Shown here piece after piece: positions 1-64,000 of a stretch of 64,000 nt of DNA; the stretch's first letter is position 1; every line of letters starts with the position of its first letter. The DNA lies in assembly GCF_000428765.1 (NCBI RefSeq), contig NZ_AUAO01000001.1, positions 434,001 to 498,000 on the forward strand, given 5' to 3'. Origin of the DNA: Brevundimonas aveniformis DSM 17977. Its GTDB lineage: Bacteria > Pseudomonadota > Alphaproteobacteria > Caulobacterales > Caulobacteraceae. The notes below the pieces were generated by a model that ran no database searches, was not told the DNA's origin, and worked only from the letters and a program-made list of their open reading frames with translations. A program made the position numbers and the translations under genes.

Positions 1-398
1 CCATCGGGAATATGGCTCTTGCGATAGACGCCCAGGGCCTCGCCATCAGCATCCAGCATGACCAGGGAATTGTAATACTGGGGTCCGTCGCGCTCGAAGA
101 TCGAGACAGGGATTGCGATCCCCAGCTCCCGGGCCACCGAAGCCAGCTGAACCACGCACGGATGCTCGCGCCACGGATGGGCGTGGGCAAACCAGTGCTC
201 CTCCTGGCTGACACAGAAATAGGGGCCTTGAAACAGCTCCGACGGCAGGACGACCTGGGCCCCGCGATCCGCCGCCTCACGGATGAAGTCGATCGTCTTG
301 TCGATATTGGCCTGGAGGTCATCGCCATAGGAGGTCTGGATGGCGGCGACGGAGATCGAACGAGTGACGAGTGACGAGTGGCGAGTGGCGAGTGTCAT
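1..398 (-). CDS. aguB: N-carbamoylputrescine amidase, N-terminal part (runs off window start)
   Basis: Nitrilase-superfamily enzyme that hydrolyses N-carbamoylputrescine to putrescine, CO2 and ammonia, the step after agmatine deiminase. About 132 residues are visible. The nitrilase Glu lies in LPSELFQGPYF (E54) and the catalytic Lys in YRKSHIPD (K127); the catalytic Cys would lie outside the window. The ATG at 398 overlaps the TGA of the upstream four-helix-bundle gene (ATGA). The first 13 or so residues (MTLATRHSSLVTR) are encoded entirely by a 7-bp tandem repeat, so they are an acquired extension; the conserved fold starts near residue 15 (SISVAAIQTSYG). The neighbouring aguA at 787-1770 supports the pathway assignment. 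Confidence 0.9.
   Translation of the reverse strand, partial: MTLATRHSSLVTRSISVAAIQTSYGDDLQANIDKTIDFIREAADRGAQVVLPSELFQGPYFCVSQEEHWFAHAHPWREHPCVVQLASVARELGIAIPVSIFERDGPQYYNSLVMLDADGEALGVYRKSHIPD
361..395. repeat. Left heptamer array, five CGAGTGR/T units
   Basis: Five contiguous 7-bp units read CGAGTGA twice, CGAGTGG twice and CGAGTGT once. They lie inside the 5' end of aguB and end at the ATGA junction with the four-helix-bundle gene. They are inverted relative to the array at 758-788, so the small gene is bracketed by outward-matching inverted repeats. Confidence 0.9.
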
Positions 399-790
399 GG
401 GCGACGCGCTTCCAGTTTGGCGATCAGCGAAGCCAGCATTCGGCTAATTTCGTCGGAAGATTGCAACAGAGGCTCAAGCGCTTCTGTCGAAAGATAGGAC
501 AATTGCTCGGCGAGGAGCATTTGCGTCTCCACTTCGGCTAGCGAGCCCCTAGCGATCGAGAGGAACCGCACGAAGTCGCCGGTTGCTCTCCGCGCGCAGC
601 CCTCGGCGATGTTTGACGGGACAGAAACAGCGGCGCGCCGAACCTGACTGACTAGCCCAAATCGTTCATCCGTGGGCCAGCCGCTGCTGGCCTGATAGAC
701 CCCGCGCACCAAGGCCATGGCCTTCTGCCAAACCCGGAGTTCCCGGTAGTGACGAACCTCGCCACTCGCCACTCGCCACTCGCCACTCAT
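395..790 (-). CDS. Four-helix-bundle protein (23S rRNA IVS-protein family)
   Basis: 131 residues with the typical pattern of the TIGR02436/S23-type four-helix-bundle family: YRELRVWQKAMALV near residue 15, RRAAVSVPSNIAEG in the middle, and FLSIARGSLAEVETQ towards the C-terminus. The family is named from proteins encoded in 23S rRNA intervening sequences and is structurally related to the Avd accessory protein of diversity-generating retroelements; its biochemical role is unknown. It is inserted between aguA and aguB. Its ATG (790-788) overlaps the aguA stop and its TGA (397-395) overlaps the aguB start, both as ATGA. The first residues (MSGEWRVASGE) are translated from the right heptamer array. 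No reverse transcriptase or rRNA lies nearby. Confidence 0.9.
   Translation of the reverse strand: MSGEWRVASGEVRHYRELRVWQKAMALVRGVYQASSGWPTDERFGLVSQVRRAAVSVPSNIAEGCARRATGDFVRFLSIARGSLAEVETQMLLAEQLSYLSTEALEPLLQSSDEISRMLASLIAKLEARRP
758..788. repeat. Right heptamer array, four CTCGCCA units plus partial
   Basis: Four perfect CTCGCCA copies (758-785) followed by CTC. The reverse complement is a rotation of the CGAGTGG unit in the left array at 361-395, giving an inverted pair around the four-helix-bundle gene. The array forms the first codons of that gene and abuts the aguA stop codon. Confidence 0.9.
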
Positions 791-1770
791 TCCGGCTCCT
801 GCTGGCTGATACAGTGGAACGAACCGCCCCCGGTCAGGATGGCACTCGAGGGCAGGGCGATGACCTCCCGATCCGGGAACAGATCGGCCAGAACCTCGAC
901 GACCAGGCGCACGGCCGTCTCGTTTCCATAGGTCGGAACGATGACGGCCCCATTGGCGATCAGGAAGTTCATGTGGCTGGCAGGAATGACCGCGCCATCC
1001 GCATCGACCTGACGGCCCGGCGACGGAATACGCACGACGTCGAGCCCGGCCTCGGCCAGGTCCTGAGCGCAGGCATCATAGACCCCCGCGTTTGGATCAT
1101 CGATCCCAAAGGCGATCGGACAGGCCACCACACCCGGGGCAACGAAACGGGCCAGATTGTCGACGTGGCCATCCGTGTGGTCGTTGAGAAGCCCGTCACC
1201 CAGCCAGACGACCCGTCGCGCGGCCAGGGCTTCGATCAGCGCAGCTTCTGCAATCGCCTCATCCCAGCCGCGATTTCGGTTTGGGTTCAGCACGCACTGG
1301 CGCGTGGTCAGGATCGTCCCGTCTCCGCCATGGTCCAGCGCACCGCCTTCCAGAATAAAGTCATGCCGGTCCAGCGGCACGCCTGACGCCTCTCCGATCT
1401 GGGCGGCGACGGTGTCGTCATACGCCAGCTCGTACTTGCCACCCCAGCCGTTGAAGCGAAAAGCGGCGGCCCGGCGCGAGCCCGGACCAAAGATGGGGCC
1501 GGTATCCCTGAGCCAGATGTCACCGAACCGCCCGGCCACAACCTCGACGCCGGCGACATCAGCAAAGCGCCCTTGAGCGTCGGCCAGGGCCTCCGGCTTG
1601 CCGACCAGCAGACGCACGCGCTCGCGCCCGGCTCCGGCCAGGGCCCGGACCAACGCTTCCACCTCGTCTTGCGCCGGTGCGAGGTTCTCTTCCCACAGCT
1701 CTTCGTGGCTGGGCCAGCCGACCCACATCGCCCGGTGTGGCGACCATTCAGCGGGGATGATCCCGGTCAT
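787..1770 (-). CDS. aguA: Agmatine deiminase
   Basis: Peptidyl-arginine-deiminase-family enzyme that converts agmatine to N-carbamoylputrescine and ammonia. At 327 residues it is slightly shorter than many homologues. It carries FGDIWLRDTGPIF, the substrate-binding acidic and His region (WLGDGLLNDHTDGHVDN), and the catalytic Cys near the C-terminus in GGGSFHCIS (C320). The start MTGIIPAEWSPHRAMWVGWP matches the usual family N-terminus. It is the first gene of an aguA, four-helix-bundle, aguB transcription unit with 4-bp overlaps, so translation is probably coupled through the inserted gene. Confidence 0.95.
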   Translation of the reverse strand: MTGIIPAEWSPHRAMWVGWPSHEELWEENLAPAQDEVEALVRALAGAGRERVRLLVGKPEALADAQGRFADVAGVEVVAGRFGDIWLRDTGPIFGPGSRRAAAFRFNGWGGKYELAYDDTVAAQIGEASGVPLDRHDFILEGGALDHGGDGTILTTRQCVLNPNRNRGWDEAIAEAALIEALAARRVVWLGDGLLNDHTDGHVDNLARFVAPGVVACPIAFGIDDPNAGVYDACAQDLAEAGLDVVRIPSPGRQVDADGAVIPASHMNFLIANGAVIVPTYGNETAVRLVVEVLADLFPDREVIALPSSAILTGGGSFHCISQQEPE

Positions 1771-1850
1771 CTCAGGCAGGTCCTCTCAGGCGTACCAAGG
1801 CGCGACCAGATAGGGGGCCGAGGCCCGCCCCGCAAGCCACGCAAACGAAA

Positions 1851-1876
1851 GGGGCGGAGCCTTTCGGCTCCGCCCC
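1851..1876 (-). terminator. Rho-independent terminator of the TonB-dependent receptor gene
   Basis: A perfect 11-bp stem, GGGGCGGAGCC and GGCTCCGCCCC around a 4-nt loop, lies 27 nt beyond the receptor stop codon. Read on the minus strand it is followed by TTTCGTTTG. Confidence 0.8.
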
Positions 1877-1903
1877 CCTCTGTCGTTTGACTGTGCGTCG
1901 CGC

Positions 1904-4378
1904 TTAGAAGGCGATGCGCAGCGAGGCCGAGATCGCACGCGGGGCACCGCGGTCGGCCGTGCGGTTGCCCGCTTCAGCCGTCGAGATGTTGCCCAGGTAA
2001 CGCTCGTTGAAGAGGTTCTGGACGTTCACCTGCAGGTAGGTGCGCTCGTTGATGAAGCCGAGGTCCACGCGGCCATCCAGGTCGACGACCGTGTAGGACG
2101 GGGTCGATTCGTCATTGACCAGGTTGGTCCAACGCTCACCGACATAGCGGGCCTGGGCCCCCAGGGTGATCGGGCCACGCGAATATTCGCCGCGCAGGGC
2201 CCACTGGAACTGCGGCACCTCAGCCAGCTCGTTGCCGGTGGTGTTGTAGAAGCCACCCGAGGTGTTCGGGATGTCGTTCTGCAGCTCGGTCTGAATCCAC
2301 GAGGCCGAGGTGAAGACCGAGAAGCTGTCGGTCACCTGATAGCCCAGCGAGCCGTCGAAGCCCCAGCGATCGATGTCACCGGCGTTGATCGAATAGGCGA
2401 TCGTCGACAGATCCGGCAGGACTTCGAAGCCGCGAACGATGAAGTTCTCGAACTGCGAATAATAGGCCGAGGTCGAGACGATCAGGTCGCCGTTGCCGAA
2501 GCGGTAGCCGATTTCATAGTTGCGGCTGCGCTCGGGGTCGGGGTTGGCCGGCACGCGGTCGTACAGGTCGTCGGTACGCGGAGCCGACAGGTTTTCCGAA
2601 TAGCTGATGTAGGTCGTGTGGTTCGGAGCAAACTCCCACGACGCGCCAACGTTCGGCAGCAGGGCATCGTAGTCGCGCTCGAACGACACCGGGGCACCGG
2701 CCGTGGTCGACGCCGACGCACTGACCAGCGGCGTCACGGGACGCTGCTCGGTACACCAAGCGTTGAAAGTGTCCGTCTGCCAGCAGTAGTTGTTCAGCTC
2801 GCGGGAGAAATACGGCGCGCGCAGACCCAGGTTCACACGAACCGTGTCGTTCAGATAGCGACCATTATACTCGATGGCGAACTGGTTCAGGATGGCGATC
2901 GACTGACGATTGCGCTCCTGGAACACGTTGCCGTCCAGGGTCAGAACCTGACGGCCGTGGCCGTCCTTGCCGCCGAACCAGCTGTCCCAGTTGCCCGACA
3001 GGTCCAGATAGCCGAACTCCGAGGTCTGGCGGTGATTGCCGTGATCCCAGGTATAGGCAAAGCGAACGCGGTGATCGTCGTTGAAGTCCCAGATCAGCGA
3101 GGCGTTGACGCTGTAACGGCGGGTGTTGGTGTTGGAGGGCGAATACAGCTTGATCCGGTCACGCAAGTCGCCGTCACCGTTCAAGTCGACGCCGTTGAAC
3201 ACCGCCGGGAAAACGGCAACGCCACCGACACCATAGGTGATCTGCCGCCGGTTCAGCGGATCAAACGTTGACCCCTGCAGCCGCTGGTCGGTTTCTTCGA
3301 CGTTGGTGATACCGCCGCCGTTGGCCAGGACGTACTGGAACGTCGGGTCAATCGTCAGGGTCAGGCTGTCGCTCAGGGTGAAGCGTGACTGACCGCGGAT
3401 GCTGCCCGTGTTCGACGGGTTGACGCTGAACATATAGTAGTTGCTGCAGCCGGGATTCAGCGAGCTGCTCGCCTGGTCCTGACGGGTGCCGTTGACACCA
3501 GCCAGAAGGGTACAGCTGGTGGAGTTGGGCGTCGCCGAGAAGGTGCCGTTCAGATTGAACGTATCAACGCTGTCGCGGGTCTGCGGGAACTGGTTGCGGT
3601 TCTCGTTGTAGTGGAACGCCACCGCCATGAAGTCGCCGTTCTGGCCGACCGGCTGCCAGATGCGGGCGTTGTACTGGTCCTTCTGGACGCCGCCGACGCC
3701 GGCGAAGTGGTCATATTCGGTGTGTGAATAGGCGGCCCACATGCGGGTGCCCCACGGGCCGATCTCGCCGGTTTCGCCCATCAGGAAGATACGGCGATAG
3801 TCGAACGAACCGACCGACGGCTGGACAATGAAGCCCATGTCCGGGCCGGGACGACGGGTGACCATGTTGATCGAACCACCGGTGGCCGAGGCCGTCGGGC
3901 TGTCGACGTCGGTCGACCCCTGGTTGACGCCGACGCGCTCAATCAGTTCCGGGTCGAGCTGCTGGTTCGAGTAGATGGCGTAGTTGCCGGTGTCGTTCAG
4001 CTGAATACCGTCCAGGTTCAGCGAGATGCGGTTGGAGTCAAAGCCGCGCACCGTGATGTCACCGCCCGAAGCGCCGTAGGAGTCGCTGTTCGAGAAGGTC
4101 ACGCCCGGGAGGATCGCGATCGAGGCCAGAACGGACTGACCCGGCTGCTGGCTTTCCAGATATTCGCCCGTGAGGGTCGAGCGGGCACGGGTCACCGTCT
4201 CTTCGACGGCCAGACCGTCGACGTTGGCCGGGCCACGGGCACCGGTGACGATGACTTCGGCCACGGTATCTTCTTCGAAGGTTTCCGAGCCGGTGGACTG
4301 GGCGGAGGCAGCCGTAGCCGCCAGAACACCGCCGACAAGGGCCGTGGTGGCCCAGATAGCGCGCTTGAGGTTCGTCAT
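1904..4378 (-). CDS. TonB-dependent outer-membrane receptor
   Basis: 824 residues. The start at 4378 was chosen because it is preceded by AAGGGA and opens a clear signal peptide (MTNLKRAIWATTALVGGVLA, cut near ATAASAQ); the longer open frame to 4615 has no such support. A TonB-box-like stretch (EVIVTGAR) is followed by the plug domain (ITVRGFDSNRISLNLDGIQLND, then ASATGGSINMVTRR) and a long beta-barrel ending in phenylalanine (SLRIAF), the usual outer-membrane insertion signal. It would import a siderophore, metal complex or oligosaccharide with energy from TonB-ExbBD. The substrate cannot be told from sequence. No adjacent sigma/anti-sigma or uptake genes are present. Confidence 0.92.
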   Translation of the reverse strand: MTNLKRAIWATTALVGGVLAATAASAQSTGSETFEEDTVAEVIVTGARGPANVDGLAVEETVTRARSTLTGEYLESQQPGQSVLASIAILPGVTFSNSDSYGASGGDITVRGFDSNRISLNLDGIQLNDTGNYAIYSNQQLDPELIERVGVNQGSTDVDSPTASATGGSINMVTRRPGPDMGFIVQPSVGSFDYRRIFLMGETGEIGPWGTRMWAAYSHTEYDHFAGVGGVQKDQYNARIWQPVGQNGDFMAVAFHYNENRNQFPQTRDSVDTFNLNGTFSATPNSTSCTLLAGVNGTRQDQASSSLNPGCSNYYMFSVNPSNTGSIRGQSRFTLSDSLTLTIDPTFQYVLANGGGITNVEETDQRLQGSTFDPLNRRQITYGVGGVAVFPAVFNGVDLNGDGDLRDRIKLYSPSNTNTRRYSVNASLIWDFNDDHRVRFAYTWDHGNHRQTSEFGYLDLSGNWDSWFGGKDGHGRQVLTLDGNVFQERNRQSIAILNQFAIEYNGRYLNDTVRVNLGLRAPYFSRELNNYCWQTDTFNAWCTEQRPVTPLVSASASTTAGAPVSFERDYDALLPNVGASWEFAPNHTTYISYSENLSAPRTDDLYDRVPANPDPERSRNYEIGYRFGNGDLIVSTSAYYSQFENFIVRGFEVLPDLSTIAYSINAGDIDRWGFDGSLGYQVTDSFSVFTSASWIQTELQNDIPNTSGGFYNTTGNELAEVPQFQWALRGEYSRGPITLGAQARYVGERWTNLVNDESTPSYTVVDLDGRVDLGFINERTYLQVNVQNLFNERYLGNISTAEAGNRTADRGAPRAISASLRIAF

Positions 4379-4564
4379 TCTTGAGATCCCTTGGGGTGAG
4401 ATAGCCGATGGCAGAATTAAGGCCGTCCCGGACAGCCCGTTGTATGCGGCGCGTTTAGGAGCGAGTCTATAAAGGATGGCGACAGGTCTGTGACAGAGGC
4501 GTGACAGTCGCCAAGCGTGGCATGGAGGTGACACCTTTCGCCTGGTTGGTGTACAGGCCCGCCA
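4379..4564. other. Divergent intergenic region, receptor gene / glycosyltransferase
   Basis: 186 bp holding promoters for two divergent genes. Two GTGACAG words occur near 4490 and 4501. I see no strong -35/-10 pair or long palindrome. Confidence 0.5.
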
Positions 4565-6133
4565 ATGGCCCTCTCCGCCGCAGCCTCGTCCGACGCCGGT
4601 TCGCAAGAATTTCACAGATTCTGGCGGTTGTTCCTGTGGCTGACGCTTGGAATCACCGTGATCCGGCTGGCGGCGCTGTTCGTGACGCCGCTGGAGCTCT
4701 ACCCGGACGAGGCCCAGTACTGGCTGTGGTCGCGCGACCTGGCCTTCGGCTATTTCTCCAAGCCCCCGATGCTGGCCTGGCTGATCGCCCTGACGACCGG
4801 GATCGGTGGCGACAGCGAGCCCTTTGTAAGGCTGTCATCGTCACTGCTACATGCGGCGACGGGACTCATTCTCTTTCGCGTGGGAGCCCGGCTCTATGAT
4901 GAGCGAACCGGCTTCTGGGGAGGTGTCCTCTATCTGCTGATGCCCGGCGTCCAGTTGTCGGTCGGGATCGCCTCGACCGATGCGCCCCTGTTGTTTTTCG
5001 CCGCCCTGGCCCTGTGGGCCTATGTGGCCTTTCAAGCCCGCCCTTCGGCGCGCACGGCGCTTTTTGCCGGACTGGCCCTCGGCGGGGCCTTTCTCAGCAA
5101 ATACGCTTCGCTCTATCTGCTCATCGGCGTCGCCCTGCATCTGATCAGTACGCCTTCGGCCCGCGCCGGCTGGACGCCCATGCGGGTCCTGGCTGCTGCT
5201 ACGGGCCTGCTTGTGGTCGCGGCCCCGAACCTGATCTGGAACGCCCTGCATGACTTCTCGACGGTCAGCCACACCGCTGCCAACGCCAACTGGAACGTCG
5301 CGGACCTGTTCCATCCTGGCGAGGCACTGGAGTTCCTGGTATCGCAAACCATGGTCCTGGGCCCCGTGCCGTTTGCCGCCATCCTGATCGGAGCGGGCCT
5401 GGCGGCGGCGCGGCGGTTCGACCTTTCGCCATCGGACCGGTTGTTGCTGGCCTTCGTGCTGCCGCCGCTGATCCTCGTCTTCATTCAGGCGTTGCTGTCG
5501 CGCGCAAACGCCAACTGGGCCGCTGTGGCCTATACTCCCGCTGTCATACTGGCCGCCGCCTGGCTCCTGCGCTGGCACGCCTATCGGTGGTTCATGGGCG
5601 GCCTGGCTTTCCAGATCGTCGTGGCGGTCATGGTTCTGGTGTTCGGAGCCTGGCCGCATCTGGCCGATCGCGCCGGGCTGGGCAGCTCGTTCAAGCGTGT
5701 GCGCGGCTGGGAGGTCGGCACCACGCGCATCCTGGACGCGGCTGAAGCCTTGGGCCCCGGAACCGTGATCGCGGCGGATGACCGCTTCCTCTACAACTCC
5801 CTAGCCTACTATGGGCGCGACCGCCTGTCGGGCCCAGACGCGCCTGAGCTGACCATGTGGGTCCGCGAAGCCCATCCGCAGAACCAGGCCGAGGCTGAAG
5901 ACCCCCTGACTGTGGATCAGGGGCACCGTGTTCTGATGGCGTCCATAGAAGGCCGGTTCCGCCACGAATTCGAGGCGGATTTCGTTCGCTTTGACGGCTG
6001 GACGGACGCCACCGTCCGCCTCGATCCAGAACGAACGCGGGATCTGGCCATCGGGATCGGCGAGGGCTTCGCCCCCCAGCCTCGTGATCCCGAAACCGGC
6101 CTTCCGGTTCCGGTCAGCCCCACACGGCCCTGA
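4565..6133 (+). CDS. ArnT-like GT39-family glycosyltransferase, polytopic membrane protein
   Basis: 522 residues. About ten to twelve hydrophobic segments follow a short cytoplasmic N-terminus. The first large loop carries the acidic motif of this superfamily, YPDEAQYW (D48, E49), followed by FGYFSKPPMLAWL, typical of ArnT/PMT-type transferases that use polyprenyl-phosphate sugars on the periplasmic side. The C-terminal 150 residues form a soluble domain. The acceptor (lipid A, other glycolipid or protein) is not evident. The gene converges with msrA and the two coding ends overlap by 20 bp. Confidence 0.85.
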   Translation: MALSAAASSDAGSQEFHRFWRLFLWLTLGITVIRLAALFVTPLELYPDEAQYWLWSRDLAFGYFSKPPMLAWLIALTTGIGGDSEPFVRLSSSLLHAATGLILFRVGARLYDERTGFWGGVLYLLMPGVQLSVGIASTDAPLLFFAALALWAYVAFQARPSARTALFAGLALGGAFLSKYASLYLLIGVALHLISTPSARAGWTPMRVLAAATGLLVVAAPNLIWNALHDFSTVSHTAANANWNVADLFHPGEALEFLVSQTMVLGPVPFAAILIGAGLAAARRFDLSPSDRLLLAFVLPPLILVFIQALLSRANANWAAVAYTPAVILAAAWLLRWHAYRWFMGGLAFQIVVAVMVLVFGAWPHLADRAGLGSSFKRVRGWEVGTTRILDAAEALGPGTVIAADDRFLYNSLAYYGRDRLSGPDAPELTMWVREAHPQNQAEAEDPLTVDQGHRVLMASIEGRFRHEFEADFVRFDGWTDATVRLDPERTRDLAIGIGEGFAPQPRDPETGLPVPVSPTRP

Positions 6134-6743
6134 GCCGCGCCGCGCGGCGACACCCCGTCGCATAGGCCTGGTAGTTGGCTGGATGCCGCCGGGCATAGTC
6201 TTGATGGTAGGATTCGGCTCGCCAGAATCGCTGTGCATCCAAGACCGGTGTGCGAAACCGCGACTGACCCAGAACCGCCACCGCCGCGCGGCGGGACGCC
6301 TCCGCGACCGGTCGCTGGGCCGGCGTCGCATAGACACCGGACACATAGGATGGGCCCTGGTCACAGAATTGACCGTCCGGGTCGGTCGGGTCGATCATGC
6401 GCCAGAACCGGTCCACCAGATCTCGATAGGTCACCCGGCCGGAATCATAGGTGACGCGGACAGCCTCGACATGGCCGGTCCCGCCCGCCACCACCTGTCG
6501 ATAGGACGGATTGACCACATGACCGCCGGTGAACCCGGATTCCGCCTCGATAACGCCCGGGATCTGCTCAAAGCCGTGCTCGATGGACCAGAAGCACCCC
6601 CCGGCGAAGATCGCGGTACGCTGTTCGCCTCGTAACGGAGGCACCTCGCGGCGCGTCTGGGCCTGGCTGTCGGCACAGGCCGCAAAGGCAAATGCCGCCA
6701 TGACGACAGCAAAACTTCGGGCAATGAGGCGGGTGTGGGTCAT
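6114..6743 (-). CDS. msrA: Peptide-methionine (S)-S-oxide reductase, exported lipoprotein form
   Basis: 209 residues. The start at 6743 opens a lipoprotein-like signal (AFAFAAC, lipid-anchored Cys about residue 23); longer frames upstream run through the tRNA and are not real. The catalytic motif GGCFW (C50) is intact, followed by SGFTGGHVVNPSYRQV and HVEAVRVTYD, all diagnostic of MsrA. It repairs methionine-S-sulfoxide in proteins, here probably in the periplasm. No msrB is fused or adjacent. Confidence 0.93.
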   Translation of the reverse strand: MTHTRLIARSFAVVMAAFAFAACADSQAQTRREVPPLRGEQRTAIFAGGCFWSIEHGFEQIPGVIEAESGFTGGHVVNPSYRQVVAGGTGHVEAVRVTYDSGRVTYRDLVDRFWRMIDPTDPDGQFCDQGPSYVSGVYATPAQRPVAEASRRAAVAVLGQSRFRTPVLDAQRFWRAESYHQDYARRHPANYQAYATGCRRAARLRAVWG

Positions 6744-6854
6744 GGTGGCTATACGTCTGAACCCCGCCCTTGGATGCACCGCTTGCGTTTGCGCAAAGCC
6801 CGCATTAGAGATCGCGCCCTCGCTCGCCCGGCCCTGCGTCGGTGCCCCCAAAAT

Positions 6855-6944
<90 letters not shown>

Positions 6945-7059
6945 TCCCATCGTCCGCTGACGTGCACCAGGGTCCGTAGAGACCCTGGAAACACAGGGCT
7001 TCGTTGTCCATAATTCTTCGCATTGATCCGAGCGCGTTCGCCCGCAGCCGCGATATTTC

Positions 7060-7106
7060 GTGGGCGGAAATGTGGGCGAAACCGAAGTGGAGAGTGTGGG
7101 CGAAGA
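7060..7106 (+). repeat. Three GTGGGCGRA repeats, left end (putative integrase arm sites)
   Basis: GTGGGC begins at 7060, 7072 and 7096, a spacing of 12 and 24 bp, each followed by GRA(A). Two matching copies 12 bp apart lie at the right end (17932 and 17944). They sit immediately upstream of the integrase start. Confidence 0.6.
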
Positions 7107-7109
7107 CTT

Positions 7110-8303
7110 ATGGGAAAGCTGACGGCGAACGAAGTGAAAGCCGCCCTGAACCGACCAGGAACCTACCAGGATGGCGACGGGCTGTTCCTGAAAGTAGATC
7201 GGCGCGGCGGTGCATCCTGGAAGGTTCGGGTCCAACACTGCGGCATTCGGCGTGACTATGCCGTAGGGTCCGCCCGCCTTGTGTCTTTAGCCGAGGCCCG
7301 CGCCGAAGCATCCCGACTTCGCCATCAGATTCGTGTTGAAGGTCGTGATCCCGCGACTGAGAAACGCCAGGCCAAGGCCGCCGCCGTCACGTTCCGGGAA
7401 GCCGCTGAAGCGTTCTGCAATCTCGGCCATCCCAAATCGAAAGCCTCGGGACGACCGGACGCCCGACTTGCGATGCTCAAGACCTACGCATTTCCCAAAC
7501 TCGGGGACCGTCCGGTCGGCGATATCGATGCCGCTGATATCGTATTGGCGCTCCAGTCCGTTTGGACGACCAAGCCCGAAACGGGGCGGCGGCTACGTCA
7601 GCGCATCTGCGCCACCTTGGACTATGCACATACGCAGGGGTGGCGCGCCACCGAGGCCCCCGCCCGATCACTTGCCGCCGGTCGAGGACTGCCCCGCCAA
7701 CCGCCGAGAGACACGCACCGGCTGGCCATGCCGTACGCGAATGTTCCTAGCTACTTGCTTCGCTTGAGGGAGCGATTCTCGTTTGGACGACTCGCTCTGG
7801 AGTTCTTGATCCTGACCGCTGCGAGGTCTCAGGAAGTGCGCGAAGCGACCTGGGATGAGTTCGATACGGAGGCCGGTCTGTGGACCGTCCCGGCGTCGAG
7901 AATGAAGGCGCGCCGGGTCCACGTCGTGCCCCTTTCGCAAGCTGCCCTTGCAGTCCTTGCCAAGGCCAATACCATGCGCGTCGCCGGAACCGATCTCGTT
8001 TTCCCCGGAAGCTCTCTCAAGAATCCCATGTCGAACATGACGCTTCTGAAGGTGCTGCGGGATGCTGAAGAACCTTTCCATGTCCATGGCTTCCGGTCCT
8101 CGTTTCGCGATTGGGTGTCTGAGGAAACCAACTATCCTGGGGAAGTAGCGGAAGCGGCTCTGGCTCACGTCGTCGCCAACAAGGTCGAGGCGGCCTATCG
8201 GCGCGGCGACCTGCTGGAGAAGCGACGCGGCATGATGGAAGCGTGGGGAGCCTTTTGTGACGACGATCATAGCACCGTCGTCAACCTGGTGGATCGGGGT
8301 TAG
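7110..8303 (+). CDS. int: Tyrosine-type integrase (P4-like)
   Basis: 397 residues from the ATG at 7110; the longer frame from 7023 adds an unconserved Arg-rich stretch. The N-terminus (LTANEVKAALNRPGTYQDGDGLFLKV) is the arm-DNA-binding domain of P4-type integrases. A SAM-like core-binding domain and the catalytic domain follow, with Arg in TAARSQEVR, the H-x-x-R in HVHGFRSSFRDW, a second His in LAHVV and the nucleophile Tyr in EAAYRRGD. It catalyses site-specific integration and excision of the island at the adjacent tRNA-Ser. All catalytic residues are present, so the enzyme looks functional. Confidence 0.93.
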   Translation: MGKLTANEVKAALNRPGTYQDGDGLFLKVDRRGGASWKVRVQHCGIRRDYAVGSARLVSLAEARAEASRLRHQIRVEGRDPATEKRQAKAAAVTFREAAEAFCNLGHPKSKASGRPDARLAMLKTYAFPKLGDRPVGDIDAADIVLALQSVWTTKPETGRRLRQRICATLDYAHTQGWRATEAPARSLAAGRGLPRQPPRDTHRLAMPYANVPSYLLRLRERFSFGRLALEFLILTAARSQEVREATWDEFDTEAGLWTVPASRMKARRVHVVPLSQAALAVLAKANTMRVAGTDLVFPGSSLKNPMSNMTLLKVLRDAEEPFHVHGFRSSFRDWVSEETNYPGEVAEAALAHVVANKVEAAYRRGDLLEKRRGMMEAWGAFCDDDHSTVVNLVDRG

Positions 8304-8496
8304 GCGATCCCCCTGCCAAGGATAGGACGCAACAAGGTCAACCAAGTCATGCGGAGCCAAGCTCCCACAGGTCGGCGGCATTCATCCACAGCACTTCGGG
8401 CTGACGGCGGCGAGAATCTCGGCGATAGAATTGCGTCCGGGCAAGCCCGTCTGGACCCGCTGAGTCAGCGGTGACCCCCTGGTCCAGGAGTGTCCA

Positions 8497-8685
8497 TTGA
8501 CACCACTTCTCCATTCCATCGCCGAGGCCGCCAAGATGCTGGGCATCGGTCGGTCCAAAACCTACGAACTGATTGAAGAAGGGCGGCTTGAGACCGTCTA
8601 TATCGGCGCACGGCGGCTGGTAAAGGCCGACAGCATCAAATCCATAGTCGACCGCTCCACAGACAGTCAGAACCCTGATCAGTGA
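8497..8685 (+). CDS. AlpA/excisionase-like helix-turn-helix protein
   Basis: 62 residues, starting with TTG at 8497, preceded at good spacing by AGGAG (8486-8490). It is a single winged-helix domain of the AlpA / HTH_17 type (HSIAEAAKMLGIGRSKTYELIEEGRL, then VYIGARRLVKADSI). In P4-like elements and Gram-negative phage-inducible islands such proteins regulate integrase or excision. It lies just downstream of int, and its stop overlaps the next start (GTGATG). Confidence 0.82.
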   Translation: MTPLLHSIAEAAKMLGIGRSKTYELIEEGRLETVYIGARRLVKADSIKSIVDRSTDSQNPDQ

Positions 8686-9116
8686 TGCGGACAGCCGGAG
8701 GGGCCGGGACCGCAAGCGCGGCACCTGGCTCCTCCGCCGCTGGTCTCAATGGCGTGCCCCATCCAGTTTCTCCCGGCGGCAATTCCCCTTTCTCACCGCC
8801 TGAGGCATTCCCCGGCAGCGCTGGCCTGGAGCGTGCGCTCGCTCGACTAGGCCGCGCCATCCTGGACGAGGCAGGCCGAGAAGCAGATCGTCTGAGAAAG
8901 GATGCTGACAGCCGCACACGTCCGCAGGTGAAACCTCACGGCTCAGCAGGCTCCGACGAACCTTCGGCAGCCGCATTAGGTGCTGAAAATGCAGAGCTAT
9001 ATCGCCACATTGGCAGACCAACACGGGAGGCCATACCTCTATATAAGGTAGGGGAGACCAACGGTCCCCATGGGGCGGGAATCGCAACCGTGCTGATAGG
9101 AAAAGCTATGGGCTGA
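8682..9116 (+). CDS. Hypothetical island protein
   Basis: 144 residues, starting at GTG 8682 or ATG 8685, overlapping the AlpA-like stop codon. The first 45 residues are rich in Ala, Gly, Pro and Ser and look disordered. A charged helix follows (LERALARLGRAILDEAGREADRLRKDA). I recognise no family. The reading frame and coupling to the gene before it support expression, but the last 25 residues overlap a region whose other frame encodes the likely N-terminus of the Rep-like protein, so the 3' limit could be misjudged. Confidence 0.5.
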   Translation: MMRTAGGAGTASAAPGSSAAGLNGVPHPVSPGGNSPFSPPEAFPGSAGLERALARLGRAILDEAGREADRLRKDADSRTRPQVKPHGSAGSDEPSAAALGAENAELYRHIGRPTREAIPLYKVGETNGPHGAGIATVLIGKAMG

Positions 9117-9187
9117 CCGACGCGCAGCTCCAGCAGCTAAGCGCGGCGGCAGCCCGTAGCTTCGCCCTCGGTCTCCCGCCCAATCGT

Positions 9188-9658
9188 ATGATCACGATCA
9201 CCTGGGAAGCAGCAGGCATACCCTTGGAGGAAATGGTGGCTGCCACGAGCGCCTTCCTTGATTGCCTTGGTAAACATCTAAAGGCGTCGGGACATGAGCG
9301 CTCGTGGATATGGGTGCACGAAAACGGACCCCAAATCGGCGGGCACTGCCACATCCTCGCGCACGTGCCGTCCGAGCTAGTGAAAAAGCTGACCCGACTG
9401 CAAACGCGATGGATCAAACAGATCACCAACAGGCCCTATGCGGCCAAGACCATCAAGTCTGTGCCGATTGGCGGACGGCTCGGCCTGGAGACAAGCAATC
9501 CTCACCTCCATGAAGTCAATTTTGATGAGGCCGTCGATTACCTTTTGAAGGGCGCTGAATCGGACGTTCGGGCAGCGTTCGGGATCAGACGCAGCCAGCC
9601 CGGCGGCCTAATCATCGGCAAGCGGTGCGGGGCGTCCAACAATCTGCTCGGAGGCTGA
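9188..9658 (+). CDS. HUH-type replication initiator / rolling-circle Rep-like protein
   Basis: 156 residues from the first ATG. GGHCHILAHVP is an H-x-H (HUH) metal-binding motif and AVDYLLKGAE provides a Y-x-x-K like motif 3 of rolling-circle initiators. Such enzymes nick one strand and start replication. The same frame is open upstream to 9047 and encodes residues that look like part of the protein (LTDAQLQQLSAAAARSFALGLPPNR before M9188). That stretch contains no ATG, GTG or TTG, but a CTG at 9113 overlaps the previous stop as CTGA with AGGAAAAG just upstream. The true start may therefore be CTG 9113, or the gene may have lost its start. Confidence 0.65.
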   Translation: MITITWEAAGIPLEEMVAATSAFLDCLGKHLKASGHERSWIWVHENGPQIGGHCHILAHVPSELVKKLTRLQTRWIKQITNRPYAAKTIKSVPIGGRLGLETSNPHLHEVNFDEAVDYLLKGAESDVRAAFGIRRSQPGGLIIGKRCGASNNLLGG

Positions 9659-9682
9659 TTGCTCAGCACCGCCATCAAGCGC

Positions 9683-10519
9683 TCAACTGAGCATGATTGC
9701 GGCCAACGCCGTCTTGCTCGGCCTTTGCGCCGGATCATCTGGTAGGCGCATCGGCTTCCCGTGAAACTCGCCATAGGGAGATTGCTTCAGTTCGTCTGAC
9801 ACCTGAACGGTCAGCGTATCGGCGTTGATCTTGATCAGGCGGAGGTCGAACAGGGTGTGAAGATCGGCCCTAAGCAGGAGGCCATTTGTAACATCGTTGC
9901 TGTGGGGGCCGAGATAGGGGCGAATATGCGCGGCTTCGAGCACCTCGCGCACGTCGCACCCTGAAATCGCACAGGCCGCCCCATACGCCTTCATCAACTC
10001 GCCCCGAAACTGCTTCTGCCCTTGCCGACGCGTCACCTCGGCCAACACCTTCAGGCGCGCATCAGCCTCGGCCAGGTCCTCAGTCGGAACATCCGCTTCG
10101 GGCGTCGCTCCTGCATCGGCGACGCTTTCAGCAATAAGCGTGAGAACAGCCTCCCGCAGCTCGGCTTCGCTGCGCGACTGCCACGTCTCCATCGTTTCGG
10201 CAGCCCTCTTGTTCGGCGCGGGCGGCCGCTCAATCTTGCTGGATTGCCGCCACCCCTGTCGTCCGTTCTCGAAATGGCCGTCGAACGTGTCACGCGCTGC
10301 CTTGAGGCTATTGCGGAACGTGGACTGCGACCGCCCATTGCCAAGCACCAGGTAGAAAAGGTCATAGGCTTCGTTCCACGAACCCACGCCGAGCCAAGAC
10401 GGAGGCGTACCGTCTGCTCCAGCTCGCGCCAAGGCGTAGGCGACCAGGTACATCTCCGGCGAACGACGAATGAGAATGTTGCCGCCCGGCATAGGCAAAC
10501 TCCGTGTGTGAAGAAGCAT
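9683..10519 (-). CDS. HNH endonuclease
   Basis: 278 residues, or 269 from ATG 10492. The C-terminal third contains an HNH_2-type nuclease core: CAISGCDVREVLEAAHIRPYLG, then SNDVTNGLLLRADLHTLFDLRLI. The N-terminal part carries no motif I recognise. HNH_2 proteins of this layout are frequent next to type I restriction operons and are thought to act as additional restriction endonucleases. It is divergent from hsdM with 120 bp between the starts, and convergent with the Rep-like gene. It could be an independent Mrr/McrA-like system or an accessory to the type I enzyme. Confidence 0.82.
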   Translation of the reverse strand: MLLHTRSLPMPGGNILIRRSPEMYLVAYALARAGADGTPPSWLGVGSWNEAYDLFYLVLGNGRSQSTFRNSLKAARDTFDGHFENGRQGWRQSSKIERPPAPNKRAAETMETWQSRSEAELREAVLTLIAESVADAGATPEADVPTEDLAEADARLKVLAEVTRRQGQKQFRGELMKAYGAACAISGCDVREVLEAAHIRPYLGPHSNDVTNGLLLRADLHTLFDLRLIKINADTLTVQVSDELKQSPYGEFHGKPMRLPDDPAQRPSKTALAAIMLS

Positions 10520-10639
10520 CCTTAGCTAGCTGACCGCCAGTCTCGAAGGTCCAACTTCCTGGTCGCCCTTGACCCCAGGCCTCGTGACCGATTCAACGCT
10601 TGGGCGGGGACGTCGAGTGTGGACGCCAGGGGGAAATCA

Positions 10640-12139
10640 GTGCCGACGCTTACGCAATCCGAACTTGAACGCCATCTTTGGACGGCCGCTGACATCCTGC
10701 GCGGCCACGTCGATGCGGGGAAGTTCAAGGACTACATCTTCGCCCTGCTGTTCTACCGGCGCCTGTGCGACGTCTGGGATGAGGAGTTCGAGGTGCTGCT
10801 GGCCGAGACCGGCGACCGCGATGAGGCGGCCGATCCTGACGAGCATCGCTTCCACGTCCCGCCCCAGCATCACTGGAACGCGGTCAGGAAGCACGCCACC
10901 CAGATCGGCCAGCATCTGAACAACGCCTTCGCCGCCATCGAGGACGCCAACCTGCGTCTGCGTGGCGTGTTCGGCGACGTGGACTTCGCCAATCAGGAAC
11001 GGTTCCCCGACGCGCGTCTGGAGCGGCTGCTCGCCCATTTCGAGAAGCATCGGCTGCGGAACAGTGACGTGCCGCCCGACATGCTGGGCGACGCCTACAT
11101 GTATCTGATCGAGCAGTTCGCCGAGGGCGCGGGCAAGAAGGGCGGCGAGTTCTACACGCCCCGGCAGGTCGTGAAGCTGATCGTCGAATGCCTCGATCCC
11201 CAGCCGGGCATGTCGATCTACGACCCCACCTGCGGCTCGGGCGGCATGCTGCTGGAGGCGGCGCAGCACCTGAAGGCAAACGGCCAAGACCCGCGCAGCC
11301 TGTCCCTCTATGGACAGGAGAAGGAATTGGACACTTGGGCCATCGCCCAAATCAACCTGTTCCTTCATGACATCGACGACGCGTTTATTGCCAAGGGCGA
11401 CACTATCCTCGATCCGAAGCGATACGATCCGCGCGCGCAGGAGTTCACACCTGGCGTCGGTGCCTATGACCGGGTGCTGGCCAACCCGCCCTTCTCGGTG
11501 AAGGAATGGGGGCACGAGGTCTGGACCAATGGCGATCCGTTCGGTCGTGATCTGTTTGGCGTGCCGCCAAAGGGCTATGGCGATCTCGCTTTCGTTCAGC
11601 ACATGGTCTCTTCGATAAAGGACGACGGCATGCTGGGCGCGGTCGTGCCGCACGGCGTGCTGTTCCGTGGCGGAGCCGAGGGCCGCATCCGCGAGGCCAT
11701 GCTGAAGGCCGACATCATCGAGGCGGTGATCGGACTGGCGCCCAACCTGTTCTATGGCGCGGGCATCCCGGCGGCGATCCTGATCATCCGCAAGACCAAG
11801 CCCGCCGAGCGGAAGGGTAAGGTGCTGGTCGTCAACGGCGACGCCACTTTCACGCCGGGGAAGGCCCAAAACCATCTGTCGGACGCCGATGTTCGAACGC
11901 TGGCCGCCGCCTTCCATGGCTTTGCCGACGCCGAGAAGCTTGCTCGCGTCGCGGAGATCGAGGAGATCGCGGCCAACAGCTTCAACCTGAATATTAGCCG
12001 CTACGTCCAAACCGGTGCGGACGCTGCAGCGGTGGATGTGGCCGCCGAAGTCGCCAAGCTCCAAGACCTGATTGCCGAGCGCAACGAGGCCGAGGCAGTG
12101 ATGTTCGAGCATCTGAAGAGGCTCGGCTATGTCGAGTGA
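10640..12139 (+). CDS. hsdM: Type I restriction-modification system, methyltransferase subunit
   Basis: 499 residues from GTG 10640, chosen because AGGGGGA ends about 5 nt upstream and the protein then begins PTLTQSELERHLW as in homologues; an in-frame GTG at 10619 is less likely. The N-terminal HsdM_N domain is followed by the N6-adenine methylase domain with DPTCGSGG (SAM binding, about residues 195-202) and NPPF (catalytic, about 282-285). With HsdS it methylates adenines in the target sequence. It overlaps hsdS by 11 bp. Both motifs are intact. Confidence 0.96.
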   Translation: MPTLTQSELERHLWTAADILRGHVDAGKFKDYIFALLFYRRLCDVWDEEFEVLLAETGDRDEAADPDEHRFHVPPQHHWNAVRKHATQIGQHLNNAFAAIEDANLRLRGVFGDVDFANQERFPDARLERLLAHFEKHRLRNSDVPPDMLGDAYMYLIEQFAEGAGKKGGEFYTPRQVVKLIVECLDPQPGMSIYDPTCGSGGMLLEAAQHLKANGQDPRSLSLYGQEKELDTWAIAQINLFLHDIDDAFIAKGDTILDPKRYDPRAQEFTPGVGAYDRVLANPPFSVKEWGHEVWTNGDPFGRDLFGVPPKGYGDLAFVQHMVSSIKDDGMLGAVVPHGVLFRGGAEGRIREAMLKADIIEAVIGLAPNLFYGAGIPAAILIIRKTKPAERKGKVLVVNGDATFTPGKAQNHLSDADVRTLAAAFHGFADAEKLARVAEIEEIAANSFNLNISRYVQTGADAAAVDVAAEVAKLQDLIAERNEAEAVMFEHLKRLGYVE

Positions 12140-13298
12140 GGTGCCGGAAGGGTGGCGACCGGGCCGGTTCGGACAGTTCTTGAAAGCTGCCCAAGGCGGC
12201 GGAACTCCACCCCGTGACAACCCGGCCTACTGGGGGCGCGATCTACCATGGGCCAGCGTGAAAGACGTGACGAGCGGCGCGCGCGAGCCTTTGGAAGGGA
12301 TCACCGCCGAGGGGCTTGAGAACTCGTCATCGCGTCGGGTTGCGGCAGGGACCAACATTTTGGCAATGCGAATGGCCGTGGGATCGGTCGTTCGCTACGG
12401 CGTCGATGTTGCGATCAACCAAGACCTGCTCGCGCTGACCCCGGCTGACTCGCTCGATGGCGACTTCCTGTTCCATTGGCTGCGACACTGTTCTACGCAC
12501 TTCGCGGATGTCGCGACTGGGACCACAGTGAAGGGTCTGCGGAAGGACATTCTGCTCGATTGGCCCATCGTCCTCCCACCGCTCGACGAGCAGCGGCGGA
12601 TCGCCGAGGTTCTTCGCTCGGTGGATGTGGCGATAACGATAGCGGGTGCTGTGTTGTCTCAAACCCTTGAGGCTCGCGAACACCAGCTTGAAAGACTCAT
12701 GGCCTTACCGGGCGACATGCGGCCGCTGGCTGACGTGTGTCGGCTCGGTGGCGGCTACGGATTCCCCATCAAGCACCAAGGGAAGCGGAGCGGAGCCTAC
12801 CCGTTCGCCAAGGTTTCGGACATGAACCGGCCGGGCAACGAGACAGAACTGGTAAGTGCGGAAAACTACGTCGATCAGGCCGACTTAAAGGTGCTGCGAG
12901 CCAAGCCCTTCCCGCCGGGAACGACGTTCTTTCCGAAGGTCGGGGCGACGTTGCTCACAAACAAACGACGCATCTCATCAAGCGAGATCATTGTGGACAA
13001 CAACGTCATGGGAGCGGTGCCAACCGCCATTGAGTCGTGGTTCTTGTTCTATGCCTTCAACACCATCGACATGGCTGACTACGTTCAGCCCGGTGCTGTT
13101 CCATCCGTGAACCAAGGAACTGTGGGCAAAATAATGATCCCCGTGCCGTCTCGTGAAGTTCAGAGGGATTACGTCATCACTATGCGTGATCTTGATTCTG
13201 CCATCGAAGCTCAACGAGCCACGATTTTGTCGTTGAGGATCACAAAAACTGCTGTGTCTGCCGATCTTCTCTCCGGCAGTGTCCGGGTGCCCGCATGA
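12129..13298 (+). CDS. hsdS: Type I restriction-modification system, specificity subunit
   Basis: 389 residues. Two target-recognition domains are separated by the conserved coiled region with LPPLDEQRRIAEVLRSVD (about residues 150-167), and a second, weaker copy near the C-terminus (VPSREVQRDYVITMRDLDSAI). It defines a bipartite DNA target for HsdM and HsdR. The sequence of that target cannot be predicted here. The start overlaps hsdM and the stop overlaps the hsdR start as ATGA. Confidence 0.93.
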   Translation: MSSEVPEGWRPGRFGQFLKAAQGGGTPPRDNPAYWGRDLPWASVKDVTSGAREPLEGITAEGLENSSSRRVAAGTNILAMRMAVGSVVRYGVDVAINQDLLALTPADSLDGDFLFHWLRHCSTHFADVATGTTVKGLRKDILLDWPIVLPPLDEQRRIAEVLRSVDVAITIAGAVLSQTLEAREHQLERLMALPGDMRPLADVCRLGGGYGFPIKHQGKRSGAYPFAKVSDMNRPGNETELVSAENYVDQADLKVLRAKPFPPGTTFFPKVGATLLTNKRRISSSEIIVDNNVMGAVPTAIESWFLFYAFNTIDMADYVQPGAVPSVNQGTVGKIMIPVPSREVQRDYVITMRDLDSAIEAQRATILSLRITKTAVSADLLSGSVRVPA

Positions 13299-16200
13299 GC
13301 GAATACCGCCTCGCCGAAAAACCTGCGCTCGAGGCCCTGACCGGCATGGGCTACGTCGCACTTCATCACGAGGCGGCGATGGCGATGCGGCAGGAAGCGA
13401 ACCGCGTCCTGCTGAAGCCGGTGCTGATCGAGGCCCTTCAGGCCCTGAATGAGGGCTTGGACGCCGAGGACGCCGAAGCGATCTACAGCGACCTCTCCAC
13501 CCTGTCGGACAACGAGGAATGGCAGCGGCGTCTGCGCGGCGCCTATTCCCGGCGGCTGAAGGGGGAGGCCAAGGACAAGCCTGTCGTCCTGATCGACTTC
13601 AAGCGACCCGATAGGAACCGCTACCACGTCGTGCGACAGTTCAAGGTCGAGGCGCAGCGGTCGCGGATCGTCGATCTGGTGGTGTTCGTGAACGGCATCC
13701 CGCTGGTCGTGATTGAAGCGAAATGCCCGCTGAAGGCGGCGGATCGTTCCGGTCAGGCGTTCGAGCAGATCAAGCAGTATGAGCGCGACATTCCGCGCCT
13801 GTTCTACCCCAACGCTTTCAGCGTCGTGACGGACGGCATGGCGACGCTGTATGGCGCGACCGGAGCCCCTGCGAAGTTCTACGCCCCCTGGCCCGACCCA
13901 TGGCCACGCACCCGCGACGAGTTTGCCGACGACCTGACCAAAGATTTGTGGTGCCTGCTAGAGCCGTCGCGACTGCTGGACCTGCCGGCCCACTTCATCG
14001 TCTTCGAGACCGATCCCGACACTGGGCGGCGGATCAAGAAGGTCTGCCGCTATCAGCAGTTCCGGGCGGTCAACAAGGCGGTGAACCGCGTCGCCGAGGG
14101 CACCAAGAAGACAGGTCTGATCTGGCACACCCAAGGCTCGGGAAAGAGCCTGACGATGGTGTTCCTCGCCCTGAAGCTGAAGACCCATCTGACGCTGGAT
14201 GCGCCGACGCTCCAGAACCCCAACATCCTCGTCCTCACCGACCGAATTGATCTGGACGACCAGATTTCCAAGACATTCGTCGCGTGTGGCTTACCCAACC
14301 CGAAACAGGCGGCCTCGGTCGGCGAACTGCGCGAGGCCGTGGCGCGCGGCGGTTCCGGCCAAATCCTCCTCTCGACCATCTTCAAATTCCAAGGCTCCAA
14401 GGAGGCGATCCCGAACTCGGACGACTGGATCGTGCTGGTGGATGAATGCCACCGCACGCAGGAGAAAGACCTCGGCGCCTTTCTTCAGGCGACGCTGCCC
14501 GACGCCCGCTACTTCGGCTTCACCGGCACACCGATAAAGAAGGCCGATAAGGACACCTACGCCCGCTTCAGCGAGCCGGGCGAAACCTACCTCGACAAAT
14601 ACGGGATCGACGACGCCGTGCGCGACGGGGCGACCGTGCCGATCCTCTACGAGGGCCGAAAGACCGAGTGGTCGATCAACGAAGCCGAGATCGACATTCT
14701 GTTCGACCGCTGGTTCGTCGATCTGTCGGACGAGAAGCGCGAAAAGCTGAAGCAGAAGGGTGTCAGCCTCGCCCTGATCGCAAAGCATCCCGAGCGCATT
14801 CGGCTGATTTCCCGCGACATCTGGGAGCACTTCAAGCAGACCTGTCGCCCGGATGGCTTCAAGGCCCAGATCGTCGCCATCGACCGCGAGTCGGTCGTGC
14901 TCTATCGACTGGCCTTGGCGGAGGTGATCGCCGCCGATCTGGCGAAGGACGGTATGGCCGAGGCGGATGCTGCGGCCAAAGCCGACAGCATGATCGCGTG
15001 CGTGTTCTCCAAGAGCCAGGAGGACGACAAGCCGAGCGAGGGTGCGGACATCGAGGCCGTCCGCGCCGAGTTGCGCGCCCACTATCTCGACGCTGACGGA
15101 GAGAAGGCGGCCAAGAAGGCGTTCAAGGGCTCAGGCGATGAGCCTAGCTTTCTCATCGTGTGTGATAAGCTCCTTACCGGGTTCGACGCCCCGAACGAGC
15201 ACGTCATGTATCTGGACAAGCCCCTGCGTGAGCACGGACTGCTCCAAGCCATCGCCCGCACTAACCGGACTCATTCGTCGAAACGACCGGACGGTTCGAC
15301 GGTGACAAAGCCGCACGGCCGGATCGTGGACTACATCGGAGTAACCCAGCACCTTGACGAGGCTCTGTCGTCCTATCGTGCCGAGGACGTTCAGAACGCC
15401 CTGCGTGACCTCGACCTGCTACGCCGCGACTTGCGGAAGACCCATGCCGAGTTCAAGCGTCAGCTTCGACTGCTGGGCCTCGACGGCATGGACGAGAAGA
15501 CCGCCGCCTACGCCATCGAGAGGCTGGTGGCCGACGGCCGCGAGGACGACTGGTTCGAGCTTCAGCGGCTGGGGCGCCACTTCGTGCGGACCTATGGCGA
15601 TCTGTCGCCCGATCCGGCGATCCTCGACTTCACCGAGGACATGAAGTGGGCCGCTACCTTCTTACGGCTGGCGCAACAGGCGATCACCAAGGACGAGAGC
15701 CTCGATCACCTGACCTATTCTGGCAAGATCAGGGACATGCTGGAGGAGCATGTCCGCGCTACCGGCCTGACCACAACCGTCCGCCTCCGCAACATCACCG
15801 ATCCAGACTTCAAGGACGACTTCCAGACCGACGAAAAGTCCGATGAGGAGCTCCAGGAGGCATTCATTCGCAAGGCGGCCGAGCTCCGCCGTGTGACGCG
15901 AGAGCTGGTCGATAGGAACCCAGCCCAATTCGGACGGTTCTCTGAGCGGGTTCTGGAGATCATTCGTCGCTTCGAGCAGGGGCAGATCGCCGCCGCTGAG
16001 GGCCTGAAGGAGTTTGAAGACCTGGCCTTAGGCATTGAGGCCGAAGCTGGCGCCCACGCCGATCTAGGCATGGATGAACGGGCCTTCGCCATCCTGCGGA
16101 TCATGGAGCCGCACGCACCGCACACCGATCATAGCGGGCTCCAGCCCGTCGCCGTCGAGATCGGCGACCTCTACGCCCAGGCCCAGGCCAGCCAGCCCTC

Positions 16201-16342
16201 CTGGTTCTTCATGGACGGCTACAAGAAAGAGCTCCGTCGCGAGGTGCGAAAGCAACTGCGGGCCCTGGACCTGACTGACGCCAACGCCGTCCGCGACGAG
16301 ATCGAGAACTACGCCGTCCATGCCTATGCGGAGAGCCGGTGA
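13295..16342 (+). CDS. hsdR: Type I restriction-modification system, restriction subunit
   Basis: 1015 residues. The N-terminal nuclease domain has the PD-(D/E)xK signature in VDLVVFVNG...VVIEAKCP (about 125-145). The SF2 motor follows: Walker A in TQGSGKSLT (about 280), DECH at about 383, GFTGTP, and later helicase motifs (VCDKLLTGFDAPN, QAIARTNR). The C-terminal domain is the helical HsdM-contact region. It translocates DNA and cleaves unmethylated DNA. It is coupled to hsdS and to the following peptidase by 4-bp overlaps. All catalytic motifs are present. Confidence 0.95.
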   Translation: MSEYRLAEKPALEALTGMGYVALHHEAAMAMRQEANRVLLKPVLIEALQALNEGLDAEDAEAIYSDLSTLSDNEEWQRRLRGAYSRRLKGEAKDKPVVLIDFKRPDRNRYHVVRQFKVEAQRSRIVDLVVFVNGIPLVVIEAKCPLKAADRSGQAFEQIKQYERDIPRLFYPNAFSVVTDGMATLYGATGAPAKFYAPWPDPWPRTRDEFADDLTKDLWCLLEPSRLLDLPAHFIVFETDPDTGRRIKKVCRYQQFRAVNKAVNRVAEGTKKTGLIWHTQGSGKSLTMVFLALKLKTHLTLDAPTLQNPNILVLTDRIDLDDQISKTFVACGLPNPKQAASVGELREAVARGGSGQILLSTIFKFQGSKEAIPNSDDWIVLVDECHRTQEKDLGAFLQATLPDARYFGFTGTPIKKADKDTYARFSEPGETYLDKYGIDDAVRDGATVPILYEGRKTEWSINEAEIDILFDRWFVDLSDEKREKLKQKGVSLALIAKHPERIRLISRDIWEHFKQTCRPDGFKAQIVAIDRESVVLYRLALAEVIAADLAKDGMAEADAAAKADSMIACVFSKSQEDDKPSEGADIEAVRAELRAHYLDADGEKAAKKAFKGSGDEPSFLIVCDKLLTGFDAPNEHVMYLDKPLREHGLLQAIARTNRTHSSKRPDGSTVTKPHGRIVDYIGVTQHLDEALSSYRAEDVQNALRDLDLLRRDLRKTHAEFKRQLRLLGLDGMDEKTAAYAIERLVADGREDDWFELQRLGRHFVRTYGDLSPDPAILDFTEDMKWAATFLRLAQQAITKDESLDHLTYSGKIRDMLEEHVRATGLTTTVRLRNITDPDFKDDFQTDEKSDEELQEAFIRKAAELRRVTRELVDRNPAQFGRFSERVLEIIRRFEQGQIAAAEGLKEFEDLALGIEAEAGAHADLGMDERAFAILRIMEPHAPHTDHSGLQPVAVEIGDLYAQAQASQPSWFFMDGYKKELRREVRKQLRALDLTDANAVRDEIENYAVHAYAESR

Positions 16343-17085
16343 TGGGTGTTGTCCGCATCGGCCAGACCGAGGTCGCCTACGACCTTCGACGCTCGGCCGC
16401 CGCGTCCGAACGCCGGATCACGGTAACGCCGGGTCACGTCGAGGTGCTGGCGCTGACCACGGACGGCGATGCCGATATCGACGCCTTTGTCAATCGCAAG
16501 CGTCAGTGGCTGTTCAACACCCTGCGTGAGCTGGAAACTAGGACGGCAGCGCGGGCCGTCGTCCCCCGATTTATGACCGGCTCCAAGATTCCCTTCCGGG
16601 GACGGATGGCGAAGCTAACTGTGCGCCGCCACGACGGCGCGCACGTCGAAATCGACTATCGCCGGGGCTTCTTCATCGATCTGCCGTCCTGGGTGCGCGA
16701 CGAGGATCAGGACGCCGTTGTCTCGACCGAGCTCAAGCTGTGGCTCAAGCGTCGGGCGCGCCGTGATGTGTTTGAGGTCGCCTCCTCCTACCGTCGCCGT
16801 TTCGATCTGAAGCCTCGCTCTCTCCGCGTCGGTGAGATGAAGCACGGCTGGGGTTCCTGCGGGCCAACCGGCGCCATTCTCATCAACTGGACGCTCGTCT
16901 TCGCGCCGAAGGCCGTGCTCGAATACGTCGTCGTCCACGAGCTCGCTCACCTGAAGGAACGATCCCACGGCCCAGCCTTCTGGGCTCACCTGGGCGACTT
17001 GCTTCCCGACTACGAACGCCCGAAGGCATGGCTCGACCGGCACCAGGGCGCCTTGGACGACGGGTTTCTAAGAGCAGGGCGCTAG
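16339..17085 (+). CDS. YgjP-like M48-family metallopeptidase
   Basis: 248 residues, starting GTG 16339 (GTGA overlap with the hsdR stop) or ATG 16342. The C-terminal half has the YgjP/DUF45 signature: MKHGWGSCGPTG, INWTLVFAPKAVLEYVVVHELAHLKERSHGPAFW, where HELAH (about residue 200) is the HExxH zinc site. Members of this family often lie beside hsdR, and a regulatory proteolytic role has been suggested by context only. Its overlap with hsdR makes it the fourth gene of the restriction operon. A short hairpin (17076-17093) straddles the stop but has no T-tract. Confidence 0.88.
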   Translation: MMGVVRIGQTEVAYDLRRSAAASERRITVTPGHVEVLALTTDGDADIDAFVNRKRQWLFNTLRELETRTAARAVVPRFMTGSKIPFRGRMAKLTVRRHDGAHVEIDYRRGFFIDLPSWVRDEDQDAVVSTELKLWLKRRARRDVFEVASSYRRRFDLKPRSLRVGEMKHGWGSCGPTGAILINWTLVFAPKAVLEYVVVHELAHLKERSHGPAFWAHLGDLLPDYERPKAWLDRHQGALDDGFLRAGR

Positions 17086-17127
17086 CTCGCCCTATCTATG
17101 GGAGTCCGGCTGACGTAATTTGTCGCC

Positions 17128-17910
17128 ATGGCCCCGCCCCTACCCGACCTGGCGGCGCTTTCAATTAAGCAGCGCCTCTTTGTCCTCGAATACCTCAAGG
17201 ACTTAAACGCGACCCAGGCGGCGATCCGGGCTGGCTACAGCCTCAAGACGGCCTACTCGCAGGGTCAGCGGCTGTTGAAGAATGTTGAGGTTTCCACGGT
17301 GATCGCTCGCCTAGCCAGGGAGCGCGAGGAGCGGATCATCGGTGAGGCAGACGACGTGCTGCGACGCCTCTGGCAGCAGTTCCAGGCCGATCCGCGAGAG
17401 GTCGTGACGGTGAGACGCGACGCATGCCGCTTCTGCCATGGCGAGCGTCACAAGTATCAGTTCACCCAACCAGAATGGGACTTGGCTCTTGAGGCCCACG
17501 AGGGCGAGCTGGAGAGCGCCAGGCGCGAGGGCCTTGATCGTGCTCGCTGGCCAGTGCCACCGAACCCGAGGGGAGGCGTCGGCTTTGATCCGCGCAAGCG
17601 CCCGGCTGGCGACTGCCCCGGATGCCACGGGCGGGGTGTAGCCGTTCTGTGGCTGGCGGACCTTGATGACCTCAGCCCCGGTGCGTCCCGGCTAGTCGCA
17701 GGGGTGAAGCAGACACGCGACGGTATCGAGGTAAAGCTGGTGGACCAGATGAAGGTCACTGAGCTGCTAGCCCGCCATCATGGCCTGACCCGCGAGGCGG
17801 TCGTCCTAGACGTGACCGAGGGCTTCGCTGAAGCTCTCGAAGCTGGACGCCAACGCGCCCTGGAGCATGTCCGACGAACCCGATCCGAGGCGGGCATTTC
17901 GTCGCACTAG
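17128..17910 (+). CDS. terS: Orphan phage terminase small subunit with Cys-pair zinc site
   Basis: 260 residues. The N-terminus is a Terminase_2 HTH: LSIKQRLFVLEYLKDLNATQAAIRAGYS, KTAYSQGQRLLKNVEV. The middle carries two Cys pairs, CRFC (about 100-103) and CPGC (about 163-166), likely one zinc site closing an inserted domain. Small terminases recognise packaging sites on phage DNA and bring the large subunit. No large terminase or capsid gene follows, so it is either a remnant or a satellite gene that redirects packaging. It is separated from the YgjP gene by 42 bp and is the last gene of the island. Confidence 0.82.
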   Translation: MAPPLPDLAALSIKQRLFVLEYLKDLNATQAAIRAGYSLKTAYSQGQRLLKNVEVSTVIARLAREREERIIGEADDVLRRLWQQFQADPREVVTVRRDACRFCHGERHKYQFTQPEWDLALEAHEGELESARREGLDRARWPVPPNPRGGVGFDPRKRPAGDCPGCHGRGVAVLWLADLDDLSPGASRLVAGVKQTRDGIEVKLVDQMKVTELLARHHGLTREAVVLDVTEGFAEALEAGRQRALEHVRRTRSEAGISSH

Positions 17911-17931
17911 GCACCTTCACTCTGAGAAAGT

Positions 17932-17952
17932 GTGGGCGAAAACGTGGGCGAA
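17932..17952 (+). repeat. Two GTGGGCGAA repeats, right end (putative integrase arm sites)
   Basis: GTGGGCGAA starts at 17932 and again at 17944, 12 bp apart and in the same orientation as the three copies near the integrase. The shared longer words are GTGTGGGCGAA and GTGGGCGAAGA. Confidence 0.6.
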
Positions 17953-18002
17953 GAAAGTTGGCGTGATATTTTCACGCATATTTTCTATAGTTTATTGATA
18001 AA

Positions 18003-18025
18003 GTTCGATGGCCGCCCTCGCCATC
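18003..18025 (+). other. Candidate degenerate attR (tRNA-Ser 3' end relic)
   Basis: GTTCGA, then CCCTC and GCCATC occur in the same order as in the tRNA-Ser 3' end and its flank (GTTCGA...CCCTCTCCGCCATC), with mismatches and a 3-nt gap. The segment also forms a hairpin (GATGGC/GCCATC), so the similarity may be accidental. Confidence 0.25.
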
Positions 18026-18175
18026 ATTTGATCACGACATCAACCGCTTAGGGGCCGGCAATCTGCCGTCCACGGTCGGCCAAACCTGCTCCGTCATCCC
18101 CGCTCAAAGCGGTGGTGCCATACTGGCTGGCAGGGTCCGTCGCCGAAGGTCGATTTTCCCCCATTTGCACCAGTC

Positions 18176-18195
18176 GCACTGTGTTTTCACAGTGC
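18176..18195. promoter_or_regulatory. Perfect palindrome GCACTGTG-TTTT-CACAGTGC
   Basis: Eight-bp perfect arms around TTTT, about 80 bp upstream of the racemase start. No T-tract follows, so an operator is more likely than a terminator. The binding protein is unknown. Confidence 0.4.
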
Positions 18196-18275
18196 AGAAT
18201 CCGGTCATCCTGCGCCGCGTCTTTGACTGGACCCCTCGGTCTGCAAGCCCTAGCTAGGTGTTTTGGGAGTGCCTC

Positions 18276-18938
18276 TTGAAAGTTCTCGGCGTCCTCGGCG
18301 GCATGGGTCCGGCTGCCACCATCGATTTTCTGGCCAAGCTCCAGTACGAGACGCCGGCTGAGCGTGACGAGGACCACATCCGCGTGGTCATGGACCTCAA
18401 CCCCCGCGTGCCCAACCGCCATCTTGAAACGGACGCCGCCGCCGCCGAGCTGGCCCAGATGGCTGTTGCCCTCAAGGCTGCGGGTGCCCAGATCCTGGCC
18501 ATGCCCTGCAATACCGCCCATGTGAACCGCACCGCCATCGAGGCGGCCTCGGGGCTTGAACTGGTCGATATGCTCGACGCCGCCGTCCATGAGGCGCGTG
18601 ATTTCGGGGCCGAGCGGATCGGCGTCCTGTCCACACCCCTGGCGCGGGGCCTGTTCATTGAGCGGATCCGCACCGCCGGTCTACAGACCATTGCCCTGTC
18701 CCCGCTGGGCCAGGAGGCGCTGATGGAGGCGATCTTTGCCGTCAAGGCCGGCGATCTGTCCGAACAGGTCGAGGACGTCATGGCCGCCGCCGCCGCCGAA
18801 CTGGCCAACGGTGGGGCCGACATCATCATCGCCGGCTGTTCCGAAGTGCCCCTGGCGCTCGACCCGGATCGCGTCGCCGTCCCCGTCATCGACGCCACCG
18901 AGGCTTTGGCTAGGGCGTGTGTGGAGGCGTGTCTCTAG
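18276..18938 (+). CDS. Aspartate/glutamate racemase family protein
   Basis: 220 residues from TTG 18276, chosen because GGGAG (18265-18269) sits 6 nt upstream and the protein then begins KVLGVLGGMGPAATIDF, the family N-terminus. An in-frame GTG at 18258 would add an unconserved FWECL. The two catalytic cysteines of the cofactor-independent racemase fold are in MPCNTAH (about residue 79) and AGCSEVPL (about 193). It interconverts L- and D-aspartate, glutamate or a related substrate; which one is not decidable. Its 3' end overlaps the convergent membrane gene by 29 bp. Confidence 0.9.
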   Translation: MKVLGVLGGMGPAATIDFLAKLQYETPAERDEDHIRVVMDLNPRVPNRHLETDAAAAELAQMAVALKAAGAQILAMPCNTAHVNRTAIEAASGLELVDMLDAAVHEARDFGAERIGVLSTPLARGLFIERIRTAGLQTIALSPLGQEALMEAIFAVKAGDLSEQVEDVMAAAAAELANGGADIIIAGCSEVPLALDPDRVAVPVIDATEALARACVEACL

Positions 18939-19761
18939 GTCGTCGATGACCTGACCCCGCCACCAGGCCGAGACTGAGGCCGAAACCCAAGACCCAGGAC
19001 AGGCCGAAACCGATCACCGGTGTCGGCAGCGTCCCGGACAGGCTCGCCGCGCAGAAGATCAGCCACAGGGCCACCATGGCTGCTGTCGTTGGACCGAACC
19101 GACCCCAAGACGCCAGCAGGATCGTGGCGGGAACGCCGATCAGCCCCGCCACGGCCACGAGGCCGAACACCGGTCCAGCCTCAAGGGCCAGGGGCACGAC
19201 CTGCTCGACATAGGCGACGGGTTCCAACGGTGGAGCGAACGCGGCGACAATCCCAGCGATCAGACAGGCCGCCAGAGCCAGGAGCCAGGGCGGTCGCCAC
19301 ATCCCCAGAAGCACCAGCGTCGCGACGGCGGCGAAGAGGGCACCGACGGCCTGGGTGTCCGGCTGGGCCGCGCAGAACGCCGCCGCCAGGATCACGACCG
19401 CCGGACCGGCCCATCCGGTCGGACGCGCGACGGCGAACCAGACAAGGATCGGCAGGGCCACCGCCGAAGGCAGGAACTGGACGGGACCAAGGGCGATCCA
19501 GCGATGAACGCCGTCGGTTCCCGCAAAGAACAGGGTCGCGGCCAGCGCAGCCAGGGCCAGGCCGACCGCCGCCATCGCACCCCGACCTCGCGGATCGGGC
19601 GACTGGGCCGCGATCACGCCCCCGAGGCCCAGACCAACAAGACCGGCGACGCCTTGCAACACCACCAGCGCGGTCGGCGCACCCGTGACCGACATCGCCA
19701 CGAGGCCCGCCGAGATCACCGCCGCGGCCGCGCCGATCGCAATCAGCGGTCGGCCGCTCAC
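18910..19761 (-). CDS. Polytopic membrane protein of unknown function
   Basis: 283 residues, nearly all hydrophobic, with eight or so predicted membrane segments and a short charged C-terminus. It contains [17 protein letters not shown], which recalls the R-W-I-x-L-G-P...P-S motif of FtsW/RodA, but the protein is too short for that family and the rest does not match obviously. Its ATG overlaps the ruvB stop (ATGA), so it is translated as the last gene of the ruvC-ruvA-ruvB operon. Confidence 0.75.
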
Positions 19762-20780
19762 TTCCCGAACAACCCGCCCTGTCCCGGCCCCTGCGGCGGC
19801 GTCTCCAGGCCCAGATGGGCATAGGCCTTGGCGCAGGCGACCCGGCCGCGCGGCGTACGCTGGATGAAGCCCTGTTGCAGCAGATAGGGCTCGATCACGT
19901 CCTCGACCGCATCGCGCGCCTCGGCGATGGCGGCGGCGAGCGTATCCATGCCGACAGGGCCGCCGCCGTAGTTTTCAATCAGGGCCTTGAGAAAGCTACG
20001 GTCCAGCCGGTCCAGCCCGGCCTCGTCAACCTCCAGCCGGCTCAACGCTCGTGCCGCTACAATCCGGTCGATGGCGGTCGACCCTTCCGCGTCCGCGAAG
20101 TCCCGCACTCGACGCAGCAGCCGTCCGGCCACGCGCGGCGTGCCGCGCGCCCGCGCGGCGATCTCGCCGGCGCCGTCGGTGGTCAGGTCGATCCCCATCC
20201 GCCGCGCCCCGTGCTGGAGCACGCCCAGCAGCTCTTCGGGCGAGTAGAACTCCAGCCGGATCGGAATGCCGAAACGGTCGCGCAGCGGCGTCGCCAAGAG
20301 GCCCGCCCGCGTCGTCGCCCCGATCAGAGTGAACGGTGCCAAGTCGATCCTGACCGAGCGCGCCGACGGTCCCTCACCGATGATCAGGTCCAGCACATGA
20401 TCCTCCATCGCCGGATAGAGCACCTCTTCGACCGCCGGGTTCAGCCGGTGGATCTCATCGATGAACAGGACGTCGCGCGGCTCCAGATTGGTCAGGATCG
20501 CCGCAAGATCCCCAGCCTTGGCCAGGATCGGTCCCGACGTCGCCCGGTAGCCGACGCCCAGTTCCCGCGCCACGATCTGGGCCAGGGTCGTCTTGCCCAG
20601 ACCGGGCGGGCCGAACAGGAGGACGTGGTCCATCGCCTCCCCGCGCGAGCGCGCGGCGTCAACGAAGACCTTCAGATTGGCCTTGGCCTGGGGCTGGCCG
20701 ACGAACTCCGCCAGAGTTTGAGGGCGCAACGCCCGGTCGGAGGCTTCCGGCGTATCGGGAGAAACAAGGCGGTCGGTCAT
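19758..20780 (-). CDS. ruvB: Holliday junction branch migration ATPase RuvB
   Basis: 340 residues. The AAA+ core has Walker [13 protein letters not shown] (about 57-68) and Walker B LFIDEIHR, followed by the sensor region ATTRAGLL and a C-terminal winged helix (TPRGRVA). Two hexameric rings drive branch migration of Holliday junctions held by RuvA. It overlaps ruvA and the next membrane gene by 4 bp each. Confidence 0.98.
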
Positions 20781-21391
20781 CGCCCCAACTCCTGCAAGGC
20801 CGCCTTGATCACCGCTGAGACGTCAGCTTCGTCTCCAAGGCGCGTAATCGCCTGATCGACGGCCCGACGTGCATTCATCTCCGGCATGCCCAGACCCAGC
20901 AAGGCTGACACGGCCTCACCCGCGACCGATGGTGCAGCAGCCGGCACCGGCCCGCCCGGCAGACCCGACGGCGTAAAGGTCACCTCGCCCAGGGTCTTGC
21001 CCTTCAGCTCCGTCACGATCCGCTGCGCCAGCTTCGGCCCCACCCCGTTGGCCCGTCCAACCGCGGCCTTGTCCTCGCGGGCCACCGCGCCGGCCAGCTC
21101 TCCCGGCGGCAGGACATCCAGCACGCCGAGCGCCGCCTTGGGTCCTACACCCTGAATGGCAATGAGGGTGGTGAAGGCCTTCCGCTCATCCTTGGCCAGA
21201 AAGCCGTAGAGGCGCGGGCCGTTCTCCTGGCTCCACTGGCTCTCGACCATCAGGGTCAGCTCCTCGCCCGCGGCCGGCAGGCGACTGAGCGTGCGGGCTC
21301 CGCACGTGACCACATAGCCGACACCGCCGACATCGATCACGAGGTCGCTTTCGCCCGTCTCCACCAGCATGCCGCGCAGCCGCCCGATCAC
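20777..21391 (-). CDS. ruvA: Holliday junction DNA helicase subunit RuvA
   Basis: 204 residues: N-terminal OB fold ([28 protein letters not shown]), helix-hairpin-helix pairs ([32 protein letters not shown]) and a C-terminal RuvB-contact domain ([20 protein letters not shown]). It binds the four-way junction and loads RuvB. It overlaps ruvC and ruvB by 4 bp. Confidence 0.98.
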
Positions 21392-21888
21392 GCCGCGATC
21401 CCCTTGATCCGCCGAAGTTGGGCGTGGGTCAGGGCCACGGCCAGCGCGTCCGCCGCATCCGCCGACACCTCGCCCGCCGCCGGCAGCAGGCGGCGCACCA
21501 TGAAGGCGATCTGAGCCTTGTCGGCGTGACCGGCCCCGACCACGGCCTTCTTGATCAGGTTCGGCGCATATTCGGCCACCGACAATCCATGACCGGCCGG
21601 CCCCAGGATCACCGCCCCGCGCGCCTGGCCCAACTTCAGGGTCGACGCGGGGTTCGCATTGACGAAGACTTCCTCGATCGCCGCCTCGTCACAGGAATAG
21701 GTCGCGCATAGCTCGCCCACCGCAGTCATCAGATGCAGAAGACGCGCCGCGAACGGAGCCTTGTCATCGGGCGTCACCACGCCGTGCGCGACCCAGCTCA
21801 GGCGAGAACCGGCAACCGAGATCACGCCCCAGCCGGTGCGCCTCAGGCCGGGGTCCAGCCCCAGGATTCGAGTCGGTTCGTTCGCCAT
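21388..21888 (-). CDS. ruvC: Crossover junction endodeoxyribonuclease RuvC
   Basis: 166 residues with the RNase H-like resolvase fold. Acidic active-site residues lie in [23 protein letters not shown] and [12 protein letters not shown]. It resolves Holliday junctions by symmetric nicking. First gene of the ruvC-ruvA-ruvB unit. Confidence 0.97.
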
Positions 21889-22000
21889 CCGTTCCGTTCA
21901 TGCCCCAAAGAAGGTTGATGGACAATGACCGGCGCGAAAGAGCCTCCCTGATCAGGCTGACGCTCGGGCCGCGAGGCCGCACGCGCCGCCGTTGAGATGC

Positions 22001-23335
22001 CTAGCCGTTGGCGGCGCTTGGCGAGTCGTTTGAACGATTGCGCCGCGAAGCCTCGAGTGCAGCGGCCGTCATCGCCTGCTCGGCCTCAGCCTCCTGCATG
22101 CGCGCCCTGAGAGCGTCCATCTGCTCGCTCAGGCCCCGCGCCTTGGCTTCATTCTGGGCGCGCAGGGCCTCGATCGTCTCCTGCAGCTTGGATGCCCGTT
22201 GTTCGCTGCGCGCCAGCCCACGCTCGGCGGCCGCCGCCGACTTGGCAAGCTGGTCGGCCCGTTCCACGGCGGCCTGACGGGCCGCATCGGTCGCAGCATG
22301 GCGCTGGCGGCTTTCTTCCAGAAGGCTCTCAAGCTCCTTGGTCTTGTCCTGCGAGCGGGTCAGATCGATCTGGAGATTGCCCGAGCGACGTTCACTGGTC
22401 TGGCCGGCGCTCTGTGACTCGTTGAGGCGCGATGTAAGCTCGGCATTGAGACGGTCCAGCCGCTCCGCCCGAGCGGACAGGGTTTCATGTTTCGTCTCAA
22501 GACCCACTAGTTCCGCGCGCGCGGTCTCAACCTGTCCCTCAAGGGACTGGATTGATCGCGTTGCGTCAGACTTCTCGGACTGTGCCCGCGCCCGCTCGGA
22601 GGTGAGTTGGCCATCAAGCGTCGCCTCAGCCCGTGCCAGCCGCGAGATTTCGGACTGGGCCTCATCGAGCCGGCGCTTGAGCGCCGCATTCTCTTCCACA
22701 ACCAGGGCATGACCACGTTCGGCGACAGCGCGCCCCTCTGCGGCCTCTACGCGTCCCGTATCGGCATCTCTCAGCTGCGTTCCGACGTGCTCAAGATCCT
22801 GCTCAAGCCGCCGGATCTTCTCGGCGGCGACGCGGTCCGCCTCGGTCTGGGCCAAGAGCCTGGCCTCAAGTTCGGATTTGGCGACCCTCAGGGCCTCCGC
22901 CTGACCCATATGCTCCTGGGCCGTCGCTGTCTGCTCGGCCAGGCGCTGGCGAGTTTCTTCCAGCCGCTCCTCAATGGCGTCGCGGGTCGAGATCAGGGTG
23001 CGCGCCTCCGTGCTGGCCGCTTCGAGGGCAGCCGCCGTCTCAGCATGAGCCGAGCGGAGATTGACCAACTCGATATAGTCGGCCCGTCGTGCGGCATATT
23101 CGGCCTGGAGCGGCTGGCGCATCTCCTTGAGCGCGGGCTCGAAGGCGCGAAGCTGGTCGAGCATGGCCGACAGTTTGTCGAGCCCGACATTCATCGTCTC
23201 GTAGCGTTCCCCGATGGCACCCGCGACATCCGCAGTCTGTCGGCGAACGCCGGATCCGCCGGCGACCCTGAGGCCTTCCTTGTCTTCATCTTTCCTGGCG
23301 GACAACACGCGGTCAAAGGGCGATAGCAATTTCAT
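22001..23335 (-). CDS. Long coiled-coil protein, crescentin-like
   Basis: 444 residues from ATG 23335, which has GAGAG upstream; an in-frame start 12 nt earlier is possible. A short basic N-terminus (MKLLSPFDRVLSARK) is followed by almost uninterrupted heptad-type sequence rich in Glu, Ala, Arg and Gln to the Ser/Asn-rich tail. The layout of a short basic head followed by a rod of about 400 residues, and the N-terminal wording, recall crescentin of Caulobacter, the intermediate-filament-like protein that curves the cell. The match is by recollection and architecture only; another cytoskeletal or SMC-like coiled coil is possible. It stands alone next to ruvC. Confidence 0.6.
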   Translation of the reverse strand: MKLLSPFDRVLSARKDEDKEGLRVAGGSGVRRQTADVAGAIGERYETMNVGLDKLSAMLDQLRAFEPALKEMRQPLQAEYAARRADYIELVNLRSAHAETAAALEAASTEARTLISTRDAIEERLEETRQRLAEQTATAQEHMGQAEALRVAKSELEARLLAQTEADRVAAEKIRRLEQDLEHVGTQLRDADTGRVEAAEGRAVAERGHALVVEENAALKRRLDEAQSEISRLARAEATLDGQLTSERARAQSEKSDATRSIQSLEGQVETARAELVGLETKHETLSARAERLDRLNAELTSRLNESQSAGQTSERRSGNLQIDLTRSQDKTKELESLLEESRQRHAATDAARQAAVERADQLAKSAAAAERGLARSEQRASKLQETIEALRAQNEAKARGLSEQMDALRARMQEAEAEQAMTAAALEASRRNRSNDSPSAANG

Positions 23336-23467
23336 CTGTTCTCTCAATCAATTACCAGGCCGGACCCCAGCTCCCGGACTTCGGCCTCCAGCAAGTATAG
23401 GCCGCAATAACATCGATATTCGACTCGAATTTCGCTGAGCGATTGCGTTCGCACCGCCTCTCAGGGT

Positions 23468-23481
23468 ATTGCATATGCAAT
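23468..23481. promoter_or_regulatory. 14-bp palindrome over the marR start, probable autoregulatory operator
   Basis: ATTGCATATGCAAT is a perfect palindrome whose last two bases are the first two of the marR ATG. Its width and symmetry fit a MarR dimer site. Confidence 0.6.
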
Positions 23482-23887
23482 GGAATCTCGCGAACCCTGT
23501 CTGTGTGGTCGTCTAAGGCGCGCCACACGCACGCTCAGCCGCCTCTATGACGAGGCGCTGGACCCCTCTGGCCTGACCATCACCCAGTTCTCGATCATGC
23601 GGACGCTGACCCGCCTGGACCATCCGACCCTGGGGGAACTGGCCGATGAGACGTCGCACGAAAAGAGCGGGCTTTGGCGAACGCTGCAGCCCATGATCCG
23701 GGATGGCCTGATCGAAACCGAGGCCGATGGCCGGGTCCAGCGGGTAAAACTGTCGGATCAGGGGCTGATGGCTCTTGTGCGCGCCATGCCGATGTGGCGA
23801 GAGGCGCAGCGTCGCGTGGATCGCGTCCTCGGCCCGCGCGGTCGCGCCTTGATTGACCTGCTTTCGGATGTCGAAACCCGTGTCTGA
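23480..23887 (+). CDS. MarR-family transcriptional regulator
   Basis: 135 residues with the MarR winged helix: ITQFSIMRTLTRLDHPTLGELADETSHEKSGLWRTLQPMIRDGLIE, then ADGRVQRVKLSDQG as the wing. The N-terminus has CLCG, a possible redox or ligand-sensing Cys pair. No Shine-Dalgarno is visible and a palindrome overlaps the ATG, suggesting a leaderless or near-leaderless, self-repressed transcript. It likely controls the MFS exporter encoded immediately downstream. Confidence 0.9.
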   Translation: MESREPCLCGRLRRATRTLSRLYDEALDPSGLTITQFSIMRTLTRLDHPTLGELADETSHEKSGLWRTLQPMIRDGLIETEADGRVQRVKLSDQGLMALVRAMPMWREAQRRVDRVLGPRGRALIDLLSDVETRV

Positions 23888-25097
23888 CGTCGCATCACCT
23901 GAAATGTCCAACCGTGCCTGGATCATGGTGGTGGCCGGTGCCCTGGTGGTGACCCTGTCGATGGGCGTGCGTCAGACCTTCGGGCTGTTCCTGACCCCCC
24001 TGGGGCTGGAGATGAACATCAGCCGCGAGGCTTTCGGCCTGGCCATCGCTATCCAGAACCTGTTGTTTGGTCTGGCCCAGCCCTTTGTGGGGGCCTGGGC
24101 TGACAGGCATGGAGCCGGCAAGGTCGCCGCTGTCGGGGCCGTCGCCTATCTGGCCGGCCTGGTCCTCGCCTCCACGGCCGCCGGCCTGTTCGGAATTACT
24201 CTGGGCCTGGGCGTGCTGGTCGGCCTGGCCATGGCGGGCTGTACCTTCACCGTCGTCCTCGGGGCTGTCGGCAAGGCCGTGCCCGAAGGCCAGCGCACCC
24301 TGGCTTTCGGCATTGTCACGGCGGGCGGCTCCCTGGGCCAGTTTCTGCTGGTCCCCGCAACCCAGGGCCTGGTGGACGCACTGGGCTGGCGCGACACCCT
24401 TCTCATCCTTGGCGGCCTGATCGCCCTGATCCTGCCGCTGGCCCTGGGCGTGGCCGGAAAGCCCGCGACATCGGCGGCCGACGACGGCCCGGACCTGAAG
24501 GCGGCCCTGGGCGAGGCGGCGGCCCACCCCTCCTTCTGGATGCTGAATATGGGCTTCTTCGTCTGCGGGTTTCACATCGCTTTCGTCGGCACCCACCTGC
24601 CCGCCTATCTGCGCGACCAGGGGCTGACGCCCGGCGTCGGGGCCATGGCGCTGGCCCTGATCGGCCTGTTCAACATCCTGGGCTCGGCGGCCTGGGGGGC
24701 CTGGGGCTCAAAGCACTCCAAGAAGCGACTTCTGGTGATGGTCTATGCCCTACGCGGGGTCGCCATCGCCCTGTTTCTGCTGGTCCCGATCAGCGCGGCA
24801 TCTGCTCTGGTCTTTGCTGCCAGCTTCGGCTTCCTGTGGCTCGGAACCGTACCCCTGACAAACGGGCTGATCGCTTTGATCTACGGCGTACGCAATCTGT
24901 CGGCGCTGGGCGGCATCGTCTTCCTCAGCCACCAAGTCGGGGCCTTCCTCGGAGCCTGGCTAGGCGGCATGGCCTTCTCGGTGCTGGGGTCCTATGACGC
25001 GATCTGGATCGCTTCGATCGTCCTGGCTTTCCTTGCGGCGCTCGCAAATGCGCCGATCCGGGAAGTCTCGCTGAGAGCCCCCCGGGTCCCGGCATGA
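23868..25097 (+). CDS. Major facilitator superfamily transporter
   Basis: 409 residues from ATG 23868; a TTG at 23853 or ATG 23904 are alternatives, and no ribosome-binding site decides. Twelve membrane segments. The N-terminal half has MSVRQTFGLFL-like and GAWADRHGAGKVAAVG (MFS signature between TM2 and TM3). The sequence resembles the oxalate/formate antiporter or monocarboxylate-like branch. The substrate is unknown; pairing with a MarR regulator suggests efflux of, or response to, a small organic acid or drug. It is coupled to a 39-residue membrane ORF by ATGA. Confidence 0.88.
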   Translation: MSKPVSDVASPEMSNRAWIMVVAGALVVTLSMGVRQTFGLFLTPLGLEMNISREAFGLAIAIQNLLFGLAQPFVGAWADRHGAGKVAAVGAVAYLAGLVLASTAAGLFGITLGLGVLVGLAMAGCTFTVVLGAVGKAVPEGQRTLAFGIVTAGGSLGQFLLVPATQGLVDALGWRDTLLILGGLIALILPLALGVAGKPATSAADDGPDLKAALGEAAAHPSFWMLNMGFFVCGFHIAFVGTHLPAYLRDQGLTPGVGAMALALIGLFNILGSAAWGAWGSKHSKKRLLVMVYALRGVAIALFLLVPISAASALVFAASFGFLWLGTVPLTNGLIALIYGVRNLSALGGIVFLSHQVGAFLGAWLGGMAFSVLGSYDAIWIASIVLAFLAALANAPIREVSLRAPRVPA

Positions 25098-25213
25098 GAC
25101 GCTGGATCGCCCTGATAGGCGGCTTCGTCGTTCTCACACTTCTCGGGGTGTGGCTGTGGTTCCGTGAAGGGGCTGAGGTCTGGATCGACGCCGTCATCGC
25201 CTTCTGCACTTAA
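25094..25213 (+). CDS. 39-residue single-span membrane protein coupled to the MFS gene
   Basis: The ATG at 25094 overlaps the transporter stop (ATGA). The peptide begins MRRWIALIGGFVVLTLLGVW, one membrane helix with a positive N-terminus, followed by a short amphipathic tail containing FREGAEVWIDAVIAFC and ending in Thr. The coupling and coherent topology support a real small protein, possibly an accessory of the transporter. Low-stability inverted arms (AAGGTTA/TAACCTT, 25212-25235) begin at its stop codon. Confidence 0.6.
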   Translation: MRRWIALIGGFVVLTLLGVWLWFREGAEVWIDAVIAFCT

Positions 25214-25315
25214 GGTTACGGCTTGTAATAACCTTGAAGCTGGTGTTCCTATCCGCGCCTCAAGGGGGCGGGAACAGCGCGCGGTCGCGTGCTCCGCCGT
25301 GGAGTAGGGACGTCC

Positions 25316-27250
25316 ATGAATATCGTGATCTTGTTAGGCGTGCTGGTCACGCTGGTGACCGGCCTTCCGGTCCTCATGCAAATGCTTCGGAACCATCCGA
25401 AGGGCCTGATCATCCTGTTCTTCGCCGAGATGTGGGAGCGTTTCTCCTACTACGGCATGCGCGGTCTGCTGATCTTCTACCTGACCCAGCACTTCCTGTT
25501 CAACGACGAGACGGCCAGCCAGACCTACGGCTCCTACACCTCGCTGGTGTACCTGCTGCCGCTTCTGGGCGGCATTATCGCCGACCGTTGGCTGGGCACG
25601 CGCAAGGCTATTGCGTTCGGTGCCCTGTTGCTGGTCGCCGGTCATGGCCTGATGGCCTACGAGGGCCGCCCAGCGACCGAGACCCTGACCTATCAGGGTC
25701 AAGCCTATGAGATCGTCGCCGAGGGACGCGGCGACCTGCGCCAGGCCGGCATCATGGTTGACGGCCAGCGCTACGACTTCGGACCGGCCGAGGGCGGCGG
25801 CTTCGCAATCGAGGGCCTGCCAGAGGGCGCATCCCTCCCGGCCGTGCTGGCTGAAGACAGCTATGTCATGCAGCAGGACCAAGATTCGAACGGCTTGAAC
25901 GCCTTCTACCTGGCGGTCTCGCTGATCATCATGGGCGTCGCCTTCCTGAAGCCCAACATCTCCTCGATTGTCGGCCAGCTCTATCCGCAGGGCGATCCGC
26001 GACGGGATTCCGGCTTCACACTCTATTATTACGGCATCAACCTGGGAGCCTTCTGGGCCGCCATCCTGTGCGGCATCCTTGGTCAGAACTACGGCTGGAA
26101 CTGGGGCTTCGGGCTCGCGGGCGTCGGCATGGCGCTGGGCTTCATCGTCTTTGTGCTCGGAAAGCCCTTGCTCCAGGGTAACGGTGAGCCGCCCAATCCC
26201 GAACGCCTGCGCCAACCTGTCGTCGGGCCGGTCAACCGAGAATGGCTGATCTATCTGCTGGCTCTGATGGCTGTCCCCGTCGTCTGGTTCATGGTCCAGC
26301 GCCATGCGCTGGTCGGCAGCATTCTGACCGGCGCGACCATCCTTTCGCTGCTCGCGATCGGCTTGATCATCCTCCTGGGCGCCAAGACCTGGATGCAACG
26401 GCGGCACATGATCCTGGCGACGGTCCTGATCGGCGGCGCGGTGGTCTTCTGGACCCTGTTTGAACAGGCCGGCACCTCGCTCAACCTTTTCACGAGCCGT
26501 AACGTCGACCTGAACCTGACCGCCGCCGCGACCCAGTTCATGGGGATGTGGTGGGGCACCCCGGCCCAGTTGGCCGAGGCGGGCGTCACACCATCGGGAA
26601 TGTGGATCGACACCACCCTGACGGCGGCCCAGACCCAGTCGTTCAATGCCGGCTACATCCTGATCTTCGCGCCGATCTTCGCGGCGCTGTGGACCAACCT
26701 CGGCCGTCAGGGTCGCGACCCCAATCCGCTGCTGAAGTTCGCGCTCGGCCTGCTCCAGGCCGGCCTGGGCTTCCTGGTGGTGGTCTGGGGCGTCAACGCC
26801 GGCTTCGTCAACGAGGCGTTCCGCGCCCCGCTGTTCCTGCTGGCCGCGCTCTATCTGCTGCACACCACCGGCGAACTCTGCCTGTCGCCGGTCGGTCTGT
26901 CGCAGATCACCAAGCTCAGCCTGCCGTCGGTCGTCAGCTTCATGATGGCCGTCTGGTTCCTGTCTTCCGCCATCGCCCAGTATGTCGGCGGCATGATCGC
27001 CGCCGCCTTGGGCACCGAGACAGTCGGCGGTCAGGTTCTTGACCCGGCGGGCGCGCTGCAGACCTCGCTCGGCGGCTTCGAACAGATGGGCTACGCCGGT
27101 CTGATCTGTGGGGCCGTCTTCCTCGTGCTCAGCTTCATCATGGGCAAATGGGGTGAAGGCTCCGACGACGCCGGCACGCCGGCCCCGGACCCGCGCATCG
27201 AAGACAGCGCGGCCGACATCGACGAGGCCACGGGCGAACGCACCGCCTGA
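25316..27250 (+). CDS. POT/PTR2-family proton-coupled peptide transporter
   Basis: 644 residues from ATG 25316, with AGGGA 5 nt upstream; a GTG at 25289 is in frame but unsupported. The family signature ExxERFxYYG is intact (E38-G47 in AEMWERFSYYG). FYLAVSLIIMGVAFLKPNISS and the later GELCLSPVGLS are also typical. Residues 118-193, between the third and fourth helices, form a soluble insertion with short beta-type repeats (TYQGQAYEIV, MVDGQRYDFG), absent from the classical DtpT layout. It imports di- and tripeptides with protons. Confidence 0.93.
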   Translation: MNIVILLGVLVTLVTGLPVLMQMLRNHPKGLIILFFAEMWERFSYYGMRGLLIFYLTQHFLFNDETASQTYGSYTSLVYLLPLLGGIIADRWLGTRKAIAFGALLLVAGHGLMAYEGRPATETLTYQGQAYEIVAEGRGDLRQAGIMVDGQRYDFGPAEGGGFAIEGLPEGASLPAVLAEDSYVMQQDQDSNGLNAFYLAVSLIIMGVAFLKPNISSIVGQLYPQGDPRRDSGFTLYYYGINLGAFWAAILCGILGQNYGWNWGFGLAGVGMALGFIVFVLGKPLLQGNGEPPNPERLRQPVVGPVNREWLIYLLALMAVPVVWFMVQRHALVGSILTGATILSLLAIGLIILLGAKTWMQRRHMILATVLIGGAVVFWTLFEQAGTSLNLFTSRNVDLNLTAAATQFMGMWWGTPAQLAEAGVTPSGMWIDTTLTAAQTQSFNAGYILIFAPIFAALWTNLGRQGRDPNPLLKFALGLLQAGLGFLVVVWGVNAGFVNEAFRAPLFLLAALYLLHTTGELCLSPVGLSQITKLSLPSVVSFMMAVWFLSSAIAQYVGGMIAAALGTETVGGQVLDPAGALQTSLGGFEQMGYAGLICGAVFLVLSFIMGKWGEGSDDAGTPAPDPRIEDSAADIDEATGERTA

Positions 27251-27274
27251 TCATCGGCAGATTTCGGACAGATT

Positions 27275-27305
27275 GGGGCGGCGGAGCAATCCGCCGCCCC
27301 TTTTT
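27275..27305 (+). terminator. Rho-independent terminator after the peptide transporter
   Basis: An 11-bp perfect stem (GGGGCGGCGGA/TCCGCCGCCCC) with GCAA loop is followed by TTTTT, 24 nt beyond the transporter stop. Confidence 0.93.
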
Positions 27306-27365
27306 CATCTACATCCCGGCGCCACGACGATAGAGTGGCTTTCCATCATCTGCAGGAGTCTCCTC

Positions 27366-28274
27366 GTGAATCGCCGTAATCTGGTCCTGTCTGTCCTGAC
27401 CCTGCCAAGCCTGTCCGTCCTCGGGGCTTGTGCCACCGTGCGTTCGACGCCGGCCTTCAGTTCGGAGCGGATTGCCGTATCGATCGAGGGATCGGGGACG
27501 GACGTTATCCTGATCCCTGGACTAACCTCTCATCCCGAGATCTGGGACACGACGACGGCCCACCTGCTTGGCACCGGCCATCGGGTCCACCGGGTGTGGG
27601 TGTCTGGCTTTGCCGGCCGCCCGGCGGGTGCCAATGCCGCCGGGGATGATGTCGGTCAACCTGTTGCCGAGGAGATCGCCCGCTATATCCACGAGCAAGG
27701 CCTCGTTCGGCCCGCCATTGTCGGCCATTCGATGGGGGGGTGGATCGGCATGGTCCTCGCGGCCCGCCACCCGGACCTGGTCGGCAGGCTGATGGTCGTC
27801 GATATGCTCCCCTTCCTCGGGATGATGTTCGGACCTCCGGGCGCGACCCCCGAACAGGTTCGGCCGATCGCCGAACTGACGCGCAACAACGTCCGCTCCG
27901 TGCCGCTCGAACAGCGCCGCGCGAGGGCGGAAGCGACCATCAACGGAATGATTCAAACGGAGGCCCGACGTGAGCAGGCCATCCAGCACATCCTGAACAG
28001 CGACTATGACGTTGCAGGTCGAGCCTTCTACGAGCTCATCGTCACCGATCTGCGCCCCGAACTTACGCGGATTTCGGTCCCGATGGTGGTCCTCTACGCT
28101 CCGCCGGCAGGCGTTCCAATGACAGACGCCCAGCTCGACGCACTTTACACGACGTCTTTCGTCACCCGTCCGGCAACGCGCCTCGTCCGTATTCCCGACA
28201 GCGCCCACTTCATCATGTTCGACAATCCGACCCGGTTCTTTTCCGAACTGGACGCCTTTCTTTCGCCGGAGTGA
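27366..28274 (+). CDS. Alpha/beta hydrolase, lipoprotein
   Basis: 302 residues from GTG 27366, preceded by AGGAG at 7 nt. A lipoprotein signal peptide ends in VLGAC (C22). The hydrolase core has VILIPGLTSHPEIW (oxyanion region), the nucleophile elbow GHSMGG (S122) and the catalytic His near the end in DSAHFIMFD. Substrate unknown; esterase or lactonase are possible. It is clearly related to the hydrolase at 53195-54136, sharing the AGF/SGF-A-x-Q/R-P, GHSMGG, HPDLV and SVDSLPF/VVDMLPF stretches. Confidence 0.88.
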   Translation: MNRRNLVLSVLTLPSLSVLGACATVRSTPAFSSERIAVSIEGSGTDVILIPGLTSHPEIWDTTTAHLLGTGHRVHRVWVSGFAGRPAGANAAGDDVGQPVAEEIARYIHEQGLVRPAIVGHSMGGWIGMVLAARHPDLVGRLMVVDMLPFLGMMFGPPGATPEQVRPIAELTRNNVRSVPLEQRRARAEATINGMIQTEARREQAIQHILNSDYDVAGRAFYELIVTDLRPELTRISVPMVVLYAPPAGVPMTDAQLDALYTTSFVTRPATRLVRIPDSAHFIMFDNPTRFFSELDAFLSPE

Positions 28275-28382
28275 CCTTTCACGTTTCCGTGATAAGAGCT
28301 CGGACTTGTCGCGTCAGAAACCGTCTGGCAAGCCCCTGAGGTCCAGGTCGCTAGGTTAGTCCAGCAAGGAACGGAAACGTCG

Positions 28383-30488
28383 ATGAGCCACGGCCATCAG
28401 TCAAGCGGGGGAACCTCGCGGCGCTCGCCCATGGGCAGGCTGGTCTACTGGGGTGGTGTGCTGGCCATTTGGGGCCTGATCTTCGCCGTGGTCTTCTTTG
28501 CGGTGTTTGCACGGGGTCTGCCCGACACCTCGTCGCTGGACGCCATCGAGCGGGTGCCCGGGATCACCTATCTGGACCGGAACGGCGTGCTGATCGCCGC
28601 CCGCGGCTCCGAGCAATCCCCTCCGATCGAGCTGGATACCCTGCCCGACTACGTGCCCGCCGCCTTCATCGCGGTGGAAGACCGACGCTTCTACCACCAT
28701 CCGGGCTTTGACCCGATCGGCATGGTTCGGGCCATGGTCGCCAATATGCGAGCCGGGCGCGTGGTCCAGGGCGGGTCGACCCTGACCCAGCAGCTGGTCA
28801 AAAACCTGTTCCTCACACCGGACCAGACCATGCGCCGCAAGGTCCAGGAAATCATGCTGGCGGTGTGGCTGGAGTTGCGCTTCTCCAAGGACGAGATCCT
28901 CGAGCTCTATCTGAACCGGGTCTATTTCGGTGCCGGGGCCTATGGCATCGAGGCGGCGGCCCAACGCTATTTCGACAAGTCCGCCCACGAGCTGACCATC
29001 GGCGAAGCGGCCTTGCTGGCCGGACTGCTCAAGGCCCCGTCCCGTTATTCACCCCTGTCAGAGACAGAACGCGCAGCCGGGCGCGCCACCGTCGTCCTGA
29101 ACGAGATGGAAGAGGCGGGCGTCATCACCACCGCCCAGCGCGAGGCGGCGGTCCTAGAGCCGGTGCGAGTGTCGCGCACATTGGCGACCCAACACGCCCA
29201 GTATTTCGTCGACTGGCTGGATCAGGAGGTTCAGGCCCTGATCGGTGAAAGCAGCGCCGATCTGGTCGTCGAAACGACGCTGGATCTGACGCTCCAGGCC
29301 CAGGCCGAACGCGCCGTGCGCGCGATCATCGCCCGCGACGGCGAGCGCGGTGTCGAACAGGCCGCCCTCGTCGCCGTCGACGGCGAAGGCCGTGTGCGCG
29401 CCATGATCGGCGGGGCGTCTTATGCCGACAGCCAATTCAACCGGGCCGTCGATGCCCGACGTCAGGCCGGGTCGGCCTTCAAACCCTTTGTCTATCTGGC
29501 GGCCATGGAGGCCGGCTACACGCCCGATACGCCGGTTGAGGACCAGGCCATCACCATCGGAAACTGGTCGCCCAGGAACTACGACGGAACCTTCCGCGGG
29601 CGTATGACCATGGCCCAGGCGGTGGCCCAGTCGACCAATACGGTCGCGGCCTATGTGGCAGACCGGGTCGGGCGGGACCGTGTCGCTTCAGCGGCACGCC
29701 GTCTGGGCATCACCTCGCCGATCAATACCCAGCCTGCCATGGCTCTGGGTGCGGTGGAGGTCAGCCCTCTGGAGATGGCCCAGGCCTATGCAGCCTTCTC
29801 CAACGGAGGTCGGCGGGCCCGTGCTCACGGCATCACGCGCATCCGCACGCGTGATGGGCAGACCCTGTACGAACGCCGTGAAGGCGAGGCCGGGGCCCAG
29901 CAGCAGGTGATCAACAACCCCCCGCTTTACTACATGAACCAGATGCTGCGTGGGGTGATCACCAGCGGCACGGCGCGCGCCGCCGCCATCGAGGGCTATG
30001 ACCTGGCCGGCAAGACCGGGACGACGTCCGACTACAAGGACGCCTGGTTCGTCGGCTACACCGGCGGCTTCGTCACCGCCGTCTGGGTGGGTCGCGACGA
30101 TAATACGCCCATGCGCCGGGTGACCGGCGGCGGCGCGCCGGCGGCGATCTGGCGTCAGTTCATGGCCGCGGCCCTGCCGCGGCTGGATGTCCAGCGCATT
30201 CCCGATGGCCCGGCCATGCCCGAGGGCTGGCAGGAGGGTCTTCAGGCTCCGGGTCAGGACCCGATCGGCGACATTCTGGACGGCATCGGCGGTCTGTTCG
30301 GTGGCGAAGGTACGCCGGCCCAGCCGCAACCCCAGCCTGAACCCGTGCCGGTGCAGGAACCGGCTCGGCCCCAACCTCAGCAGCCGCAACCCCAGCCTCG
30401 TCCTGCACCCGCAACGCCACCGCCCGGTACGCCGTCCCCCCAACCGTCTGAACAACGGGACGAGGGACGCGAGCCCATCTATTTCTGA
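28383..30488 (+). CDS. Class A penicillin-binding protein (PBP1A family)
   Basis: 701 residues. One N-terminal membrane anchor (about 21-43) is followed by the GT51 glycosyltransferase domain with the catalytic Glu in AVEDRRFYHHPGFD (E99) and GGSTLTQQLVKNLFL, and then the transpeptidase with SAFK (nucleophile Ser about 364), STN and KTGTT (about 544). It polymerises and cross-links peptidoglycan in the periplasm. The last 90 residues are a Pro/Gln-rich tail, probably disordered. The start at ATG 28383 follows GGAACGGAAACG. DedA follows 9 bp downstream. Confidence 0.95.
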   Translation: MSHGHQSSGGTSRRSPMGRLVYWGGVLAIWGLIFAVVFFAVFARGLPDTSSLDAIERVPGITYLDRNGVLIAARGSEQSPPIELDTLPDYVPAAFIAVEDRRFYHHPGFDPIGMVRAMVANMRAGRVVQGGSTLTQQLVKNLFLTPDQTMRRKVQEIMLAVWLELRFSKDEILELYLNRVYFGAGAYGIEAAAQRYFDKSAHELTIGEAALLAGLLKAPSRYSPLSETERAAGRATVVLNEMEEAGVITTAQREAAVLEPVRVSRTLATQHAQYFVDWLDQEVQALIGESSADLVVETTLDLTLQAQAERAVRAIIARDGERGVEQAALVAVDGEGRVRAMIGGASYADSQFNRAVDARRQAGSAFKPFVYLAAMEAGYTPDTPVEDQAITIGNWSPRNYDGTFRGRMTMAQAVAQSTNTVAAYVADRVGRDRVASAARRLGITSPINTQPAMALGAVEVSPLEMAQAYAAFSNGGRRARAHGITRIRTRDGQTLYERREGEAGAQQQVINNPPLYYMNQMLRGVITSGTARAAAIEGYDLAGKTGTTSDYKDAWFVGYTGGFVTAVWVGRDDNTPMRRVTGGGAPAAIWRQFMAAALPRLDVQRIPDGPAMPEGWQEGLQAPGQDPIGDILDGIGGLFGGEGTPAQPQPQPEPVPVQEPARPQPQQPQPQPRPAPATPPPGTPSPQPSEQRDEGREPIYF

Positions 30489-30497
30489 CGGGCCATA

Positions 30498-31181
30498 ATG
30501 GACAGCATCTTCAGCTTCTTTGCCGATCTCTGGGCTCCGATCAGCGCCTTCTTCGACGGCCTCGGCGAACTCATTCGCGACAATTCGGCTTGGGCGGGAC
30601 CGATCCTCGGCCTGATCACCTTTGGCGAGTCCATGGTGCTCATCGGGGCTTTCTTCCCGGCGACCGCCCTGATGCTCATTGCCGGCGGTCTAGCGGCGGA
30701 AGGCTCGGTCAGCATCGTTGAGGTGCTTCTGTGGTGCGTCGCCGGAGCGTTTCTGGGTGACGCCGTGTCCTACTGGCTCGGCCGCAAGCTCGGGCCCGCG
30801 GCCTGGCGTAGCCGCCTGCTCAGAAACCAGCGCCGCCTGGCCGCGCGCTCGCGCTTGTTCTTCCGACGCTGGGGCGTGCTGTCGATCTACCTGTGCCGCT
30901 TCATGGGCCCGGTGCGCGCCTTCGTGCCGCTGATCGCCGGAATTACCGGCATGCCGCATCTGAAGTTCCAGCTGGCCAATTTCGGCTCGGCGGCCGTCTG
31001 GGTGCCGATCATGCTGGCCCCCGGCTATCTCGGGGGCCTCGGTCTTCAGTGGCTGAACCAATATGAGCATGGCCTCGAATACGGCATGGCGATCCTGGCG
31101 GTTCTGATCGTGCTGTTTCTGGTCGCGCGCGGCGCACTCAAGGCCCGCGCCGAGCGCGCGCTGGGCCTCGCTGAGGAATAA
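30498..31181 (+). CDS. DedA-family membrane protein
   Basis: 227 residues. GLITFGESMVLIGAFFPATALMLIAGGLA and CRFMGPVRAFVPLIAGITGM are the two halves of the DedA (SNARE-associated/VTT) core. Members of this family move lipid carriers such as undecaprenyl phosphate across the membrane and support envelope homeostasis. Lying 9 bp downstream of a class A PBP suits a role in cell-wall lipid recycling, by inference. Confidence 0.9.
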   Translation: MDSIFSFFADLWAPISAFFDGLGELIRDNSAWAGPILGLITFGESMVLIGAFFPATALMLIAGGLAAEGSVSIVEVLLWCVAGAFLGDAVSYWLGRKLGPAAWRSRLLRNQRRLAARSRLFFRRWGVLSIYLCRFMGPVRAFVPLIAGITGMPHLKFQLANFGSAAVWVPIMLAPGYLGGLGLQWLNQYEHGLEYGMAILAVLIVLFLVARGALKARAERALGLAEE

Positions 31182-31256
31182 ATCGCGGGACTCTGTGCGT
31201 CCACGGTGCTTGTCTGCGACCTCTAGGCCAAGACGCCACAAGCTCAGGAGCCCGCC

Positions 31257-33221
31257 ATGCACCGCGCCGCAGCCGCATCCATCCTCGCCCTTCTCGCCGC
31301 CATGCCCGCCGGTGCCGCCGTGGCCCAGGACGGCCATGCCGGCCACGGCGCCCACGCCCAGCACGCGGATCATGCGGCGCATCAGGATCACCAGACCTAC
31401 ACCGCCGCCCAGTTCTTTGAGACCACCAGCTTCGGTATGGCCTCGTCTGGTGCCTACGCCTTTTCGCCGGACGGATCGCACATCCTGATCAACTCCGACG
31501 CCTCAGGTGTCTTCAACGTCTATGCCCAGCCGATCGCCGGCGGCGAACCCGTCGCCCTGACCCAGTCGACCGACAACGCCACCTTCGCCGCCTCCTATTT
31601 TCCGAATGACGGTCGGGTCCTGTTCACCCACGACCAGGGCGGCGACGAACTGGACCACGTTTACCTCCGCAACGAGGACGGCACGGTCGTCGACCTGACG
31701 CCGGGCGAGGGTCTCAAGGCCGATTTCCTCGGCTGGTCAGGGGACGGAGCGACCTTTTACCTGACGTCCAACGCGCGCGACGCAGCCGCCTTCGACATCC
31801 TGGCGTTCGACGCCGCTTCGCTCGAAAGCCGCGTCCTGTTCGAGAACCCGGGCGGCTTCTTCCCGTCGGGGGTGTCGCCGGACGGGCGTTGGGTCGTCAT
31901 CGACAAGCCCAACACTTCGGCCGACAGCGACATCTATTTGGTTGACCTGCAGGGGTCCGGCGAGCCGACCCTGATCACCGCCCATGAGGGCGCGATCGCC
32001 TATGGATCCTACGGCTTCACACCGGACAGTTCGGCTCTGGTTTTCGGCACTAATGAGCACGGCGAATGGAACCAGGCCTGGAGGCGAGATCTCGCCTCCG
32101 GTGAGATTTCGCCGATGATCCAGGCCGACTGGGACGTCACCTACGTCAGCTACAGCCCATCCGGCCGCTACCAGGTTCACGCCCTGAACGCCGACGCCTC
32201 GACCGACGTCACCCTCACCGACACCTCGACGGGGCAGGCGATCAGCCTTTCAGGCGTGCCGGGCGGCGACCTCGGCGGCATCCGCTTCAATGAGGACGAA
32301 ACGACCATCGCCTTCTCCGTCGCGTCCGACACCTCGCCGTCCGACATCTTCGTCGCCGACCTGGCGACCGGCCAGGCGCGGCGCCTGACCCACGCCCTCA
32401 ACCCCGAGATCGATGAAAGCCATCTCGTGGAGGCGACCATCGTTCGCTACGAGGGCGAGGGCGGGGTCATGGTTCCGGGTGTGCTGTACCGGCCGCACGG
32501 TGCCTCAGCCGCGGTGCCGGTTCCCGCCGTTGTCTTCGTCCACGGCGGTCCGGGCGGCCAGAGCCGGCGCGGCTATTCCGCCATGGTCCAGCATCTGGTC
32601 AATCACGGCTATGCGGTCCTGATGGCCAACAACCGCGGCTCGTCCGGTTATGGCAAGACCTTCTTCCACATGGACGACCGGGCGCACGGTGAGGCCGATC
32701 TGCGCGACATCGTCGCCGGCGGTCAGTGGCTGCGCGACCAGGACTGGGTGGCCGACGACCAGGTCGCAGTCATGGGCGGGTCCTACGGCGGCTATATGAC
32801 GGCGGCGGCTCTGGCCTTCCACCCGCAAGCGTTCGAGGCCGGCATCAACATCTTCGGCGTCACCAACTGGGTGCGGACCCTGGAGTCCATCCCCGCCTGG
32901 TGGGGTGCCCAGCGCGACGCGCTGTTCGACGAGATGGGCGATCCCGCCACCGACGCCGAGCGCCACCGCGCTATCTCGCCGCTGTTCCACGCCGGCAACA
33001 TCGTGCGGCCGATGCTGGTTATCCAGGGCGCCAATGACCCGCGCGTGCTGCAGGTCGAGAGCGACGAACTGGTCGCCGCCGCCCGCGCCAACGGCACGCC
33101 GGTGGAATACGTCCTCTTCCCCGACGAAGGCCACGGCTTCCTGCGCCGAGAGAACCGGGTGACGGCGCAGGAAGCCTATCTGCGATTCCTGGATCAGTAC
33201 GTCCGGCGAACCGGCGAATGA
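31257..33221 (+). CDS. S9-family (prolyl oligopeptidase-like) serine peptidase, exported
   Basis: 654 residues. A signal peptide ends near AAVAQ (about 24). Immediately after it, seven histidines occur exactly every third residue (27, 30, 33, 36, 39, 42, 45). A beta-propeller of PD40-type repeats follows (AFSPDGSHILINSD, GVSPDGRWVVI, YGFTPDSSALVFG), then the alpha/beta hydrolase domain with the oxyanion region VFVHGGPGG, nucleophile Ser in GGSYGGYMT and catalytic His in DEGHGFLR. It resembles dipeptidyl or acylaminoacyl peptidases and probably degrades peptides in the periplasm. Confidence 0.92.
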   Translation: MHRAAAASILALLAAMPAGAAVAQDGHAGHGAHAQHADHAAHQDHQTYTAAQFFETTSFGMASSGAYAFSPDGSHILINSDASGVFNVYAQPIAGGEPVALTQSTDNATFAASYFPNDGRVLFTHDQGGDELDHVYLRNEDGTVVDLTPGEGLKADFLGWSGDGATFYLTSNARDAAAFDILAFDAASLESRVLFENPGGFFPSGVSPDGRWVVIDKPNTSADSDIYLVDLQGSGEPTLITAHEGAIAYGSYGFTPDSSALVFGTNEHGEWNQAWRRDLASGEISPMIQADWDVTYVSYSPSGRYQVHALNADASTDVTLTDTSTGQAISLSGVPGGDLGGIRFNEDETTIAFSVASDTSPSDIFVADLATGQARRLTHALNPEIDESHLVEATIVRYEGEGGVMVPGVLYRPHGASAAVPVPAVVFVHGGPGGQSRRGYSAMVQHLVNHGYAVLMANNRGSSGYGKTFFHMDDRAHGEADLRDIVAGGQWLRDQDWVADDQVAVMGGSYGGYMTAAALAFHPQAFEAGINIFGVTNWVRTLESIPAWWGAQRDALFDEMGDPATDAERHRAISPLFHAGNIVRPMLVIQGANDPRVLQVESDELVAAARANGTPVEYVLFPDEGHGFLRRENRVTAQEAYLRFLDQYVRRTGE

Positions 33222-33225
33222 TCCG

Positions 33226-33999
33226 TCAGGCGGTCAGGGCCTGCCAGGCGACGTAGGCGGCCACGGCCAGGATCAGGCCCGCGAACAGGCGGCGTCCGAG
33301 AGCGGCGTTGGTGCCCAGTCGATCTGAGATCGGCAGGCCGAGGAGCGTGCCGACAGCGCCCCCTGCGGCCATGGCCGCAACCAGCGGCCAGACGACCAGC
33401 CCCGACAGGCTGTAGTTGATCGCCGTCGTCGCCCCGAAGGCGGCGACACTGACAAGGGACGAGGCTTGGGCGACCGCCAGGGTCATGCCGGCGGCGGCCA
33501 TCAGCCCCGGCACGATCAGGAATCCGCCGCCAATTCCGAAGAAGCCCGACGCCGCACCGACGGTGGCACCGGCCACGCCCAGACGCGGGACGAGGGAGAC
33601 CGTATGGGGCCGCATCAACGCCTCGGATCCCTTTTGGGGCCGGAGCATCGCCAGAGCCACGGCGGCCATCGCGGCGGCGAAGGCCAGCAGTAGCCGATCC
33701 CCATCGACCATCTTGGCCAGGGACGATCCGACCCAGGCACCGGCGATGCCGAAGGCGGCGAAGGTCAAGGCGTGCGGCCAGCGAACCCGACCGGCGCGGG
33801 CCTGACCGACCAGGGCCGTCAGGGCGTTCAATGACACGCCGGCGGCTGACACGCCGATGGCGACGTGAGGCTCGGACACGCCGACCACATAGAGCAGCAG
33901 CGGCACGGCCAGAACCGATCCGCCGCCCCCAAAGACGGTCAGGAACAGCGCCACGATCCCGCCGCTGAGCGCGGCGAGCGCAAGCGTCGTCATCTCCAT
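33226..33999 (-). CDS. TauE/SafE-family sulfite/thiosulfate exporter-like protein
   Basis: 257 residues from ATG 33999 (or 33993). Eight membrane segments with the TauE signatures GGGGSVLAVPLLLYVVGVSEPHVAIG and SGFFGIGGGFLIVPGL. The upstream rhodanese gene ends 4 bp before, so the two are cotranscribed. In BigR-type operons such a permease is proposed to export sulfite made from persulfide oxidation. The context with rhodanese, persulfide dioxygenase and BigR supports that role here. Confidence 0.88.
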   Translation of the reverse strand: MEMTTLALAALSGGIVALFLTVFGGGGSVLAVPLLLYVVGVSEPHVAIGVSAAGVSLNALTALVGQARAGRVRWPHALTFAAFGIAGAWVGSSLAKMVDGDRLLLAFAAAMAAVALAMLRPQKGSEALMRPHTVSLVPRLGVAGATVGAASGFFGIGGGFLIVPGLMAAAGMTLAVAQASSLVSVAAFGATTAINYSLSGLVVWPLVAAMAAGGAVGTLLGLPISDRLGTNAALGRRLFAGLILAVAAYVAWQALTA

Positions 34000-34003
34000 G
34001 GGA

Positions 34004-34537
34004 TCAGGCCTGGGCCGGACGGTTCCAGGGCATGACCGCCAGCACCCGAGCCATGCCGCAGAAGCCCGTAACACCCGCCATCAAAAGGCCGGCGCCGACG
34101 AAGGCGGACAGGGCCCAGAAGCCCGGATTGACCCAGACGCCCAACGCAGCTCCGATCAGGATCAGGCTGCCGGCCCCGATCTGGACCTGGCGCATCATCT
34201 CCAGCGGCGCCTTTCGATCAACTTCGGTCGCCAGGCCCGCCGCCTTCCAGGCATCGAGCCCGCCCTCAAGCACATAGGCCTCGCCTTGAACCCTGGCCGC
34301 CAGCCGGTCGCAGTTGGCACCGGTCCGGTTGCCCGTCCGACACATGAAGATGACGTCGCGATCAGGTGCAATGTTCAGGTCCGCCCCCTCGAAAGTGGAC
34401 AGCGGCACCCGTGCGGCACCGGCGATGTGCTCGCGCGCGACTTCGTCGGGTTCGCGAATGTCGACGAGGTGCGCCGCGCCGGCCTTGAGGCGCGCAGAGA
34501 CTTCGGTGGGAGACAGGGGAACGAGCTTGGCGGTCAT
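34004..34537 (-). CDS. Rhodanese with C-terminal membrane domain (YgaP-like)
   Basis: 177 residues from ATG 34537, preceded by AAAGG. The rhodanese domain (1-105) contains LVDIREPDEVAREHI and the active-site loop FMCRTGNRTGANC; its Cys carries the transferred sulfane sulfur. A hydrophobic DUF2892-type hairpin of two membrane helices follows (about 125-165). It transfers sulfur from persulfide or thiosulfate to an acceptor. It is the second gene of the bigR operon. Confidence 0.9.
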   Translation of the reverse strand: MTAKLVPLSPTEVSARLKAGAAHLVDIREPDEVAREHIAGAARVPLSTFEGADLNIAPDRDVIFMCRTGNRTGANCDRLAARVQGEAYVLEGGLDAWKAAGLATEVDRKAPLEMMRQVQIGAGSLILIGAALGVWVNPGFWALSAFVGAGLLMAGVTGFCGMARVLAVMPWNRPAQA

Positions 34538-34547
34538 GGCGAACCTT

Positions 34548-34868
34548 TCAGGCAGCAGGAGGACAAAAGATCTCGGCGAGCACGCCGATGACCTTGAGGG
34601 CGGACGGATCCGCGATGCGATAGAAGATGGCGACGCCATCCCGGCGCGCTGCCACCAGCCCATCCTCGCGCAGGCGCGCCAGGTGCTGGGACAGGGCCGA
34701 CTGTGACAGACCTGAGCCGGCCTGAAGTTGGCCGACCTGCATCTCGCCCGCCTCAAGCTGGCACAGGATCAGAAGACGATGCGGATTGGCCAGGGCCTTC
34801 AACAGGTGCGTGGCCGCGCCTGCGCTGGCTTGCAGCCGTTCCAGATCGTGAATTTCAGCGTCGATCAT
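34548..34868 (-). CDS. bigR: ArsR-family persulfide-sensing repressor, BigR/SqrR-like
   Basis: 106 residues with an ArsR winged helix (HLLKALANPHRLLILCQLEAGEMQVGQLQ, GLSQSALSQHLARLREDGLV). Two cysteines, C36 in LLILC and C102 in EIFCP, match the pair that forms a disulfide or polysulfide bridge in BigR and SqrR on exposure to hydrogen sulfide or persulfides, releasing DNA. It is divergent from the persulfide dioxygenase gene, with an inverted repeat at 34888-34902 between them. It is the first gene of the bigR, rhodanese, TauE operon. Confidence 0.88.
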   Translation of the reverse strand: MIDAEIHDLERLQASAGAATHLLKALANPHRLLILCQLEAGEMQVGQLQAGSGLSQSALSQHLARLREDGLVAARRDGVAIFYRIADPSALKVIGVLAEIFCPPAA

Positions 34869-34874
34869 GCGGCC

Positions 34875-34910
34875 TATATATTCGCGATTGCTAAATTAGC
34901 AAGCTATAAT
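34875..34910. promoter_or_regulatory. Divergent promoters and BigR operator
   Basis: TTGCTAA-A-TTAGCAA (34888-34902) is a 7-bp inverted repeat. On the minus strand TTGCTA, 16 nt and TATATA form a plausible -35/-10 for bigR. On the plus strand TATAAT (34905-34910) is a -10 for the dioxygenase gene. The repressor would therefore block both promoters at once. Confidence 0.75.
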
Positions 34911-34934
34911 ATTATAGATCCTCAGGAGACACGC

Positions 34935-35801
34935 ATGACCTCATCCCCCGACGTCGTCGGCCTGTTCGATCCGGCCAGCCATACCGTCACCTATCTGGTG
35001 TCCGATCCCGCTACCGGCACAGCAGCCCTGATCGACCCCGTGCTCGACTACGACCCGGCGGCGGCGCGCATCACCACGATGTCGGTCGACAAGCTGATGC
35101 AGGTCGTCGAGGCGCGCGAGCTCAGACTGGAGCGTGTGCTGGAGACCCATGCCCACGCCGACCACCTGACCGGGGCCCATGTGCTGCGCGGACGCACCGG
35201 CGCGCCCGTCGGTATCGGCTGCCGGATCACCGAGGTGCAGAAGACCTTCGCTACCGTCTTCGACGCCGATGACGTCACCGCGGACGGAGCGGCCTTCGAC
35301 CAGCTCTGGGCCGACGGCGAGCGCTTTCCGCTCGGCGAGCTGGAGGTCGAGGTCATCCACACGCCTGGCCACACCCCCGCCTGCGTCAGCTATCGGATCG
35401 GCGACGCCGTCTTCGTCGGCGACACCCTGTTCATGCCCGACTACGGCACCGCGCGCTGTGACTTCCCCGGGGGCGATGCCCGCACCCTCTATCGCTCGAT
35501 CCACAAGATCCTGGCCCTGCCGGACGACACCCGCATCTTCGTCGGCCACGACTATCTGCCCGCTGGTCGCACCGCCTACGCCTGGGAAACCACTGTCGCC
35601 GCCCAGAAGGCCGACAACATCCATATCGGCGGAGATCGCTCCGAAGCCGATTTCGTCGACCTTCGCGAAGCCCGCGACGCCACCCTCAAGCCGCCACAAC
35701 TGATCCTGCCCGCCCTCCAGATCAACATCCGCGCCGGTGCCCTGCCGCCCGCCGAAACCTCGGGTCAGCGGTTCATCCGCCTGCCGATCAACGCGATCTA
35801 G
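34935..35801 (+). CDS. blh: Persulfide dioxygenase (ETHE1/Blh-like metallo-beta-lactamase fold)
   Basis: 288 residues from ATG 34935, with AGGAG 6 nt upstream. The iron-binding motif THAHADH and the later HTPGHTPACVSYRI, VGDTLFMPDYGTARCDFPGG and FVGHDY are those of the ETHE1/Blh branch. It oxidises glutathione persulfide to sulfite. The bigR operator overlaps its promoter. Its 3' end overlaps the convergent regulator gene by 14 bp. Confidence 0.9.
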   Translation: MTSSPDVVGLFDPASHTVTYLVSDPATGTAALIDPVLDYDPAAARITTMSVDKLMQVVEARELRLERVLETHAHADHLTGAHVLRGRTGAPVGIGCRITEVQKTFATVFDADDVTADGAAFDQLWADGERFPLGELEVEVIHTPGHTPACVSYRIGDAVFVGDTLFMPDYGTARCDFPGGDARTLYRSIHKILALPDDTRIFVGHDYLPAGRTAYAWETTVAAQKADNIHIGGDRSEADFVDLREARDATLKPPQLILPALQINIRAGALPPAETSGQRFIRLPINAI

Positions 35802-36879
35802 CGGACGCCAGCCACATCGCCCCGATCATGCAGGCGCCGAACAGCAGGCCTTCCAGCCCGCCGGTGACGGTGCGGCTCACGACCCCGAACTCCGGCTCGC
35901 CCAGCAGCCGGGCCACGCCGTCCAGGTTCAGGCGCGACTCCGCGAACTGACGTCCGAGCAGGTCGAGGCTCCCTGCGAACAGCCGACCGCCCATCAGGCC
36001 GATGGCTACGCCGCCGAATGCCCCGGCCAGACCCGCCACCGCCATCGACCGCCTCAGTGACGGAGCCCCGCGCACGGACATCCAGGCCCCGACGCCGATC
36101 GCCGCACCCAGCACCAGCCCGCCGCCGCCGCCGGTGATCCCGCCCGGTGCCTCACCCAGCAGCAGCGAGAAGGCGTCCAGTCCCAGCATCTTGACCACTG
36201 CCCCGACGATCATCCCACCCAGGGCTCCGCCGACGATCCGCCACGGGCCGGGCCGACCGGCCAGCAGGTCCGCTCCCGCAATGCCCAGCGACACGCCGGC
36301 GGCTCCGGTCACGGCCACCAGAATGGTCACGCAAGTCAGCACCAGCACAATCGAGCCGGACCCCAGCCCCGGCTCAAGCGGATCTCCGGCTCCGATAAAT
36401 CCATAGATCAGGCCACCGATGGTGCCGGCGACTGCGCCGCCGGCGACACCCGCCACGACCAGCCGCAGGGCGTCACGCCAGCGCCCGTTCGACACAGGGG
36501 TGTCACCAGCTCGGGTCGTCGTCGGCTCGACGGAGGCACGAGCGTCAACCACCCCGCCATCACCCCGCTTCACTTCCGCGATGAACCGATAGCCGTGCTT
36601 TGGCTCTGTCTCGATAAACCTCGGTCGCCCCGCCGCGTCGCCTAGCGCCCGACGCAGCGAGCGTATGCACTGCGTCAGGGCCTCGTCCGTCACCGGAATG
36701 CCCTTCCAGACCTCGTCGAGAAACCTGTCCTTGGACACCAGCCGCCCGGCCTCCGACACCAGCAGCATCAAAGCGTCGAGATACCGGCTCGACAACTCAA
36801 CCGGCACGCCCGCGCGGGTCAACCGTCGATCCGCAGCGTCCAGCTCGAATTCCCCGAAGCGATACCGGTCCGATGTCAA
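35788..36879 (-). CDS. ToxR/CadC-like winged-helix regulator with polytopic Gly-rich membrane domain
   Basis: 363 residues. The first 105 form an OmpR-type winged helix (YRFGEFELDAADRRLTRAG, LVSKDRFLDEVWKGIPVTDEALTQCIRSLRRALGD, RFIETEPKHGYRFIAEV). A short linker is followed by six or more Gly/Ala-rich hydrophobic segments to the C-terminus, instead of the single helix and periplasmic sensor of CadC or ToxR. It presumably binds DNA while anchored in the membrane. Targets and signal are unknown. Confidence 0.82.
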   Translation of the reverse strand: MTSDRYRFGEFELDAADRRLTRAGVPVELSSRYLDALMLLVSEAGRLVSKDRFLDEVWKGIPVTDEALTQCIRSLRRALGDAAGRPRFIETEPKHGYRFIAEVKRGDGGVVDARASVEPTTTRAGDTPVSNGRWRDALRLVVAGVAGGAVAGTIGGLIYGFIGAGDPLEPGLGSGSIVLVLTCVTILVAVTGAAGVSLGIAGADLLAGRPGPWRIVGGALGGMIVGAVVKMLGLDAFSLLLGEAPGGITGGGGGLVLGAAIGVGAWMSVRGAPSLRRSMAVAGLAGAFGGVAIGLMGGRLFAGSLDLLGRQFAESRLNLDGVARLLGEPEFGVVSRTVTGGLEGLLFGACMIGAMWLASARSR

Positions 36880-36965
36880 TTTCAGCGTTTCCTCACACCC
36901 TGCTCATGCCGCTCATGGAACTCTGGCCCAGGTTGGCGACCTCAGCCTGACATGGAGCAAACCGC

Positions 36966-37532
36966 ATGACCCGACCAGACCCAATCGCCAACCGCCACCT
37001 CGATACTATCCTTCGCCTGCTGATGTGGTGTGGCCTGCTGGGCCTGTGGCTCTTCCCCCTCATCGCCAAACAGTTCACTGACGAGGTCCAGTGGTCGACA
37101 ATGGATCACGTCTTCTGGTTCTTCATGCTGGCCATTCCCGGTGCTGTCATTGAGGTCGTATCCCGCCTGACCTCGAACTGGGCCTATCGCGGCGGCGTCG
37201 TGATCGCCCTGGCGACCAGCTTCGTGATCACCTGGGCCAATCTGGCCGTCGGCATCGTCGGCAATGAGGACAATCCGATCAATCTGGTCTTCTTCGGCGT
37301 GGTCGCCATCGCCGTGTTTGGGTCGATCCTGGTCGGCTTCAAGGCCAGCCGCATGCGCTGGGTGTTTCTGGCCACCGCAGCCGCCCAGGCGCTTAGCGCC
37401 CTGGTCGCCCTGCAGGCCGAGCCCTTTGTCTGGGTCTTCTGCGGCATCACCACCGCCCTGTGGCTGGCGGCCGCGACCCTCTTTGGCCGCGCCGCAGAGG
37501 CCCAGACGGTCGCCGGGACGCCCCCGGCCTGA
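36966..37532 (+). CDS. Polytopic membrane protein of unknown function
   Basis: 188 residues with five or six membrane segments and a short polar C-terminus. No family recognised. The stretch ATAAAQALSALVALQAEPFVW and the following FCGITTALWL recur, diverged, in a gene remnant at 62705-62821, so the family is represented at least twice in this genome. It lies 43 bp upstream of the fatty acid hydroxylase gene, same strand. Confidence 0.75.
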   Translation: MTRPDPIANRHLDTILRLLMWCGLLGLWLFPLIAKQFTDEVQWSTMDHVFWFFMLAIPGAVIEVVSRLTSNWAYRGGVVIALATSFVITWANLAVGIVGNEDNPINLVFFGVVAIAVFGSILVGFKASRMRWVFLATAAAQALSALVALQAEPFVWVFCGITTALWLAAATLFGRAAEAQTVAGTPPA

Positions 37533-37562
37533 CGCGGCTTGCTCGGCGCAACGGGATCACCC

Positions 37563-37577
37563 ATGGTTGGGAACCAT
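37563..37577 (+). promoter_or_regulatory. Inverted repeat ATGGTT-GGG-AACCAT over the hydroxylase start
   Basis: Six-bp arms and a 3-nt spacer; the right arm contains the first two bases of the start codon. As RNA it would occlude initiation; as DNA it could be an operator. Confidence 0.35.
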
Positions 37578-38301
37578 GATGATCCTGGTCTATTTCGCGA
37601 CCTTCGCCCTGTTTTCGGTGATCTTCACCCGCGAGGTCATCGCCCCCGCCTCGCGAGCGAAATGCGACAAGCGTTGGCGTCTTTACGCAGGGTCGCTGAA
37701 CGCCCTCAACCTGATCGTCGTGGTCGCGGCAGGCGTTCTGTTCCAGAGCTGGATCGCCGGCCATTCGGTTTTCAAACTGGAGGGACGGATCGATCCGGTC
37801 AGCGGCGGCCTTCTAACTTTCGTGACGGCCAGCTTCTTCGCCTACTGGTATCACCGGCTGATCCACAAGAGCGATCGCCTTTGGCGATGGGTGCATCAAC
37901 TGCATCACAGCCCGACCCGGATCGAAGCCCTAACGGCCTTCTATATCCACCCGCTCGACGGCCTTATGGCGACGCTTTTGAATGCCGCGGTGGCCTATGG
38001 ACTACTCGGTGTCGGGCCGGTAGCGGCGGCGATCGGCCTGGGCTGCGTGACGGCCTTCAACCTGCTGGCCCACGCCGACATTAAGACACCCTGGTGGCTC
38101 GGATTCATCGCCCAGAGGCCTGAGATGCATCGCATCCACCATGAGCGGGGTGTCCACCGGAATAACTACGGCCTGCCACTGTGGGATCTGCTGTTCGGCA
38201 CCTGGCGCAATCCACGAGACGGCTGGGTTGAATGCGGCTTTCCCGACGACAAGGAACGCCTGATCGGCCAGATGCTGATGATGAAGGACGTCGACGGCTA
38301 G
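37576..38301 (+). CDS. Sterol desaturase / fatty acid hydroxylase family protein
   Basis: 241 residues from ATG 37576 (or 37579). Membrane protein with the di-iron histidine clusters HRLIH, HQLHH and HRIHH, plus a fourth His in HADIK. Bacterial members hydroxylate or desaturate lipids, for instance carotenoids or fatty acyl chains. The substrate is not evident from context. The coding end overlaps folP, on the other strand, by 4 bp. Confidence 0.88.
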   Translation: MMILVYFATFALFSVIFTREVIAPASRAKCDKRWRLYAGSLNALNLIVVVAAGVLFQSWIAGHSVFKLEGRIDPVSGGLLTFVTASFFAYWYHRLIHKSDRLWRWVHQLHHSPTRIEALTAFYIHPLDGLMATLLNAAVAYGLLGVGPVAAAIGLGCVTAFNLLAHADIKTPWWLGFIAQRPEMHRIHHERGVHRNNYGLPLWDLLFGTWRNPRDGWVECGFPDDKERLIGQMLMMKDVDG

Positions 38302-39104
38302 CCCAGACCCTCCAGGGCGCTGTGGATGGATAGGGCCTGAACCGTCTGGCGGACATCATGGACCCGCAGGATGGCCGCACCCTGGCGCGCGGCCTCCAGC
38401 GCCAGAGCCAGCGATCCCCCCAACCGATCCAGGGGGTCAACGGCGGTCGGGTCGAGGGTCTGGATCATCCGCTTGCGACTGGCACCATAGAGAACCGGGT
38501 AGCCGCGCTCGACCAGGGCCCTCAAGTCGGCGGTCAGGGCCAGATTGTGCTGAAGCGCCTTGCCGAAACCGATGCCGGGGTCCAGCCAGATCCGGTCGCG
38601 AACGACGCCGGCGGCTTCGGCGGCCAAAGCCCGCTCGGCCAGCCAATCCGACACCTCGGCCACCACGTCGTCATAGACGGGGTTGTCCTGCATGGTCCGG
38701 GGCTCGCCCTGCATGTGCATGAGCACGACCCGGCATCCGAGATCGGCCGCCGTCGCCGGGCTCTCTTCGGACCAGGTCAGGGCCGTGACGTCATTCCATA
38801 TGGTCGCGCCTGCCGCCACCGCCGCCCTGGCGACCGATGGTTTCATGGTGTCGATAGAGATCGGCCCCGGCCAGCGATCCCGGATCGCCCGGATCAGCGG
38901 CACGACCCGGGCTATTTCTGTTTCGGCGTCGATCGGCTGGGCACCCGGGCGCGTGCTTTCCCCGCCAATGTCGAGAATGTCCGCGCCCGCCTGGATCAGA
39001 GCCAGGGCATGCGTCAGAGCTGCGTCCGTCGAGACGAAACGACCGCCATCTGAAAAGCTGTCCGCCGTCACATTGACGATGCCCATGACCTGGGGCCGGG
39101 TCAC
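38298..39104 (-). CDS. folP: Dihydropteroate synthase
   Basis: 268 residues. MGIVNVTADSFSDGG (pterin and Mg site), DIGGESTRPGAQPI, ISIDTMKPSVA, NDVTAL, VLMHMQGEPRTMQ and DPGIGFGKALQHN are all characteristic. It condenses p-aminobenzoate with hydroxymethyl-dihydropterin pyrophosphate in folate synthesis and is the sulfonamide target. The ATG overlaps the stop of the small regulator upstream (ATGA). Confidence 0.97.
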   Translation of the reverse strand: MTRPQVMGIVNVTADSFSDGGRFVSTDAALTHALALIQAGADILDIGGESTRPGAQPIDAETEIARVVPLIRAIRDRWPGPISIDTMKPSVARAAVAAGATIWNDVTALTWSEESPATAADLGCRVVLMHMQGEPRTMQDNPVYDDVVAEVSDWLAERALAAEAAGVVRDRIWLDPGIGFGKALQHNLALTADLRALVERGYPVLYGASRKRMIQTLDPTAVDPLDRLGGSLALALEAARQGAAILRVHDVRQTVQALSIHSALEGLG

Positions 39105-39403
39105 CCTCGGCCCCCGATCAGGCCACCCAGAGCCTCCAGATAGGCCGCGAACGCCTTGCGCCCCGCCTTGGTGATGGTCACGCGGGTCAGCGGTTTGTTG
39201 TCGCGAAAGCTCTTGTCGATGGCGACATAGTGCGCCTCTTCCAGCTTCTTGAGATGAACCGACAGATTCCCCTGCGTCGCCTCCAGCGCCGATTTGAGTT
39301 CGGTGAAGTCAGCCGTTTCGGCGTCCGCCAGATAGACCATGATCCCCAGCCGAATACGACCGTGGATCACCTCATCGATCTTGCCCAGGTCGGACAGGCT
39401 CAT
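39101..39403 (-). CDS. Small winged-helix transcriptional regulator
   Basis: 100 residues of the MarR/ArsR-like PF13601 type: IHGRIRLGIMVYLADAETADFTELKSALEATQGNLSVHLKKLEEAHYVAI, then RVTITKAGRKAF. It is coupled to folP by ATGA and preceded, 3 bp away, by the membrane gene on the same strand, a common regulator/membrane pairing. Confidence 0.88.
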   Translation of the reverse strand: MSLSDLGKIDEVIHGRIRLGIMVYLADAETADFTELKSALEATQGNLSVHLKKLEEAHYVAIDKSFRDNKPLTRVTITKAGRKAFAAYLEALGGLIGGRG

Positions 39404-39406
39404 GGA

Positions 39407-40051
39407 TCAGTGCGCCTTCAGCCCGGCGCGCGCATCGCGAAACATGATCCAGCCCGGCAGGGCGAACAGCAGGAACAGGGCGGCTGTGCAGACGACCAGA
39501 TACCAGAACGGCTCTCGCACCAGCACGCCGAGCGCCACAGCCGTCGCCCAGCCGCCCAGTGCGGTCGCCAGCATCCAGCCCTTTCGGCGAAGGGTCCAGG
39601 CGACGTACCAGGCCGCAGCCTGCAACGCGAAGACGATAGCGGCGTAGTAGAGCCAGATGAAGAACTCGCCCTCTCGGATCGCCCCGACGGCGAAGACGAT
39701 GACGACCGCCGCATTTGCCATGCCGGTCGCACTGAAGGCGGCATTCAGCATACGGGCACCGGTCGGGCCACGGTTGGCACCGCCGTTCTTCATGTCGGTC
39801 AGGATGGCCCAGGTCAGGATGGCCAGAAAGGCAACGGTAATGCCGACGACGAAGATCAGATTGGCCAGGCCCGGCCAACGGATCACGCCGAGAATCTGGC
39901 CGATGTGAAACAGACACTGGAGCCCATAGAGCAAGCCACCGGCCAGATAGCAGATGGCCAAGGTCATCGGCGGACGTCGGTCACCGTCAACAATGGACCG
40001 AAGGAAGGCCAGATCGGCTTCGGCGGACTGGCGATTGGGTGTGTCGGGCAT
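39407..40051 (-). CDS. Membrane protein paired with the regulator
   Basis: 214 residues from ATG 40051, preceded by GGAG. A short hydrophilic N-terminus (AEADLAFLRSIVDGD) is followed by about six membrane helices. No catalytic motif. Its stop lies 3 bp before the winged-helix regulator start, so it is probably the regulator's operon partner and heads a three-gene unit with folP last. Confidence 0.75.
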   Translation of the reverse strand: MPDTPNRQSAEADLAFLRSIVDGDRRPPMTLAICYLAGGLLYGLQCLFHIGQILGVIRWPGLANLIFVVGITVAFLAILTWAILTDMKNGGANRGPTGARMLNAAFSATGMANAAVVIVFAVGAIREGEFFIWLYYAAIVFALQAAAWYVAWTLRRKGWMLATALGGWATAVALGVLVREPFWYLVVCTAALFLLFALPGWIMFRDARAGLKAH

Positions 40052-40110
40052 TCTGTGGGCTCCGTGAACCGGCGCGTTTCGAAGTGAACGCACCGGCCCG
40101 GCTTGGCAAG

Positions 40111-41328
40111 CTATTCGGCAGGCGCGGCTGTGGGTTGCGGGGGCGACCGACGCCACGGGACGCGACGACCGTTTAGCCAGCGGCCCATGAATGTATGACG
40201 GATCAGAAGTTCATAGCTGATCAGACAGACCGCCATGACGCCGAGCGATACACCGGCCAGTTTCAGCCACCAGGGACCGGCCCAGTCCTGGATCCAGACC
40301 TGGGCCAGCATGACCAGCGGCAGATGCAGGATGTAGACCCAGTAGGAGGAGTCCGCGAGATAGCGTCGAACCGGGCTGTGGCCCGACAGGAAGCGAATGC
40401 ACAGCCCCATCGCGGCCAGGGCCGATGACTGAACGGCGAGGGCCATGACCCCGGCAGCGATGGCCTTGTCCATCGTCGGCTCGACCATTGGCTCCAGGTT
40501 GGGGCCGCCCGCCAGGATATAGCCGGCAACGCCCGCCGTAACGGCAACGCCCACGAAGATGGGGGACCACTGCGCGATGCGGTTGAGGAGGTCACGCCGC
40601 CGGTCCAGTAGGAAACCGTAACCAAAGGCAAGGCCAAAGGCGATCAGCGCAGCGGTGTCCGGCACGATCCCTTCGTCCGGCGTGGGGACGGCAAAGAAGG
40701 CGACCCAGGCCGGATCCTGCCAGAAGGCCCAGGCGGTCGGGATAGCAAGCAGGATGGGAGTCCAGGGACCGGTCACGGCACCGGTCAGCCGATCCACAAG
40801 ACGGCCCCAGGCACCAGAGCGGTCCAGCATCGCGAATGGCGAGCGCAGGATCAGCGCCGCAGCGTAGAAGATCAGCAGGACATACAGGAACCATAGGTGG
40901 GTCAGGGGGAAGTTGGTCCAGTCGTAGGTCGGAGGCGGAGGTGGTTCCGCACCCGGCGTGACCCAGCCCTGGATGTGGGCATTCCAGACCAGGGCGGTGA
41001 TGATGCCGGCCATCACCGGCGTCCAGAAGGTCGCGAGCGGCCCACCGATGCGGATCACGCGATCCTTGAGAAAGCCCAGCCAACCGCGTCGGCTCAGCAT
41101 CATGTGGGCAAACAGGCCGGCGATCAGAAAGAAGGCCGTCATGCGGAAGATGTGAATCGCAAAGAACAGCCACGCCGCGCCAATCGAGGTGCTGTCGTCG
41201 CCGACGATCCAGATCTGGGTCGGGAAGAAGGAAAGGCTGGCGTGCAGGACTACGCCCAGCAGCAGGGCACCGCCTCTCAGGGCGTCGAGCCCGTGCAGGC
41301 GGTCCGGGGGGGTCTGGGTGAGCGGCAT
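40111..41328 (-). CDS. Acyltransferase-3 family membrane protein (glucan-modifying type)
   Basis: 405 residues from ATG 41328, with GGAGA 8 nt upstream. The N-terminus RLHGLDALRGGALLLGVVLHASLSF has the family R-x-x-x-D and conserved His. About ten membrane segments follow. The proline-rich loop (EPPPPPTYDWTNFPLTHLWFLYVLL) and overall layout resemble MdoC/OpgC-like proteins that succinylate periplasmic glucans. The actual acceptor is unknown. No opgG or opgH is adjacent. Confidence 0.82.
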   Translation of the reverse strand: MPLTQTPPDRLHGLDALRGGALLLGVVLHASLSFFPTQIWIVGDDSTSIGAAWLFFAIHIFRMTAFFLIAGLFAHMMLSRRGWLGFLKDRVIRIGGPLATFWTPVMAGIITALVWNAHIQGWVTPGAEPPPPPTYDWTNFPLTHLWFLYVLLIFYAAALILRSPFAMLDRSGAWGRLVDRLTGAVTGPWTPILLAIPTAWAFWQDPAWVAFFAVPTPDEGIVPDTAALIAFGLAFGYGFLLDRRRDLLNRIAQWSPIFVGVAVTAGVAGYILAGGPNLEPMVEPTMDKAIAAGVMALAVQSSALAAMGLCIRFLSGHSPVRRYLADSSYWVYILHLPLVMLAQVWIQDWAGPWWLKLAGVSLGVMAVCLISYELLIRHTFMGRWLNGRRVPWRRSPPQPTAAPAE

Positions 41329-41428
41329 GACGATGTCTCCATAGTGCGGGAGAGCGTATTGCATAGACTTGTCTGTTTTGCAAACTTGTTCGCCAGAACC
41401 TTCCCTTGCCTGACTCCGCAATGACAAA

Positions 41429-41451
41429 CGGGCGGCTCATGAAGCCGCCCG
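41429..41451 (-). terminator. Rho-independent terminator after ftsH
   Basis: A 9-bp perfect stem (CGGGCGGCT/AGCCGCCCG) with 5-nt loop, 25 nt beyond the ftsH stop; on the minus strand it is followed by TTTGTC. Confidence 0.75.
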
Positions 41452-41475
41452 CCTGCCTGTCTTGGATGCTCGGAT

Positions 41476-43386
<1,911 letters not shown>

Positions 43387-43471
43387 TCCTGTCCTCAACG
43401 TCTCTTGATGAGCGCGTCACCGCGCTGTTCGACCCTAGATAGGATGACGAGTCGGGCGACGCCATGGCCGC

Positions 43472-44671
43472 TCACAGATCGCCTTCCATTTTCGCCTGCC
43501 TCGTCGCCAGTCGTAGCCGATCCGGAACGAGGCAGGACGCCTTCACTGTCGGGTGTGCAAGAACCGGGCAAGGATCACCGTCCCGAAACAGCACCGGGTG
43601 ATACGGTCGGGCCGGTGCAGGCAACTGGCCAAGCCAGGTCCGATCCTGGCAAGACAGTCTTGCCCGGTGGCCGCCGGCCGGGCCGACCGCCCACCCCGGC
43701 TCAGCGGCTTCAAAGGCGAAACGCCCGTCCCAGACCTGGACATCCCCGGGCACAAGCGATTGGGTCGGCGGGCCCTCGCGTCCCCGTTCTCGTGTGATGG
43801 TCAGTCCGCCAGCCTGAGCCTGAACCCTCGCCCCATTTAACACCCCCGCAGAGGCCCCGGTGACGAGACGATGCCGAAGGCGCTCAACCGCCGACGACGA
43901 CGGGATGCCGGCCCGCCCCGCCGCGCTGGCCAGGGCCTGACCCAGCCAGGGCGTTGTGATCGGCCCGCGGATGACGCCCGTTTCGGTATCCACCTCCAGA
44001 TCAAGGCTCGGGCGGCGGCGATCCACCATGGCCGTCCGGGACGGTTGGGCGGCGCGGGCACGACTCCTTTGAAAGCGGAGGTCGGCGTTGGCCGGGTCGT
44101 CGACCCAGCTGATCCCCTCGGTCTGAAGCCAGGCCCTCAACGCCTCGCGCCGAACATCCAGCATGGGACGCAGCAGCATCAGCCCCCGGCCCTCCGGCCA
44201 GGCCGGCGACGGCGACCAGACCTGCATCTGTCCAAGCGGCGTTCCCCTGGCCCGCATCCAGTCGGCCTCGGCCAGATCATCCAGAGTGTGGCCCAGCAGA
44301 ATAACCTTGGCCCCCCCCGCGCGCGCGGCCTCGGCGAGCAGGGCATGTCGAGCTTGCCGCGCGGCCTCGGCCAGACCGCTATGAGGCTTCGCCCCATCCC
44401 AGCTCAAACCGAGCCAGTCCAGGCCCAGGGCAGTTGCCGCGCGGGCGACCTGATCGTTCCATGCCGGTCCGTGCGGTGACAGGCCGTGGTCCAGGCTGAG
44501 AACAACCAGCCGCCGCTTGCGTCGGCGGGTCCAATCGGCAGCCACATGCATCAAGGCCATGGAATCGCCACCGCCCGACACCCCGAGGGTCACGGGCGCG
44601 CGGGCATGCGGCGTCAGATAGTGGTCCAGTCGTTGCTGGACGCGTTCAACCCAATCGGGCCTCAGCCGCAC
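43472..44671 (-). CDS. tilS: tRNA(Ile)-lysidine synthase
   Basis: 399 residues. The PP-loop SGGGDS (32-37) binds ATP. LSLDHGLSPHG, LGHTLDDLAEADWMRARG and RPMLDVRREALRAWL are typical TilS stretches. It converts C34 of the CAU-anticodon tRNA-Ile to lysidine, an essential step for reading AUA. It starts 10 bp inside the 3' end of cpoB. Confidence 0.95.
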   Translation of the reverse strand: MRLRPDWVERVQQRLDHYLTPHARAPVTLGVSGGGDSMALMHVAADWTRRRKRRLVVLSLDHGLSPHGPAWNDQVARAATALGLDWLGLSWDGAKPHSGLAEAARQARHALLAEAARAGGAKVILLGHTLDDLAEADWMRARGTPLGQMQVWSPSPAWPEGRGLMLLRPMLDVRREALRAWLQTEGISWVDDPANADLRFQRSRARAAQPSRTAMVDRRRPSLDLEVDTETGVIRGPITTPWLGQALASAAGRAGIPSSSAVERLRHRLVTGASAGVLNGARVQAQAGGLTITRERGREGPPTQSLVPGDVQVWDGRFAFEAAEPGWAVGPAGGHRARLSCQDRTWLGQLPAPARPYHPVLFRDGDPCPVLAHPTVKASCLVPDRLRLATRQAKMEGDL

Positions 44672-45552
44672 TCGGCCTGGCTGTTGATCTGGGTGGCGCG
44701 GGCGCGCAGGGCCGGGCTGGCGCGCTCAGCATAGCGCCGGCTGAACTCGCCCAGAGCCTGACAGGATTGTTCGTCCCGGTCGCTGGCGGCCAGGGCCGAC
44801 GCCAGCTTGACGGTCGCATCGGGAGCCCACGCGGTGCTGGGCCATCCCCGCAACGCGCGGGCAAAGTCCTGAACGGCACCGGTGGCGTCGTTGCCGGCCA
44901 GGCGAAGGTCGCCCAGTCGATAATGGGCCTCAGACACACGACCACTATCCGGCCAGGTGACAATGAACAGCTCAAACGCTTCTGCGGCATCGGTGGCCTG
45001 GCCGTCCCGGACCAGACGCATGGCGGCATCGAAATCACCGCCCTCGGAACCACTGGGAGAGCGGGGGGCCAGGGTTCCACCGCCCTCAGCCGCCGTCTCG
45101 GCAGCCGCCGACTCAAGCTGGGCGACCTGTCGGGTCAGGGCGTCGATGCGCCCCGCCAGGTCGCGCCGGGTCCGCTCGCCGCTTTCCAGCTCGATCGTCA
45201 GACGCTCATTCTCGCCGTTGATCCGAACCAGGGTCGCCTCAAGATCGGATAGCCGCTGATCCATCAGATCGACCCGTCCCATCAAGGCCACGACCTCGGG
45301 GTCGGCCTCGATGATGACCGGGTCCCCCGCCGCATTGCGCTGGGTCAGGGCCCGCTCCAGACGGCGCACGTTGCGATCAAGCCGCTCCAGACGCCGGGCA
45401 TCCCAGGCGATCGCCGGCGGCTCCTGGGTCTGAGCCACGACGGCCCCACCCGTCACAACCAGAGCCCCGGCAGCGGCACCCAGGGTGATCGCCAGGGCTG
45501 GAACGAGGCTGAGGGTTCCGAGGCGGAAGCGGGACATAGACTTGAGCATCAT
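44662..45552 (-). CDS. cpoB: Tol-Pal system protein CpoB (YbgF)
   Basis: 296 residues from ATG 45552; ATG 45549 or 45537 are also possible, all leaving a signal-type hydrophobic stretch (TLSLVPALAITLGAAAGALVV). A coiled-coil trimerisation segment (about 45-150) precedes three TPR repeats (FDAAMRLVRDGQATDAAEAFELFI, SEAHYRLGDLRLAGNDATGAVQDF). In E. coli CpoB links outer-membrane constriction to peptidoglycan synthesis during division. It follows pal. Confidence 0.92.
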   Translation of the reverse strand: MMLKSMSRFRLGTLSLVPALAITLGAAAGALVVTGGAVVAQTQEPPAIAWDARRLERLDRNVRRLERALTQRNAAGDPVIIEADPEVVALMGRVDLMDQRLSDLEATLVRINGENERLTIELESGERTRRDLAGRIDALTRQVAQLESAAAETAAEGGGTLAPRSPSGSEGGDFDAAMRLVRDGQATDAAEAFELFIVTWPDSGRVSEAHYRLGDLRLAGNDATGAVQDFARALRGWPSTAWAPDATVKLASALAASDRDEQSCQALGEFSRRYAERASPALRARATQINSQAECG

Positions 45553-45611
45553 GGCCTGGCCAAACGGACTGACGTGACGGGCGCGCACCGAGGCACGCGC
45601 CCCATCACCGG

Positions 45612-46163
45612 TTACTGAGGCGCGCCGCCCGTGATCGTGGTGTGGGCGTTGCGGTTCTGGGCCCAGGCCTGCTCGTTCGAGCCGAAGGCGATCGGGCGTT
45701 CCTTGCCGTAGGAGATCGTGTCGATCCGGCTGGCCGGGATACCGTTGGCGATCAGGAAGCTACGCACGGCTTCGGCGCGACGGGCCCCGAGGGCCAGGTT
45801 GTATTCACGGGTGCCGCGCTCATCAGCATTGCCCTCGATGCGGATCTGGACCTGCGGATAGCGCGACAGCCACCCGGCCTGGGCCGCCAGAACGCGCGAG
45901 GCATCCGACCGGATCGAATAGGAATCGAAGTCAAAATAGACCCGATCCCCGACGTTGATGGTGAAGTCGCGCACCGAGCCCGGGATGACCGCGCCGTCCA
46001 CGGGTCCGGTCGGAACCGACGGGCCGGTCGGCGTGGTCGGCTGGCTCGGCGTGCCCGGGTCAACCGGGGTCGGCGGCGGCGTGCGGCGGGTACAACCGGC
46101 GGCCGCGATCATCGCGACGGCGGCGACGACGATCGCCGTGGTCTTGAAGGGTGACGTGGTCAT
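45612..46163 (-). CDS. pal: Peptidoglycan-associated lipoprotein Pal
   Basis: 183 residues. The lipoprotein signal ends at AAAGC (C24). A Thr/Pro-rich linker (about 28-60) precedes the OmpA-like domain with VYFDFDSYSI, IRIEGNADERGTREYNLALGARRAEAV and ISYGKERPIAFG. It anchors the outer membrane to peptidoglycan and binds TolB and TolA. It sits between tolB and cpoB in the standard order. Confidence 0.97.
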   Translation of the reverse strand: MTTSPFKTTAIVVAAVAMIAAAGCTRRTPPPTPVDPGTPSQPTTPTGPSVPTGPVDGAVIPGSVRDFTINVGDRVYFDFDSYSIRSDASRVLAAQAGWLSRYPQVQIRIEGNADERGTREYNLALGARRAEAVRSFLIANGIPASRIDTISYGKERPIAFGSNEQAWAQNRNAHTTITGGAPQ

Positions 46164-46269
46164 CGATCTATATCCTCTCGACTGTTCCGCTTTTTCAACG
46201 GTGTAGCTTATCCAAAAGTCCTAGGCCGATGTTGGGATTTCCACCATCGCGATAACGGCAAGTTGACCT

Positions 46270-47646
46270 TTACCCCCCAGCGGCGAGACAGCTTCCGCCA
46301 CTCGCGCCGACAGCCCCGCCGAAGTCGGCCGCGGGAGGGTCCAGCAGCGGCGACCAGGCCGGATCAGAGGCCGCCCCACCATAGGGAGCCGGGCGCAGAA
46401 TACGTCCGGTAACATCGGTGATCCACAGGTGCGGGCTCTCTCCCGCCTCACCCCGGAAGAACATCAGATAGCGGCCATTCGGAGCCCAGGTCGGACCTTC
46501 CTGATAATAGCTCGACGACAGGATGCGCTCGCCACCACCACTCGCGTTCATCACTCCGATGTGGAACCGGCCACCCTGTTGTTTGGTAAAGGCAATCATA
46601 TCGCCGCACGGGCTCCACACCGGCGTGTGGTAGTTGCCCGAGCCCGATGAAATCGGGCGCTGGCCCGAGCCATCGGCGTTCATGACATACAGGCGCGGTC
46701 GCCCGCCCCGATCCGAGTTGAAGACGATCCGCGATCCGTCCGGCGAGAAGGACGGGGAGGTGTCGATACCCGGGTCCGACGTCAGCCGGGTGAGCTGGCG
46801 CCCCTGAAGGGTCATCACATAGATGTCCGAATTGCCGCCCCGTTCGAGTGAAAAGGCGATCCGGCGCCCATCGGGAGAGAACCGCGGGGCGAAAACGACG
46901 CCCTCAAACTCGCCCAGGCTTTCCTGGCGACCGGTTTCAAGATCCAGCAGATAGATACGGGTATAGTCCTCGCCCAGCGCCATATAGGTCACGCGCTGGT
47001 GGGTCGACGAGAAGCGCGGCGTCATGACGATGGCGTCGGTCGCCGGCAGGTAGGAGGGGTTGAAGCCGTCCTGATCCATGACGCCCAGCCGCGTAGTTCG
47101 ATTGGGGCCGCGCCCGTCTTCGGCGACAAAGACGATCCGGGTATCGAAATAGCCGAGCTCACCGGTCAGGCGTTGATAGACGGCGTCAGAGATCTTGTGC
47201 GCCACCCGCCGCCAGTTTTCCGGTGTTGAGGTGAACTGAAAGCCCAAAAGCTGGGTCTGCTGGACCGTGTCCCAGAGCCGGAAATTGACCCGCAGGCGAC
47301 CATCACCGTCGACATTGACCTGCCCGACCAGCAGGGTCTGGGCATTGATCTGGGTCCATTGTGCGAACTGGGGTTCGACATCGACGCCCGGATTCTGCTG
47401 GATGAAGGCGGCTGGGTCGATGGGGTCAAAAAAGCCGGATCGCTCCAGATTGGCGGAAATGACCTGGGCGATCTCCTGTCCGCGCGGGCCCTGGAACGGG
47501 GCAATGGCAATCGGCAGGTCGCGCAGCACGCCTTCGGAAATCACGACATCTTCGCCTGCGGGTTGGCCGGACTGGGCCATCGCTGGCTGAGCCCCGAGCG
47601 TTGCAAGCGCGAGGCAGAGGGGGGCGATCAGGGCGGTCAGACGCAT
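46270..47646 (-). CDS. tolB: Tol-Pal system periplasmic protein TolB
   Basis: 458 residues from ATG 47646, preceded by GGAG. Signal peptide cut near QPAMAQ. The N-terminal TolB_N domain ([18 protein letters not shown]) is followed by a six-bladed PD40 propeller ([45 protein letters not shown] and later blades). It shuttles between Pal and the TolQRA motor. Confidence 0.97.
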
Positions 47647-47777
47647 CGGCGCTCCATCAAGCAAAGGCGAGGGACACCCCTTACTGTCCTTGCGTCCCTT
47701 GCAGAGAGGTGAACGGCCAATAAGGCAACGATACGGCGAAGGCGTCAAACGATCGGCCTGACGAAGCCTGATGCCCT

Positions 47778-48569
47778 CTACCGGCAGGCATCAGCGGTTT
47801 CGAACCGGAAGGTTACGTTGGACGACTCATAGCCGTCTGGAACTTCGTAGGGTGCCGCGGCCCGAACCGCACGCAAGGCACTTTCTGAAGCCGCGCGCCA
47901 AACAGGCCCGGACTGCGGACTGATCAGGGTCGGTCCCTCGGTAATACGGCCGCGACCGTCAATCGTCAGACGCATGCGGATCGACAGAGCATCTCCACCT
48001 GCCATTTCACAGAAGGTCAGGTTCCAGTGCGGGATCACCTGACGACCGAACAGGGCGACCTGCTGACCCGTGGCCACCGGTGCGTCGCCGGCTCCGGATT
48101 CGGTCGCCGGGCGCCCGGGACGCTGCGGCCGGTTCGGCTGGCGTTGCCCGCCTCCCGTCAGATCGTCGAGGTTCAGAGATTCCGTTTCCCGGCGCGGCGG
48201 GGTCGGACGATCCGGGCGCGGCTGAGGGGGTTGCGGGCGGGGCGTAGGCGTCGGGGTCGGCGTCGGACGCGGCGGGGTCGGACGCGGCGGCTGAGGTCGG
48301 GGCGGAGTCGGGGTCGGATCGGGGGCCGGCTCAGGCGCTTCGGGTTCGGGCGTTTCGACGGCGTCCGGCGTCACCTCATCGAACACCTCTTCAGCCGGAG
48401 CCGGGGTCGGCGCCGCCTGTCGCTGAATCTCGGACACCACCGTCACCGGCACCGAGCCGATGACGACCTCTGGCCGCTCGGGTTGCCTGAGCAGCATGAC
48501 CAGGGCGAGCGCCAACACGCCCACATGCAGGACGATCGATCCAACAATGGCGAGCGCCCGACGCAGCAT
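47778..48569 (-). CDS. tolA: TolA-like energy-transducing protein with Pro-rich spacer
   Basis: 263 residues from ATG 48569, one base after the tolR stop. One membrane anchor (about 5-27) is followed by a long spacer rich in Pro, Thr, Arg and Glu (about 60-165) in place of the Ala/Lys-rich helix of enterobacterial TolA, and a C-terminal TonB_C-like domain ([20 protein letters not shown]). It transmits proton-motive force from TolQR to TolB-Pal. Assignment rests on position and domain order. Confidence 0.92.
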
Positions 48570-48570
48570 C

Positions 48571-49068
48571 TCAGGGGGCCTCTGCGGTCCCTTCGGCCGT
48601 TTCAGTGGCCGTTGCCGGGGTCGCCTGCGGGCCGGCACTGTCGGTGACCAAATTCAGGCGCGTGAACCCGGTTGCGGACAGACGGCCCATGACCTGGGCA
48701 ACCACGCCATACGGTGCCTGGCCATCTCCACGAACAAAGATGGGGCGCTCCAGATTGTTGCCGGCCATGGCCGAGATGCGCGGGCCCAACTGCTCCAGCG
48801 TTGCGGGGTCTTCCTGCACATAGATGGCCCCGTCGCGTTGAATCGAGACGGTGATTGGCTCTTCGATCTGCTCGACCGATCCGGCGTCGGTCTTGGGCAG
48901 CTCCAGCGGAACCGCCACCGTCAGCAGCGGCGCGGCCACCATGAAGATGATGAGCAGCACCAGCATGACGTCGACCAGCGGCGTGACATTGATTTCGGAC
49001 AGGGGGCGACGGCGAGCGCGACGTCGGCCACGCCCCGCGCCCCCCGAGCCTCCGGCAGACAGGGCCAT
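48571..49068 (-). CDS. tolR: ExbD/TolR-family protein
   Basis: 165 residues from ATG 49068, one base after the tolQ stop. A basic N-terminus is followed by the single membrane helix with the conserved Asp (SEINVTPLVDVMLVLLIIFMV), then a periplasmic domain (GDGQAPYGVVAQVMGRL). It forms the proton channel with TolQ. Confidence 0.96.
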   Translation of the reverse strand: MALSAGGSGGAGRGRRRARRRPLSEINVTPLVDVMLVLLIIFMVAAPLLTVAVPLELPKTDAGSVEQIEEPITVSIQRDGAIYVQEDPATLEQLGPRISAMAGNNLERPIFVRGDGQAPYGVVAQVMGRLSATGFTRLNLVTDSAGPQATPATATETAEGTAEAP

Positions 49069-49069
49069 G

Positions 49070-49831
49070 TCAGAGCGTCTCCGAACGGGTCTGAACCGGC
49101 TGGAAACCTGCCGCTGGATGCGGCGGCGGGCCCGACCGTTCGCCCAGGCGCTTGGCGATGGCGGCCTGAAGGTCGTCGGCAAAATTCTCTAGGCGACCGG
49201 CAAACTTGCCCGCATCAATCGAGAACTTGTTGTAGGCAATATAGGCCGGGATCGCGGCGGCCAGGCCGATTCCGGTGGCGAACAGGGCTTCGGCAATCGC
49301 CGGGGCCACCGTCGTCAGATTGGTGTTGCCCTGGGCGGCGATCTCACCAAAGGCATGCATGATCCCGTAAACGGTCCCGAACAGCCCGATAAAGGGTGAC
49401 GAGGTCGCGACCACCGACAGGACCCCCAGGCCCTCTTCGGCAGATTGGCTCTCGCGGGCGATGATGGCGTCCAGTGTGCGGTCAAGACGCGCAATCAGAA
49501 AACCGGCCTGCGCATCCGAAAGCGGGCCGCCGGCCCGCGCCTCGCGCCAGTCGCGGATCGCCGCGACCAGCATCCGGGGCAGGGGTTGGCGCGGATTGGG
49601 GCCGGCCTGCTGGGCCAGATCCTCCAGCGACCGGCCGCTGGATAGCGCCTCTTCAAAGGCGTTGGCCTGACGGTTCAGGGTGATGAACCGCGCGGCGCGG
49701 TCAATGATCACCGCCCACGACCACAGGGACGCCAGGGCCAGACCGATGATCACCCCCTTGATCACCCAGTCGGCATGGATGAACAGGTTAATGACGTTGA
49801 GCGCCTCGGCGGCGGTCGCACTGATCGGCAT
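49070..49831 (-). CDS. tolQ: MotA/TolQ/ExbB proton channel protein TolQ
   Basis: 253 residues. Three membrane helices; LGVLSVVATSSPFIGLFGTVYGIMHAF and GIGLAAAIPAYIAYNKFS are the conserved channel helices. With TolR it energises TolA. It begins 81 bp after ybgC and is followed directly by tolR. Confidence 0.97.
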   Translation of the reverse strand: MPISATAAEALNVINLFIHADWVIKGVIIGLALASLWSWAVIIDRAARFITLNRQANAFEEALSSGRSLEDLAQQAGPNPRQPLPRMLVAAIRDWREARAGGPLSDAQAGFLIARLDRTLDAIIARESQSAEEGLGVLSVVATSSPFIGLFGTVYGIMHAFGEIAAQGNTNLTTVAPAIAEALFATGIGLAAAIPAYIAYNKFSIDAGKFAGRLENFADDLQAAIAKRLGERSGPPPHPAAGFQPVQTRSETL

Positions 49832-49912
49832 GAAAGTCTCCGGTTCCCGAATCGATCACCCTCCCGCTTGCAGGAACGGTGCCGCTCACACAAGCGGCCA
49901 GACGTGACGTTT

Positions 49913-50362
49913 CTAAGGCAGCAACCAGGAGGCCAGAGCGTTCCGCAGCGCCTCCGGGGGACGGCGCGGGCGGCCTTTCAGGTCAATACAGGCCGCCTCG
50001 ACGTCGGCCTGGGTCAGGACCTGATCGCCGCGGGTGATGGTCTGGCGGATGATCAGGCGCGGGCCCTGAATGGCCTCATACAGGGTCCTGACGATCAAGG
50101 CGTCATCGATCCGGGCCGCGGCTCGAAAGCGGGTGTCCATCCGTGTAACCACGAAGGCGATGGGCTCGGCCTGATCCAGCAGTTCGGCATGACCGATCGA
50201 GATCAGGCGCAGGAAATCGGACCGCCCGCGCTCGAAATAGCGCAGATAGTTGGCGTGATAGACCAGGCCGGTGAAGTCGGTGTCCTCGTAATAGACCCGG
50301 ACTGGCAACAGATGGGTTCGGCCTTCGAACGCGCCGGCGGTCGGTTCGGGCAGGGCGGTCAT
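49913..50362 (-). CDS. ybgC: Acyl-CoA thioesterase YbgC
   Basis: 149 residues from ATG 50362. Hotdog fold with YYEDTDFTGLVYHANYLRYFERGRSDFLR, the family active-site stretch including the conserved Asp. It hydrolyses short or medium acyl-CoA thioesters and is the usual first gene of the tol-pal cluster. The start overlaps the upstream hypothetical gene stop (ATGA). Confidence 0.95.
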   Translation of the reverse strand: MTALPEPTAGAFEGRTHLLPVRVYYEDTDFTGLVYHANYLRYFERGRSDFLRLISIGHAELLDQAEPIAFVVTRMDTRFRAAARIDDALIVRTLYEAIQGPRLIIRQTITRGDQVLTQADVEAACIDLKGRPRRPPEALRNALASWLLP

Positions 50363-50715
50363 GGAACGGGTGCGGCAGGATTGGGGAACATGCCGCGACA
50401 ATAGCGCGCCTGTGCCGCCTGAAGGGCCGGATTCTCTACGCGCCCGATGATCACATTGCGGGGGGTCGAGACAAAATAGGCCTGGCGTGACCCACCGCCT
50501 TGTCGTGAAACAACGGCCTGACCACAGATGACCTGTGGGTCCTGGGCCGAGGCTCTGAGGAACCGCACCTCGGTCGGCCGGATACTGGCATCCTCGAGCT
50601 GGCGCATAGCGCGGGCTTCGGGGGCCTGTGGCCCGCGAATCGGATCAACCAGAACAATCACGGCCAATCCCACGAGGATCGCCAGGCCCACACCGAAGAT
50701 CCAGGCCCGGTTCAC
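50359..50715 (-). CDS. Hypothetical small exported or membrane-anchored protein
   Basis: 118 residues. An N-terminal membrane anchor (WIFGVGLAILVGLAVIVLV) precedes a soluble domain with two Cys (ICGQAVVSRQ and ARYCRG). No family recognised. Coupled to ybgC by ATGA, so it may be part of the tol-pal transcription unit. Confidence 0.75.
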   Translation of the reverse strand: MNRAWIFGVGLAILVGLAVIVLVDPIRGPQAPEARAMRQLEDASIRPTEVRFLRASAQDPQVICGQAVVSRQGGGSRQAYFVSTPRNVIIGRVENPALQAAQARYCRGMFPNPAAPVP

Positions 50716-50730
50716 ACCGCGCCTCCGCCC

Positions 50731-51591
50731 CTATTTCGCCCGGCCCGAGCTACCGCCGGAACCGAAGGTGTCGCACTGGGCCGGATCGCCGGACTGAAGA
50801 CCGCGACGCAGCCATTCGACCCGCTGTTCCGAGGAACCGTGCGTGAAGCTCTCCGGGCTGGCCCGACCGCCGGACAGAACATCGTCGCCAATGCGCGAAG
50901 CCGCGTTCAGGCCCTCCTCGATGTCACCCGGCTCCAGCGTCACCTGGCCGCCCGAGGCCTGACCGACCCGCGCCGCCCACACACCGGCATAGCAGTCCGC
51001 CTGAAGTTCCATGGCGACCTGCCAGCGATTGGCCTCGGCCTGGCTGCGCGCCTGGGACTGGGCCTGACGCACGCGGTCGGCTGTGCCGTCCAGGGTCTGA
51101 ACGTGGTGGCCGACTTCATGGGCAATGACATAGGCCTGGGCGAAATCACCGGACGCGCCCAGTTGCTGGGACATGGTGTTCCAGAAGCTGAGATCCAGAT
51201 AGACCTGACGATCCATCGGACAATAGAAGGGGCCCATGGCCGCCTGGCCGAGGCCACAGGCCGTGCCGGTACCGCCTTCGTAGATAACGACGCGCGGCTC
51301 TTCATAGCCATTTATCAGGCCCGACCAGACATCGGTGGTGCTGGACTGGATGACCTCGACGAACTGACCTGCCGGATCGTCGGGCGAACCGATTTCCCCC
51401 TCCGTGCTGGCCCCCTGCCCCATGCCGAGCTGGGTGGCGACCTGGGTGGTCACTTGCGGGTCGATCCCGAACAGGAAATATCCAGCCAGGGCCAGAACGG
51501 CGACCCCCAGGCCCCCGCCAATGATGCCGCCGCCGCCCATGCCGCGGCGATCGTCGACTCCGCCCCCGCGCCGTCCACCTTCCCAACGCAT
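50731..51591 (-). CDS. Neutral zinc metallopeptidase (YpfJ-like)
   Basis: 286 residues. A Gly-rich N-terminus (RGMGGGGIIGGGLG) leads into one membrane helix and a periplasmic catalytic domain with HEVGHH (zinc ligands) and ELQADCYAGVWA (third ligand). This architecture is that of the YpfJ/zinc_peptidase family. Substrate unknown. It ends 16 bp upstream of the small exported gene, on the same strand. Confidence 0.9.
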   Translation of the reverse strand: MRWEGGRRGGGVDDRRGMGGGGIIGGGLGVAVLALAGYFLFGIDPQVTTQVATQLGMGQGASTEGEIGSPDDPAGQFVEVIQSSTTDVWSGLINGYEEPRVVIYEGGTGTACGLGQAAMGPFYCPMDRQVYLDLSFWNTMSQQLGASGDFAQAYVIAHEVGHHVQTLDGTADRVRQAQSQARSQAEANRWQVAMELQADCYAGVWAARVGQASGGQVTLEPGDIEEGLNAASRIGDDVLSGGRASPESFTHGSSEQRVEWLRRGLQSGDPAQCDTFGSGGSSGRAK

Positions 51592-51659
51592 ACGAAATCC
51601 CTCCCAAGGACCTTTGGCCGCAACCTAGGCCGAAAACTGCGACGCTCGCAATCGCTGGA

Positions 51660-52052
51660 TCAGTCAGACCGAGTCTGGTTCAACCAACCGCGCAGACCGT
51701 TCAGACCCTGTTCGAGGTCCTCCTGTGACGATCGCGTCGGGCTGGGGTCAGGCGCGACAGGCACCGGAGCGACTGGGACCACCCCGGCCGGATCGAGGGG
51801 GATCACACCCCCCGCAGGACCGCGGCGCGCCTGGATATCGCGAACGACGGCGTCGGTCCGCAACTGGTCCAGCCGGGATTCGAGCCGGCGAAGGTCTTGC
51901 TCGTTGCGCCAACGTTCCCGTTGAAAGCGCAGCTGCTCGGCCTGCCAGACCGGATCGTCAGGCCGAAGTGTCCAGGTCTGGACCTGGGCCGCTGCGCCGA
52001 CAGGTGCCGCAAGCGTCATCAACACCGCGAGGCTGAAAAGAACCCGTCCCAT
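51660..52052 (-). CDS. Hypothetical periplasmic protein
   Basis: 130 residues. Signal peptide (MGRVLFSLAVLMTLAAPVGAAAQ), a charged helical segment (about 35-70, rich in Arg, Glu and Gln) and a Pro/Val-rich linker. No recognised family. The coherent signal and single-gene spacing support it as real. Confidence 0.65.
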   Translation of the reverse strand: MGRVLFSLAVLMTLAAPVGAAAQVQTWTLRPDDPVWQAEQLRFQRERWRNEQDLRRLESRLDQLRTDAVVRDIQARRGPAGGVIPLDPAGVVPVAPVPVAPDPSPTRSSQEDLEQGLNGLRGWLNQTRSD

Positions 52053-52130
52053 GCCGGCAGAATGACATCGCTCCCGTCACGATCCAAGCGGAGCCAGGCC
52101 TGGGCCACGTCCTGAAGCATGGCCGTCCCG

Positions 52131-52436
52131 TCAGCGGTGACCGATGGCCAGTTGGATCTTGTCGTCGCCTTCGTGGATCTGGAGCCCCCGGAACGGTGGG
52201 TCGAACGTGATCTGCAGCACCGTGCAGGCGCGACCCTTCTCCTTCATCAGGTCCTGGATCATGCCGGCAAAGGTCTGGGCTTCCGGGTCATTGCTCGGAA
52301 CCAGGATTTCCAGCGGGCGCGACACCGTCAGCTCGAGCAGCTCGTTCTTAAGCGGCTCGGAACCCGGGTGATCGAGGCGGCGACCCCGAATATCAGGGGG
52401 CGGGATGTTGGGGTTGGCAGGCGCGTCATCGGTCAT
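52131..52436 (-). CDS. Hypothetical protein
   Basis: 101 residues, soluble, without signal. The first 30 are Pro/Asp-rich; the rest has alternating strand and helix character (LKNELLELTVSRPLEILV, FAGMIQDLMKEKGRACTVLQITF). No family recognised. It is divergent from the membrane/XRE/hydrolase group. Confidence 0.65.
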   Translation of the reverse strand: MTDDAPANPNIPPPDIRGRRLDHPGSEPLKNELLELTVSRPLEILVPSNDPEAQTFAGMIQDLMKEKGRACTVLQITFDPPFRGLQIHEGDDKIQLAIGHR

Positions 52437-52510
52437 GGACCTGCCGTAGCAGGCCGCGCAACGATTGCCAAAGGCGGCTGCGGTCGTAGCGAGAGTGCGT
52501 GATGACAGCC

Positions 52511-52576
52511 TGACGAAATGTCAGGTTGACGCGACATTCGCCTCGTGTCACGTTGTCCTTACATTCTGTCACGAGG
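52511..52576. promoter_or_regulatory. Clustered GTCA/TGAC half-sites and a CCTCGTG/CACGAGG inverted repeat
   Basis: TGAC-GAAAT-GTCA (52511-52523) overlaps GTCA-GGT-TGAC (52520-52530). Downstream CCTCGTG (52541-52547) pairs with CACGAGG (52570-52576), the latter overlapping the ribosome-binding site. TTGACG (52526-52531) could be a -35. Possible autoregulatory sites for the XRE protein. Confidence 0.35.
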
Positions 52577-52583
52577 AGCTGAC

Positions 52584-52967
52584 ATGACCGCCGCCGCCAA
52601 AGCCTATGGGATTCGGACCGTTTTATTCATGGCCGGCTATGCCGTCGCGCTCGTGCTGGCCATCGGTGGCGGGCTGGACGCCATAGCCGGTGCCAATGGC
52701 TGGGTTCTGGCGGCCGCCGTCGCGGCACCCGTGGCGGGGCAGATCTGGGCGACCCTGGCCTTTATCCGCGACAGTGACGAGTTTGTCGCCGCCGTCACCG
52801 CCAAGCGGTTCATCCTCGCGGCGGGCCTGGCGATCGCCCTGGCGGTCTTCTGGGGGTTCGCCGAACGCCTGGCCGGAGCACCGCACCTGGAAGCCTACTG
52901 GATCTATCCGGTCTTCTGGGCGCTGATGGGCGCCGCGCCGATCTTCGTTCGGGATTCCTCACGATGA
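52584..52967 (+). CDS. Small membrane protein paired with XRE regulator
   Basis: 127 residues from ATG 52584, with GAGGAG at 5 nt. Four membrane helices. A longer frame begins at 52545 but runs through the repeats upstream. No catalytic motif. Its stop overlaps the regulator start (ATGA), a pattern seen in bacterial YozG-type regulator/membrane pairs. Confidence 0.75.
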   Translation: MTAAAKAYGIRTVLFMAGYAVALVLAIGGGLDAIAGANGWVLAAAVAAPVAGQIWATLAFIRDSDEFVAAVTAKRFILAAGLAIALAVFWGFAERLAGAPHLEAYWIYPVFWALMGAAPIFVRDSSR

Positions 52968-53161
52968 AAAACCGGCTGCGCGTGCTCCGCGCCGAAAAGG
53001 GCTGGACCCAGGAGGACCTGGGCAAGGCCATCGGGGTCAGCCGCCAGGCGATCAACGCCCTGGAGACTGAGAAACACGATCCATCGCTGGACCTCGCCTA
53101 TCGCATCGCCTCGGTGTTCGGTCAGAGCGTCGAGGACATCTTTGAGAATCCGCACGGCTGA
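52964..53161 (+). CDS. XRE-family transcriptional regulator (small)
   Basis: 65 residues forming one Cro/CI-type HTH: LRVLRAEKGWTQEDLGKAIGVSRQAINALE, then HDPSLDLAYRIASVFGQSVEDIF. Short XRE proteins of this kind regulate themselves and a neighbouring membrane protein. It is coupled to the preceding gene and lies 33 bp before the hydrolase gene. Confidence 0.9.
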   Translation: MKNRLRVLRAEKGWTQEDLGKAIGVSRQAINALETEKHDPSLDLAYRIASVFGQSVEDIFENPHG

Positions 53162-53194
53162 GGCCGGCGTTCCAGAAGCCTGAAGGAGACTTCC

Positions 53195-54136
53195 ATGATC
53201 CATTTCGCTCGCCGCGCCGCGGGGTCGACCCTGCGCGCCTTGTTCGTCGCCTCAGTTCTGACCCTGGCCGCCGGCGGCTCGGTGATGGTCGCCGGGCCGG
53301 TCCTGGCTCAGGGCGAGCCGACCGCTCCGACCTTCCTCAGCGACCGGCTGTCGGTCGAGGTTCTGGGTCAGGGCCCGGACGTCATCTTCATTCCGGGCTT
53401 CGCCTCCTCGCGCGAGGTGTGGCGGGCGCAGGCCGAGCGGCTGGCCGCAACGCATCGGGTGCATCTGGTGCAGCTTGCCGGATTCGCCGCCCAGCCCTGG
53501 AGGCACGGCGACGGACCGTTTCTGCAGCCGGCGATCGACGGACTGGCGGCCTATGTCCACCAGTCCGGCGTCGAACGGCCCGCCGTGATCGGTCATTCCA
53601 TGGGTGGTCTGATCGCCCTGATGCTGGCCCAGCAGCACCCGGACCTGGTCGAGCGGGTGATGAGCGTGGACAGTTTGCCGTTCTTTTCCGCCCTCTATGG
53701 ACCGACGACGACGGCCGAGACGATGCGACCGTTGGCCGATCAGGCTGCGACGATGATGCTGAACGCAGACCTCGACAGCTTCCGAGCGGGGCAGGCGATG
53801 GGCGCCGCCGGGATGGCGCGCGATCCGGCGACCCAGGCCGTCATGGTCGAATGGGCCGTCGCCAGCGACCGGCAGGCCCTGGCCTCTGCGATGCGTGAGG
53901 TGATGACCACCGACGTCCGGCCGCAACTCGCGACCATGACCGTGCCGGTCTGGGCCGTCTATGCTTCGGACGCAGACGGCGGCGCGCCCGCCGCCCTGGC
54001 CGACGCCATGTGGGTGCGGGAGTACGCCGGCCTGCCCAGCGCGCATCTGGTGCGGGTCGATGGTTCACGCCATTTCGTCATGGCCGACCAGCCCGACCGG
54101 ATGGCCGAACAGATCGACGCCTTCCTGGCGGAATAG
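53195..54136 (+). CDS. Alpha/beta hydrolase, exported
   Basis: 313 residues. Signal peptide near the start (VLTLAAGGSVMVAGPVLAQ). Core motifs: VIFIPGFASSREVW, nucleophile elbow GHSMGG (S135), and the catalytic His in DGSRHFVMAD. It is a paralogue of the lipoprotein hydrolase at 27366-28274 but lacks the lipobox, so it is secreted or periplasmic. It is the third gene of a membrane/XRE/hydrolase unit. Substrate unknown. Confidence 0.88.
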   Translation: MIHFARRAAGSTLRALFVASVLTLAAGGSVMVAGPVLAQGEPTAPTFLSDRLSVEVLGQGPDVIFIPGFASSREVWRAQAERLAATHRVHLVQLAGFAAQPWRHGDGPFLQPAIDGLAAYVHQSGVERPAVIGHSMGGLIALMLAQQHPDLVERVMSVDSLPFFSALYGPTTTAETMRPLADQAATMMLNADLDSFRAGQAMGAAGMARDPATQAVMVEWAVASDRQALASAMREVMTTDVRPQLATMTVPVWAVYASDADGGAPAALADAMWVREYAGLPSAHLVRVDGSRHFVMADQPDRMAEQIDAFLAE

Positions 54137-54154
54137 CAAATGACGCGGCTCGTC

Positions 54155-55327
54155 TCAGCGGGCCGCGCTCGCCGCCAGCGCAGCGAGCAGGCCGTTGGCT
54201 ACGGCCTCAGCCGAGGATCGTCCAGTGAAGGCGACCGCGACATAGGCCTGATGGCTCGGCGACCACGCCACGACCGTCCCGGCACCCGGAGCGCCACCGC
54301 TGTGGCCGATCCAGACCTGGGGCGGGCCATCGGGCACCGGGACTTCGTAGAGCATTAGGCCGCGCCCGTACCATTGAGGCGCACCGAACATCTGATGGGA
54401 TGAGGCCAGCATGGCGTGCGCGTCTGACGTTGCCAGCAGTTCGCCCGTGAGGACGCCGTGCAGCAACCGGATGACGGCCTCCGGCGTTGCCGCGATTCCG
54501 CCGGCGGCGCCGGGCCAGCGCGGATCCACGGCCGGCTCGCCGGCTTGCGGCGGTCCGAGAGGTTGAATGTCAGAAATGTCCGCATCGGCTGAGAGGACAC
54601 GCCCGTCGACGCCCAGCCGATCAAGGATGCGCGCCTGGACCGCCTCGGACCAGGGGCGCTCGTCCTCGATCTCGATGATCTGCCCCAAAAGGGCGTAGTT
54701 GGTGTTTGAGTAGCGCCAGCCGGTCCCCGGACAGAAGACCGCGCCGTTCCGCTCGGCGACCGCGACCTGTTCGTCCACGTTCATGCTGTGGGGCTCGGCA
54801 CGATAGGCCAGGTCCTCATTGGCGCTGAACAGGCCCGAGGTGTGGGTCAGCAGCTGATCGACCGTGATCTGGTCGCCGTGAGATACGTCCACGCGCCAGC
54901 GTGTGAGGGGCGCATCGAGGGTGAGGCTCTCTTCCTCGACGAGCTGAAGCACGCTGGCTGCGACGGCCAGCTTGCCGACGCTGGCCCACCAGTGGAGCGG
55001 ACGCGGCTCGACGCCGGGCGCGTCCCAACGCGAACTCCAGAAACCGACACCGGGCTGCCACAGGGCGGCGGTGAGCGACAAGGGCTCGGACCGCTCGACC
55101 GCGCGCGCCAGCACGGCGTCGAAGGCGGCGGTCACGGTCGAAGGGAAGGGATCCGCAGCGAACGTCGCCGGGGCGGGCCAGGCCTCCGGGGCAGGTGGGG
55201 CGTGGATCGGCGGCCCCGCGAACCGCGCCGGTGCCGGGCAGGACGGCTGGCTCAGCGCCGGCGTGGCGAGGAGGCAGGCCGCTCCAAGAGCCAACACCCC
55301 GGGCAGAGACGACTGGATCAGCTTCAT
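54155..55327 (-). CDS. Serine hydrolase, class C beta-lactamase fold
   Basis: 390 residues with signal peptide (LATPALSQ). Active-site motifs: SVGK (S116, K119) as S-x-x-K, YSN (in GTGWRYSNTNYALLG) as Y-x-N, and HSGG as the third motif. These fit the beta-lactamase-related esterase/peptidase group rather than a proven resistance enzyme. Convergent with the hydrolase gene, 18 bp apart. Confidence 0.88.
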   Translation of the reverse strand: MKLIQSSLPGVLALGAACLLATPALSQPSCPAPARFAGPPIHAPPAPEAWPAPATFAADPFPSTVTAAFDAVLARAVERSEPLSLTAALWQPGVGFWSSRWDAPGVEPRPLHWWASVGKLAVAASVLQLVEEESLTLDAPLTRWRVDVSHGDQITVDQLLTHTSGLFSANEDLAYRAEPHSMNVDEQVAVAERNGAVFCPGTGWRYSNTNYALLGQIIEIEDERPWSEAVQARILDRLGVDGRVLSADADISDIQPLGPPQAGEPAVDPRWPGAAGGIAATPEAVIRLLHGVLTGELLATSDAHAMLASSHQMFGAPQWYGRGLMLYEVPVPDGPPQVWIGHSGGAPGAGTVVAWSPSHQAYVAVAFTGRSSAEAVANGLLAALAASAAR

Positions 55328-55424
55328 TTGACACCTCCCTCTGTCCCGAGGCTAGGCCGACAGCAGGGGCGAGAATGGGGCGAGGGCATGGACGAAGAGA
55401 GGCTCACGACCCTAGATTGACGCC

Positions 55425-55901
55425 ATGAGCGTCGCCTTCACCCGCGAAGAGGACCTGGAAGCCACGGCGGCGGACCTGCCGGACCGGCCGGTTTCGCCGC
55501 ATCCCAATCTGGTGACACCTTCGGGCCTGACCCAGATTGAGCGTGAATTGGCGAGCGCGCGCGCAGCCTACGCCGCCGCCCAGGCTCAAGGCTCCATCGA
55601 GGCGGACCGAACCGCGATGGCGCGGGCGACCCGCGACCTGCGATACTGGTCGGCCCGTCGCTCGAACGCCCAGTTGATCGAGACTGAACCTGACGGGACC
55701 GTGCGCTTCGGCGGGTCGGTGACGATCGAACGTGAAGACGGTCGCTCGCAGACCTGGTGCATTGTCGGCGAGGACGAGGCTGATCCCACCAAGGGGTCGG
55801 TCAGCCAGGTGTCGCCGCTCGCCCGCGCTCTGATGGGAAAGTCCGTCGGCGATGTCGTGAGCATCAACGGCCAGGAGGCCGAGGTGGTCGCGGTCGACTG
55901 A
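55425..55901 (+). CDS. GreA/GreB-family transcription elongation factor
   Basis: 158 residues. The coiled-coil N-terminal part (LTQIERELASARAAYAAA...) is followed by the C-terminal FKBP-like domain with GSVTIEREDG, IVGEDEADPTKGSVSQVSPLARALMGKSVGD. It stimulates transcript cleavage by backtracked RNA polymerase, or acts as a Gre-like regulator. A second Gre factor is usual in this order; whether it is GreB or a Rnk-like protein is undecided. Confidence 0.85.
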   Translation: MSVAFTREEDLEATAADLPDRPVSPHPNLVTPSGLTQIERELASARAAYAAAQAQGSIEADRTAMARATRDLRYWSARRSNAQLIETEPDGTVRFGGSVTIEREDGRSQTWCIVGEDEADPTKGSVSQVSPLARALMGKSVGDVVSINGQEAEVVAVD

Positions 55902-55912
55902 AGCCTGCCGGC

Positions 55913-56959
55913 TCAGGGGCTGGCGTTTGCCCCGTTCCGCTCAGCGATCAGGGCTGAGACATTGATGTCCGATCCGACCACGCAGGTGTCGGCGCTGAGC
56001 GGACAGATGCCGAGCGTTCGCTCGATCTCGCGCAGGCGCACGACCTCGGGGTTGGAGCGAATGGATTCGGCCAGCAGCCGGTTGGCCTCGGCCTGACCGC
56101 GGGCCTGGGCGATGCGGGCCTCGGCGTTGGCGCGCTCAAGGTTGACCCGCTCCAGCGCCGCGCGCGTGTTCTGTTCGGCGGTCGTGCGCGCCTGGATGGC
56201 GGCCAGCACGCTCTCGGGATAGCGGATCGAACCTACCCACTCCATGCGGATGATCTCCAACCCTTGCGGACCCCATTCGCGCTGAAGCGCGCGCATGGCG
56301 GCGGCGAGCGCCACCTGGCGGCCCGGCCCGATCAGCTGGCCCGGACAGGTTGGATCCTCGTCGGGAGCGGCGGGGGCGGACTGTGCGCCTTCAGTAGGAA
56401 CAACCGGCGCGATGTCGGCCACCGTCAGCTGAGCGTTGCAGGCCACCGGCAGGCGTTCTGTCTCGCGCGCGATGGCGGCGCGAACCGAGGTTCGAAGGGG
56501 GCCATCGATGAAGGCGTCAAACTCCTGCCGCCAGGTGGCGAACAGGTCCGCGGCCCGGTCCTCACGCACGCGGAAGGTCAGGGCGACGTCGGCGGACATC
56601 GGCAGGCCGAGATTGTCAGAGAAAGTGATCTCCTCGTTCTCGCTACCGTACTCGTTGGGTTCACGGGTGTAGCTGTAGGTGCGCTGGAGCGTCGGATAGG
56701 TGCGGATTTTTTCGCCGATGCCTTCCCAGTGGAAACCCGGCCCCAGCTCGTCGCGCTGAACGCCCGGATTGGCCCCGAAGCGGGTGGTCTTGATGCCCAT
56801 ATAACCGCTCTCGACCGTGACGCTGCACGACGAGACGGTGATGGCGGCACCGACGAGCAACAGGATGATGGCGGCACCCATGCCGATCGTGCGCCCAACC
56901 GAGGGCCGCCCGCCCGTTGGCAGGCGCGGGCCCTTCCAGACGCGGTTGGTGTCAGTCAT
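55913..56959 (-). CDS. SPFH/Band 7-family membrane protein
   Basis: 348 residues. One N-terminal membrane segment (IGMGAAIILLLVGAAITVSSC) is followed by a Band 7 domain (GYMGIKTTRFGANPGVQRDELGPGFHWEGIGEKIRTYPT) and a helical tail with Ala/Glu repeats (ALERVNLERANAEARIAQARGQAEANRLL). Prohibitin-like proteins form membrane scaffolds, often binding FtsH. The extension with two Cys at the C-terminus (GICPLSADTCVV) is unusual. Confidence 0.88.
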   Translation of the reverse strand: MTDTNRVWKGPRLPTGGRPSVGRTIGMGAAIILLLVGAAITVSSCSVTVESGYMGIKTTRFGANPGVQRDELGPGFHWEGIGEKIRTYPTLQRTYSYTREPNEYGSENEEITFSDNLGLPMSADVALTFRVREDRAADLFATWRQEFDAFIDGPLRTSVRAAIARETERLPVACNAQLTVADIAPVVPTEGAQSAPAAPDEDPTCPGQLIGPGRQVALAAAMRALQREWGPQGLEIIRMEWVGSIRYPESVLAAIQARTTAEQNTRAALERVNLERANAEARIAQARGQAEANRLLAESIRSNPEVVRLREIERTLGICPLSADTCVVGSDINVSALIAERNGANASP

Positions 56960-56968
56960 GGCGAACTC

Positions 56969-57190
56969 CTAGCGGCCAAAGGCGCGGCGCGCCCAGCGAA
57001 AGATGCGGAAGGCCAGCCAGGCCAGGCCCAGCACGCCGACGACGCCGACGACGGTGGCGACGGGCAGGGCCCCGTTGAACCGGGACGACAGGATCATGGG
57101 CACGAGCCAGCGGGTCAGCACGATCAGGGCCGCGACCCAGCCGACGATCAGTGCAACCAGCATGATAGCGATGCGGGCTTCGCGATCCAT
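56969..57190 (-). CDS. Small membrane protein
   Basis: 73 residues with two membrane helices and a basic C-terminus (RIFRWARRAFGR). It ends 9 bp upstream of the SPFH gene start, same strand, and is likely its partner. No family recognised. Confidence 0.75.
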   Translation of the reverse strand: MDREARIAIMLVALIVGWVAALIVLTRWLVPMILSSRFNGALPVATVVGVVGVLGLAWLAFRIFRWARRAFGR

Positions 57191-57245
57191 GACGCCTCCA
57201 GCCCCGATCTAGGGGCAGGCCGTGCGCCTTGGCAACCTCAAGTCG

Positions 57246-58436
57246 TCAGACCAGCTCGACCGCCATGGCCACAGCCTCGCCGCCGCCGATGCACAACGAC
57301 GCCACGCCCTTCTTGCCGCCGCGCATCTGAAGCGCGCCCAGCAAGGTCGCCATGACGCGGGCACCCGAGGCACCAATGGGGTGACCGAGCGCGCAAGCGC
57401 CGCCGTTGACGTTCACCTTGGCGTGGTCGAGGCCCATCTCCTGCATGGCGATCATGGGGACGACGGCGAAGGCCTCATTGATCTCCCACAGGTCGACGTC
57501 GTCGACGGTCCAGCCAGCCTTGTCCAAAGCCTTGCGCATAGCCGGGACCGGGGCGGTGGTGAACAGGGCCGGTTCATGGGCGTGGGCGGCATGGCTGATG
57601 ACGCGGGCGACGATGGGCAGACCCAGCTCGTTGGCCGTCGATTCGCGCGTCATAACCAGCGCGGCGGCACCATCACTGATCGAGGAGGCGTTGGCGGCGG
57701 TGATGGTCCCGTCCTTGGCGAAAGCCGGACGCAGGGTCGGGATCTTGTCGGGGCGGGCCTTGCCGGGCTGTTCGTCGGTGTCGACGGTTTCAGTCCCGGC
57801 GCGGGTCTTGACCTCGACGGGCGTGATCTCGGCGGCGAAGGCCCCCGAGGCGATGGCCGCGTTGGCGCGGGCCAGGCTCTCGATGGCGTAGGCGTCCTGC
57901 TGTTCTCGGGTGAACTGGTACTGGCCGGCCGAATCCTCGGCGAAGGCCCCCATCAGCTTGCCGGGCGTGTAGGCGTCTTCCAGACCGTCCAGATACATGG
58001 TGTCGGAAATCACATCGTGGCCGATGCGGGCGCCGCCGCGATGCTTGGCCATGACATAGGGTGCCCCTGTCATGCTCTCCATGCCGCCGGCGACGATGAC
58101 GTCGGCGGTCCCGGCTTTCAGGGCGTCGTGGGCCATGGCCGCGGCCTGGAGGCCCGAGCCGCACATCTTGTTGACGGTGGTGGCCTCGACATTCTGGCCC
58201 AGGCCGGCACCCAGCGCCGCCTGGCGGGCCGGAGCCTGGCCGAGGCCGGCGGGCAGGACGCAGCCCATGAAAATCTGATCGACCTTGGCCGGATCGACCT
58301 TGGCACGCTCGACGGCGGCCTTGACGGCCTGGGCACCCAGGTCCGTCGCCTTGACGCCAGACAGCACACCCTGAAAACCGCCCATCGGGGTGCGGGCGAA
58401 GGAGACGATGACGACGGGATCGTTGGCCTGGGTCAT
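57246..58436 (-). CDS. Acetyl-CoA acetyltransferase (thiolase)
   Basis: 396 residues. The acyl-binding Cys is in VNKMCGSGLQAAAMA, the conserved NEAFA in DLWEINEAFAVVPM, the GHPIG motif in GGACALGHPIGASGARV, and the second catalytic Cys in CIGGGEA. It catalyses reversible condensation or cleavage of acetoacetyl-CoA, feeding polyhydroxybutyrate, isoleucine or fatty-acid metabolism. No PHB genes are adjacent. Confidence 0.95.
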   Translation of the reverse strand: MTQANDPVVIVSFARTPMGGFQGVLSGVKATDLGAQAVKAAVERAKVDPAKVDQIFMGCVLPAGLGQAPARQAALGAGLGQNVEATTVNKMCGSGLQAAAMAHDALKAGTADVIVAGGMESMTGAPYVMAKHRGGARIGHDVISDTMYLDGLEDAYTPGKLMGAFAEDSAGQYQFTREQQDAYAIESLARANAAIASGAFAAEITPVEVKTRAGTETVDTDEQPGKARPDKIPTLRPAFAKDGTITAANASSISDGAAALVMTRESTANELGLPIVARVISHAAHAHEPALFTTAPVPAMRKALDKAGWTVDDVDLWEINEAFAVVPMIAMQEMGLDHAKVNVNGGACALGHPIGASGARVMATLLGALQMRGGKKGVASLCIGGGEAVAMAVELV

Positions 58437-58509
58437 GGGGAGATGTCCTGAAGCTAAAGGGTCGGCGGGGATATAGGCCTGGATCGGTCCGGCGTCACGC
58501 TACGGCGTC

Positions 58510-59337
58510 CTAAAGGATCTTGCGCCTTTGCCGGGCCACCGCCAGGGGCGTGCCGTCTGCGGCCCGGCAGACGACGTCGTCGACCGACCAGCCCAAACCG
58601 ATGTCCAGCAGAGTGAATTCAAAGAAGGCCCAGCCGTCCGGGCACAGTTCGGGGGTCGGATCGGCGAGTAGATCGTAGCGCAGGTCCACCGAGGTCATCA
58701 TCGGCGGCGAGGTGAAGGCGGTCCAGGCCGGTGGATAGAGGGCGTCCAGCAGAAAACACAATCGGTCCGCGTCGAGCGGTGCGCCATCGCGCGTCCGCAT
58801 CCACACGCGTTCAATCGGCGGCTTGCCGACATTGCCGCCGAAGATATTGGGACCGTCGACATAGATGTAGTCGACCTGACGCGTGAACCACGGCGACAAG
58901 GGGTCCGAAAGCTGATCGCGGATCAGCCTGTCGTCGCGCGGCGGCGGCGGCGCGGTCAGGGGCGCAAGGGCGACGCTGGGCGCATCCCGGCCCCAGGTCG
59001 CCGTCGCGTGCAGGGTCAGCCGATCCCCCTGGAAGGCCTCCAGCGCCGTATAGGCGACGCGGCGCCCGCCCCGCAGGGTGCGGGGCCGCAACATGATCTC
59101 GCGCTCGAAGCGCGCGGCGGCGAGATACTGAACCGACAGGGTTCTAAGCGGCGACGTCAGGTCCAGCCCCTCGCGCATGGCCTTGGCCGCCAGAGCGGCC
59201 AGCAGTCCGCCGAACGGCGCACCGGCCTCGGGCGGCCCGCCCTGAGGTCCATTCGAGAAGCCGCCGGTGAGATAGGCGCTGAGCGCCTCGCCGTTGCGGG
59301 TCAGGCTCAGGGCCTCGGGCAGGGTTTGGTCGGTCAT
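58510..59337 (-). CDS. Acyl-CoA thioesterase, TesB-like double hotdog
   Basis: 275 residues from ATG 59337. Two hotdog halves: GGFSNGPQGGPPEAGAPFGGLLAALA and VQYLAAARFEREIMLRPRTLRGGRRV in the first, WTAFTSPPMMTSVDLRYDLLA and FFEFTLLDIGLGWSVDDVVC in the second. It hydrolyses acyl-CoA esters. Next to thiolase but separated by 73 bp and not obviously cotranscribed. Confidence 0.85.
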   Translation of the reverse strand: MTDQTLPEALSLTRNGEALSAYLTGGFSNGPQGGPPEAGAPFGGLLAALAAKAMREGLDLTSPLRTLSVQYLAAARFEREIMLRPRTLRGGRRVAYTALEAFQGDRLTLHATATWGRDAPSVALAPLTAPPPPRDDRLIRDQLSDPLSPWFTRQVDYIYVDGPNIFGGNVGKPPIERVWMRTRDGAPLDADRLCFLLDALYPPAWTAFTSPPMMTSVDLRYDLLADPTPELCPDGWAFFEFTLLDIGLGWSVDDVVCRAADGTPLAVARQRRKIL

Positions 59338-59510
59338 GGGCGCGGCTTGGACAAAGGCGGGCGGGAGCGCAAGCGCCCCCGCCCGAGGTGCAGGTTGGCG
59401 ACGATCCGAATCGAGGCGATTCGATAACGTTGCGATTAAAAACCTAATCGGGCGCGTTCGTTTTCGCAACCCACTTGTCAAATGCCTGACGGAGCGTCAT
59501 CTTCGTCGGC

Positions 59511-60002
59511 ATGGGACGTACTGCTGACTATTCCGATCAAAGCTGCTCGATCGCCGCGACCTTGGAGGTCATCGGCGACCCCTGGACGCTGCTTGTCATC
59601 CGTGACGCCTTCAAGGGCATCAGCCGTTTCGAGCAATGGCAGGAACGGCTGGGCGTTGCGCGCAATGTCCTGGCCTCACGGCTGAAGACGCTGGTGGCCC
59701 ACGGCGTCCTTGAGGCGCGCCAGTACTCCGCCCGCCCTCCGCGCAACGAATATGTCCTGACCCAGAAGGGCAAGGATCTGGCGGACGTGCTGGTGACCAT
59801 GCACGCCTGGGGGTCCAAACACCTCTATGGAGACATGGAAGCCGGGGTTGTCTTCAAACACATCCCGTGCGGTCAGCAGCTCAAGCCCCGTGTCGCCTGC
59901 GATTGCTGCGGCGAAATCGTCAAACGCAGCGATATCGAAATGATCGTGCTGCAGGATCGCCCGACCGTCGGGGAAATCCTGTCCAGGGACGAGGCGGCAT
60001 AG
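59511..60002 (+). CDS. HxlR-family transcriptional regulator
   Basis: 163 residues. CSIAATLEVIGDPWTLLVIRDAFKGISRFEQWQERLGVARNVLASRLKTLVAHGVLEA and the wing RPPRNEYVLTQKG are those of HxlR proteins. The C-terminal part has a CGQQLK...ACDCCGEIVK Cys cluster. GTCA-N6-TGAC (59477-59490) lies upstream, a possible operator. The last 245 bp (59758-60002) recur at 62821-63065. Confidence 0.92.
   Translation: MGRTADYSDQSCSIAATLEVIGDPWTLLVIRDAFKGISRFEQWQERLGVARNVLASRLKTLVAHGVLEARQYSARPPRNEYVLTQKGKDLADVLVTMHAWGSKHLYGDMEAGVVFKHIPCGQQLKPRVACDCCGEIVKRSDIEMIVLQDRPTVGEILSRDEAA
59758..60002 (+). repeat. Direct repeat copy 1, 3' end of hxlR
   Basis: 245 bp aligned without gaps to 62821-63065 at an offset of 3063 bp, about 94% identical (14 mismatches by eye, mostly at third codon positions). 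It bounds the secreted-protein gene on its left. Confidence 0.9.
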
Positions 60003-60126
60003 GCAGGATCGTCTGAAGCCGTAACGCAGCCGTCAGCCTCCAGCACGCTGGATTTTAGAGCCAGATGTCCGACCTCGGACCCGTTCTGCGTACTCCCAAC
60101 AGTAAGCGTTGCTGGGAGGCAGAGCG

Positions 60127-62682
60127 ATGGACCGATACAAAAACTGGCTGGCAGGGAGCGCCGCGGCGCTGGCCCTGATGGCTTCGGGGCACGCGCAGGC
60201 TCAACCATCCTCGGCCCCGACCTTGCGGGTTTGGTCGGGCGAACAGCCTTGGGCACAATGGAATGATCCCGCCGCAGAGGTGGACTATGTCTCGGCCCGC
60301 CCACGTGACGCCGTTGAAACGTCGCGAATAGAGGCAGCGGTTGATCGGGTTCTGCGGCAATACCCGAGGACCGGTCGGCCGTTCGGCCTGGTCGGCTGGA
60401 ACGACCCGGCGACTTTTCAGCCACCCCAGCCTGGTCCTGAGCGGATGATCGGCATCATGATCCGGATGCGGGCCGATGACCGGGCTTTTGCCGGAGGTTG
60501 TGGAGCCCAGGGCGACAGCGAGTACCTGACCGTACCGGTGTCCTGGTTCGACGCGCCAGATTCCAGCACCTGGATGTCGGCCTATCCGGAATTGTCCATC
60601 GCCATGGCAATCGGCTGGCGTCAGATGCGAGACTACTGCGCAGACCGGTTGAACCTGTCGCCCGTTCCCGTCTCCGAGGCCCGCACCTCGCCGGTGGGAC
60701 TGGCCTTGAATGGATTGGGAGGAGCGCTCGGCCAATCGGGACTGTGGGGAGACCTGACGCGAGACGGCGACAGTTGGGATGACCAGATCATCGGGCGGAT
60801 GCTGGATCGGCTCGGCGTTTCCCGGTTTGACGATCAGGTCGCGCTGGCGTCGCCGACGGGCCTGGCTCGGCGTATGGGTGGCCTGCGACCGGTCGACCAC
60901 CCGCTCTTTTCCGTGCGGGCTGGAAGCTCTCCCGACAGCTGGTTCTGGTACTATGCGGGTTGGGTCCGGGACTGGACCTTCCTGGAACCGCTTCTGGCTA
61001 GCGCGCCGTCGGACGATACGGACCCAGCCCTACGGGACTGGCTGGATTCCGCCCTGCGCCGAACAAGCGATGCCGGCATCGGTCTCGACCGGGCCCTGGC
61101 GACCATCAATTGGAACGACATTACGGCCAACTGGCAGTCCGACCCCGCCCTTCGCGGACGTGGCGTGTTTCGACGTGAGATCTGGCAAGAGGCGATGATC
61201 AGCGTCAATGCCGCGCCCGGATGCGCACCCGTGTCGCTGTCGCACGAGGTGGCCGCCGTGCCGGTCGACCTGGAGCTGGCAGAGGCGGCGTCCAACTGCA
61301 TCGTCGTGGCTTGGGATGGGCCGCCGCCCGACCCTGAACTGCCTCCCGTCTTCACCGTTGTGGCCAGAGCGCACGGCGTGGATGCGGCGGGACTGGACGC
61401 GCTTCATCTATCTGCCGACCAGAATTGGTCCGATACCCTCACCGTCGAACGCGAAGGCGGGGTTCAGGCTTTTGACCGACGCCATCACACACCGCTCATC
61501 CGGCCCGGCATCGTCGTGGAAAACACCGCGACCGGCGAGGCAACCAAGGTCTGGGAGGTCGTCCTGCGGCCCGACCCTGCCTTTGGCGATGATAGAATGA
61601 CGCTGGTCTTCACCAATCAGCATCCCGACCGTCCCGGCTCGACCCGACCGATGGACCTGGACTTGACGGTTGGCGCGGGGGCCCACGAGGCCCGACAGAA
61701 TCTCAGCGGGACGTCATTGCCGGCGGATGGTGATCCGTGCCGAGATCAACAGCGGCTTTCGCTGGGTGTGGCGCAGACCTACAGCTTGCCGGTCGTCAGC
61801 TTCCACGCGGCGGCGCTGGATGCCGACGACTTTGCCATCACCGGCCACTTCCTGGCCGCAGGCTCGCCTGACTTTATGCGGCAAATGACCGACTGCGTGC
61901 GCGTCCAGTTCGCGCTGTCGCAGGTGGGAGTTGGTCAAACTGTTTCGACGGCTCCAGCCGGGTCGCCGGACGCTGTCTGCGCCGGGCGTATGGCCGCGGT
62001 CACGGGTCTGGGAGCCCAAGCCATGGCGGCGGCATCCGGTGGTGGTAGCCTTACAGGGCTCGAAGGGCTGGCGCCCCGGCAGGTCTCGTTCAGCCTTTCG
62101 GCGCGCACGGCGATCACGGGGCCCGGAACCTACGCTGCTGACGCCTCGGTGAGTTACGAAGACCTTCCGGCAGAGACGCGCGGGACCCTGCTGCCCTCGA
62201 GCTATGGCGAAGGCACAATCACAGTGGAGGAGGCGGGGCCCGGCTATCTCAAGGTCCGCTACCAGGCGCGCTTTGAGCCTCAACAATGCCAGGCCTATCT
62301 GGCGGGGACGATTTCCGGCGAGTTGGAGGCGGTCGTGGCCTTGCCGCTGGCCCCAGCGTCGCGCCGGGCCATGATCGCACCTCGCCCGATTGACCTGCTG
62401 GGGGAGCGGCTATGGGTGAGCCTGTCTGCCTCGGACCGTCGCGAGATGGAGATGGCTGATCGCCGAGGCGATCCTGAGCCGGGACCGGCACGAGGCCCCT
62501 CGGGAACCGGCGGGGTGTTGGGTACCGGTCAATGTGCTCTGACGCCCGAGGAGGTGCGCCGTCTGCTGGAACAATATGCGGCTCAGGTTCCCGAGCAAGT
62601 TCGGGCCGAGATGATGGCCCAGATCCTTGCCGACCCTGAGGCGGCTCAGCAACTGGCCTGCATCTTTCGCGATGCCATGTGA
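60127..62682 (+). CDS. Large exported protein of unknown function
   Basis: 851 residues from ATG 60127, with GGGAGG at 8 nt; an in-frame TTG 18 bp upstream is also possible. Signal peptide (WLAGSAAALALMASGHAQA). No recognised domain. The mature part has an N-terminal alpha/beta-looking section with two or three Cys, a middle strand-rich section (SLSHEVAAVPVDLELAEAASN) and a Gly/Ala-rich C-terminus with a TPEEVRRLLEQYAAQ helix. Probably periplasmic or outer-membrane-associated. It lies between two direct repeats of the hxlR 3' end. Confidence 0.8.
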   Translation: MDRYKNWLAGSAAALALMASGHAQAQPSSAPTLRVWSGEQPWAQWNDPAAEVDYVSARPRDAVETSRIEAAVDRVLRQYPRTGRPFGLVGWNDPATFQPPQPGPERMIGIMIRMRADDRAFAGGCGAQGDSEYLTVPVSWFDAPDSSTWMSAYPELSIAMAIGWRQMRDYCADRLNLSPVPVSEARTSPVGLALNGLGGALGQSGLWGDLTRDGDSWDDQIIGRMLDRLGVSRFDDQVALASPTGLARRMGGLRPVDHPLFSVRAGSSPDSWFWYYAGWVRDWTFLEPLLASAPSDDTDPALRDWLDSALRRTSDAGIGLDRALATINWNDITANWQSDPALRGRGVFRREIWQEAMISVNAAPGCAPVSLSHEVAAVPVDLELAEAASNCIVVAWDGPPPDPELPPVFTVVARAHGVDAAGLDALHLSADQNWSDTLTVEREGGVQAFDRRHHTPLIRPGIVVENTATGEATKVWEVVLRPDPAFGDDRMTLVFTNQHPDRPGSTRPMDLDLTVGAGAHEARQNLSGTSLPADGDPCRDQQRLSLGVAQTYSLPVVSFHAAALDADDFAITGHFLAAGSPDFMRQMTDCVRVQFALSQVGVGQTVSTAPAGSPDAVCAGRMAAVTGLGAQAMAAASGGGSLTGLEGLAPRQVSFSLSARTAITGPGTYAADASVSYEDLPAETRGTLLPSSYGEGTITVEEAGPGYLKVRYQARFEPQQCQAYLAGTISGELEAVVALPLAPASRRAMIAPRPIDLLGERLWVSLSASDRREMEMADRRGDPEPGPARGPSGTGGVLGTGQCALTPEEVRRLLEQYAAQVPEQVRAEMMAQILADPEAAQQLACIFRDAM

Positions 62683-62704
62683 TCGGCGGGTGTTCGTCGT
62701 GTGA

Positions 62705-62821
62705 TCAGGCGGCGGAGGTGAGCCACAGGGCCGTGGCCACGCCACAAAAGACCAGAACGAACGCTTCGGCCTGGAGCTCGACCAGGCCGCTGAGCACCTG
62801 GGCTGTGGCGGTGGCGTACAT
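62705..62821 (-). pseudogene. Remnant of a membrane-protein gene like 36966-37532
   Basis: The 38-codon open frame encodes QVLSGLVELQAEAFVLVFCG and VATALWL, matching the C-terminal part of the protein at 36966-37532 (QALSALVALQAEPFVWVFCG, ITTALWL). Only the last fifth of the gene is left, inverted relative to the neighbouring hxlR fragment and joined to it at base 62821. Confidence 0.75.
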
Positions 62822-63065
62822 GACCCAGAAAGGCAAGGATCTGGCCGACGTGCTGGTGACCATGCACGCCTGGGGGTCCAAACACCTCTATGGAGACATG
62901 GAAGCCGGGGTTGTGTTCAAACACATGCCGTGCGGTCAGCAGCTCAAGCCCCGCGTCGCCTGCGATTGTTGCGGCGAGATCGTCAAACGCAGCGATATCG
63001 AAATGATCGTGCTGCAGGTCCGCCCAACCGTCGGGGAAATCCTGTCCAGGGACGAGGCCGCCTGA
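62821..63065 (+). pseudogene. Truncated second hxlR copy (direct repeat copy 2)
   Basis: Encodes the C-terminal 81 residues of an HxlR protein, nearly identical to the intact copy. Of the 14 base differences the majority are synonymous; only an Ile/Met and an Asp/Val change alter residues. The helix-turn-helix half is missing, so it cannot bind DNA as an HxlR protein. The ORF could be open from 62679 but the upstream part is the antisense of the membrane-gene remnant. Confidence 0.85.
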
Positions 63066-63096
63066 ACCCCGACGGCGCGACGGCGGCGTTGCCGGG

Positions 63097-63291
63097 CTAG
63101 TTGCCCGACCGGCTGGCCTCCAGGGTCGCCGATGTCGTGTTCATCGCACCGTTGAAGATGCTGGTGCCGTTACCGGCAAACAGGCTGAAGGCCGCAAAGA
63201 TCGTCAGGGCGATGCCGGCGATGATGAGGCCGTACTCAATGGCCGTCGCGCCCCGGAGGTCTTTCGCCAGTTGGCGGAACAGTCGTTTCAA
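63097..63291 (-). CDS. Flp/Fap-type type IVb pilin
   Basis: 64 residues. The prepilin signature RGATAIEYGLIIAGIAL, cut after Gly by a CpaA-like prepilin peptidase, is followed by a hydrophobic helix and a short polar tail. It would form the Flp (tight adherence) pilus. No cpa/tad assembly genes are in the window, so it is a solitary pilin locus here. Confidence 0.92.
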   Translation of the reverse strand: MKRLFRQLAKDLRGATAIEYGLIIAGIALTIFAAFSLFAGNGTSIFNGAMNTTSATLEASRSGN

Positions 63292-63309
63292 GCTCCGCCT
63301 CCTTTCATC

Positions 63310-63714
63310 CTAAAGCAGGTCGCAGAGGTGCGCGACCAGGGGCAGGTCCGCCGGCGGCATGGGATATTCGGCCATTCGATTGGGCCGAACCCACGCCAGG
63401 GCCGCGTGATGGCGATTGATTACCACCCCGTCCCAGCGCCGACACAGCCACAATGGCATGAGAAGGTGAAAGGTTTCATAAGCATGGCTGGCAAAGACGT
63501 AGGGGGCCAGACACGACTCTTTCACCTGGATCCCAAGTTCCTCATCCAGCTCGCGGATAAGGGCCTCTTCAGGCCGTTCGCCCGGCTCGACCTTGCCACC
63601 GGGAAACTCCCACAACCCGGCCAACTGCTTGCCTTCGGGGCGTTGGGCGATCAGCACCCGGCCCTCGTCATCAACGAGCGCCGCGGCCGCTACGAGGACG
63701 ATGGGGAGGGTCAC
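63310..63714 (-). CDS. mutT: 8-oxo-dGTP diphosphatase / Nudix hydrolase
   Basis: 134 residues. The Nudix box runs from [15 protein letters not shown] to [11 protein letters not shown], with all conserved Gly, Glu and Arg residues. [20 protein letters not shown] is typical of MutT, which removes oxidised guanine nucleotides. The start overlaps the argJ stop (ATGA), a common argJ-mutT pairing in alphaproteobacteria. Confidence 0.93.
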
Positions 63715-64000
63715 GAGCGATAGTCGCCGTTGATCTCGATGTAGCCCTTGGTCAGGTCACAGGTCCAAACCGCCGCCTGGCCGCGCCCAACCCCGACGTC
63801 GACCGAAATCTCCAATTCGGATCGTTTCATATAGGCGCTCATCTTGACCTCGTCGTAGGTCGGTGCCGGCGCACCGTCGATGGCGGCCTGATGCGGCCCG
63901 AACTTGATGGCCAGACGATCCCGCGAAACGGGTTCTTCGGTCTTGCCCACAGCCATGACGATACGGCCCCAGTTGGCGTCCTCGCCCGCAATGGCGGTCT
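63711..64000 (-). CDS. argJ: Glutamate N-acetyltransferase / amino-acid acetyltransferase, C-terminal part (runs off window end)
   Basis: About 95 residues are visible: [64 protein letters not shown] at the end. These are the conserved C-terminal motifs of ArgJ, which transfers the acetyl group from N-acetylornithine to glutamate in arginine synthesis. The autocatalytic cleavage site lies outside the window. Confidence 0.95.

Follow-up and report, generated by a model that had tools for sequence, protein, structure and literature searches.

Does a small gene lodged between two genes of the agmatine pathway belong to their operon, or is it, together with the repeats on either side of it, a mobile element? 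The question arises from a 64,000-nucleotide stretch of the Brevundimonas aveniformis DSM 17977 genome (the whole of which we call the window), where an original prediction described an S23 gene between aguA and aguB, bracketed by inverted heptamer arrays, and proposed that gene and repeats form a small mobile unit. The features concerned, with arms named in the sense of the S23 gene, are:

787-1770, minus strand: aguA, agmatine deiminase (PF04371, E=1e-96); its stop codon TGA and the S23 start overlap in ATGA.
758-788, minus strand: 5' arm, four tandem heptamers GAGTGGC/CGAGTGG, beginning at the aguA stop codon.
395-790, minus strand: S23/23S_rRNA_IVP four-helix-bundle ORF of 131 aa (PF05635, E=4.5e-39; TIGR02436).
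361-395, minus strand: 3' arm, five heptamers in inverse complement, lying within the 5' end of aguB.
3-398, minus strand, running off the window: aguB, N-carbamoylputrescine amidase, 5' part only (PF00795, E=2e-21).

The order on the minus strand is aguA, S23, aguB, with an ATGA overlap at each junction, so that the arrangement first described, with its arrays of five and four heptamers, is indeed present. The 361-395 array comprises five CGAGTGR-type units, the last being CGAGTGT, and the 758-788 array four units inverse to these. Complementarity between the arms is 86-100%, according to which stretch is compared, and the 64 kb contain no other period-7 runs. Both are translated, the 5' array as the N-terminus of the S23 protein and the 3' array, lying within aguB, as an N-terminal extension of its product. 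The S23 ORF is a full-domain profile match (133 bits to PF05635, cut-off 33.8; 129 bits to TIGR02436), and its protein has solved relatives in 2gsc (XCC0516, E=1.9e-27) and 2rld. The family is under purifying selection (median dN/dS 0.12, 92 pairs), which indicates that the protein matters. As in rRNA intervening sequences (IVSs), an S23 ORF lies between inverted repeats; the window unit, however, sits between aguA and aguB and not within an rRNA gene.

PF05635 is found in 64 of 121 Brevundimonas genomes and in none of 14 control genomes. At 86 of the 90 Brevundimonas loci with usable flanks, an inverted repeat spans the S23 flanks with a score above the 99th percentile of shuffles. The score between upstream and downstream flanks has a median of 22 for a locus's own pair, compared to 8 for swapped and 8 for shuffled pairs. 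Period 7 is present in 68/90 upstream and 68/90 downstream flanks and in no shuffled flank; seven and its double are the only periods enriched. At the agu locus, own arms score 22.8, as against 12.7 for arms swapped between species, and S23 genes in about 20 other contexts of the genus have the same architecture.

The pattern extends well beyond the genus. A profile search of GTDB genomes provided a wide set of 80 S23 loci from about 20 phyla, 77 of which were scored (one, L135, is a Brevundimonas record that corresponds to a genome of the genus set). The inverted repeat is present at 43 of these 77 loci compared to 1 of 417 displaced windows with equal spacing and the same score threshold; period 7 is seen upstream in 47 and downstream in 39, and the upstream arm is rich in G and has AGK as its core. 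Across both sets, 87 loci have arrays on both sides: in 57 the two arms carry an identical heptamer, and in 78 they differ by at most one change. When arms are swapped, only 3.6% are identical. The displaced, swapped and shuffled controls rule out chance repeats, and we conclude that the S23 gene plus inverted heptamer arrays is a recurrent unit in many bacterial phyla.

The heptamer itself varies from locus to locus, with only the AGK core in common; there is no fixed terminal inverted repeat of the kind that defines a classical transposon or MITE, and in the wide set any motif beyond AGK barely exceeds the null (information content, IC, 3.40; the highest null value is 3.39). The expectation that S23 flanks elsewhere would show inverted arrays, and relatives empty sites, was borne out; the expectation of CGAGTGG arrays was not, since the heptamer differs by locus and turns over while the arms remain matched.

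If gene and arms are a mobile unit, then filled and empty states should be found among relatives. The agu junction is empty in seven relatives examined, holds S23 with CGAGTGG arms in eleven, and holds S23 with other arms in others; about 26 congeneric agu loci examined contain S23, co-directional with its neighbors. In two congeners (L034 and L036) the junction is occupied by another ORF, about 125 aa long (TLFRPVGDTELALI...), which has neither a Pfam match nor heptamers: this junction takes other genes too. The hypothesis that the agu junction was filled only once is not rejected (p-AU 0.18), so the differing arms may reflect replacement in place, not new arrivals. Sites c15, c16 and c18 occur in S23-filled, S23-less hairpin and/or empty states in relatives; at c16 the S23-less form (G029) begins with the same unusual unit, TAGGGAATAGGCAG, as the filled form (G004). 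Across different loci, S23 identity predicts heptamer similarity (r=-0.385 for all between-locus pairs; permutation p=0.002 on representatives), and a clade of S23 genes with the heptamer AGGCAGT is found at at least four loci. That related S23 genes at different loci have heptamers in common argues that the arms travel with the gene.

The clearest insertion is on a plasmid. Trichormus variabilis plasmid C carries 428 bp that interrupt a site otherwise 98% identical to an empty site on a Nostoc linckia plasmid, with GTAAT, a 5-bp direct repeat that includes a TAA stop, at each end. The same element occurs on a Scytonema plasmid with one arm 14 bp shorter, and related elements (78-82% DNA identity) are found at two other loci of Nostocales plasmids, three unrelated loci in all, with similarity that stops at the arms. 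A target-site duplication of constant length was not found at the three S23 sites and one hairpin insertion compared: the S23 sites show GTAAT, TTCTA (possibly part of the array), and no duplication with a 6-bp loss, and a hairpin inserted in an S23 gene shows no duplication. This apparent inconstancy would speak against a classical DDE transposon. As to a phage vehicle, S23 has a match in none of 50,697 phage records. Empty sites in relatives, heptamers that follow S23, and near-identical filled and empty plasmid sites all support the small mobile unit first proposed, on a broader scale than was proposed. Taken together, these comparisons give good support to the mobility of S23 gene and arms as one unit, which probably moves without a known mobility enzyme of its own.

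The placement of the unit is regular. In the genus, 43 of 45 scored left-hand genes run in the direction of S23; relative to the point where the arm starts, their stop codons fall between 17 nt before and 36 nt after, mostly within 12. For the wide set the co-directional fraction is 41 of 51, and in 31 of these 41 genes the stop falls in the range -24 to +17 nt (gene calls in both sets are based on GC3 or ORF length, and individual cases may be wrong). Convergent genes on the right also tend to have their stops toward the 3' arm, at or within it. In general, the unit targets the region around the stop codon of an upstream gene that runs in the same direction as S23. Insertion at ATGA start/stop junctions, as originally supposed, gives way to this stop-codon rule, ATGA coupling being a property of the agu junction. 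The notion that arrays serve as cassettes with stops in all frames was rejected: heptamers of the genus contain stop codons more often than their letter-shuffled counterparts (18/27, p=0.001), the wide set shows no such excess (18/42, p=0.43), and the CGAGTGG heptamer contains no stop codon.

Arrays are also found without S23. In the source genome, CGAGTGRCGAGTGR occurs 11 times and the reversed pattern never. Three more CGAGTGG pairs, convergent and about 90-110 bp long, are present without an S23 gene, one near ribosomal protein genes, one inside an ABC-F ORF and one intergenic. The inverted arrays around a second S23 gene (C4:206408-206722) consist of another heptamer, GGGAGTA. Contig C4 (240 kb of the 2.58-Mb genome) holds all three S23-less pairs as well as this second S23 gene. 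Across the genus, CGAGTGGCGAGTGG is found in 60 of 121 genomes and the reversed pattern once in total. Repeats independent of the family, which the original prediction would have counted against itself, do formally occur, with CGAGTGG arrays in 22 of 57 genomes that have no S23; but the pairs are convergent, as short derivatives would be. In eight genomes for which places were listed, 16 pairs of neighboring arrays are convergent and none divergent, with spacers of 27-125 bp, the outcome expected for short derivatives of the S23 unit. The mean number of CGAGTGG array matches per genome is 18 where the cognate agu S23 is present, 3.8 where there is only other S23, and 1.7 where there is none (Mann-Whitney p=8e-6 and 9e-8, with genomes treated as independent and relatedness uncorrected).

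Some S23-less hairpins lie in frame within protein genes: an ABC-F ORF (L009, L251), thiC (L245, L247) and a mutL-like gene (L244). They add peptides such as SGEWRVASGE...PLATRHSPLA at the same position across species, with differing spacers. Such in-frame insertion, the mark of Rickettsia palindromic elements, is a trait of the S23-less derivatives and not of the window copy. The S23 gene of a Nostoc plasmid (L335:880-1560) is itself split by a hairpin that lacks S23 and whose arms are those of the local S23 family; L321 contains a truncated S23 copy. At one intergenic site upstream of the 'MTKVLIIGAGHAGG' gene (L215, L217, L220, L223), arrays are present in four species with varying lengths and spacers.

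On balance, we consider it reasonably probable that the locus belongs to a widespread kind of small mobile DNA unit consisting of an S23 gene within inverted heptamer arrays. Such a unit would insert with S23 oriented as the host gene, at the latter's stop codon or beside it; this placement would do little damage to the host gene and leave S23 readable from host transcription. The two arms could pair into a hairpin with S23 in its loop. Arrays would lengthen, shorten and turn over through slippage, with the arms held matched by a process at the level of DNA. Internal loss of S23 would leave short, persistent hairpins, and since S23-less hairpins are also seen at new places, these are probably mobile in trans. 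We infer that the S23 protein may recognise the arm hairpin, and that host replication and repair enzymes, not a reverse transcriptase or Y1 transposase, would do the cutting and copying. No match to reverse transcriptase (PF00078) is encoded anywhere in the source genome, in line with what was first noted for the window; supply of the enzyme in trans was rejected on this ground and because S23 is not enriched in RT-bearing congeners (16/31 versus 48/90). A RAYT acting in trans was likewise rejected: the Y1 transposase (PF01797) is absent from the source genome and found in just 4 of 121 congeners. It should be said that the support comes from sequence comparison, and that the unit encodes no nuclease or polymerase.

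The main rival makes the hairpins primary: they would come about at gene ends, and spread, through polymerase slippage and template switching, with S23 a passenger or a hairpin-binding settler of loops, and there would be no single transposing unit. We regard this as unlikely, although it accommodates a good deal. It accounts for S23-less hairpins of several heptamer types at identical orthologous sites, and hairpins with other heptamers at some relatives' sites also fit colonisation of pre-existing hairpins by S23; yet the plasmid insertion put both arms and the gene together into an empty site. Arrays are present in S23-free genomes, as slippage would allow, but heptamer copy number peaks where the cognate S23 is present. 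The matching of arms without G.U bias is what intrastrand template switching would yield, and in the P6b loop of the Nostoc tRNA-Leu intron heptamer stems are replaced without S23 (PMC4476775); close S23 relatives at different loci nonetheless have the same heptamer.

A second alternative places selection at the level of RNA, the arms being favored for pairing in the transcript and RNase III cutting out the S23 loop, as in 23S rRNA. It has precedent in the Coxiella IVS, which RNase III excises; this IVS has a stem of 28 bp, and tandem heptamers precede its S23 ORF (PMC4990558). The units share S23 and inverted repeats with rRNA IVSs, and they run in the same sense as their host genes. We nevertheless think it improbable. 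Arm mismatches are as often A.C as G.U (89 G.U versus 80 A.C in the genus, 100 versus 99 elsewhere, 189 versus 179 overall), unlike tRNA stems within these same loci, with 30 G.U and 0 A.C (a count made with a tRNA finder that itself favors G.U), and this parity suggests that pairing is maintained at the DNA level. Hairpins are found, moreover, between convergent genes and inside coding genes. Finally, that S23 is an ordinary agmatine-pathway operon gene with incidental simple repeats, a reading already disfavored, is very improbable: its recurrence, co-directional, at some 26 congeneric agu loci and the purifying selection on it would suit such a gene, but other relatives' aguA-aguB junctions are empty or hold a different gene, and the same architecture surrounds S23 in about 20 other contexts of the genus.

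Returning to the mobile unit, a wider proposition may be put forward tentatively, and we give it somewhat less than even credence: that a pan-bacterial class of mobile DNA, which lacks a transposase and inserts at stop codons, has S23 proteins as its recognition factors and is the source of many heptamer repeats and hairpins, the rRNA IVS being only its best-known placement. On the mobile-unit reading itself, the S23-bearing IVSs of 23S rRNA would be such units lodged in rRNA. Three matters would come together: what the very common S23 genes do, why heptamer repeats are in excess in bacteria, and where rRNA intervening sequences come from. The mobile DNA so described would follow a strong stop-codon placement rule and have no mobility enzyme that can be recognised.

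How does the unit compare with known systems? Avd proteins of diversity-generating retroelements are four-helix-bundle relatives of S23; such retroelements have a reverse transcriptase, and the source genome has none. The IVS of Coxiella burnetii 23S rRNA (about 430 nt) has an S23 ORF between complementary ends and tandem heptamers, of strain-variable copy number, upstream of the ORF (PMC4990558). The present unit is alike in these ends and heptamers; it differs in its position after the stop codons of protein genes, in having heptamer arrays as both arms, and in showing no sign of selection for RNA pairing. Rickettsia palindromic elements are hairpins of about 100-150 bp, found in frame in unrelated protein genes (PMC10969869); the S23-less hairpins are likewise in frame, but have no conserved consensus and are tied to an S23 gene.

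Heptamer simple repeats have been described before: GGGAATC in Xanthomonas, with 70-75 convergent inverted pairs, and GGGGA(C/T)T in Nostoc (PMC4692102), TAACTGA in Beggiatoaceae (PMC4679880), and stems swapped for other heptamers in the Nostoc tRNA-Leu intron P6b (PMC4476775). Period, similar units, convergent pairs and heptamer replacement all recur here; the available portions of these articles make no link to S23, and among open-access journal articles no paper came to light that connects heptamer arrays with S23 genes, rRNA apart. The Beggiatoaceae repeat TAACTGA, read on the opposite strand, is TCAGTTA, a unit in the S23 arms of L153, which suggests that the Beggiatoaceae repeats may derive from S23 units. 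PMC4679880 discusses an unidentified repeat-binding protein, possibly the mobile element; S23 is a concrete candidate for it.

The closest working analogue is the REPIN/RAYT pair (PMC3116915). There too, inverted repeat pairs with a short spacer are scattered through the genome and also found around a single protein gene, and repeat type tracks protein type; dispersed pairs of just this form are present here. The S23 unit differs in having no Y1 transposase domain and in a repeat that is a tandem heptamer, varying by locus. On our best reading, it is an IVS-type, transposase-less mobile unit with REPIN-like derivatives.
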